Positions 1 through 35,364 of a stretch of DNA of 35,364 bases are shown piece after piece. Numbering within the stretch: position 1 is the stretch's first letter; every line of letters starts with the position of its first letter. This stretch comes from Deltaproteobacteria bacterium (GTDB lineage: Bacteria > Desulfobacterota > GWC2-55-46 > JAJCZF01), in NCBI GenBank assembly GCA_029262475.1, contig JAJCZG010000048.1, forward strand, positions 1-35,364, read 5' to 3'. A program made the translations under genes and the position numbers. The notes under the pieces were generated by a model. It was not told the origin of the DNA, searched no databases, and saw only the letters and a list, made by a program, of their open reading frames with translations.

Positions 1-80
1 AGATAGCCGTGGAGATACGCGGGAAGGCCATAGGGGCCGAGATCGTAAAAACGCCCTTTTATAAAAACATAGATATATAA
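1..80 (+). CDS. gcvT: Aminomethyltransferase (glycine cleavage T protein), C-terminal end only
   Basis: Only the last 25 codons are present, read from base 3 to the TAA at 78-80. The peptide contains AVEIRGKAIGAEIVKTPFYK, the ending typical of GcvT, where a short C-terminal barrel closes with an EIRGK...VVKTPFY pattern. The known role of GcvT is to move the methylene group from the aminomethyl-lipoyl arm of GcvH to tetrahydrofolate, releasing ammonia. Identity is supported by position: gcvH starts 46 bases downstream on the same strand and both glycine decarboxylase subunits follow. The catalytic part lies outside the window. Confidence 0.85.
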   Translation, partial: IAVEIRGKAIGAEIVKTPFYKNIDI

Positions 81-126
81 AAATGCATTTAACTTTATTA
101 TACAGAAACCGAAAGGAGAAACTTCC

Positions 127-516
127 ATGAACCATCCAGCAGAACTGAAGTACACCAAAGAGCACGAGTGGATAAAAATAGAGGGCAATCAAGCGGTAAT
201 AGGCATAACCGATTACGCTCAGGACTCCCTTGGAGACGTCGTCTACCTGGAACTCCCCGAAGAGGGTGACTCCATAACGAGGGACGAGGGTTTCGGAGTC
301 GTCGAGTCCGTAAAAGCCGTCTCCGACCTCTACGCCCCGATAAGCGGCGCCGTCGCGGAGATAAACGACTCTCTTGTCGAGAGCCCCGAGGTCATAAACG
401 ACGACCCTTACGGTGAGGCCTGGATGCTCAAGGTCGATGTAGAGAATGCCTCCGAGCTCGACGAGCTCCTAAGTGCCGAGGAGTACGAGCAGTACATAGA
501 GGAAGAGAGTTCGTAA
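127..516 (+). CDS. gcvH: Glycine cleavage system H protein
   Basis: This is the lipoyl carrier protein of the glycine cleavage complex. It shuttles the aminomethyl group from the P protein to the T protein and is then reoxidised by lipoamide dehydrogenase. The product is 129 residues, normal for the family. The lipoylation site is visible in ESVKAVSDLYAP, with Lys63 as the modified residue, followed by the usual P-x-SG turn. The N-terminal YTKEHEW motif is also characteristic. An AGGAG Shine-Dalgarno lies 8 bases before the ATG. It is the second gene of gcvT-gcvH-gcvPA-gcvPB, with one base between its stop and the next start, so translational coupling is likely. Confidence 0.97.
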   Translation: MNHPAELKYTKEHEWIKIEGNQAVIGITDYAQDSLGDVVYLELPEEGDSITRDEGFGVVESVKAVSDLYAPISGAVAEINDSLVESPEVINDDPYGEAWMLKVDVENASELDELLSAEEYEQYIEEESS

Positions 517-517
517 A

Positions 518-1888
518 TTGCCTTATATTCCCCATACCGACGAAGATCTTATGCAGATGCTCAACCGCTTCGGCCCGGAGTATCTGGAAAATTTAAGAAA
601 CCTTATACCCGAAGAGCTACGCTCGACCAGGGCTCTTGAGATTCCAAGGGGGCTCTCCGAGCAGGATCTCGTAAAGCACGTCTCCGCGCTCGCCTCCGAG
701 AACGCTACAGTCGAAGAGTACGCCTCGTTTCTAGGGGCCGGGGCCTATAACCACTACGTCCCGTCTCTCGTACGCCACCTCGCGGGGAGGAGCGAATTCT
801 ACACCTCCTACACGCCTTACCAACCCGAAATTAGCCAGGGTACGCTACAGGCGCTCTTCGAGTACCAGACGCTTATCTGCCAATTAACGGGCATGGACGT
901 AAGTAACGCCTCGCTCTACGACGGCGCCTCTGCCACGGCCGAGGCAGTGCTAATGGCATGCCGCCTGAGAAAAAAGGCCACTAAAGTCATGGTAAGCGGC
1001 ACCGTCCACCCGGAGTATATAGAGACGATTAAGACCTACCTCTCGGCAAGCGAGATCGAGGTCGAAGTCCTCGGCTACTCCACCCGGAAGGGCGGGGAGA
1101 CCTTTCTTACCAAAATAGAGGAGGCGGAGGATGGCTCTATCGCGTGTCTGGTGGCCCAGTGCCCTAACTTCCTCGGCGTCATCGAAAACCTTAACACCAT
1201 GCACGAGCTCGTAAGGAGCAAAGGCGGGCTAGGCATTACCGTAGTTACCGAACCCCTCTCCATGGCGCTCATCAAACCACCCTCGGAACTCGGCGCGGAT
1301 ATCGCCGTCGGCGAGGCCGCCAGCTTCGGCAGCCCTCTCGGCTACGGCGGGCCGTACCTCGGCTTCATGGCCACAAGAGACGAGTTCGTACGCCAGATGC
1401 CCGGACGTATCGCAGGTGAAACAAAGGACGCAGACGGTAAAAGGAGTTTTTGCCTGACACTCGCCACAAGGGAGCAGCACATAAGGAGAGACCGCGCCAC
1501 ATCTAATATCTGCACGAACCAGGGGCTCTCCGCCTTGCAGGCCGCCATACACATGGCCGCCCTCGGCAGGGACGCCCTAAAACACCTGGCCGGCCTGAAC
1601 TTCTCCAAGGCCTACTACTTAAAGAACAGGCTCACATCGGCATCGGGCATTTACATGGCCTTTACGCCGCACTTCTTTAACGAATTCACGATAAGATTCT
1701 CGCGAGGCGTGGACGTGGACGCCATACTCGACGCCCTCATGGAGGATAAGATAATCGGCGGTTTTAATCTTAAGAGGATCAACCCGGAGCTTAACTGCCA
1801 CCTCCTTATAAACGTGACGGAGCTAAATAGCCGGGAGGATATAGACCGCCTCGCAGATAAAATCATAGAACTCACGGAGAAGAAGTAG
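518..1888 (+). CDS. gcvPA: Glycine dehydrogenase (decarboxylating) subunit 1
   Basis: This is the N-terminal half of the split P protein. Together with GcvPB it forms the PLP-dependent glycine decarboxylase that loads the aminomethyl group onto lipoyl-GcvH. The 456-residue length fits stand-alone GcvPA. The beginning PYIPHTDEDLMQML and the YTPYQPEISQGTLQALFEYQ segment are hallmark family sequences. The start codon is TTG, one base after the gcvH stop; it is preferred because the conserved N-terminus begins exactly there and the first in-frame ATG would remove it. The stop codon is directly followed by the gcvPB ATG. The split A/B form is the one common in Gram-positives, thermophiles and many Desulfobacterota, in contrast to the fused GcvP of enterobacteria. 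Confidence 0.96.
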   Translation: MPYIPHTDEDLMQMLNRFGPEYLENLRNLIPEELRSTRALEIPRGLSEQDLVKHVSALASENATVEEYASFLGAGAYNHYVPSLVRHLAGRSEFYTSYTPYQPEISQGTLQALFEYQTLICQLTGMDVSNASLYDGASATAEAVLMACRLRKKATKVMVSGTVHPEYIETIKTYLSASEIEVEVLGYSTRKGGETFLTKIEEAEDGSIACLVAQCPNFLGVIENLNTMHELVRSKGGLGITVVTEPLSMALIKPPSELGADIAVGEAASFGSPLGYGGPYLGFMATRDEFVRQMPGRIAGETKDADGKRSFCLTLATREQHIRRDRATSNICTNQGLSALQAAIHMAALGRDALKHLAGLNFSKAYYLKNRLTSASGIYMAFTPHFFNEFTIRFSRGVDVDAILDALMEDKIIGGFNLKRINPELNCHLLINVTELNSREDIDRLADKIIELTEKK

Positions 1889-3352
1889 ATGCTCGACGAC
1901 AGACTCTTATTTGAAAAAAGCGTAGTAGGAAGGACTGGCATAAGACCGCCGGTGCCTGACGTGCCGCTCGTTAAACCCTCAGACCTCCTACCGGCGACCC
2001 TTATAAGGGAAGATATAGAAGGCTTCCCGGAGCTCTCCGAGATAGACCTCTCGCGCCACTATACGGCTCTCTCCAGCCTAAACTTCGGCATCGACACAGG
2101 TATGTACCCGCTCGGCTCCTGCACCATGAAATATAACCCTAAGGTCAACGAGGATATCGCCTCGTTAAAGGGTTTTACGGCTATCCACCCGTACATGCCC
2201 GATAGTCTCGTTCAGGGGGCCTTAAAGGTCATCTGTGAGCTCGAAGAACTCTTAAAGGAAATTACCGGGATGGATGCCGTAAGCGTTCACCCATCGGCCG
2301 GAGCGCAGGGGGAGCTTTGCGGGATGCTCATGCTCGCCTCCTACTTTAAGGACAGGGGCGAAGATAAAAGAAAGAAGATAATCATCCCCGATACCGCGCA
2401 CGGGACCAACCCGGCTAGCTCCGCCCTCGCGGGCTTCTCGGTCGTGCCGGTTAAGACCGATAAGAGCGGCATTCTCTCCGCCGAAGCGATAAGAGAGGTA
2501 ATGGACGAAGAGACTGCGGCCCTTATGCTGACTAACCCGAATACGCTCGGGCTCTTTGAGACGAATATCAAGGAAATTGCGGATATAGTCCACGAAAAGG
2601 GCGGCCTCATATACTGCGACGGCGCTAACCTTAACGCCATCATGGGGCTCGCAAAGCTCGGAGATATGGGCGTGGATATCGTGCAGCTAAACCTCCATAA
2701 AACATTTTCAACCCCACACGGCGGCGGCGGGCCGGGGAGCGGCCCCATAGGCGTTACGGCTGAACTTGAGCCCTATCTTCCTGTGCCAAGGGTTATTAAA
2801 AATGAGAACGGCACGCTCTCGCTAACTACGGACAGGCCTAACTCCATCGGAAGGCTCAGGGCCTTTTACGGCCAGTTCCTGGTGCTCGTAAAGGCCTATT
2901 CCTATATTCGGCGCCTCGGCGGCGAGGGGCTTACCAAGGTGAGCGAAACGGCCATATTAAACGCCAACTACCTTAAAGAGGGGCTCAGGGGAACATTCGA
3001 CATTCCCTTCGACAGAGCTTGCATGCACGAGTGCGTCGTTACAGATAAACTACAGCTCGAAGAGAGTGGAGTAAGCACGATGGATATCGCCAAGAGACTT
3101 ATTGACTACGGCTTCCATCCGCCGACAATCTACTTCCCTCTAGTCGTCTCAGGCGCAATGATGATAGAGCCGACTGAGACCGAAAGCCTCCAGAGTATAG
3201 ACGAACTGGTCCGCGTCATGAAGCTCGTCTCAAAGGAGGCGAAAGAAGACCCACAGACCGTAAAGAGCGCCCCGCACCGCGCCCCCCGAAAGAGGATCGA
3301 CGAGACGGCGGCGGCAAGGAACCCCGTCCTCAGGTGGAGGGAGGAAGCCTAG
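1889..3352 (+). CDS. gcvPB: Glycine dehydrogenase (decarboxylating) subunit 2
   Basis: This is the PLP-binding half of the split glycine decarboxylase. The cofactor lysine is visible as Lys271 in NLHKTFSTPHGGGGPG, the canonical P-protein signature with its glycine-rich stretch. Upstream, MYPLGSCTMKYNP (about residues 72-84) and HPSAGAQGE (about 134-142) are also diagnostic. The length of 487 residues is normal. The ATG abuts the gcvPA stop without a spacer, consistent with co-translation of a 1:1 complex. The last 35 or so residues are basic and Ala/Arg-rich and probably a flexible tail. The operon ends here and faces a convergent gene across a 140-base gap. Confidence 0.97.
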   Translation: MLDDRLLFEKSVVGRTGIRPPVPDVPLVKPSDLLPATLIREDIEGFPELSEIDLSRHYTALSSLNFGIDTGMYPLGSCTMKYNPKVNEDIASLKGFTAIHPYMPDSLVQGALKVICELEELLKEITGMDAVSVHPSAGAQGELCGMLMLASYFKDRGEDKRKKIIIPDTAHGTNPASSALAGFSVVPVKTDKSGILSAEAIREVMDEETAALMLTNPNTLGLFETNIKEIADIVHEKGGLIYCDGANLNAIMGLAKLGDMGVDIVQLNLHKTFSTPHGGGGPGSGPIGVTAELEPYLPVPRVIKNENGTLSLTTDRPNSIGRLRAFYGQFLVLVKAYSYIRRLGGEGLTKVSETAILNANYLKEGLRGTFDIPFDRACMHECVVTDKLQLEESGVSTMDIAKRLIDYGFHPPTIYFPLVVSGAMMIEPTETESLQSIDELVRVMKLVSKEAKEDPQTVKSAPHRAPRKRIDETAAARNPVLRWREEA

Positions 3353-3401
3353 CCATCGCCACTTACATCCTACCGGCCTGCACGCACTCTAGCACCGATA
3401 C

Positions 3402-3421
3402 AAAATATCGAAATATTTTTT
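3402..3421. terminator. Possible AT-rich bidirectional terminator between convergent genes
   Basis: A 7-bp perfect stem (AAAATAT/ATATTTT) with a CGAA loop is flanked by T residues on both strands. It sits in the 140-base gap between gcvPB and the oppositely oriented PDZ gene, where a shared terminator would be expected. The stem has only A-T pairs, so it would be weak. I see no GC-rich alternative in this gap. Confidence 0.25.
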
Positions 3422-3492
3422 ATATACTTTTAAATTGATCTCTGTCGTTAGCGGATATGAAGACGTCTTGAACTTCTTTTACTATGGGGTTT

Positions 3493-4719
3493 TTATAGGG
3501 CTGGTGCCGGCTTTGCTCCGCCTGGAGCCTTGGGAGAAGAGGAGGCCGCTTCCGCTCCCTCCTCTTCAGAGAATTCAACGCCAAGAAGCTCGGTAATCGC
3601 CTTAAGGACGACCTTCTGTTGTATCTTAAGACCTTTGGCGCCTATCTTCGTGCGCATGGATAGAGGGCTTAACTCAAGCCTAACCAAAACGCCTCTCGTC
3701 ACGTCGAAGACCACCCTGCCGTTGACTCTTCCACTTCCGTCTATAACACCACGAAGGGCTATCTCCGGGGTTATTGAGAGGGTCACACGCCTGCCGCTCC
3801 TCCTCACAATGAGTTCGTAGGGGCCCTCTCCCTGGGTAGTGGATATGGCGTACTTCAAGTCGCTCCAGTTAGAGATCCTCTTATCGTTATAGCGAAGAAC
3901 CAGGTCGTTTGACTCAATACCCGCCTTCTCTCCGGGTAGCCCCGGAGCTACCTTGTCCACCAGAGCGCCCTTAAGGGAGCCAAGCGGCTTCTTGGACTTC
4001 TTTATTCCTATGATCTTCCTGATGGTTATTCCACTCTTCGGCAAATCGACCTCGCCCTTAAATGAAATAAGCGCCCACTGGTTTCCATCGACCCAGGCCA
4101 CCCCCTCCACCAGGTAACTTAGCTCCCCGGTTGCCAGAAGAAACGGAAATACCGGCGAGAATGCAAAAGTAGATTTCCCCTTCCATCTGGAACCGATCTT
4201 CACCTCCTCTTCAGAAAATACAGGAAGAGACGATACCGCCATAAAACCTTCGGATGAGGTCATATTACCGTTTGGCAACATAGAGTAGTGGGCAATCACC
4301 GGAGAGGAGTTCTTAAGAAAAAGCATGAGGTTCGAGCCCGTTCCGCGTGAGGCGAGCCGGTGCCATTTGACCCTCAACTTCGAAGCCCCGTCGTCCCCGG
4401 CTTCTATCACACGGTACTCGGAGCTTACCGTCTGCTCGCCCCTGGTCGGTTTGCCCTTCCCTGAAATTATAAAATTACGTTTTTCAAGGTAGCGCCCCTT
4501 TGTCTCGGGCAGGTTCTTGAAGCGCAGGAGTAGAGCCTCGACTGATGTCTCGCTCCACTCCGGCTCCTCCCATGTCGTCTCTATCCAGTTTCTTTCAGCA
4601 GCCTTGTCCACCTTCTTCTTGGGTAAGACTAATTCGGCGTACGACAAAGGAGCAAAAACAACTGCTCCGAAGGCTGCAAGGAGAACTATTATCAGTGTTT
4701 TTTTCATAGTCGCATTCAA
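3493..4719 (-). CDS. Secreted PDZ-domain protein of unknown function (short paralogue)
   Basis: The 408-residue protein has an N-terminal signal peptide (basic start, hydrophobic core around residues 9-23, likely cleavage after SYA at 28). An exported region of about 200 residues with alternating beta-strand character follows, then a PDZ domain at about 248-318 (GLPGEKAGIESNDLVLRYN, WSDLKYAIS), and a short segment VVFDVTRGVLVRLELSPLSM that looks like a continuation of the first domain. The C-terminus is Ala/Pro/Glu-rich. The chosen start is TTG at 4719, because a GGAGG lies 4-5 bases before it; an ATG four codons later (4707) gives a more classical signal peptide but poorer spacing. The neighbouring upstream gene is a clear paralogue. 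PDZ domains bind peptide tails, but no protease domain is present, so a catalytic role is not supported. Function unknown. Confidence 0.8.
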   Translation of the reverse strand: MNATMKKTLIIVLLAAFGAVVFAPLSYAELVLPKKKVDKAAERNWIETTWEEPEWSETSVEALLLRFKNLPETKGRYLEKRNFIISGKGKPTRGEQTVSSEYRVIEAGDDGASKLRVKWHRLASRGTGSNLMLFLKNSSPVIAHYSMLPNGNMTSSEGFMAVSSLPVFSEEEVKIGSRWKGKSTFAFSPVFPFLLATGELSYLVEGVAWVDGNQWALISFKGEVDLPKSGITIRKIIGIKKSKKPLGSLKGALVDKVAPGLPGEKAGIESNDLVLRYNDKRISNWSDLKYAISTTQGEGPYELIVRRSGRRVTLSITPEIALRGVIDGSGRVNGRVVFDVTRGVLVRLELSPLSMRTKIGAKGLKIQQKVVLKAITELLGVEFSEEEGAEAASSSPKAPGGAKPAPAL

Positions 4720-4803
4720 TTGCCCTCCGTAAAGGTAACGAAGGAGAGCAGGGGCCTTATAAAGAAGAGCAGGCCGCTTACGGGTTAAGTTACGGCTTAT
4801 ATC

Positions 4804-4824
4804 ATGCCTCTAAAAGAGAGGCGT
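4804..4824 (-). terminator. Hairpin immediately after the SPOR/PDZ gene
   Basis: An 8-bp stem (one G-T pair) with a 5-base loop begins one base after the stop of the longer PDZ gene. No T-run follows it on the minus strand, so it may slow or partly terminate transcription, or protect a processed end, before the second paralogue. Confidence 0.3.
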
Positions 4825-4825
4825 A

Positions 4826-7321
4826 TCATCTATTGTGGCGCTTAACCACTTCAGGCGAGGCCTTTCTGACGCTTGCCCCCTTGACATTGAACCCTTCGGA
4901 TATAACCTTCATAAAGAGCTCCGCTTCGCTCTTCCCGGAATAAAAACCAACGGCCACGCGGTACCAGGTTTCGTCGATGGTGACAGTATCCGATATAAAG
5001 GCATTGTATCCGGCCTCAGTTAAAGAAGCGACAAGCCTCTCTGCGGCCAACTTGCTCGTAAAGGAGGCAATGCTTATCATAAAGTCTTCAGACGTTACCG
5101 GAGCCGTAACCTTAAGTGCTACGGTCTTCTTTTCAGGCGTAGCCGCTTTCATCTCCGGCTTTGCGGCAACCTTAACCGGGGCGGCTTTAACGCCTTCCCC
5201 GGTGGAAGCACTGATGCCGGGTTTAAGCACCCACGGGGTCAGTTTAGCGTATTTGGCAGCTATACTAGAGACCGCGTCCCTTGCATCCTGCAAATCCTTG
5301 TAAGGCCCGGAGAGCACCCTTTGCCACTCTACGCCGCTAATCACCTCGCTCGTGAGATAAACGTCATATCCATCGTTTTTTAACCTCTCGGCGAGCCCAC
5401 TGGCCCTATCTCTATCCCTAAACGACCCGATGGCGACGGCATAAAAACCCTCTCTTAAGCTGGCAGCGGGCATGGAGACGTCATATGGGGCATTAGATAC
5501 GGAATCATCATCTACTACGGTTTCAGATGGCGGGGCGGGCGACGGCGACTTCTCTATGCTCCTTCGACGCGTAAGAACCCATGTCCCCTTGACTCCGAGT
5601 TCTTCTTCTATCATACGGGATGCGTCTTTGGCCTCGCTCACAGAATGAAAAGGCCCTAGAAGCACGCGATGCCACTCACTACCCTTGACATCTGCGGTGA
5701 CGGTCTCCACGCTGTAGCCGACCTTCTCAAGTGCGCTCATCTTCTCTATGGCCTTACCCTTCTCCCTAAAAGAAGCGACACTTACAAAGTACAGTGGGAA
5801 AGACTCTCTAACAGGCTGAGTAACGGTCGGTAGCGACTTTGCTTTTTTAACAATGGGAAGAGGTAACGGCGTCGGTGGTACGGCATTAATAACCGGTGCG
5901 GGGCTAGACTTAACTTCTTTCGAAGCCTTCGTGACGGCGCTCTCTTTCGCGGCTTCATCGATACCGATAAGCCCCATGCCGTCTGTGGTGTCTTCCTGAT
6001 CTATAATCGCTTCGGCCATCTCTTCAAGCTCGTCGTCATCGACGATCTGAAGACCGGCGACAGCGCCGTCTCCGGCGGAAGGTTTCTTCTTTTCGAAAGC
6101 GCTCTTATCACGCTCCTTACCTGAGTCCGATGAGGAGTAAGCGAATGCCGTAGCCCCATCCCCAATCCTTGCAGGGAAGGCGGCCCTCGGGTGTCTGGCC
6201 AGGTCCGCAAGGCTTTTAATCTTTAGAAACTGCTCCACCGTTCTTTCGCCTTCCGTAATGCTTGAGTGCAGTGAGAACTGGCTTACCACAAGCCTTAAGA
6301 GCACGCCCTCGGTCACATCGAATACCAAAACGCCTTTAATACTACCACGGCTTTTTATATAGGCCGAGAGCGTCGGCTCGGGTACGACGGTTACTTTCTT
6401 ATTTACCCCGCCCCGTAATATAACGAGCTCCACCGGCTCACCAGCCGGGTTGACCGATACCGCGAAACGAAGGTCCGACCAGGAATTGACGTTAAGACCT
6501 CCGTATTTAAAAATTATGTCATTATCTTTAAGTCCGGCCTTATCGGCGGGGAGCCCCTCGGAGATACCGGTTATGATAACCCCTTTTCCGGCTTCAGTTG
6601 CCATCCGACCTCTCTTTATGCCTATCCCTTTTCTCAGTGGCACATCGCTTTTTCTAAAGGCCATATCCCCTTCGAAGGTGATATTGGCCCACTTGGAGCT
6701 GCCGATGTCGGCGAGCCCGGCGAGAAGATAGGAGACTGTTCCTTCGGCCATGAGCCCGTTTATACCGGGCGCGTAATCCACCGAGATGGGCCCCTCCCAC
6801 TTGGAACCGATCGATACCGGCATATCGGGAAAAGACGGCAGTGAACGGAAAGGCACTATCCCCTCGACATCCAGATACTTACCGTCGGGGGCGACGGTGA
6901 AGGAGGCGGCATTCGGGCGGGAACGTTTTATGAATTGAAGGAACTCCACACCCGAGCCTTTAGCGGCAAGCTCCTTCCACGACACGTCCACTCTGGCCTG
7001 ACCATCGTCGTGGTCCCTTATGTGGTATTCGACCCTTACCGAATGCGCGCCCTTCTTGACCTTGCCGTTAACGGTTATGGTCGTCGTCTGCCTTTCGACA
7101 TATACGGGCCTTTCCCCGTCCTTGAACTTCCATTCGAGGAGCACATCGGTTGGCTCTACCTCGCCGTCCATTATCCACGCCGGCTCTGTCCACTCTGTAA
7201 AGGCGGTCTCCGCTGCCGCGCCGGTTTCACCAGGAGCTGCGTGAGCCAACACGGATATAAAAGACAGCAGTGCTGATGTATATAGTATTTTCGAAATGAA
7301 TTTAGCTAAGGAAGAGGTCAT
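4826..7321 (-). CDS. Secreted PDZ protein with three C-terminal SPOR domains
   Basis: The 831-residue protein starts with a signal peptide (hydrophobic about 12-27, likely cleavage after AHA). Residues 40-225 match the exported region of the 408-residue neighbour in layout. A PDZ domain lies at about 245-315 (GLPADKAGLKDNDIIFKYG, WSDLRFAVS), followed by VLVFDVTEGVLLRLVVSQFS at 331-350, again matching the paralogue. After a long low-complexity linker come three SPOR repeats at about 508-583, 625-699 and 746-820. Each has the F-x-V/I-x-V/I-x-SF start, a GY in the middle and a WxRV...GPF/Y/GFY element. SPOR domains are known to bind peptidoglycan strands stripped of stem peptides, as at division sites, so a septal or cell-wall location is inferred. 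Three SPOR domains plus PDZ is an unusual combination. No enzymatic domain is visible. Confidence 0.85.
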   Translation of the reverse strand: MTSSLAKFISKILYTSALLSFISVLAHAAPGETGAAAETAFTEWTEPAWIMDGEVEPTDVLLEWKFKDGERPVYVERQTTTITVNGKVKKGAHSVRVEYHIRDHDDGQARVDVSWKELAAKGSGVEFLQFIKRSRPNAASFTVAPDGKYLDVEGIVPFRSLPSFPDMPVSIGSKWEGPISVDYAPGINGLMAEGTVSYLLAGLADIGSSKWANITFEGDMAFRKSDVPLRKGIGIKRGRMATEAGKGVIITGISEGLPADKAGLKDNDIIFKYGGLNVNSWSDLRFAVSVNPAGEPVELVILRGGVNKKVTVVPEPTLSAYIKSRGSIKGVLVFDVTEGVLLRLVVSQFSLHSSITEGERTVEQFLKIKSLADLARHPRAAFPARIGDGATAFAYSSSDSGKERDKSAFEKKKPSAGDGAVAGLQIVDDDELEEMAEAIIDQEDTTDGMGLIGIDEAAKESAVTKASKEVKSSPAPVINAVPPTPLPLPIVKKAKSLPTVTQPVRESFPLYFVSVASFREKGKAIEKMSALEKVGYSVETVTADVKGSEWHRVLLGPFHSVSEAKDASRMIEEELGVKGTWVLTRRRSIEKSPSPAPPSETVVDDDSVSNAPYDVSMPAASLREGFYAVAIGSFRDRDRASGLAERLKNDGYDVYLTSEVISGVEWQRVLSGPYKDLQDARDAVSSIAAKYAKLTPWVLKPGISASTGEGVKAAPVKVAAKPEMKAATPEKKTVALKVTAPVTSEDFMISIASFTSKLAAERLVASLTEAGYNAFISDTVTIDETWYRVAVGFYSGKSEAELFMKVISEGFNVKGASVRKASPEVVKRHNR

Positions 7322-7530
7322 ATACCTTGAGATCTATGGGTTATATGGTGCGTGTAAAGTTCCGGGCAATCACTTTCTAAGAAGACCTTCCGTGGATGAA
7401 TGGGTAATAGTGTAATCGAACCATAAAAAAGACAGCCCTGTCAAGGGTTTCCACTTATTAGCTGATAATTTTTTTTAAGAAAGACCGGGTTAAAGGGAGC
7501 TGACGACACAATTAAAGTGGCTTGTAGGCA

Positions 7531-7550
7531 TAAAAACCGGCAAAACGGCT
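7531..7550 (-). terminator. Weak intrinsic terminator candidate downstream of the U32 gene
   Basis: On the minus strand a short stem (AGCCG pairing with CGGTT, including one G-U pair) is followed by a T-rich run. It lies about 52 bases after the stop of the UbiU-like gene. The rest of the 280-base gap 7322-7601 shows no RNA gene, no convincing promoter and no coding potential that I can support. Confidence 0.3.
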
Positions 7551-7601
7551 GGCGTGGACGTTGGGCGTATAGAATAAAAAGGCTACATGGAGAGGCGTAT
7601 T

Positions 7602-8606
7602 CTAGCGCCCGCCGTAAGAGCCGACTGTCTCACTCGACCCCTCAAAGCTTGCGAGCACCTTGCGCTCCCACTCGGGCTTTACGCTATACCCTCCGGGAGA
7701 AGCGTAGTAGGAGTCTATCGCCTCTCGCATCACGCCTGTCATGCGCGCTACATAGCTCTTTGTCCGCTGCCGACCCTCAATTTTAAGGGCCGAGACCCCG
7801 GCCTCGATCAGACCCGGAAGTATCGAAAGCGCATTGAGGCTTTCGGGGTCTTCTATTGCGTAAGAGGTAGAGCCGTCGGGCATGATGTAGCGCCCCTTGC
7901 AGCTCGTCGGGTAAGGGGCCATCTCCCCTGCGTCAAGGCGGTTTAAGACAACGTCGTTTAGCGAAATATTCAAGCCGCCCTCATCCGTATTTACGAATTT
8001 GACGAACCTCGTCGGCGAGCAAACCCCTTCGGTATTCGTCGAGGCCCCGGTGACAAAACTTGAGAGGTAGCACCTACCCTCAATATTAATGCATAGCCCG
8101 CCAAGGGCGAAGACCTCGACCTCGACATCGGTATTCTCTTTTAACGTCTTTATATCCGATACCGTTAGAACGCGCGGGAGCACTACGCGCTTTACGCCGA
8201 AGTGGCGTTTATAGAAGTTGATGGATTCATAATTAGAGCTGCTGGCCTGAACCGAGAGGTGGATATTAATATCCGGGTATTTCTTTCTGGCGTAGCTTAA
8301 GACACCCATGTCTGCGAGTATGATGGCGTCGGCCCCGAGCTCTACGGCCCAGTCCACGGCTCCGTGCCAGCCTTGAAGGGTGTCGCGCTGCGGGAAGGTG
8401 TTTATGGCGAGGTAGAGCTGGCGGCCATGCATACGTACGAAGTCAACGCCGCGCTCTAAATCCTTAATAGTGAAATTAAGCCCCTCGAAGTTCCTGGCGT
8501 TTGTGGCGTCGTTAAAGCCTGCGTATACCACGTCGGCCCCGGCCTCTACTGCGGCCTTAAGGGATACGAGATTCCCAGCCGGTGCAACTATCTCAACTTT
8601 ATCCAT
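7602..8606 (-). CDS. ubiU: UbiU-like U32-family protein (probable 4Fe-4S, O2-independent quinone hydroxylation)
   Basis: This is a U32 'peptidase' family protein closest in sequence pattern to UbiU, not to the generic U32 proteases or TrhP. Evidence includes the start APAGNLVSLKAAVEAGADVV, the DATNARNFEGLNFT segment, SVQASSSNYESINFYKRHF and EGRCYLSS, all recognisable from E. coli UbiU. Four cysteines that in UbiU ligate a 4Fe-4S cluster are conserved at 173, 180, 197 and 237 (numbered from the upstream TTG). In E. coli, UbiU works with UbiV and UbiT in ubiquinone synthesis without oxygen. Neither partner gene is adjacent here. The start is taken as ATG at 8606, with GGAG 8 bases upstream; an in-frame TTG at 8609 is also possible. 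It lies 36 bases after the DUF116 gene, so it probably ends the def-fmt operon. The exact quinone substrate is not inferable. Confidence 0.8.
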   Translation of the reverse strand: MDKVEIVAPAGNLVSLKAAVEAGADVVYAGFNDATNARNFEGLNFTIKDLERGVDFVRMHGRQLYLAINTFPQRDTLQGWHGAVDWAVELGADAIILADMGVLSYARKKYPDINIHLSVQASSSNYESINFYKRHFGVKRVVLPRVLTVSDIKTLKENTDVEVEVFALGGLCINIEGRCYLSSFVTGASTNTEGVCSPTRFVKFVNTDEGGLNISLNDVVLNRLDAGEMAPYPTSCKGRYIMPDGSTSYAIEDPESLNALSILPGLIEAGVSALKIEGRQRTKSYVARMTGVMREAIDSYYASPGGYSVKPEWERKVLASFEGSSETVGSYGGR

Positions 8607-8642
8607 CAAATAATCTCCATCAGGCTGCTTAGGCTCCGGCCA

Positions 8643-9506
8643 CTACGAAAGAAAGTTCCTTACCGCCTCCTTGACGAAGCCGATATCCACTCCCGTACTC
8701 GTACAATATCCCATCGGGCGCGTATTGACGATACCGAATACAGGCATCGGGTATGCGTCTCGAACGCCGCTTATGAGGTCGCGCTCGCAGGCTACGGCTA
8801 TTACGGCGTGAGGCCTGAGTTCAACGACCTTCCTCCGCGCAACGGTCCCTCCGGTGGAGACGAAGAGCTCGACGCCGAACTCCTCCATCACCGTAAGGAG
8901 GTCTGCTATTTCGCATTTGCCGCAGCTTACGCAGTTGCTTACGTCCTTTGTGACCTTGATCTTACAGTCCTCGTACTGTATGCAGTGGGGCATGAGTATC
9001 AGAACGCGCCCAGGCTTTATCCTTCTACGCATCTTAAGCACTATACCGTTATTTATATCCAGAAACGCCCGCTCTATCTTAATCTTTGGTATACGGACGA
9101 GTTTACCGGCGATTAGCATCAGCGGCAGGTATATCTTAAAGAGCGCCCACCTGAGCGGGCCTGAAGAAAATATCGTCCTCCCGGTGAGGATGGCTAAGAA
9201 GACTGCCGCCATTCCGCCCACGAGCAAGAACGCAAGTGAGGCCGCCGTAACGCCTACAGCGTACGGGAGAGCCGGATGTATCGCAGATAGCCCTACGGTC
9301 GGCACGTACCAGAAGAAGAAGAGGATAGCAGTAACCGCCAGAGCCGATATTGCCAGAAGGATAAGGAGAAAACCCTTGCTCGGGCTGTACTCTACGCTCC
9401 CGGTGCCATCGTAAGAAGGCGTGCCTGCTCCGGGCTCCCCTGAGTCACTTGAAGCGCCCACAGGGCCGGAGTCTTCGGTAATCTTTTCATTTAGCCCGGT
9501 ACTCAT
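8643..9506 (-). CDS. DUF116 membrane protein with cysteine-rich cytosolic domain
   Basis: The 287-residue protein has an acidic, Ser/Gly-rich N-terminus, two transmembrane helices at about 46-68 and 81-108, and a C-terminal DUF116 domain. The domain carries cysteines at 175, 181, 192, 195, 198, 240 and 268, including CVSCGKC, suggesting an iron-sulfur or zinc site. The function of DUF116 is not established. Pairing with fmt is a known gene-neighbour pattern in delta-type genomes. Its ATG overlaps the TGA stop of fmt (ATGA), so the two are translationally coupled. Upstream def and fmt remove or add the formyl group of initiator Met, but I see nothing that links the domain directly to that chemistry. 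Confidence 0.8.
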   Translation of the reverse strand: MSTGLNEKITEDSGPVGASSDSGEPGAGTPSYDGTGSVEYSPSKGFLLILLAISALAVTAILFFFWYVPTVGLSAIHPALPYAVGVTAASLAFLLVGGMAAVFLAILTGRTIFSSGPLRWALFKIYLPLMLIAGKLVRIPKIKIERAFLDINNGIVLKMRRRIKPGRVLILMPHCIQYEDCKIKVTKDVSNCVSCGKCEIADLLTVMEEFGVELFVSTGGTVARRKVVELRPHAVIAVACERDLISGVRDAYPMPVFGIVNTRPMGYCTSTGVDIGFVKEAVRNFLS

Positions 9507-10459
9507 CCAAGCAACTCCCCACTCTCAATCCTAAACCCCCTGAGGAGGTCTTCGGTCTTCATGCGTCTCTTACCCTCAAGCTGAAGCTCGGTGATACCAT
9601 ATAAGCTTCCCGCTCCGCAGACGACATTTATCGCGCTACCTGATACAGAGTAGACCTCTCCGGGGCGGCGGGCTCCGTCGCCCTGCGTCTCCACTACCCC
9701 TCCGGCGTGAACCTTAAGCGACTTTCCTTTGACAGAGGTAAAGGCTCCCGGCCACGGGGAAAAACCCCTGACGTGAAAGTCCACATCGCGCGCCGACTTT
9801 CTCCAATCTATCCTACCGTCCTCTTTCTTAAGGAGCGGCGCTACCGATACCCCCGACTCAGGCTGGGGACTCGGTTTGAGTGTGCCGCCGGTTAGCCCGT
9901 CTATCGTCTCTATCAGGAGCTCCGCTCCAATAACGGAGAGGCGATTTAGTAGGTCTCCGGCAGTCTCTTTGTCGCCAATACCGGTCGCCCTCTTCATGAG
10001 CACGGGGCCGGTGTCCATCCCCTCGTCCATAAACATCGTCGTTACGCCCGACTCGCTATCGCCATTTATTATGGCCCAGTTCACCGGGGCCGCGCCCCTG
10101 TATGCCGGGAGGAGCGAGGAGTGTACGTTTACGCACCCGAGCTTCGGTATCCCGAGAAGACCCTTCGGGAGTATCTTACCATAAGCTACTACAACGACTA
10201 CGTCCGGGGCGAGCCCTGTTAATTCACAAGCGAACTCCTCACCTCTTATGCTATCCGGCTGAAGCACCGGGAGCCCGAGACCTAGCGCGCACACCTTAAC
10301 CGGCGGCGGGGCTAACGCCCTCCCGCGCCCTCTTGGTTTATCGGGCTGAGTTATGACGGATAAAACTTCTAAACCCTTACTAGCCAGCGCTTCGAGGCTC
10401 GGGACTGCGAAACCGGGCGTCCCCATAAAGACCACCCTTAAGGGAGTTCTATTAACCAT
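9503..10459 (-). CDS. fmt: Methionyl-tRNA formyltransferase
   Basis: This enzyme formylates Met-tRNA(fMet) using 10-formyl-tetrahydrofolate so that translation can start. The 318-residue length is standard. Signature motifs are FMGTPGFAVPSLEAL near the N-terminus, the NVHSSLLPAYRGAAP catalytic segment (Asn111, His113) and MDEGMDTGPVL with the catalytic Asp149, followed by the C-terminal tRNA-binding domain. The gene lies 112 bases downstream of def on the same strand, the common def-fmt pairing, and overlaps the DUF116 start by four bases. No clear Shine-Dalgarno precedes the ATG; the upstream bases are T-rich, so initiation may be weak or coupled in another way. Confidence 0.97.
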   Translation of the reverse strand: MVNRTPLRVVFMGTPGFAVPSLEALASKGLEVLSVITQPDKPRGRGRALAPPPVKVCALGLGLPVLQPDSIRGEEFACELTGLAPDVVVVVAYGKILPKGLLGIPKLGCVNVHSSLLPAYRGAAPVNWAIINGDSESGVTTMFMDEGMDTGPVLMKRATGIGDKETAGDLLNRLSVIGAELLIETIDGLTGGTLKPSPQPESGVSVAPLLKKEDGRIDWRKSARDVDFHVRGFSPWPGAFTSVKGKSLKVHAGGVVETQGDGARRPGEVYSVSGSAINVVCGAGSLYGITELQLEGKRRMKTEDLLRGFRIESGELLG

Positions 10460-10571
10460 AGAGAAAAAGTCTCAATTTTATAAATTTAAAGTTCAGTAAG
10501 TAACGGTTAGAAACGACCTGCGTTTGAGAGTATAGACCCTTACGGCTTTTGCATCAGCCATCCCGAGGTGG

Positions 10572-11171
10572 TCAGAGCAAAGCCTGGTCGGGTGCATTTT
10601 CGGCCATGTACTTCTTGTACTTCCTCTTTAGCATGTCGCGCTTTACCCAGCTTACCCTGTCTATGATGAGCACGCCGTCCAGGTGGTCTAACTCGTGCTG
10701 CAAGAGCACGGCCTGGAAGCCGAACGCGTCGATCTCTACAGGGTTAAAATCACGGTCAAGGGCTTTGACCTTCACATGGTCGGCCCTCTTTATATCGGCG
10801 GTGATGCCGGGGAAGCTAAGGCAGCCCTCGCCGTAGATAATCTCACCCTCCGAAAAGGTTATTTCAGGATTTATAAGGACGATCATCCTCTTCCTTCTAT
10901 CCGCACCCTTCCATTCGCCGCCACCGGTCTCGGTCCCGGAGCCGGATGCGGAATCATCGTCTTCGTCGTCATACCTGTACAGGTCCGTTATTATAACCCT
11001 CCTGGGCACACCGACCTGATTAGCGGCGAGACCGACGCTCTTATCATCATCCATGACCGTATCGAGCATATCGCCTATAAGGGTACTGACTTCGGCGTCC
11101 ATCTTCTCGACCGGCACACTCTTCTCCTTTAGCACCGGAGCCGGGTATGTAACAATCTCACGTACAGCCAT
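10572..11171 (-). CDS. def: Peptide deformylase with acidic insertion
   Basis: This metalloenzyme removes the formyl group from nascent chains. Motif 2 EGCLSFPG (Cys117) and motif 3 QHELDHLDG (His159, Glu160, His163) provide the metal ligands and catalytic glutamate. Motif 1 reads SVGLAANQVGVP (about 45-56), where the usual first Gly of GxGxAAxQ is Ser45. At 199 residues it is longer than the common 165-190. The extra length is an acidic, Gly/Ser-rich insertion at about residues 68-95 between the motif 1 strand and the next strand; this is probably a surface loop. GAGAGG lies 6 bases before the ATG. It is the first gene of def-fmt-DUF116-ubiU. Confidence 0.95.
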   Translation of the reverse strand: MAVREIVTYPAPVLKEKSVPVEKMDAEVSTLIGDMLDTVMDDDKSVGLAANQVGVPRRVIITDLYRYDDEDDDSASGSGTETGGGEWKGADRRKRMIVLINPEITFSEGEIIYGEGCLSFPGITADIKRADHVKVKALDRDFNPVEIDAFGFQAVLLQHELDHLDGVLIIDRVSWVKRDMLKRKYKKYMAENAPDQALL

Positions 11172-11213
11172 AAATAGCCTCTCTAATGGAAATTATAAAT
11201 GTCTTAATTATAT

Positions 11214-11238
11214 ATTATATCCTATATACCGGTTTCAA
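11214..11238 (-). promoter_or_regulatory. Possible def promoter
   Basis: A perfect -10 hexamer TATAAT (minus strand, 11214-11219) lies about 43 bases before the def start. The nearest -35-like element TTGAAA (11233-11238) is only 13 bases away, too close for a classical sigma70 promoter. The -10 may work with a weak -35, or the real start may use another of the overlapping AT-rich boxes. Confidence 0.3.
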
Positions 11239-11383
11239 GTAAGTAAAAATAGCTACTTCGGACTAAAAAAGTCCTGTTCACCGGCCTCATCCGTGAGCCC
11301 TCGCCAGCTCGCCCGTCTTTGATAGCCTTGAAGATCTATACCGATGAGCAGACGAGGAGAGAATGCGTCTATGATACATCCCG

Positions 11384-11412
11384 TTGCTATAGCGGAAAAA
11401 TTCATTCATAAT
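11384..11412 (+). promoter_or_regulatory. Promoter-like element overlapping the first GCTATAGC palindrome
   Basis: TTGCTA (11384-11389), a 17-base spacer and CATAAT (11407-11412) resemble a sigma70 promoter with a 4/6 -35 and a 5/6 -10. The palindrome GCTATAGC at 11386-11393 overlaps the -35. This one is weaker than the promoter at 11460. Confidence 0.3.
11386..11393. repeat. GCTATAGC palindrome, copy 1
   Basis: Perfect 8-bp palindrome, followed after six bases by ATTCATT. It is one of three copies within 196 bases and overlaps a possible -35 element. Confidence 0.6.
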
Positions 11413-11459
11413 TCAGAGATTCTTAACCCTCTGCTATTAATGACTGGGCTAACTTCCCC

Positions 11460-11488
11460 TTGACATGCTATAGCTTTTCCTGTATTAT
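11460..11488 (+). promoter_or_regulatory. Strong sigma70-type promoter with palindrome in its spacer
   Basis: A consensus -35 TTGACA (11460-11465), exactly 17 bases of spacer and -10 TATTAT (11483-11488) are seen. The palindromic octamer GCTATAGC (11467-11474) sits inside the spacer, a typical place for a repressor operator or for an activator that remodels the spacer. Transcription would start near 11495 and run rightward towards the terminator at 11784-11825. Confidence 0.55.
11467..11474. repeat. GCTATAGC palindrome, copy 2
   Basis: Perfect 8-bp palindrome in the spacer of the TTGACA-N17-TATTAT promoter. Confidence 0.6.
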
Positions 11489-11540
11489 AAATCTATTGGT
11501 TGGAAATAGAAGCTCTTAACTCTTGATTTTATTGGGGTTA

Positions 11541-11657
11541 ATGATTTTAACTGAATTAACCATATTAATGAACGCTATAGCATTCATTGGTGACATAGTG
11601 AGCCAACATGTATCGAAAGGGCTCGCTTTAATACATCGGGAAGCCGTCTCATACTAA
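11541..11657 (+). CDS. Candidate 38-residue small protein
   Basis: The ORF opens with ATG five bases after a GGGG tract and lies about 50 bases downstream of the strong promoter at 11460-11488, and it ends before the terminator at 11784. The predicted peptide is hydrophobic in its first half (MILTELTILMNAIAFIG) and more polar and basic in its second half. I do not recognise it. The ORF is short enough to occur by chance, the ribosome site is poor, and the third palindrome lies inside it, so it could equally be a non-coding leader or a remnant. Confidence 0.2.
   Translation: MILTELTILMNAIAFIGDIVSQHVSKGLALIHREAVSY
11567..11588. repeat. GCTATAGC palindrome, copy 3, within a 22-bp dyad
   Basis: The octamer at 11574-11581 is the centre of a 22-bp inverted repeat: AATGAA, C, GCTATAGC, A, TTCATT. 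Only one base pair (C opposite A) breaks the symmetry, so the full dyad could be the complete binding site of a dimeric regulator. Confidence 0.6.
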
Positions 11658-11783
11658 GCCGGAACCAAGTAAAGATGGCGCAAGGAAAAGTTTCATGACG
11701 GGACACCTTGCCACGGACGCCTGAAATAATATCTTCTAATTTCTCGTGAATTCAAGACGGATTCACAGATATCTGGTGATGAC

Positions 11784-11825
11784 GCCGCAATTTCGCTTTC
11801 TACTTGCGATCTCTGCGGCTTTTTT
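11784..11825 (+). terminator. Intrinsic terminator upstream of the GGDEF gene
   Basis: The outer stem GCCGCA/TGCGGC and inner stem TCGC/GCGA are stacked, followed directly by six T residues. It ends 61 bases before the start codon of the diguanylate cyclase. It could end a separate short transcript started near 11495, or act as an attenuator in a long cyclase leader. Confidence 0.6.
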
Positions 11826-11886
11826 ATACCGGGGCCGTGGCGTGTTAAAAACTGGAATAAGTATAAGAAGGAACCGACTTTAAGGT

Positions 11887-12798
11887 ATGAATAAAGTATT
11901 GAACATAGAGAGAGAACGCGTTCTCGTAGTAGACGATAAACTCCAGCACCGGGAACTCCTGAAAGCCCTCCTCGATAAGGAAGGCTACGACGTAACCGCC
12001 GTTTCGGACGGTGAGGAAGCGCTCATAAAGATCGGGTCGGTCGTTCCGGACCTCATACTGCTCGATCTAAAGATGCCCGGTATCGACGGCTTCGAGGTCT
12101 GTCGGCGACTTAAAAGCCAGGATGAAACGCGCGACACTCCAGTCATACTGCTAACGTGCACCACGGAGACGGAGAGTGTAACAAGGGGCTTTGACGCGGG
12201 CGCTGCCGACTACGTCACGAAACCGTGCGATAACAAAGTACTGCTGGCGAGGATAAGAGCTCATCTGGCGCTCTTTACAAAGACCAAGAGGCTGATGTTA
12301 TTCGCAGAGAGAGACGCCCTTACGAACCTTGCCAACAGGAGGCGCTTCGACGAATTTCTGGAGCTTGAATGGAGACGAGCTAAACGCGGCCAAACCCTTA
12401 TCGCCATGCTGCTCCTCGATATAGACTATTTCAAAGCATATAACGACACCTACGGACATCTCGAAGGCGACAGGGTCTTACAAGATGTCGCAAAAGAGAT
12501 CAAGAATACCTGCAACAGGCCCGGAGACCTTTATGCGCGTTACGGAGGTGAGGAGTTCGCCGTCATCTTCGGTAACATCACCAAAGGCGCGGCGGAGATA
12601 ATCGCGGAAAGGCTAAGGCGGAAGATCGAGGCCTTGAGGATTCCTCACAAGGCCTCCAGTATATCGGATGTGCTGACTGTAAGCATCGGCGTATCTTCGA
12701 TAGTGCCTTCAAAGGAAGACCCGCCTACAAACCTCATTTCACTTGCCGATAAACACCTCTATGAAGCGAAGAACGGTGGCCGAAACCGCGTAATCTAG
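11887..12798 (+). CDS. Response regulator diguanylate cyclase (REC-GGDEF, PleD-like)
   Basis: The 303-residue cytosolic protein has an N-terminal receiver domain (about 10-130) with acidic pocket Asp16/Asp17, phosphoacceptor Asp60 in LILLDLKMPG and Lys112 in the TKP motif. A GGDEF domain (about 140-303) carries the active-site GGEEF at 220-224, so it should make c-di-GMP from two GTP. The allosteric inhibitory site RxxD is present (Arg211 to Asp214, five residues before GGEEF), predicting product feedback. There is no adjacent histidine kinase, so it is an orphan regulator. The Shine-Dalgarno is poor: GAAGGA is 13 bases and AAGG only one or two bases from the ATG. Its last codon overlaps the end of convergent priA. 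Outputs may include the type IV pilus (pilT at 31952), but that link is speculation. Confidence 0.93.
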   Translation: MNKVLNIERERVLVVDDKLQHRELLKALLDKEGYDVTAVSDGEEALIKIGSVVPDLILLDLKMPGIDGFEVCRRLKSQDETRDTPVILLTCTTETESVTRGFDAGAADYVTKPCDNKVLLARIRAHLALFTKTKRLMLFAERDALTNLANRRRFDEFLELEWRRAKRGQTLIAMLLLDIDYFKAYNDTYGHLEGDRVLQDVAKEIKNTCNRPGDLYARYGGEEFAVIFGNITKGAAEIIAERLRRKIEALRIPHKASSISDVLTVSIGVSSIVPSKEDPPTNLISLADKHLYEAKNGGRNRVI

Positions 12799-15275
12799 AC
12801 CGTTATAAGCGGGTCGATATCTATCGAGACATTAACCCCTTTCTTGCCTTTGCTATCAAAACGCCCCTTTAAATCCCTGATAAACCCGTTCAGCACCACG
12901 GCGCTCCCGGCCTTTATGAGGAGCTGCCACCTGTGCCTGCCCTTAAGCCTCCCTATGAGCGCAGGAACCGGGCCCAGCACCCTCACCCCGGTAAAGTTGC
13001 TGTTTCTCGTAAGGGTATCCGATATCCGCTTAAGCTCCATTGCGCCCGAGGAAACTGCGGCCTCCAAAGGGCCGTCTATCCTTATTACGGAGAGCTTTGA
13101 AAAAGGCGGATACCATACGGCCTCTCGCTCAAGTATCTCTTCGGCATAGAAGGCGTCGTAGTCGTGTTTCAGTGCCGCAGTGAAGCAGAAATGATCGGGG
13201 TTAACGGTCTGGATTATAACCTTGGCTGGGAGGGCTCCGCGCCCGGCGCGCCCGGAGGCCTGAGCTATCAACTGAAATGTCCGCTCCGCCCCCCTGAAGT
13301 CCGGGATATTTAGAGAAGTATCCCCCGAGATGACACCGACAAGCGTAATGCCCGGAAAGTCATGCCCCTTTGAGACCATCTGAGTTCCTATAAGGAAATC
13401 CACCTCGCCAGAGTCCATCGCCCGTAGTATCTTCTTCGCCTCGCCCCTCTTCCTCGTCGTATCCCTATCGAGGCGGGCAATATTAGCCTCTGGAAAGAGG
13501 GTTTTAATCTCTTCTTCCACCTTCTCGGTGCCGATGCCCGGGCTCTCCAGGTTAACGCCCTTACATACCGGGCAGGTATCCGGGACCGTGATGGAGTAGT
13601 CGCAGTAATGGCACCTTAAGAGCCCCGGCCCCTTGTGGAGCGTAAGCGTAACCGAGCAGTTTACGCACTCGGGGGCCGCTCCGCAGTCCTTACAGATTAC
13701 AAAATTTGAAAAGCCCCGGCGGTTAAGGAATATTAAGGCCTGCTCTTTCCTTAGAAGGGTCTCCCCAAGGAGTGAGACGAGCCTCTCGGAGAGGGAACCG
13801 CCCCCGCTCTCGTCCTCGCCCTTCTTAACCCCTTTCATGTCCACCAGCTCGACCGGCGGCATCTCGCGCTCCATAACGCGCTTTGTGAGTGTTAGAAGCT
13901 TTAGCTTCCCTTGCGTTTGGTTATAAAAGCTCTCGACCGAGGGTGTCGCCGAGGCGAGCATCACCGTAATGCCGAGGGTTTTAGCAAGGATTAAGGCCGC
14001 GTCCTTTGCATTGTACTTTACCCCCTCTTCCTGCTTATAGCTGGTGTCGTGCTCCTCGTCCACTATTATAAGGCCGAGATCCTTAAGCGGCGAAAATAAT
14101 GCGCTCCTCGTCCCTATTACTATATCTGCCTCGCCGCCGTATATGCGTCGCCACTGGAAGTAGCGCTCGGACTCGGTTAAGCCGCTGTGTATGATAGCCA
14201 CCCTGCCCGGAAAGGCCTCCGTAAGGTACTCCGAAGCAACGGGAGTAAGCGCAATCTCGGGGACGAGGACAATCGCACGCTTACCGAGACTAACCGCCTC
14301 TTCTATGCATTTAAGGTATACAAGGGTCTTGCCGCTCCCGGTTACGCCGTACAGGAGAAAGGGTTTATAGCCTCCCTCATTTAGAGCACTACTCACGGCC
14401 CGGGTAGCCTTAGCCTGCTCCGGGGTCGGTGTATGGTGCGCCGCGCTCCTGGCCGGAGCGCCCGAGAGGGCGTCCAGTACGCGCTCTCGACGTTCTTCGG
14501 TAACAAAACCTTTTTCGATCAAACCCTTTAGCGGAGCTGGCGTTACGCCAATACTGGCGAACAACTCCTCTACCTTAAGCGGCGGCGGGGAGGTATCAGT
14601 CTCGTCGGCTATCTTCACAAGGTAGCGAAGTATCTCCGCCTGCTTCGGTGAGCCCTTTAACGAAGATATGGTCTCCTCCCAATCAATACCGTCTTTTAGG
14701 GAAATGAACCTCTCCATACGCCTCCCACCGGCCCCTGAGAGAGAATCTTCTTCCACTAAAAGGCCATCGCCTACGAGCTTTTTTACGGCTGAGCCGACAG
14801 AAAAACCCTTGAGACGTTTTGAAAGAAGCGAGAGCGTTACCCCTCCGGCGGCGGCGAGTATGATATCTCTTTCAACACCGGAGAGGGCCGTTCTTGCGAA
14901 CTCCTCACCAGAAGATGTCGGGCGGATAAGTTTTTTGCTCTTTATATTAATTGAAGACGGATGAGAAAGGGAGAGGACTTCACCGAGTGGGGCAAAGTAG
15001 TATGAGGCGATAAGCTTAAAACATTTAAGGCGCGCTTCGTCGAATAACGGCGCGTCGTCCAAGACCTCTATTACGGATTTAACTCTGGTAAGCTCGGTAC
15101 CGGCCTTAACGCCGACGACATACCCTGTGACCTTGCGCCTGCCGAAGGGGACGAGCACGCGGCGGCCAAAGAGCTCGTCTGGCGCTACCTCACCCTTTAG
15201 CGAATACGTAAAGAGACCATCAACAGGTAGGTCCACCGTAACGTCTAAAAAGACTTTCTTTTCTTCCTTTGGCAT
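12795..15275 (-). CDS. priA: Primosomal protein N' (replication restart helicase PriA)
   Basis: This 3'-to-5' helicase recognises stalled or repaired forks and reloads the replicative helicase. The 826-residue product has an N-terminal 3'-DNA-binding domain, Walker A GVTGSGKT at 310-317, the DEEH box at 406-409, and a paired zinc-binding region with CKDCG, CVNC, CHYC and CPVC that is diagnostic of PriA. Conserved GTQMVSKGHDFP and SGRAGRG helicase motifs follow. It is slightly longer than the E. coli protein (about 730). It lies downstream of dnaB on the same strand with a 188-base gap that shows no clear terminator. Its TAG stop shares the tetranucleotide CTAG with the stop of the convergent GGDEF gene. 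Confidence 0.97.
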   Translation of the reverse strand: MPKEEKKVFLDVTVDLPVDGLFTYSLKGEVAPDELFGRRVLVPFGRRKVTGYVVGVKAGTELTRVKSVIEVLDDAPLFDEARLKCFKLIASYYFAPLGEVLSLSHPSSINIKSKKLIRPTSSGEEFARTALSGVERDIILAAAGGVTLSLLSKRLKGFSVGSAVKKLVGDGLLVEEDSLSGAGGRRMERFISLKDGIDWEETISSLKGSPKQAEILRYLVKIADETDTSPPPLKVEELFASIGVTPAPLKGLIEKGFVTEERRERVLDALSGAPARSAAHHTPTPEQAKATRAVSSALNEGGYKPFLLYGVTGSGKTLVYLKCIEEAVSLGKRAIVLVPEIALTPVASEYLTEAFPGRVAIIHSGLTESERYFQWRRIYGGEADIVIGTRSALFSPLKDLGLIIVDEEHDTSYKQEEGVKYNAKDAALILAKTLGITVMLASATPSVESFYNQTQGKLKLLTLTKRVMEREMPPVELVDMKGVKKGEDESGGGSLSERLVSLLGETLLRKEQALIFLNRRGFSNFVICKDCGAAPECVNCSVTLTLHKGPGLLRCHYCDYSITVPDTCPVCKGVNLESPGIGTEKVEEEIKTLFPEANIARLDRDTTRKRGEAKKILRAMDSGEVDFLIGTQMVSKGHDFPGITLVGVISGDTSLNIPDFRGAERTFQLIAQASGRAGRGALPAKVIIQTVNPDHFCFTAALKHDYDAFYAEEILEREAVWYPPFSKLSVIRIDGPLEAAVSSGAMELKRISDTLTRNSNFTGVRVLGPVPALIGRLKGRHRWQLLIKAGSAVVLNGFIRDLKGRFDSKGKKGVNVSIDIDPLITV

Positions 15276-15463
15276 ACTTATCCGTTTTGCAAGGGTTCAT
15301 TAGTTTATTAGAGTAAGAGAAGTTTAGGATGATATACCTGGCGGCGGGAGCTCGGCAGGAAGGCGTAAGGCGGCAATTTTAAAAAATTTTAACCCTACAG
15401 AGTGAGTATGACGCTAAATATAAAAGATTACCGGAGATACGAGAGCGCCTGGCCGGGAGTCGG

Positions 15464-16873
15464 CTACTCGACCCATGCGTCCTCGCCGCCGTAGTCGAAA
15501 TTCGACTGGTCTTCGAAGCGGGTGAACTCTCTAAGGAATGTGAGCTTTACGTCTCCTGTCGGGCCGTTACGCTGTTTGGATACCATTATCTCGGCGGTAT
15601 TCCTCCGCCCGCAGGTGCATAGCTCCTTCGGGCAATCGCAGTCGTTATAAACACTCTCTCTATAGACGAACATTACGATATCGGCGTCCTGCTCAATGGC
15701 CCCGGACTCCCTTAAGTCCGAGAGCATGGGCCTGCCGTCCGGGCGCTGCTCGGTCTTCCTGGATAGCTGCGAGAGGGCCATTACCGGGATATTAAGCTCC
15801 TTGGCGAGCGCCTTAAGGGACCTTGATATATCCGATATCTCTTGTTCGCGGCTATCTATGCCGCGACGACCCTTTAATAGCTGCAAGTAGTCGATTATGA
15901 CGAGGCCGATATTATGTTCCATCTTCCAACGCCTGGCCTTGGCGCGAATCTCAAGGACAGTTTGCGCGGCCGAATCGTCTATAAAGATCGGGGCCTCGTA
16001 GAGGGTGCCGACGGCGTTGGTGAGCTTCCCCCAGTCCTCTTCCTTAAGGTGACCGTTCCTGATCCTGCCAAGCCCGACCTTCGCTCTAGACGCAAGCAAC
16101 CTCTGCACCAACTGCTCTTTGCTCATCTCAAGCGAGAAGACGGCAACCGGGATATTCTCGTTTATCGCGACATTCTCGGCGATATTAAGGCAGAAAGCCG
16201 TCTTGCCCATACTTGGGCGTCCGGCGGCGATGATCAGATCAGAGGCCTGAAAACCGGCAGTAAGGGAATCGAGATCCGAGAAGCCCGACGGTACGCCGGT
16301 GATATGGGTCTTTTGTTCGTAGAGCTTCTCTATCGTCTCGAAGGTATCCTTGATTATATCCTTCAGCTTATAGACTTTTTTGGAGATCTTCTCCTGCGAG
16401 ACCTCGAATATCAGCCTCTCGGCGTCGTCTATGAAGGTGTCGATATCATCGACCCCCTCAAAACCCATCCTCGTTATCTCGGCGGCCTTATCTATCACCT
16501 TCCTGAGTAAAGATTTGCCCTTTACGATACGAGCGTAATAGAAGAGGTTCGCGGCCGTTGGAGTGGTCTCTGTAAGCTCAATGATATAAGAGATACCGCC
16601 TACGGAGTCGAGCGCAGTCGATTCACCGAAATAATTCTTGAGTGTTATGGCGTCAATAGGAGTATTGTTTTCGTAGAGAGCGACCATAGCCTGATAGATC
16701 TTGGTATGGACCGGGCTATAGAAGTCGGAACCGTCCGGGTCGAAGATCTCGATGGCCTTACTGATACCCTCGGGGTCGATTAAAATACCGCCAAGGGTGG
16801 CCTGCTCGGCCTCAAGGTTTTGCGGAGGGGCTTTTAATGGAACTACTTTTTTATTAGAGACTTCTTTCGGCAT
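15464..16873 (-). CDS. dnaB: Replicative DNA helicase
   Basis: This is the hexameric 5'-to-3' helicase of the replisome. The 469-residue product has an N-terminal DnaB domain (about 15-120, starting PPQNLEAEQATLGGIL), a linker, and a RecA-like ATPase domain with Walker A GRPSMGKT at 218-225, FSLEMSKEQLVQRLL, Walker B LVIIDYLQLL and the SREQEISDISRSLKALAKEL segment. No intein is present. It follows rplI in the widespread rpsF-rpsR-rplI-dnaB order, separated by a strong terminator. No good Shine-Dalgarno is visible before the ATG, so expression could be modest and depend on read-through. Confidence 0.97.
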   Translation of the reverse strand: MPKEVSNKKVVPLKAPPQNLEAEQATLGGILIDPEGISKAIEIFDPDGSDFYSPVHTKIYQAMVALYENNTPIDAITLKNYFGESTALDSVGGISYIIELTETTPTAANLFYYARIVKGKSLLRKVIDKAAEITRMGFEGVDDIDTFIDDAERLIFEVSQEKISKKVYKLKDIIKDTFETIEKLYEQKTHITGVPSGFSDLDSLTAGFQASDLIIAAGRPSMGKTAFCLNIAENVAINENIPVAVFSLEMSKEQLVQRLLASRAKVGLGRIRNGHLKEEDWGKLTNAVGTLYEAPIFIDDSAAQTVLEIRAKARRWKMEHNIGLVIIDYLQLLKGRRGIDSREQEISDISRSLKALAKELNIPVMALSQLSRKTEQRPDGRPMLSDLRESGAIEQDADIVMFVYRESVYNDCDCPKELCTCGRRNTAEIMVSKQRNGPTGDVKLTFLREFTRFEDQSNFDYGGEDAWVE

Positions 16874-16887
16874 GGCGGGGCACCGCT

Positions 16888-16935
16888 AAAATAGAAACGG
16901 GCGGGCGGCCATTTAATAAGCGGGCCGCTCGCCCG
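16888..16935 (-). terminator. Intrinsic terminator after rplI
   Basis: On the minus strand a 13-bp GC-rich stem with a single mismatch (16898-16910 pairing with 16923-16935) is followed by TTTCTATTTT. It separates the abundant ribosomal-protein transcript from dnaB and would lower helicase expression relative to rpsF-rpsR-rplI. Confidence 0.75.
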
Positions 16936-16964
16936 GATCGGGTTAATTAAAAAAAGACTCTGGC

Positions 16965-17579
16965 TTACTCGGCCTGCTCTTCTGATGCCGCTTCAACCGG
17001 TGCTTCTTCTGCTTCGGCCTCTACAGCTTCGGCTGTCTCTTCACTACCGGCTTCTTCGCTCTCGGGTGCCTCTTCGGTAGCTTCGGCTTCGGCCACGGCT
17101 TCTTCCGGGGCGACTTCCGCCACCTCAGGAACGTATCCATCACCGATGACAGTGACCTCGACACTGGCCGGGACTTCACTGTGTATCTTTACCGGCACGG
17201 AGACGGTGCCTACCGTCTTTATGTGCTCGTCGAGGCGAATGTACTTCTTGTCTATCACAAAACCCTCTTTAGCCAGGGTAGCGGCGATATCAGCCGAAGT
17301 GACCGAACCGAAGAGCTTGCCGCTTTCTGCAGACTTACGGGTAAAGCTTAGTGCCAGAGCGCCGAGCTTCTCAGAGAGCTCCTCGGCTACGCCCTTTACC
17401 TTGGCCCTCTTTACCAGGAGGACCTCCTGCATGGCTTCGTACTGCTTCAGGTTCCCCTTTGTAGCGAGGATTGCTATGCCCTTTGGTAAAAGGTAGTTTC
17501 TGGCGTAACCGTCTGCTACCTTTACAACCTCTCCGATAACGCCGAGAGAGGGATATTCTTCTTTAAGAATTATCTTCAT
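16965..17579 (-). CDS. rplI: 50S ribosomal protein L9 with acidic C-terminal extension
   Basis: L9 binds 23S rRNA near the L1 stalk through its N-terminal domain. The N-terminal signature is complete: LGVIGEVVKVADGYARNYLLPKG (about 12-34). The long connecting helix and the C-terminal domain follow to about residue 148. Beyond that lies a tail of about 54 residues (151-204) made almost wholly of Glu, Ala, Val and Ser, absent from the roughly 149-residue E. coli protein. A similar tail occurs on S6 in the same operon. Start ATG; the gene is 23 bases downstream of rpsR. Confidence 0.97.
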   Translation of the reverse strand: MKIILKEEYPSLGVIGEVVKVADGYARNYLLPKGIAILATKGNLKQYEAMQEVLLVKRAKVKGVAEELSEKLGALALSFTRKSAESGKLFGSVTSADIAATLAKEGFVIDKKYIRLDEHIKTVGTVSVPVKIHSEVPASVEVTVIGDGYVPEVAEVAPEEAVAEAEATEEAPESEEAGSEETAEAVEAEAEEAPVEAASEEQAE

Positions 17580-17602
17580 CTCACAAACTCCTTAGCCGCG
17601 GC

Positions 17603-17887
17603 TTATATGCTTATGGCCGAATACGGCAACAGGGCCACATTCCGTGCGCGTTTTATCGAAAGGCTCACTACCCTCTGGTGCTTGGCGCAGTTCCCGCTAA
17701 TACGACGAGGGACTATCTTTCCGCGCTCCGTTACAAAATACCTGAGGTTCTTAACGTCCTTATAGTCTATTCTATTCGCCGCGTTCAAGCAGAAACGGCA
17801 GATCTTCTTTCTCTGGAAAGAAGATCTCCTTGCTCCGCCGGGGCGTCCTTGCGGCCTTCCGCCGCCTCTTGTATCTCTATCACTCAT
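17603..17887 (-). CDS. rpsR: 30S ribosomal protein S18, zinc-ribbon form
   Basis: S18 dimerises with S6 on the platform of the small subunit. The 94-residue product has the conserved [25 protein letters not shown] core and an ending [13 protein letters not shown]. The motif CRFC upstream and C-x-x-H (GNCAKHQR) downstream mark the zinc-binding (C+) version, in contrast to the cysteine-poor E. coli form. The N-terminus is Gly/Arg-rich. Its ATG lies 8 bases inside the end of rpsF. The ssb gene that often sits between rpsF and rpsR is missing here. Confidence 0.96.
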
Positions 17888-18380
17888 CGCCAGCTCCTTC
17901 CTCGGCCTTAGCCTCCTCTGTTACCGGCTCGGCTTCCGCAACTGCTGCTGCCTTCTCGGCCTCCACAGCTTCTGCTGCTGCCTTCTCGGCCTCCGCGACT
18001 ACTGCGGCTGCCGCGGCCTTTTCAGCCTCCTCTGCTACTATGGCCGCTGCGGCGATAGAATTCTTCACCAGCTCGACATCGCTCTCGCTAAGGAGAATCG
18101 TCTGATAACGAAGCACATTCTCGTTTAGCCTTAGTATCCTCTCGACCTCGTTCTTGACGGCCACGGGAGAGGAGAAGACCGACAGGAAGTAGTAACCGTC
18201 GTTCTTCTTCATTATCGGGTAGGCGAGCTTGCGCCTGCCCCATTCATCGACCTTGTAGATACTGCCCCCGCCACCTTCGATGATCGAAGTGGTCTTCCCG
18301 ATAAGCTCCTGAACCGCCTCGGGTGCGAGGTCCGGGTTTACGATACCGAGGGTTTCGTAATCCCTTAACTCTTCTGACAT
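17880..18380 (-). CDS. rpsF: 30S ribosomal protein S6 with Ala/Glu/Lys-rich tail
   Basis: S6 forms a heterodimer with S18 on the 30S platform. The globular domain occupies about residues 5-105 ([41 protein letters not shown]). A tail of about 58 residues (109-166) follows that is almost wholly Ala, Glu, Lys and Val, with internal near-repeats of the type EKAAA. E. coli S6 also has an acidic tail that is extended by RimK glutamylation, but its sequence is different and shorter. An AAGGAG Shine-Dalgarno lies 7 bases before the ATG. First gene of rpsF-rpsR-rplI. Confidence 0.96.
17942..17994. repeat. Tandem 30-bp-period repeat within the rpsF tail
   Basis: A 23-base sequence occurs exactly twice, at 17942-17964 and 17972-17994, with a period of 30 bases (10 codons). 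It encodes the EAEKAAAE/V-type segments of the S6 tail. Exact DNA identity suggests a recent in-frame duplication and a site prone to slippage. Confidence 0.7.
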
Positions 18381-18394
18381 AATGATACTCCTTC

Positions 18395-18450
18395 CGAATC
18401 CCCGCTCTTACTGAAGAGCGGGTTCGCCCCATTCTCCATATGGATGGGGC
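18395..18450 (-). promoter_or_regulatory. Structured rpsF leader: two tandem hairpins before the Shine-Dalgarno
   Basis: In the minus-strand leader, hairpin A (18426-18450) has a 7-bp stem GCCCCAT/ATGGGGC. Hairpin B (18395-18426) has a 9-bp stem CCCGCTCTT/AAGAGCGGG with a CAGT loop and a further 4-bp CGAA/TTCG stem beyond a 2-base GA bulge. Hairpin B ends at the edge of the GGAAGGAG ribosome site. S6:S18 autoregulation through rpsF leaders is known in other bacteria. I cannot confirm the published motif here, so this is a candidate of that kind. Confidence 0.45.
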
Positions 18451-18550
18451 AAGGACGTTAAACTCTGGCGCGCTCCAAAAGATTACAGATTAACCGTAAG
18501 AAGCGGGCCCACCAATACTCAAAAAGATAACCGTATAAACGGAAACAAGC

Positions 18551-18579
18551 AATATACTATATGAATGCTTATAAATCAA
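18551..18579 (-). promoter_or_regulatory. Promoter of the rpsF-rpsR-rplI operon
   Basis: On the minus strand TTGATT (18574-18579), a 17-base spacer and TATATT (18551-18556) make a good sigma70 match. Transcription from about 18544 would give a leader of roughly 165 bases containing the two hairpins at 18395-18450. It separates the ribosomal genes from the upstream reductase gene. Confidence 0.55.
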
Positions 18580-18652
18580 GGCTATTTTAGTTCTTTTAAG
18601 AAAAGAAGGGGGTAAAAGCCGGGATAATACTTTGCCACTACGGCCCTTGGCC

Positions 18653-19828
18653 TTAACGGGGGGTATTTAAGTAGAACTTTGGTATTCTTGGAAGAAGCCA
18701 TAAGAGGAACTCTTTATAGGTGGAGCGCGACGCCGGGATATCCATCATCCTGCTCACGAGCGAAGCGTGCTCGATCATGATACTAAAAAATATTTCCGGG
18801 GAGTAGTGCATAAGGCGGCTTAGAATCAGCGCGTACCGGAGATTATCGTTGAATTCGCTCTTGCACGCCGACTTGTACGCCGCATCCATTTGAGCCCCTC
18901 CCCAGCCGTTTAAGAAATTTCCGGAGACCATATCGGCGGCAATCTGACCGCTCCTTATGGCGTAGGCTATCCCCTCGCCGGTAAAGGCATCAACAAAGCC
19001 TGCGGCGTCTCCGGCAAGCAGAACCCTCCCGGAGCCAACTCTGCGCTCTATCCCGCCTACGGGTATCATGTGCCCGGCCTGCTTGTATATCGTCTTTAAC
19101 GGGCGGGCTCCGTCGTCAACAACAAAACCTTTATTAGAGAGGAAACGCGCAAGAGCGAGCTTCGGCTTCGTCATGTACTTTGCTACTCCGCCAACCCCGA
19201 CCGAATAATAACCGTTGTGCGGGAAGACCCAGCCGTAGCCGTTCCTTACGGCGCTGAAATCTAATTCTATAAGGTCTTTGGATTCTTTAACGATATCCAC
19301 CCCCGTATCCTCCGCTACGCCGCGCTCGACGGCTATCGCGTACTCCTTCTTCGTATCCGGCCTGCGGACCCTTCGCTTAAGGGAGCCGTGGGCCCCCTCT
19401 GCCGTTATGAGGTAGCGCGCGCGGTACTCTCTACCCCCGGCGCGTACTGAGACACCGTCGCTATCTTCCTTGTAATCCGTAACGGCCATACCGTCGACGA
19501 CAATTGCACCCGCCTCCTCGGCTTTTTGAAGGAGCAAATAATCAAAGCGGCTCCTGGTAACGGTAATAGCCAGCCTGTAGCTCTTCCGACTAACAATGGA
19601 GCGGCCTTTATAAGAGACTTTTACACCGAATATATCTTCTTCGCTTATTTCAAGAGGAATGGGGAAATCGAGGAACGAGAGGGCGTGCTCGGAGACTGCG
19701 CCGCCGCACGGCTTATGGCGCGGCAACACCTCCTTCTCCAGAAGCAGGGTTCTCAGGCCGTTTTTAGCGGCACGCCTCGCGGCCGAGCCCCCGGAGGGGC
19801 CGCCGCCAGCTATGATTATGTCGTACAT
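18653..19828 (-). CDS. Geranylgeranyl reductase family FAD-dependent oxidoreductase
   Basis: The 391-residue flavoprotein has an N-terminal Rossmann motif (IIIAGGGPSGGSAARRAA, about 4-21), the PRHKPCGG signature at 36-43 that marks the geranylgeranyl reductase (ChlP/GGR) family, and GDAAGFVDAFTGEGIAYAI as the second FAD motif. Family members saturate double bonds in isoprenoid chains of lipids, chlorophyll or quinones (MenJ-type). The substrate cannot be told from sequence. It starts 9 bases after the proS stop and probably belongs to a ppiD-proS-GGR transcript. In a bacterium without evidence of photosynthesis here, a quinone or polyprenyl substrate is most plausible. Confidence 0.85.
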   Translation of the reverse strand: MYDIIIAGGGPSGGSAARRAAKNGLRTLLLEKEVLPRHKPCGGAVSEHALSFLDFPIPLEISEEDIFGVKVSYKGRSIVSRKSYRLAITVTRSRFDYLLLQKAEEAGAIVVDGMAVTDYKEDSDGVSVRAGGREYRARYLITAEGAHGSLKRRVRRPDTKKEYAIAVERGVAEDTGVDIVKESKDLIELDFSAVRNGYGWVFPHNGYYSVGVGGVAKYMTKPKLALARFLSNKGFVVDDGARPLKTIYKQAGHMIPVGGIERRVGSGRVLLAGDAAGFVDAFTGEGIAYAIRSGQIAADMVSGNFLNGWGGAQMDAAYKSACKSEFNDNLRYALILSRLMHYSPEIFFSIMIEHASLVSRMMDIPASRSTYKEFLLWLLPRIPKFYLNTPR

Positions 19829-19837
19829 GGCAAAATA

Positions 19838-21565
19838 TCATCCCGATGGCGGAATCTTCAGAATACGGATTATCTCGGCGACGGTATCCTTGTAGCCTAC
19901 GAGCCTGGTCTCTCCACCGCGCTCTTTGATCTCCACGGATTCCTCTTTCATCGTATTAGTGCTTACGGTAATCCTTACCGGTATGCCGATAAGGTCAAGG
20001 TCCTTGAACTTAACCCCGGCGCGCTCATTTCTGTCGTCCATGAGTGTCGGGATGCCCTTATCCATTAGGCCGAAGTAGAGGCTCTCGGCGAGTTCCAGAG
20101 AGTCGTGGTCCTTCATGGTTACGGCTGCTATACATACCTGATACGGGGCAATAGGGACGGGCCACCGGATACCGGCCTCGTCGTGGTTCTGCTCTATGGC
20201 CGCTGCGGCGGTCCTGCCGATGCCGATGCCGTAACAACCCATGATCATCGGCTTCTCCTTGCCGTTCTCATCAAGGAATTTAGCGCCCATCGACTCGCTG
20301 TACTTGGTGCCGAGCATGAAGATATGACCGACCTCTATGCCCCTGAAGAGCTTAAAACTTCCCTCGTCGCACCTTGGGCACTTGTCGCCTGATCCGGCGA
20401 CCCTTAAGTCCGTATACTCGGCTGAGAAGTCACGCCCCGGCTCTACGTTCCTCAAGTGCGCGCCCTCCTCATTTGCGCCGGTTACGGCCCCTCTCATGGA
20501 ACGTACGCTAAAATCGGCGATGAGTTTGCCCTTTAACCCCACCGGCCCAACGTAGCCCGAAGGGGCTCCGGTAATTTCACTTACGATATCCTCAGAGGCA
20601 AGCTCCGCCCAGGAGGCCGAAGCAGCGCGCTTTACCTTAATATTATTTATCTCAAGATCGCCCCTCACAAGAGCCATAACAGGCCCCTTGTCGGTATTGT
20701 ATACGAGGCTCTTTATGAGTGTCTCGGGCTTGACCTTTAAGAACTCGCTTACTTCGTCAATGCTCTTCTTGCCCGGAGTCGAAACCTTCTCAGGCAGAGG
20801 AAGCGAAGAGGCTGCCTCAGACGACGAAGCGCCCTCACCGGCCGGAAGCCCTATCTCGGCCCTCTCGACATTAGCGGCGTAGTCGCACTTCTCGCAGCTT
20901 ACAATGGCGTCCTCACCCGTATCGGCAAGGACCATAAACTCGTGAGAGAAGTTACCGCCGATATTACCGGTATCCGCCTCGACGGCCCTGAAATCCAGAC
21001 CGCAGCGCTCGAATATCCTGCTATAGGCGGCCTTCATGTTGAGGTACTCCTTCTCGGCGCATTCTTCGGTGACATGGAAGGAGTAGGCGTCCTTCATAAC
21101 GAACTCCCTACCCCTCATAAGACCGAAGCGGGGACGAATTTCATCGCGGAACTTCGTCTGTATCTGAAAGAGGTTCATCGGAAGATTCTTATACGAGCGG
21201 ACCTCTCCTGCGACGAGGTTAGTTACGACCTCCTCGTGGGTTGGGCCGAGGCAGAAGTCGCGACCGTGGCGGTCATTTAGACGCAAAAGCTCCTTACCGT
21301 ACTCGTCCCACCTGCCGCTCTCCTTCCAGAGCTCCGAGGGGACGACCATCGGCATGGTAACCTCCTGGGCTCCGGCGAGCATCATCTCCTCGCGAACTAT
21401 ATTCTCAACACTTTTTAGAACATTAACGCCGAGCGGAAGGAGGGTATAGATGCCGGCGGCAACCTTCCTTATCATACCGGCCCGTAGCATAAGCTTGTGG
21501 CTTACGACTTCGGCATCGGCCGGAGACTCCCTCAGGGTCGGCGCAAAAAGTTTAGAAAAACGCAT
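19838..21565 (-). CDS. proS: Prolyl-tRNA synthetase
   Basis: This class II aminoacyl-tRNA synthetase charges tRNA(Pro). The product is 575 residues, the standard bacterial type. Motif 2 is visible as FRDEIRPRFGLMRGREFVMKDAYSFH in overlapping form at about 138-163, and motif 3 as GCYGIGIGR. Between motifs 2 and 3 lies the editing insertion (about 230-390, with LIADFSVRSMRGAVTGANE) that removes mis-charged Ala-tRNA(Pro). A C-terminal anticodon-binding domain follows (IAPYQVCIAAV...). It is 34 bases downstream of ppiD and 9 bases upstream of the reductase gene. Confidence 0.97.
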   Translation of the reverse strand: MRFSKLFAPTLRESPADAEVVSHKLMLRAGMIRKVAAGIYTLLPLGVNVLKSVENIVREEMMLAGAQEVTMPMVVPSELWKESGRWDEYGKELLRLNDRHGRDFCLGPTHEEVVTNLVAGEVRSYKNLPMNLFQIQTKFRDEIRPRFGLMRGREFVMKDAYSFHVTEECAEKEYLNMKAAYSRIFERCGLDFRAVEADTGNIGGNFSHEFMVLADTGEDAIVSCEKCDYAANVERAEIGLPAGEGASSSEAASSLPLPEKVSTPGKKSIDEVSEFLKVKPETLIKSLVYNTDKGPVMALVRGDLEINNIKVKRAASASWAELASEDIVSEITGAPSGYVGPVGLKGKLIADFSVRSMRGAVTGANEEGAHLRNVEPGRDFSAEYTDLRVAGSGDKCPRCDEGSFKLFRGIEVGHIFMLGTKYSESMGAKFLDENGKEKPMIMGCYGIGIGRTAAAAIEQNHDEAGIRWPVPIAPYQVCIAAVTMKDHDSLELAESLYFGLMDKGIPTLMDDRNERAGVKFKDLDLIGIPVRITVSTNTMKEESVEIKERGGETRLVGYKDTVAEIIRILKIPPSG

Positions 21566-21599
21566 AAATTAAAACTCCTTAAATATCTATAATAAGTAT

Positions 21600-23489
21600 C
21601 TATAAAAGATCCTGATTCACCCTTAGTTCCGCACCCTCGCGAAGGCTCTCAATCCAGTCGGTCATAGCCTCTGTCTTCCCTTCCTCGGCGAGCATGTTCA
21701 TGTAGGCTTCCTTGTTTTCATCGAAGGCCTTCCTCTCGGCGTCCTTAAAATCCTTGTATTTAAATACATAAAAGATACTGTTATCTTCGACGACTTCACC
21801 AAAGTAAGGGGCCTCCGGGGTGACGTCAAAGAAGCCGTCCCTACCTGTTACGTTCAGGCTCAAGTCCCTCAGATAACCGCTCCTCTTAATAGCGAGCTCC
21901 GTAGCGCCGGACTCGAAACTTTCTCCCTTGGCCTCCTCTTCGAAGGTTGCACCCTCAGAAAGCCTTTTTAGTAGCCCTTCGGCTGCCTCACTGGCAAGCT
22001 TAACGGACTTAGCCTTCTTCGCCGCCGCCGTTACCTTCGAGGCGACCTCTTCAAACGGAGGGATATGCTCTTCCACACGCTCCGTAACCTTTATGAGATA
22101 TACCGTCTCTTTTGCTTCTACCGGGGCGCTAACGCCGCCGGCGTCAAGGCCGAAGGCCGCGCTCCTGGCGAGGTCGTCAAGGGCTATTTCGTTATCCCTG
22201 TCGCCCTCGGCGAATGGCCCGGCCTCGGCGAATTTAAAGCCCGCGTCCTCGGCGGCCTTCTTTAGCGCGTCTGCGTCGCCCGCCGCTTCAAAGGCGACCG
22301 TAAGCTCAGCGGCTCTTCCCACGGCTAACGCCCCGGCCTCGACACGAGCAAACTTCGGCGTAAGATCTTCCCTTACCTCTTTAAGCGGCCTGTAGCCGCT
22401 ATCCTTCTTATCCTCGACCTTAATAATATGAAAGCCGTATACCGTCTCTACGAGGCCACTCACTTCCCCCGGGGCCATGGAGAAGGCCGCATCTTCAAAC
22501 GGTTTTACCATAGTGCCTTCTGTGAAGTAACTTAGGTCTCCGCCCTTTTTGGCCGAGCCCGGGTCCTCTGAGAATTCCTTGGCGAGTTTAGCAAAGCCCT
22601 CGCCTGCCTTTACCCGTTCAAGCAGCCCCGATGCCTTCTTCCTGGACTGCTCCTTATCTTTACCGTTCCTTACGAGTATATGACGTGCCCGGATCTTGGC
22701 GGGCGTAAAGTAATCTTCTTTATGTTCCTCGTAGAAATTCTTAAGATCGTCCTCGGAGGGGACCATCTCCTTTGCCAGATCATCAATACCGAGCTTAGCG
22801 TAATACACCTTTATCTTCGTAGGCTCGGTAAAGGTAAAGCCGTGCTCGTCAAAGTATTTGGAGACCTCTTCGGTATCCGGCTCGGCATCTGCGATGAAAC
22901 TCTCGGGCTTGGCGGAGATATAATCGAATGAGACGGAGCGGTTATCGGCAGCGTACCTCTTCCATGCGTCTTCTTCCGTGACCTCAAGCTCGCTTACGAC
23001 CTTCTCCCTCATCTTCTCCATGATGAGATCCTGACGAACGCCGCTCTCGAACTCCGAGACCTCCATGCGGTTTTGCTGCAAGACGGAGAAGTACTTCTCT
23101 TTATTAAAGACACCGTTATCCTGGAATACCGGGATATTAAGAATTATATCCTGCACCTCGCTGTCGGAGACTGTCATCCCATCCTTATTAGCGGCCTTCA
23201 ATATTAAAATATTATTTATGAGCATACTGACCGTCCTGTCGCGAATACCCATCTTATCGAGCAGGTCTTCGGAGAAACGGTCGCCCATCTGGTCTTTAAG
23301 GTAGTTTACCTGCTGCCTGTAGAGCTTCTGGTACTCGTTAACGGATATTTTTTCTCCATCGACCATCGCGACGTAATTCTTCGCTCCACCGCCTGTGGGT
23401 ATCCCGAAGAAGACAAAGCCGAGGACGATTACGCCGAGTATTCCAATGAGCAGGCCGGAATTCTTCTTATTTCTGAAAATATCTAACAT
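21600..23489 (-). CDS. ppiD: PpiD-like periplasmic peptidyl-prolyl isomerase / chaperone
   Basis: The 629-residue protein is anchored by one N-terminal transmembrane helix (about 11-29) with a basic cytosolic start, the PpiD/SurA_N_3 arrangement. A SurA-like chaperone region follows, then a parvulin rotamase domain at about 265-358 (RARHILV, GGDLSYF, PFEDAAFSM, YGFHIIKV) and a C-terminal helical region. The family helps outer-membrane and periplasmic proteins fold after Sec translocation. GGAGGT lies 7 bases before the ATG. It heads the likely ppiD-proS-GGR transcript and is divergent from mreB. Confidence 0.92.
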   Translation of the reverse strand: MLDIFRNKKNSGLLIGILGVIVLGFVFFGIPTGGGAKNYVAMVDGEKISVNEYQKLYRQQVNYLKDQMGDRFSEDLLDKMGIRDRTVSMLINNILILKAANKDGMTVSDSEVQDIILNIPVFQDNGVFNKEKYFSVLQQNRMEVSEFESGVRQDLIMEKMREKVVSELEVTEEDAWKRYAADNRSVSFDYISAKPESFIADAEPDTEEVSKYFDEHGFTFTEPTKIKVYYAKLGIDDLAKEMVPSEDDLKNFYEEHKEDYFTPAKIRARHILVRNGKDKEQSRKKASGLLERVKAGEGFAKLAKEFSEDPGSAKKGGDLSYFTEGTMVKPFEDAAFSMAPGEVSGLVETVYGFHIIKVEDKKDSGYRPLKEVREDLTPKFARVEAGALAVGRAAELTVAFEAAGDADALKKAAEDAGFKFAEAGPFAEGDRDNEIALDDLARSAAFGLDAGGVSAPVEAKETVYLIKVTERVEEHIPPFEEVASKVTAAAKKAKSVKLASEAAEGLLKRLSEGATFEEEAKGESFESGATELAIKRSGYLRDLSLNVTGRDGFFDVTPEAPYFGEVVEDNSIFYVFKYKDFKDAERKAFDENKEAYMNMLAEEGKTEAMTDWIESLREGAELRVNQDLL

Positions 23490-24853
<1,364 letters not shown>

Positions 24854-24889
24854 CGGACAGATGAAGCAACGACCGTATAACGGGCCAGG

Positions 24890-25750
24890 ATGAACTCCTT
24901 TATCAAACGAAAACGTATCCTACTCTTAGCCATCGTCCTGTGCCTTATTTCTCTACACCTGGCCATCTCCGGCAGGTCACAGGAAAAAGGCGACCGGTTC
25001 ATAGAAAACCTCCTTTCAGCCGTAGCCTACCCTTTTCAGGCAGCATTCTCAGGCACCTATAACGGCGTAAGTTCCGTATGGAATAACTACATCTACCTCG
25101 TTCGACTTAAAGAGGCCAACGACGAGCAGAAGGATACAATTTTAAGGTTCGTCGAAGAAAACAACACGCTCAGAGAAGCCCTCCATGAAAACAGGAGACT
25201 GAAAGACCTCCTCTCCCTCAAAGAAGAATCAAGATTCCAGACCGTCGCCGCCAAGGTGCTGACCTACAATATCAGTACGTGGACGAAGACGATAAAGATA
25301 AACAGAGGGGAACGCGACGGCGTGACCGACGACATGCCGCTTATTAGCCCCGAAGGCATGGTCGGAAGGGTAATCAATACCTCGAAGAGGAGCGCCGAAG
25401 CGCTCCTTATAACCGACCCCCGCTCAAGCATAGACGTCGTGCTTCAGAGGACGAGGGTTCGGGCAGTCGCCGAAGGGGACGGCTCCGGGGGGCTCATCCT
25501 TAAATACATCCGTGATCTTGAGGATATACGCATAGGCGATAAGGTCGTCACCGCAGGCCTTTCCGGCATCTTCCCGCGCAAACTCCCGATAGGTGTCGTA
25601 ACCCTGGTCGAAGCCGGGGACGATAACTTCTTTAAACGCGTCTTCATCAAACCTCACGCCGACATATTAAAGCTTGAGGAGGTTCTTGTCGCCAAAACAG
25701 TCCATTCAAAGACGAGTAAGTCAAGCGACGAGAAGACGGAGGAGAGATGA
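24890..25750 (+). CDS. mreC: Rod shape-determining protein MreC
   Basis: MreC is a bitopic membrane protein that links MreB to the periplasmic wall synthases and activates PBP2. The 286-residue product has one transmembrane helix (about 9-26), a coiled coil at roughly 66-105 rich in Leu, Glu and Asn, and a beta-barrel periplasmic domain with VTDDMPLISPEGMVGRV and DPRSSIDVVLQRT, both typical of MreC. The stop overlaps the mreD ATG by four bases, indicating coupled translation. Confidence 0.95.
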   Translation: MNSFIKRKRILLLAIVLCLISLHLAISGRSQEKGDRFIENLLSAVAYPFQAAFSGTYNGVSSVWNNYIYLVRLKEANDEQKDTILRFVEENNTLREALHENRRLKDLLSLKEESRFQTVAAKVLTYNISTWTKTIKINRGERDGVTDDMPLISPEGMVGRVINTSKRSAEALLITDPRSSIDVVLQRTRVRAVAEGDGSGGLILKYIRDLEDIRIGDKVVTAGLSGIFPRKLPIGVVTLVEAGDDNFFKRVFIKPHADILKLEEVLVAKTVHSKTSKSSDEKTEER

Positions 25751-26235
25751 AAGATTTCATACTCCTCTTCTTCATAACGGTCGTATACATGGCCTTTAAG
25801 GGCACTGTTATTTCGTCGACGCCGCTGCCCGACATCCCCCTCATTATCGTATTTCTGCTCTCATATGGCAGACCTTCGCTAAAAGACATACCGCTATGCT
25901 TCGTTCTCGGCTTTACGGTCGATTCCCTCTCCGGCGGTTTTATCGGCCTTACGAGCTTTACGTTCATCACCGTTTATACATTAAACTACATCGCAGCCAT
26001 ACGGGTCCACTACGATAGCGCCCTTCTAAGGGCCGCTGGCGCCGGTTTAGCCTCGCTTACCAGCACAACACTCTCATACTTCATCGTAAGCTCCTTAAAT
26101 GAAGATATACATTACTTCTCACACGTTCTCCCGACCGCCCTCCTTACTGCGGCATTCGCGCCTGTTATAATAACGCTTCTCCTAAAGGCGATGAAGATGA
26201 AGACGTTTTCCAGGGAGGAGGGCGAGACTTTTTGA
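25747..26235 (+). CDS. mreD: Rod shape-determining protein MreD
   Basis: The 162-residue integral membrane protein is composed almost wholly of hydrophobic segments, probably five or six helices, with the family-type LPDIPLIIVFLLSYG and GFTVDSLSGGFIGLTSF segments (Asp after the second helix). It forms part of the MreBCD complex. It overlaps mreC upstream by 4 bases and mrdA downstream by 4 bases (TTGA, a TTG start and TGA stop). Confidence 0.92.
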   Translation: MKDFILLFFITVVYMAFKGTVISSTPLPDIPLIIVFLLSYGRPSLKDIPLCFVLGFTVDSLSGGFIGLTSFTFITVYTLNYIAAIRVHYDSALLRAAGAGLASLTSTTLSYFIVSSLNEDIHYFSHVLPTALLTAAFAPVIITLLLKAMKMKTFSREEGETF

Positions 26236-28157
26236 AGACATTTTTCCCGGATAAGGAACCTAGCGATCTTATCGGACGCCTCGTAGTCCCGCTCGCAGTA
26301 GCGGCGGTAGTCTTCTTTATCCTCATTGCCCAGCTCTGGAACCTTCAGGTGATGGGGGCGTCGAGATACAGGGAGCTCTCACTTAATAACCGCGTGCGCC
26401 TCACCAAGAGCACGGCGCCCAGGGGGCTTATATTCGACCGCAACGGGATAAGGCTCGCCGAGAACAGGCCGGGCTTCGATCTTCTCGTCGTTCCGGAGGA
26501 TATCGTTGACTGGAACGCTACGACTTCAAAGCTTACGGAGATGGTCGATATCACACCGGAGATGATAGAGGGGCGCGTTAGTAAAGCAAGGAAGAGGCCC
26601 CCATTCGAGGCGATAAAGATCAAGGGAGATATTAGCTGGGAGGAGATGGCGAGGATTGAAAGCGCTAAATTTCGTCTTCCGGGGGTGGCACTCTCTGTCG
26701 GGCCTAAACGGAGCTACCCTATCGGAGAGGCGACCGCACACCTTGTCGGCTACCTCGGTGAGGTAGGAGATAAAGAGCTTAAGCAAAACGGAGAGCCGGG
26801 TACTGTGCCCTACAGGCTCGGAGACGTAATCGGAAGGCACGGCATAGAGCGAGCCCTTGAAGACAAAATACGCGGCCGTGACGGCGGCAGCCATGTGGAA
26901 GTCGACGCCGTCGGACGCGAGATAAAGGTCATAAAACGCTTCCCGCCTATCCCCGGAAATAACATATACCTTACGATAGACCTCGGCCTGCAACTGGAGG
27001 CGGCACGCGCCCTCGAGGGTAGGGCCGGGGCCATTGTGGCGATGGACCCGAAGACGGGCGAGATACTCGCGATGGTCAGCTCCCCCTCATTCGACCCGAA
27101 CCGGATTACCACCGGCATGACGACAAAGGAGTGGAAGGCCCTTTTAGATAACCCTATGAGCGTCCTTACCAACAGGAGCATACAGGGCCAATACCCGCCA
27201 GCCTCGATCCTAAAACCGATTACCGCCACGGCGGTACTTGAAGAGGGTATAATAACGGCCACCAGGAAGATCGAGGCCGGCTCAAGCTTCACCTTCGCCA
27301 AGGAAAAGTACCGCGACTGGAAGAAAGAAGGACACGGAAAGATCAATATCTACAGGGCAATCGTCGAGTCGAGCGATACCTTCTTCTACCAGGTGGCCCT
27401 GGAGCTCGGCATAGACAAGCTTGCTTTTTACGCCAGGGGCTTTGGCCTTGGAGAAAAGACAGGCATTACGCTTGGCAACGAAAAAAGCGGGCTGATACCG
27501 GACCGCGCGTGGAAGCTCGACACTTACAAAACCCCCTGGTACAGGGGGGAGACTATAAACGCCTCCGTAGGTCAAGGTTTTATGCTGGCCACACCTATTC
27601 AGCTCGCCAACGCATACGCCGCCATCGCCAACGGAGGCACAGTCCTAAAACCCAAGCTCATTCGGGAGGTAAGGAGCCAGGACGGGACGACCACGGAGAC
27701 CTTCTCCGTGGAGAAGGTCTCGAAACTCCCCCTCGCCCCATCAACGCTTAAACTCATAAGGAAAGCCCTTAAAGGGGTCGTTAACGACGAGGGCGGCACG
27801 GCTCGAGGACTCATGAACAAAGATTTCGTTGTCGCCGGGAAGACCGGCACGGCACAGGTCGTGAGGATGAAGGAGAGGATAAAGGATATCGAAGAGGTGC
27901 CGTACAAGCTAAGGGACCATGCATGGTTCGTTGGCTTCGCCCCGTATGAAGACCCGAGTATTGTCGTCGCAGTAATTGTAGAGCACGGCGGCTTCGGCTC
28001 CAGGACGGCTGCACCCATCGCCCTCAAGGTATTTCGGAACTATCTGGTAAGGGTTAAGGAGGGTTCCCCCTTCAAGCCCACGCCACCGGAGCTTAAAGAG
28101 AGGGACAGAGTGACGGTAACGGGCGCGTCTGCCGTAGCGACCGGAGGTGAGGTGTAA
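26232..28157 (+). CDS. mrdA: Penicillin-binding protein 2 (elongation transpeptidase)
   Basis: This monofunctional transpeptidase cross-links peptidoglycan in the elongasome with RodA. The 641-residue product has one transmembrane helix (about 17-38), the dimerisation/pedestal region (APRGLIFDRNG, about 62-72) and a transpeptidase domain. Active-site motifs are the nucleophile Ser325 and Lys328 in YPPASILKP, SSD at 380-382, and KTG at 537-539. The SxxK region differs slightly from the usual YPPGSTFKP. The start is TTG and overlaps the mreD stop. The stop TAA overlaps the ATG of rodA. Confidence 0.96.
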   Translation: MKTFFPDKEPSDLIGRLVVPLAVAAVVFFILIAQLWNLQVMGASRYRELSLNNRVRLTKSTAPRGLIFDRNGIRLAENRPGFDLLVVPEDIVDWNATTSKLTEMVDITPEMIEGRVSKARKRPPFEAIKIKGDISWEEMARIESAKFRLPGVALSVGPKRSYPIGEATAHLVGYLGEVGDKELKQNGEPGTVPYRLGDVIGRHGIERALEDKIRGRDGGSHVEVDAVGREIKVIKRFPPIPGNNIYLTIDLGLQLEAARALEGRAGAIVAMDPKTGEILAMVSSPSFDPNRITTGMTTKEWKALLDNPMSVLTNRSIQGQYPPASILKPITATAVLEEGIITATRKIEAGSSFTFAKEKYRDWKKEGHGKINIYRAIVESSDTFFYQVALELGIDKLAFYARGFGLGEKTGITLGNEKSGLIPDRAWKLDTYKTPWYRGETINASVGQGFMLATPIQLANAYAAIANGGTVLKPKLIREVRSQDGTTTETFSVEKVSKLPLAPSTLKLIRKALKGVVNDEGGTARGLMNKDFVVAGKTGTAQVVRMKERIKDIEEVPYKLRDHAWFVGFAPYEDPSIVVAVIVEHGGFGSRTAAPIALKVFRNYLVRVKEGSPFKPTPPELKERDRVTVTGASAVATGGEV

Positions 28158-29281
28158 TGAAAAACCTGCTGAAAAACATGACATTACAGCTCTTCGACAG
28201 ACGTCTCCTCGCCCAGATAGACTGGGCAATAATAATCACTATGGCGATTCTCGCAGTCATTGGACTAATGACGATCTACAGCGCAACATACACGAGAAAC
28301 CTCTACTACTACGACAGGCATACGCTCTGGATGATAATCGCCACTATCGTATTTATCATGGCCGTTATAGTCGATTACTCGCTCCTGGAGCGTTTTTCGT
28401 ACCAGATCTACGGCCTCTCGATACTACTTCTGGCGGCGGTGCTATTCCTTAGCCCTGCGGTCGCCGGTACGCACCGCTGGATATCGCTCGGCTTCATCTC
28501 TTTCCAGCCATCGGAGTTCGCCAAGCTCGCACTCATCATAATGCTCGCAAAACATCTAAGCGGCGTGGCGATACCGAAGAAGGGGCTCGACCTCAAGGGG
28601 CTCGTAAAACCCGTGCTTATCCTGATTTTTCCGTTTATACTCATCGCAAGGGAGCCCGACCTCGGCACCGCACTTACGCTCTTTTTAATATTTACATCGA
28701 TGATTCTCGTTACCAAGGTAAGCAGGAGGACCATTACAGGCATTTTACTGGCCTTCTCTCCCCTGCTCCCCCTGGGGTGGAGTTTCTTAAAGGAGTACCA
28801 GAAGGCGAGGATACTTAGCTTCTTCCAGCCCTCAAGCGATACCCTCGGCTCGGGATACCACCTGTTGCAATCAAAGATCGCCATAGGCTCCGGCGGTTTC
28901 ACAGGGAAAGGCTACATGAAAGGCACACAAGGCTCGCTCAGCTTCCTCCCCGAGCACCATACGGACTTTATCTTCCCCATACTCGCCGAAGAGTGGGGGT
29001 TTATAGGCTCACTCGTCCTTATCTCCCTCTTCTTTCTCTTAATCCAGAGGGGGCTTAATACCGCCAGGAACTCAAAGGATCGTTTTGGCTTCCTCGTCGC
29101 ACTCGGCATATCCGCCATGTTATTTTGGCATGTGACCATTAACCTCGCAATGGTATGCGGACTCATGCCGGTCGTCGGCATGCCGCTGCCGTTTTTGAGC
29201 TACGGAGGGTCGTTTCTCGTGACAGCCTTTGCGGGCATTGGTATAATCGTAAATATCGGCATGCGCCGGTTTATCTTCTAA
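28157..29281 (+). CDS. rodA: Peptidoglycan glycosyltransferase RodA (SEDS family)
   Basis: The multi-pass membrane glycosyltransferase polymerises lipid II in partnership with PBP2. The 374 residues include about ten predicted helices. SEDS signatures are present: AGTHRWISLGFISFQPSEFAKL in overlapping form, the catalytic-loop REPDLGTAL, LPEHHTDFIFPILAEEWGFIG, and the C-terminal MPLPFLSYGGSFL. The start overlaps the mrdA stop by one base (TAATG). Final gene of the mre operon; no strong terminator follows, so the pgpA genes may be co-transcribed. Confidence 0.96.
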   Translation: MKNLLKNMTLQLFDRRLLAQIDWAIIITMAILAVIGLMTIYSATYTRNLYYYDRHTLWMIIATIVFIMAVIVDYSLLERFSYQIYGLSILLLAAVLFLSPAVAGTHRWISLGFISFQPSEFAKLALIIMLAKHLSGVAIPKKGLDLKGLVKPVLILIFPFILIAREPDLGTALTLFLIFTSMILVTKVSRRTITGILLAFSPLLPLGWSFLKEYQKARILSFFQPSSDTLGSGYHLLQSKIAIGSGGFTGKGYMKGTQGSLSFLPEHHTDFIFPILAEEWGFIGSLVLISLFFLLIQRGLNTARNSKDRFGFLVALGISAMLFWHVTINLAMVCGLMPVVGMPLPFLSYGGSFLVTAFAGIGIIVNIGMRRFIF

Positions 29282-29299
29282 ATAGAAAGGGTTACACTA

Positions 29300-29329
29300 C
29301 GGCCGGAAGAACTCACTGCCTTCCGCCGG
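29300..29329 (+). promoter_or_regulatory. Hairpin overlapping the pgpA ribosome binding site
   Basis: CGGCCGGAAG pairs with CTTCCGCCGG through a 6-bp stem, a one-base bulge and three more pairs. The 3' arm covers the first two bases of GGAG (29328-29331), the only Shine-Dalgarno candidate, 8 bases before the pgpA ATG. No T-run follows, so this is more likely a translational structure than a terminator. Confidence 0.35.
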
Positions 29330-29339
29330 AGCCAACAAC

Positions 29340-29813
29340 ATGAAGAAAGAAATCATAAAATTTCTCGCTACCGGCGCATACTCGGGGCTCCTCCCGAAGA
29401 TGCCCGGCACCTTCGGCACCGTCGTAGGCATACCCGTGGCGTATATCTTCTCGGGCTTTACTCCTGCGGCAGGGGGGGCAGTCCTTATTCTGGGCTTTAT
29501 CGTCTCCTCTTACGTCGCCGGAGAGGCTGAGAAACTACTCGGAGGCAAGGACCCTTCGTCGGTGGTAATAGACGAAATACTCGGCTACATGGTGGCCGCA
29601 TATCTCATCCCGCTTACGGCCATAAATATAATATTAATCTTTCTTCTTTTCAGGTTTTTTGATATCCTGAAACCCTTCCCCATAGGGCTTCTTGACAGGA
29701 AAATTCATGGTGGAAAAGGGATCGTTCTCGACGACGTAATAGCCGGAATCTTCGCCAATATCTCGGTTCGGATTATCATCTATATTGCCGCAGTTTACGG
29801 GGGTAAAATTTAG
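29340..29813 (+). CDS. pgpA: Phosphatidylglycerophosphatase A
   Basis: This inner-membrane phosphatase converts phosphatidylglycerol phosphate to phosphatidylglycerol. The 157-residue length is normal. Family features are GLLPKMPGTFGTVVGIP, DPSSVVIDEILGYMVA (acidic active-site residues) and FDILKPFPIGLLDR followed by GGKGIVLDDVIAG. Several helices are predicted. Its TAG stop shares the final G with the GTG start of the next gene. Confidence 0.95.
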   Translation: MKKEIIKFLATGAYSGLLPKMPGTFGTVVGIPVAYIFSGFTPAAGGAVLILGFIVSSYVAGEAEKLLGGKDPSSVVIDEILGYMVAAYLIPLTAINIILIFLLFRFFDILKPFPIGLLDRKIHGGKGIVLDDVIAGIFANISVRIIIYIAAVYGGKI

Positions 29814-30301
29814 TGGCCGGGAACAAAGAATCCTTAGATAAGAACTCCGGTTACGACGAGGGCAAAATAGCAGTTGCGGAGTCGTGCACCGGAGGGAGGC
29901 TAGGGGATAGAATCACAAATAAGCCCGGAAGCAGTGATTACTTCTTAGGCGGCGTCGTCTCCTACGATAATCGTATTAAAGAAGAACTCCTCGGTGTTAA
30001 GCGCGATACTCTTGAGGCTTACGGCGCGGTATCGGCCGAGACGGCCCGGGAGATGGCCTCGGGGATAAGAGAGCGCTTTAGGGCTGAGACAGGGCTAGCG
30101 GTAACCGGCGTAGCCGGCCCCGGCGGCGGCACCGGTGAAAAACCTGTCGGACTTGTATATATCGGCCTTTCCACACCGGAAGAGACCGTAGCCGAAAGAT
30201 ATCTATTTAGCGGCGGAAGGGACGAGGTGAAGGAACAAACCGTCGTAGAGGCTATGCGCATCCTCGCCCCCTATCTTCCGGGGGATAAAAAGGAAAGATA
30301 A
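29813..30301 (+). CDS. pncC: Nicotinamide-nucleotide amidohydrolase (stand-alone CinA C-terminal domain)
   Basis: PncC deamidates NMN to nicotinate mononucleotide, recycling the pyridine nucleotide released by NAD-dependent DNA ligase. The 162-residue product contains only the C-terminal CinA domain: AESCTGGRLGDRIT, SDYFLGGVVSYDN, YGAVSAETAREMA and TGVAGPGGGTGEKPVGLVYIG. The N-terminal COG1058 domain of full CinA is absent; the GTG start immediately after pgpA leaves no space for it. Known association with recA operons fits its position here. Confidence 0.93.
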   Translation: MAGNKESLDKNSGYDEGKIAVAESCTGGRLGDRITNKPGSSDYFLGGVVSYDNRIKEELLGVKRDTLEAYGAVSAETAREMASGIRERFRAETGLAVTGVAGPGGGTGEKPVGLVYIGLSTPEETVAERYLFSGGRDEVKEQTVVEAMRILAPYLPGDKKER

Positions 30302-30314
30302 TTACGGGGCAAAA

Positions 30315-30902
30315 GTGGCACGGATAAGGACATTTATCGCCATAGAGGTGCCGGATGAGATAAAAAAGCGTCTCGGGAAAATTCAAGACGTGTTACGCTC
30401 CGAGTGCGACCGGTCAAAAGGCAAGGCGAGCTTTGTAAGGGCCGCTAACATTCACCTTACACTCAAATTCCTCGGAGATATCGAGGAGACGGCCACCTAT
30501 GAGATTTCAAGGGGGCTTCGAGCGGCGGCGTCAGAAATAAAAAAGCCCTTCGACCTTACCGCCTGCAAGGTCGAGATAAAGTCCGGGAGGGTGCTATGGA
30601 TCCCGGTCGAAGGCGGCGAAACGCTTACGGGGTTAGTGAGAGCCATTAACGACGAGCTGGAAGTGCTCGGTTACGAGAGGGATAAGCGCCGCTTCAGGGG
30701 ACACCTTACGCTTGCAAGAATAAAGACGACCGGGACGGCTAAAAAGCTCGAAGAGATACTAACTAAAAGAGATTTCACGATAAACGCCACCTTCACGGCG
30801 AAGGGGTTAACGCTCTTTAAGAGCGAACTCACGCCTGAGGGGGCCATATACACAGCACTTAGGGAACTAAAAAACTTCCCTTCTACCGAAGAGACCGGAT
30901 AA
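30315..30902 (+). CDS. thpR: RNA 2',3'-cyclic phosphodiesterase
   Basis: This 2H-phosphoesterase opens 2',3'-cyclic phosphate ends of RNA and was once annotated as 2'-5' RNA ligase LigT. The 195-residue product begins [16 protein letters not shown] and contains both catalytic HxTx motifs: HLTLKFLG near residue 51 and HLTLARI near residue 133. The start is GTG. It sits between pncC and recA, a frequent arrangement. Its relation to recombination is not established. Confidence 0.93.
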
Positions 30903-30930
30903 GACCGCATATTTTTTAAGGAGGAGATTA

Positions 30931-31947
30931 ATGAGCAAGGAAGTCGATTCTAACAAAGAAAAGGCCGTAAGCCTGGCCATAAGTCAGATAGAAAAGCAGT
31001 TCGGCAAGGGCTCTATCATGCGCCTCGGCGACGAAGAGCCGGCGCTTCGGGTGCCTAGCATATCGACCGGTTCGCCGTCGCTCGATATTGCGCTCGGAAT
31101 AGGCGGTGTGCCGAGGGGACGCGTAATAGAGATATACGGCCCGGAGTCATCGGGAAAGACGACCTTGACCCTTCACATAGCGGCTGAGGCGCAGAAGGAA
31201 GGCGGGACGGCGGCCTTTATAGACGCCGAGCACGCGCTCGACCTCGCCTACGCAAAAAAACTCGGCGTGCAGGTCGATAACCTCCTCCTCTCTCAGCCAG
31301 ATACCGGGGAGCAGGCCCTGGAGATCGCCGACATGCTCATAAGGAGCAACGCCGTGGATCTTATCATAATCGACTCGGTAGCGGCATTGGTTCCGAAGGC
31401 CGAGCTCGACGGCGACATGGGAGACGCCCACATGGGACTTCAAGCGAGACTCATGAGCCAGGCGCTAAGGAAGCTCACCGCAACGATCAGCAAGAGCCAC
31501 ACTTCGCTAATATTTATAAACCAGATACGCCACAAGATCGGCGTCTTCTTCGGCAACCCGGAGACAACGACCGGCGGTAACGCGCTTAAATTCTACGCCT
31601 CGGTTAGGATGGATATCCGCCGTATAGGGCAAATCAAGCAGGCAGACAGCATACTCGGTAACCGAATACGTGTAAAGGTCGTAAAGAACAAGGTAGCCCC
31701 TCCCTTCAAAGAGGCGGAGTTCGACATACTCTTTAACGAGGGGATATCCAAAGAGGGAGACCTCCTGGATCTGGCCGTTGACGCCGATATAATTGAAAAG
31801 AGTGGCGCGTGGTACTCCTATAACGGAGAGAGGGTAGGACAGGGAAGGATCGCGGCGAGAGAGTACCTGAAGGCAAATCCGGAGAAGATGACCGAGGTGG
31901 AAGCAGCCGTAAACGAACTTCACAACATAAGCAAAGAAGAGAGGTAA
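30931..31947 (+). CDS. recA: Recombinase RecA
   Basis: RecA carries out DNA strand exchange and triggers the SOS response. The 338-residue product has Walker A GPESSGKT at 70-77, Walker [16 protein letters not shown], the loop region with [10 protein letters not shown], and the [24 protein letters not shown] signature in overlapping form. A near-perfect AAGGAGG Shine-Dalgarno precedes the ATG, as expected for an abundant protein. I see no CTGT-N8-ACAG or Gram-positive-type LexA box in the 28-base gap upstream, so SOS control, if any, would act from elsewhere or through a lineage-specific box. Confidence 0.98.
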
Positions 31948-31951
31948 CCCC

Positions 31952-33154
31952 ATGTCGGAGCTAAACGTTGACGCAATGTTGATGCACGCCATCGACAACA
32001 ACGCATCCGACCTCCATCTAAAGGCCGGACTGCCACCGATACTCAGGAAGAACGGACGCCTCTGTCCGCTAACGGAGTACGAGAGCATATCGCCCGAGCA
32101 GATGAAGAATATCGCCTTCAATCTTATGAACGACAGGCAAAAGGCGGACTTCAAGAAAGAGCTCCAGATAGACCTCGGGTACAGCATCTCCGGCGTCGGA
32201 AGGTTCAGGGTCAACATATTCCTTCAAAGGGGCGCCGTTGGAATAGTCTTCAGGGTAATACCGGCCACCATAAAGAATTTCGAATCACTCCACCTGCCTC
32301 CGGTACTCGAAAAACTCGCCCTTGAGATGCGCGGGCTGGTGCTCGTTACCGGCATTACAGGAAGTGGCAAATCCACTACCCTGTCTGCGATAGTGGACTA
32401 CATAAACAACACCAGGTCGTGCCATATAATCACCATTGAGGACCCGATAGAGTATACCCACAAGGACAACAAGAGCGTCATAAGCCAGAGGGAGATAGGC
32501 GTGGATACCGTCGACTTCTCAAGTGCCTTGAGGGGGGCTCTCAGACAGGACCCGGACGTAATACTCGTAGGTGAGATGCGCGACCTTGAGACGATTCAGA
32601 CGGCGCTCGTGGCGGCTGAGACGGGACACCTCGTCCTCTCGACGCTCCATACCACGGACGCCACCGAGACGATAAGCCGTATCATATCGGTCTTCCCACC
32701 GTATCATCAAAAGCAGATACGCATCCAGTTGGCAGAGACGATGAAGGGCATCATCAGCCAGCGCCTCATGCCGACTATGGATGGCAAAGAAAGGGTCCCG
32801 GCCGTCGAAATACTTGTCACCAACGCCAGGGTCAGGAGCTGTATCGTGGATAAAGAAAAGACGAAGGATCTGGCTGACGTCATATACAAAGGGCACTCGA
32901 CCTTCGGCATGCAGACCTTCGACCAGTCGATTATGTACCTCATGCAAAAGGGGCTTATCTCCGGCGATGAGGCGATGAGACAAGCGTCCAACCCTGACGA
33001 CTTCGCCTTACGGGCAAAGGGAGGGATAAGCTCTACGACCGACACCGGATGGGACGAGTATTCCGATAACCTCAAGAATGAATCGGACGGCGCTAACAAA
33101 ATAATACCCGGCGACGGCATAGATGAAGATACAGAGGATGACGGGCGCTTCTAG
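31952..33154 (+). CDS. pilT: Type IV pilus retraction ATPase (PilT/PilU family)
   Basis: This hexameric ATPase powers retraction of type IV pili and twitching motility. The 400-residue product has the N-terminal PAS-like region with ASDLHLKAGLPPILRKNGRL, Walker A GITGSGKST at 134-142, the Asp box IITIEDPIEY, Walker B VILVGEMRDLETI and the His box GHLVLSTLHTTDATETISRI. The C-terminal region beyond about 350 is long and acidic, a difference from the roughly 344-residue PilT; PilU proteins are also longer, so assignment to PilT or PilU is not certain. It lies 4 bases after recA and before recX, an order I recall from Geobacter relatives. Confidence 0.93.
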   Translation: MSELNVDAMLMHAIDNNASDLHLKAGLPPILRKNGRLCPLTEYESISPEQMKNIAFNLMNDRQKADFKKELQIDLGYSISGVGRFRVNIFLQRGAVGIVFRVIPATIKNFESLHLPPVLEKLALEMRGLVLVTGITGSGKSTTLSAIVDYINNTRSCHIITIEDPIEYTHKDNKSVISQREIGVDTVDFSSALRGALRQDPDVILVGEMRDLETIQTALVAAETGHLVLSTLHTTDATETISRIISVFPPYHQKQIRIQLAETMKGIISQRLMPTMDGKERVPAVEILVTNARVRSCIVDKEKTKDLADVIYKGHSTFGMQTFDQSIMYLMQKGLISGDEAMRQASNPDDFALRAKGGISSTTDTGWDEYSDNLKNESDGANKIIPGDGIDEDTEDDGRF

Positions 33155-33168
33155 TCTATATTCGCAAA

Positions 33169-33651
33169 ATGGAATCTGACGAAAAGGCCATAAGAAAATA
33201 CGCTTTAAAGTTTTTATCATACAGGGCGAGGAGCGCCGCTGAAGTTAGGAGACGCCTTAAGGAGAAGGAGTATCCTCAGGAGCTTATAGAGGGTACTATC
33301 ACTTGGCTCCTGGGGCTGGGTTATCTTAACGACATGAACTTCGCCTCGGATCTCGCCGCTGCGAGGATCTCAAACAGGCTCTGGGGCAAGAGGAAGATAG
33401 CATTCGACCTCTCTTCGCGCGGTGTGCCACAGGATGTGGTAACGACGGCGCTTGACGCTATCCCGGCGGCAGACGAACTCGACGCGGCCAGGCGAGCGGC
33501 ATCCAAATGGCTCTCAAACAAAGGTCACAACACCTCACCGATGGAGAAAGAGGCGAGGCGAGGCGCGTTACGGCACCTGGAGTCAAGGGGTTTTGACGCC
33601 GGTATAAGCTTTAAAGTAATTAAGGAATTAGAAGGCGACTATGAAATCTGA
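33169..33651 (+). CDS. recX: Regulatory protein RecX
   Basis: RecX binds RecA filaments and limits their extension. The 160-residue product is built of three-helix repeats and has family patterns such as ALKFLSYRARSAAEVRRRL, GYLNDMNFASDLAAARI and WGKRKIAFDLSSRGV. It is separated from recA only by pilT on the same strand. Its stop overlaps the alaS start by 11 bases. Confidence 0.92.
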   Translation: MESDEKAIRKYALKFLSYRARSAAEVRRRLKEKEYPQELIEGTITWLLGLGYLNDMNFASDLAAARISNRLWGKRKIAFDLSSRGVPQDVVTTALDAIPAADELDAARRAASKWLSNKGHNTSPMEKEARRGALRHLESRGFDAGISFKVIKELEGDYEI

Positions 33652-35364
33652 CGAGATAAGGATTAAATTTCTGGAATTCTTTAAAGAGAAGGGGCACGAG
33701 GTGCTGCCTTCCTCGGGGCTTATACCCGCAGGCGACCAGACGCTTTTATTTACAAATGCCGGTATGGTCCAGTTCAAGGGCGTCTTTCTCGGAGAAGAGA
33801 AGCGCGAGTACACCCGGGCGGCAACGGCACAGAAATGCGTCCGCGCCGGAGGCAAGCACAACGACCTCGAGAACGTCGGGCGCACCGCCCGCCACCATAC
33901 ATTCTTCGAGATGCTAGGGAATTTTTCCTTCGGCGATTACTTCAAAGTAGATGCGATTAAATACGGCTGGGAATTCCTCACCGAACGCATGGGACTTGAT
34001 AAGGATAAGCTCTGGATAACCGTCTATAAAGACGACGACGAGGCCGCGCGCATATGGGAAGAGACGGCTGGCGTCGCCCCGGAACGCATAGCGAGGCTCG
34101 GCGAAAAGGACAATTTCTGGTCAATGGGAGATACCGGCCCCTGCGGCCCCTGCTCGGAGATCCATCTAGACCAGGGACCGGAAGTTGGCTGCGGCAGGCC
34201 CGAGTGTTCCATAGAGTGCGAATGCGGGCGTTACCTTGAGATATGGAACCTCGTCTTTATGCAGTATGACCGCGACGACTCCGGCACCCTCACCCCTCTA
34301 AAGAAACCGTGCATAGACACCGGCATGGGGCTTGAGCGTTTGAGCGCCGTAATGCAAAACAAACGCTCTAACTACGACTGCGACCTCTTCACGCCGCTTT
34401 TATCGTTTATCGAAGAGCTTTCCGGCGCTAAATACGGTGAAGACGAAGAAAGCGACGTCTCTATACGCGCCATAGCCGACCACGCCCGCGCAGTAACGTT
34501 CCTTATAACAGACGGAGTCCTTCCGTCGAACGAAGGCCGGGGCTACGTCTTAAGGCGCATTCTCCGGAGGGCCGTCAGGCGCGGTAAATTCATCGGACTC
34601 GACACCCCGTTCCTCCATAAGGTAACCGGTAAGGTAATCGAGATGATGGGCTCCGCCTACCCGGAGCTCCTATCATCGAAGAAGATAATTCTTCGCGCAA
34701 CAAAGGGCGAAGAGGAACGTTTCTTCGAGACCCTTGAGAGGGGGCTCGATATACTCGACGGCGAGATAGCGGCTATGGAAAAAGCTGATAGTACCGTCCT
34801 ATCAGGCGAGACGGCCTTTAAGCTCTACGACACCTTCGGCTTCCCGATGGACCTTACCGCCGATATCATAAGAGACAAGGGGTTTACCGTTGACGAAGAC
34901 GGCTTTAATGCGGCGATGGAAGAGCAGCGCGAGAAGGCCAGGAGCGCCTGGAAGGGCGCCAGCTCTGATGAAACTTACAGGAACCTCCGCGCGGCTAACC
35001 TAAAAAGCGAATTCGTGGGCTACCATCTGCCAAGCGCGCGTGGCGAGGTAAAGGCCATTATAAGAGACGGAGCACCAGCAGATAAGCTCTCCAAAGGAGA
35101 CGAAGGAGAGATAGTAACCGACCAGACGCCATTCTACGGAGAAGGCGGCGGACAGGTCGGAGACACCGGCATCATGAGCGGAGACGGTGTAAAGATAACC
35201 GTAACGGATACCATTAAGCCCACGGCGGAGCTTACCGTACATAAGGTAACCGTATCGGAAGGCGAAATATCTATAGGCAGCGTGCTCGATCTCACCCCGG
35301 ATACTAAAGAACGCGCAAAGACGCGCCGTAACCACACGGCTACGCATATACTACACGCTCTTCT
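33641..35364 (+). CDS. alaS: Alanyl-tRNA synthetase (3' end outside window)
   Basis: The gene begins at ATG 33641, inside the end of recX, and stays open to the window edge (574 full codons). The N-terminus MKSDEIRIKFLEFFKEKGHE and LFTNAGMVQFKGVFLG are typical of AlaS. Catalytic class II motifs include FFEMLGNFSFGDYFK and GDTGPCGPCSEIH, followed by an inserted Cys-rich loop (CGRPECSIECECG) and DTGMGLERL. The editing domain starts with FYGEGGGQVGDTG and reaches RRNHTATHILHALL, giving the first two zinc-site histidines of HxxxH. The rest of the editing and C-Ala domains is cut off. Confidence 0.97.
   Translation, partial: MKSDEIRIKFLEFFKEKGHEVLPSSGLIPAGDQTLLFTNAGMVQFKGVFLGEEKREYTRAATAQKCVRAGGKHNDLENVGRTARHHTFFEMLGNFSFGDYFKVDAIKYGWEFLTERMGLDKDKLWITVYKDDDEAARIWEETAGVAPERIARLGEKDNFWSMGDTGPCGPCSEIHLDQGPEVGCGRPECSIECECGRYLEIWNLVFMQYDRDDSGTLTPLKKPCIDTGMGLERLSAVMQNKRSNYDCDLFTPLLSFIEELSGAKYGEDEESDVSIRAIADHARAVTFLITDGVLPSNEGRGYVLRRILRRAVRRGKFIGLDTPFLHKVTGKVIEMMGSAYPELLSSKKIILRATKGEEERFFETLERGLDILDGEIAAMEKADSTVLSGETAFKLYDTFGFPMDLTADIIRDKGFTVDEDGFNAAMEEQREKARSAWKGASSDETYRNLRAANLKSEFVGYHLPSARGEVKAIIRDGAPADKLSKGDEGEIVTDQTPFYGEGGGQVGDTGIMSGDGVKITVTDTIKPTAELTVHKVTVSEGEISIGSVLDLTPDTKERAKTRRNHTATHILHAL

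Follow-up and report, generated by a model that had tools for sequence, protein, structure and literature searches.

A promoter palindrome and a conserved leader RNA suggest two-layer control of an inserted diguanylate cyclase gene in a deltaproteobacterium

Background

A described relative of the promoter arrangement considered here is the SavRS system of Staphylococcus aureus, in which the SavR operator TACGCTATAGCGTA is located between the -35 and -10 elements (PMC5913840). Our locus shares with it a palindrome with a GCTATAGC core in that position; however, the SavRS palindrome is longer, serves toxin-antitoxin autoregulation and belongs to an unrelated organism and unrelated genes. Dimeric regulators of the NarL/FixJ type, which act on short palindromes, are a further point of comparison, since a gene for such a regulator and one for a HisKA_3 kinase lie beside another octamer site of the same genome (C33:6701); being drawn from gene proximity, this likeness is a lead only.

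On the RNA side, Geobacter cGAMP riboswitches tie GGDEF signalling to extracellular electron transfer (PMC6456294, PMC8835794). The cGAMP and c-di-GMP riboswitches (GEMM-I, RF01051), which control genes for this process in Geobacter, are likewise cis RNAs before cytochrome and other genes in a GGDEF-rich bacterium, but the RNA found here has a two-hairpin core and a loop of its own, and lacks an Rfam match even at permissive thresholds. In attenuators with competing anti-terminator and terminator, among them many riboswitches and protein-sensing leaders, one segment has two alternative partners, one upstream and one in the terminator. The 3' arm of the second hairpin of our RNA, P2, has the same double role in nearly all copies, although its sequence family is not described in Rfam 15. 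We consider it probable that the cyclase gene at this locus is under two-layer control, by a regulator that would bind the promoter octamers and by an attenuator RNA.

Results and discussion

The inserted cyclase gene and its surroundings

The window, that is, the whole stretch of 35,364 nucleotides that was analysed, contains an orphan diguanylate cyclase gene with a long leader between def and priA (Table 1). Many related genomes carry priA, def, fmt and a DUF116 gene in a single orientation, and their priA ends about 60-150 bp before def; in the present genome 1.6 kb, made up of the leader and the REC-GGDEF gene, is inserted between priA and def on the opposite strand. A close relative of the cyclase was not found in the genome collection, where the best match is 53% identical and lies in another gene context. 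GGEEF motif, RxxD I-site and receiver aspartate are all retained in the product, and the cyclase is therefore probably active. GGDEF domains are strongly expanded in this 2.4-Mb genome (60 candidate matches, 39 of them scored).

Table 1. Coordinates of the features discussed, as positions in the window
Feature	Position	Strand	Remarks
def (peptide deformylase), divergent neighbour	10572..11171	-	
Weak promoter-like site TTGCTA-N17-CATAAT, octamer copy 1 over -35	11384..11412	+	9/12 consensus; may be non-functional
Main promoter TTGACA-T-GCTATAGC-N8-TATTAT	11460..11488	+	copy 2 starts 1 bp past -35
Predicted leader RNA, about 330 nt, ends in intrinsic terminator	11495..11825	+	folding z -2.8
22-bp dyad AATGAACGCTATAGCATTCATT with octamer copy 3	11567..11588	.	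~+80 of predicted transcript; operator or RNA hairpin
P1 hairpin, conserved loop UUCAAGACGGA at 11751-11761	11741..11769	+	R2/R3 covariance models
P2 hairpin UGGUG-AUGA-CGCCG, proposed anti-terminator	11774..11788	+	
Intrinsic terminator GCCGCA ... UGCGGC then UUUUUU	11784..11825	+	5' arm overlaps P2 3' arm
REC-GGDEF diguanylate cyclase, orphan	11887..12798	+	GGEEF, RxxD I-site, receiver Asp; 60 bp past terminator
priA, convergent neighbour	12795..15275	-	

Promoters and dyad upstream of the cyclase

The octamer GCTATAGC occurs three times (11386-11393, 11467-11474 and 11574-11581), and these are its sole occurrences within the window. A sequence-only reading of this DNA had assigned each copy to a regulatory element, and the assignments hold: copy 1 covers the -35 of a weak promoter-like site, copy 2 falls in the spacer of a promoter with 11 of 12 consensus matches, and copy 3 is centred in a dyad with one mismatched pair. 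Transcription from the main promoter is predicted to start near 11495. That reading did not notice the 330-nt leader, with an intrinsic terminator and a conserved attenuator RNA, between the promoter and the cyclase. The heptamer ATTCATT was correctly seen at copies 1 and 3 (at 11400 and 11582), but it is out of register with the octamer, being offset by 6 nt from copy 1 and directly adjoining copy 3, where it forms an arm of the dyad.

Copy 3 had also been proposed as an operator; it lies inside the transcribed leader, however, where its dyad might just as well form a hairpin in the RNA. It is quite possible, although we lean slightly the other way, that this dyad serves as a leader RNA hairpin or RNA-processing site and that only copies 1 and 2 are sites on DNA. 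The dyad lies about 80 nt into the predicted transcript, its stem is present in the minimum-energy structure, and the leader C33a has an analogous ATTATAGC-ATTT-GCTATGAG hairpin, while a hairpin has no need of an octamer palindrome identical to the two promoter copies. Such a role for copy 3 is compatible with two-layer control.

Statistics and distribution of the octamer

The clustering of the three copies exceeds chance, as the sequence-only reading had argued. Shuffled windows contain 0.74 GCTATAGC on average, and at least three anywhere in 35 kb were met in 3 of 100 shuffles; not one of 60 shuffled windows, and not one of 2000 shuffled versions of the 715-bp intergenic region, had a triplet of any palindromic octamer inside 200 bp. 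For GCTATAGC, the expected number of triplets spanning no more than 196 bp is about 0.0002 per genome. Non-palindromic octamer triplets are frequent, with nine entries in the window, two of which are the GCTATAGC repeat itself. One point needs correcting: the octamer has a genome-wide rate of 1 per 63 kb, equal to the chance rate. The octamer as such is thus not enriched and its frequency alone is no proof; at background frequency, the decisive question is where it is located, not how often it occurs.

Genome-wide statistics were obtained from pattern searches and the stretches around their matches, and sites were called intergenic or coding with a simple codon-usage gene finder, four GC-rich sites being assigned to coding sequence by eye. 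There are 38 GCTATAGC sites in the genome (35 outside the window), about 26 of them in coding sequence and 12 exact copies between genes. Between genes the octamer is in modest excess, with p from about 0.004 to 0.13 according to which intergenic fraction is assumed and whether the cluster is counted once.

The promoter positions are more specific. A second perfect promoter, TTGACACGCTATAGCACCTATACTATAAT at G000:C33:15253 (TTGACA-N-GCTATAGC-N8-TATAAT), carries the octamer at the identical offset in a 17-bp spacer, so that the exact octamer stands 1 bp past TTGACA in two promoters (window 11460 and C33:15253); 0.003 other promoters with the exact octamer at that offset are expected among 171 promoter-like sites. 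The genome-wide search also gave the spacer variants GCTATAAC at C33:9762 (with TATACT) and GCTATAAT at C13:28936 (with TATAAT). These four promoters all lead into leaders of 200-400 nt that end in one conserved RNA, and the genes behind them are two diguanylate cyclases and two surface proteins. A further promoter, at C35:8935, has the spacer variant ATTATAGC and a full octamer 21 bp upstream. Both there and at C33:9762 a second copy or variant lies 21 bp upstream of the one in the spacer (GCTATA..-N6-TTGACA-N-octamer), a distance of two helical turns that cooperative dimers would prefer.

Exact octamers are also found directly at the -35 of a GAF-GGDEF gene (C19), ahead of the -10 of a GGDEF gene (C31) and immediately past the -10 of a lipoprotein-like gene (C90). 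GGDEF genes are found at 3 of 10 intergenic octamer loci (p about 0.002, and 0.02 with the window left out), which is suggestive since such genes are numerous in this genome. Exact copies in the promoter regions of two further GGDEF genes and of surface or pilus genes are of the kind that the sequence-only reading had named as support for an operator; the palindrome thus recurs at promoters of functionally related genes, in its own genome only. Allowing two mismatches, the pattern TTGACANGCTATAGC had 12 matches in this genome and its control 31. Another octamer pair, at C145, was rejected as promoter sites because the double falls inside nuoF.

One surface/pilus locus (L183, G000:C33:4544-17168) contains three octamer-type sites and two attenuator RNAs, together with genes for the HisKA_3 kinase, the NarL/FixJ-type regulator, a PilX-like protein and two paralogous SdrD_B proteins. 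Past the terminators of both surface-protein leaders it has a common ACTGAAAGGAGGTAGG-like sequence (L183:10070-10304 and L183:15740-15995), possibly a second regulatory element.

Conservation of the octamer was examined in relatives of the order and class, the cyclase itself being a lineage-specific insertion. No octamer was found near def or the cyclase in the relatives' loci that were fetched, where the one copy seen (L161) is unrelated, and in a class-wide search TTGACANGCTATAGC with one mismatch was not commoner than the reversed control. Literature searches for the octamer yielded two matches, namely the SavRS operator and a cre site of artificial design. The proposal of operators for a dimeric regulator therefore stands in part: the octamer recurs at promoter positions, but most copies are genic and none lies near def or the cyclase in the relatives' loci that were fetched.

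The same facts can be turned against the octamers altogether, which would then be coincidental background copies in one AT-rich intergenic region, with only the promoter and the leader RNA functional. The background frequency and the missing conservation in relatives agree with this, as does the resemblance of the GCTATAAT variants to an extended -10 (TGnTATAAT), owing to which some near-matches may be mere promoter parts. We nevertheless regard coincidence as unlikely, because the triplet is absent from all shuffles, an exact copy has the same offset in a second perfect promoter, and the spacer copies go with the RNA family in four of four cases. Operators of a dimeric DNA-binding protein, the first layer of the proposed control, are the likely reading of these sequence patterns.

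A conserved RNA at the end of the leader

The leaders of the octamer promoters formed two strongly similar pairs that merged into one RNA family, apart from which they are largely dissimilar. The conserved RNA spans 11741-11825 in the window. Its P1 hairpin has the loop consensus UUCAnGRYGGR, P2 has the consensus GURGYG-AAGR-CGCYRC, and the terminator that comes next uses the 3' arm of P2; a simple scan missed this terminator because of its internal loop. A script found the P2 3' arm paired with the bases leading up to the U-run in 14 of the 17 copies. For C62a and C91a it had settled on a U-run that comes earlier, and inspection by eye shows the proper GGCGC/GCGCU stem in both; the upstream C91 copy is without a terminator. 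Mutually exclusive anti-terminator and terminator helices followed by a U-run are therefore found in most of the family (14/17 by script).

Covariation is also strong. In 16 aligned copies, 83% of cells are paired, vs 69% when shuffled and 38-49% when slid, and there are 48 double changes, vs 20 after shuffling and no more than 16 after sliding; these counts somewhat favour the model, since it was re-fitted on its own hits and the alignment was fitted to it. A MAFFT alignment of the first five copies, made without the model, gave 81% paired vs 71.5% shuffled and 32-51% slid. A structured domain with covariation is thus conserved upstream of related genes, and these comparisons make a conserved transcription attenuator, the second layer, a well-supported interpretation of the leader.

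At 11691-11703 the sequence UUUCAUGACGGGA resembles the P1 loop and could be a second, degenerate copy in the same leader; as a loop motif it scores 6.5 bits, too weak to call. A role as CsrA/RsmA sponge was set aside, because GGA motifs are not enriched (by eye) and the P1 loop has GGR rather than a conserved GGA.

Distribution and target genes of the RNA family

Of the covariance models, R1 (P1 plus terminator) found three copies only, and R2 (P1 plus P2, built from the five first copies) found the family; E-values of the RNA models are rough. R2 added two copies on C62, the upstream C91 copy and, weakly, one on C119, plus two families of the same order, one of them strongly. About nine copies are present in the own genome, and more in relatives of the same order. 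A plain DNA search for leader homologues in 63 genomes of the class found none, and the relatives' copies came from the covariance model alone. There were no RNA-model matches in 411 kb of other fetched loci, and none of 33 pattern-matched stretches of viral contigs (313 kb) scored with R3.

Rfam 15 gave no family for the leader RNA, only sub-threshold chance matches. Chlorobi-RRM, the candidate for the C33a leader, was rejected (E 0.25, 18 bits vs a cut-off of 45, mainly from the terminator hairpin). The c-di-GMP-I riboswitch (RF01051) had no match in the window at the gathering threshold or at E<=10; three true members occur elsewhere in the genome (G000:C56:4624-4707 and G000:C2:1039-1123 and 2763-2850). 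The C56 riboswitch is preceded by an exact octamer, and its promoter shows half sites that resemble the octamer (GCTATAAG-N6-TTGACT).

In the own genome the RNA precedes genes for REC-GGDEF (window) and GAF-GGDEF proteins (C13, C119), for two SdrD_B-like surface proteins (C33, near the kinase, NarL/FixJ-type regulator and PilX-like genes) and for multihaem cytochromes (C62 twice, C91). Targets in relatives are mostly multihaem cytochromes with doubled CXXCH motifs, and in one case an FTR1 iron permease. The relatives have their promoter about 43 nt before P1 and the RNA start about 7 nt before it, which makes P1 essentially the 5' end of the message; the octamer promoters of the own genome lie 208-382 nt upstream of P1. 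The copies at cytochromes and in relatives have promoters without the octamer, showing that the two layers are separable. Over the -35 of the C91 RNA promoter lies a perfect 12-bp inverted repeat, ACGTATTTTGTC-CTT-GACAAAATACGT (L169:1968-1996, G000:C91, minus strand), presumably an operator for a different regulator.

The strong terminator, and the 60 nt between it and the start codon, might suggest instead that the transcript is an independent small RNA, complete at this terminator, with a separate cyclase promoter after 11826. This seems improbable, given that the copies stand a short distance before the same kinds of gene at many loci, that in relatives the cytochrome gene begins soon after the terminator, that cis attenuators typically show such overlap between the arms of anti-terminator and terminator, and that a promoter scan of 11826-11886 gave no good promoter. 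Autoregulation of the SavR type shares the core palindrome and promoter position, but is very improbable here, where the sites have def, priA and the cyclase rather than a toxin-antitoxin pair as neighbours and lack the TAC/GTA flanks.

Proposed two-layer control

Under two-layer control, a dimeric DNA-binding protein would recognise GCTATAGC and set the output of the 11460 promoter. With one site between -35 and -10 and outer sites at 11386 and 11574, the arrangement would fit repression as the sign of this regulation, by blocking RNA polymerase; we infer both binding and sign from the arrangement of the octamers, which, like the promoter, can be read directly in the DNA. The RNA family, its mutually exclusive helices and its shared targets are likewise apparent at sequence level, and suggest that the nascent leader folds either into P2, allowing read-through, or into the terminator, bringing a stop. 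In this inferred direction of the switch, a small molecule or protein that acts on P1/P2 would decide whether transcription ends at about 11825 or runs on into the cyclase. By analogy with the Geobacter cGAMP riboswitches, a cyclic dinucleotide is a natural candidate effector, with haem, iron or a protein equally open.

Conclusions

The attenuator RNA has apparently not been described before. As a tentative proposal, which we put forward with reserve, P1/P2 may be a riboswitch of a new class. It could respond to a cyclic dinucleotide, or to haem, iron or redox state, and would allow a little-studied bacterial order to coordinate its diguanylate cyclases with its surface adhesins and multihaem cytochromes; in the own genome, a subset of the copies would have come under a second, octamer-binding regulator. 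The promoter palindrome offers a ready bait for the transcription factor of the same network. The RNA is compact (about 50 nt), its loop is highly conserved and it has a terminator switch of its own; it is common to genes of signalling, adhesion and electron transfer. Should a small molecule prove to be its signal, the RNA would form a new riboswitch class and show how these bacteria link second-messenger synthesis with surface and redox functions.
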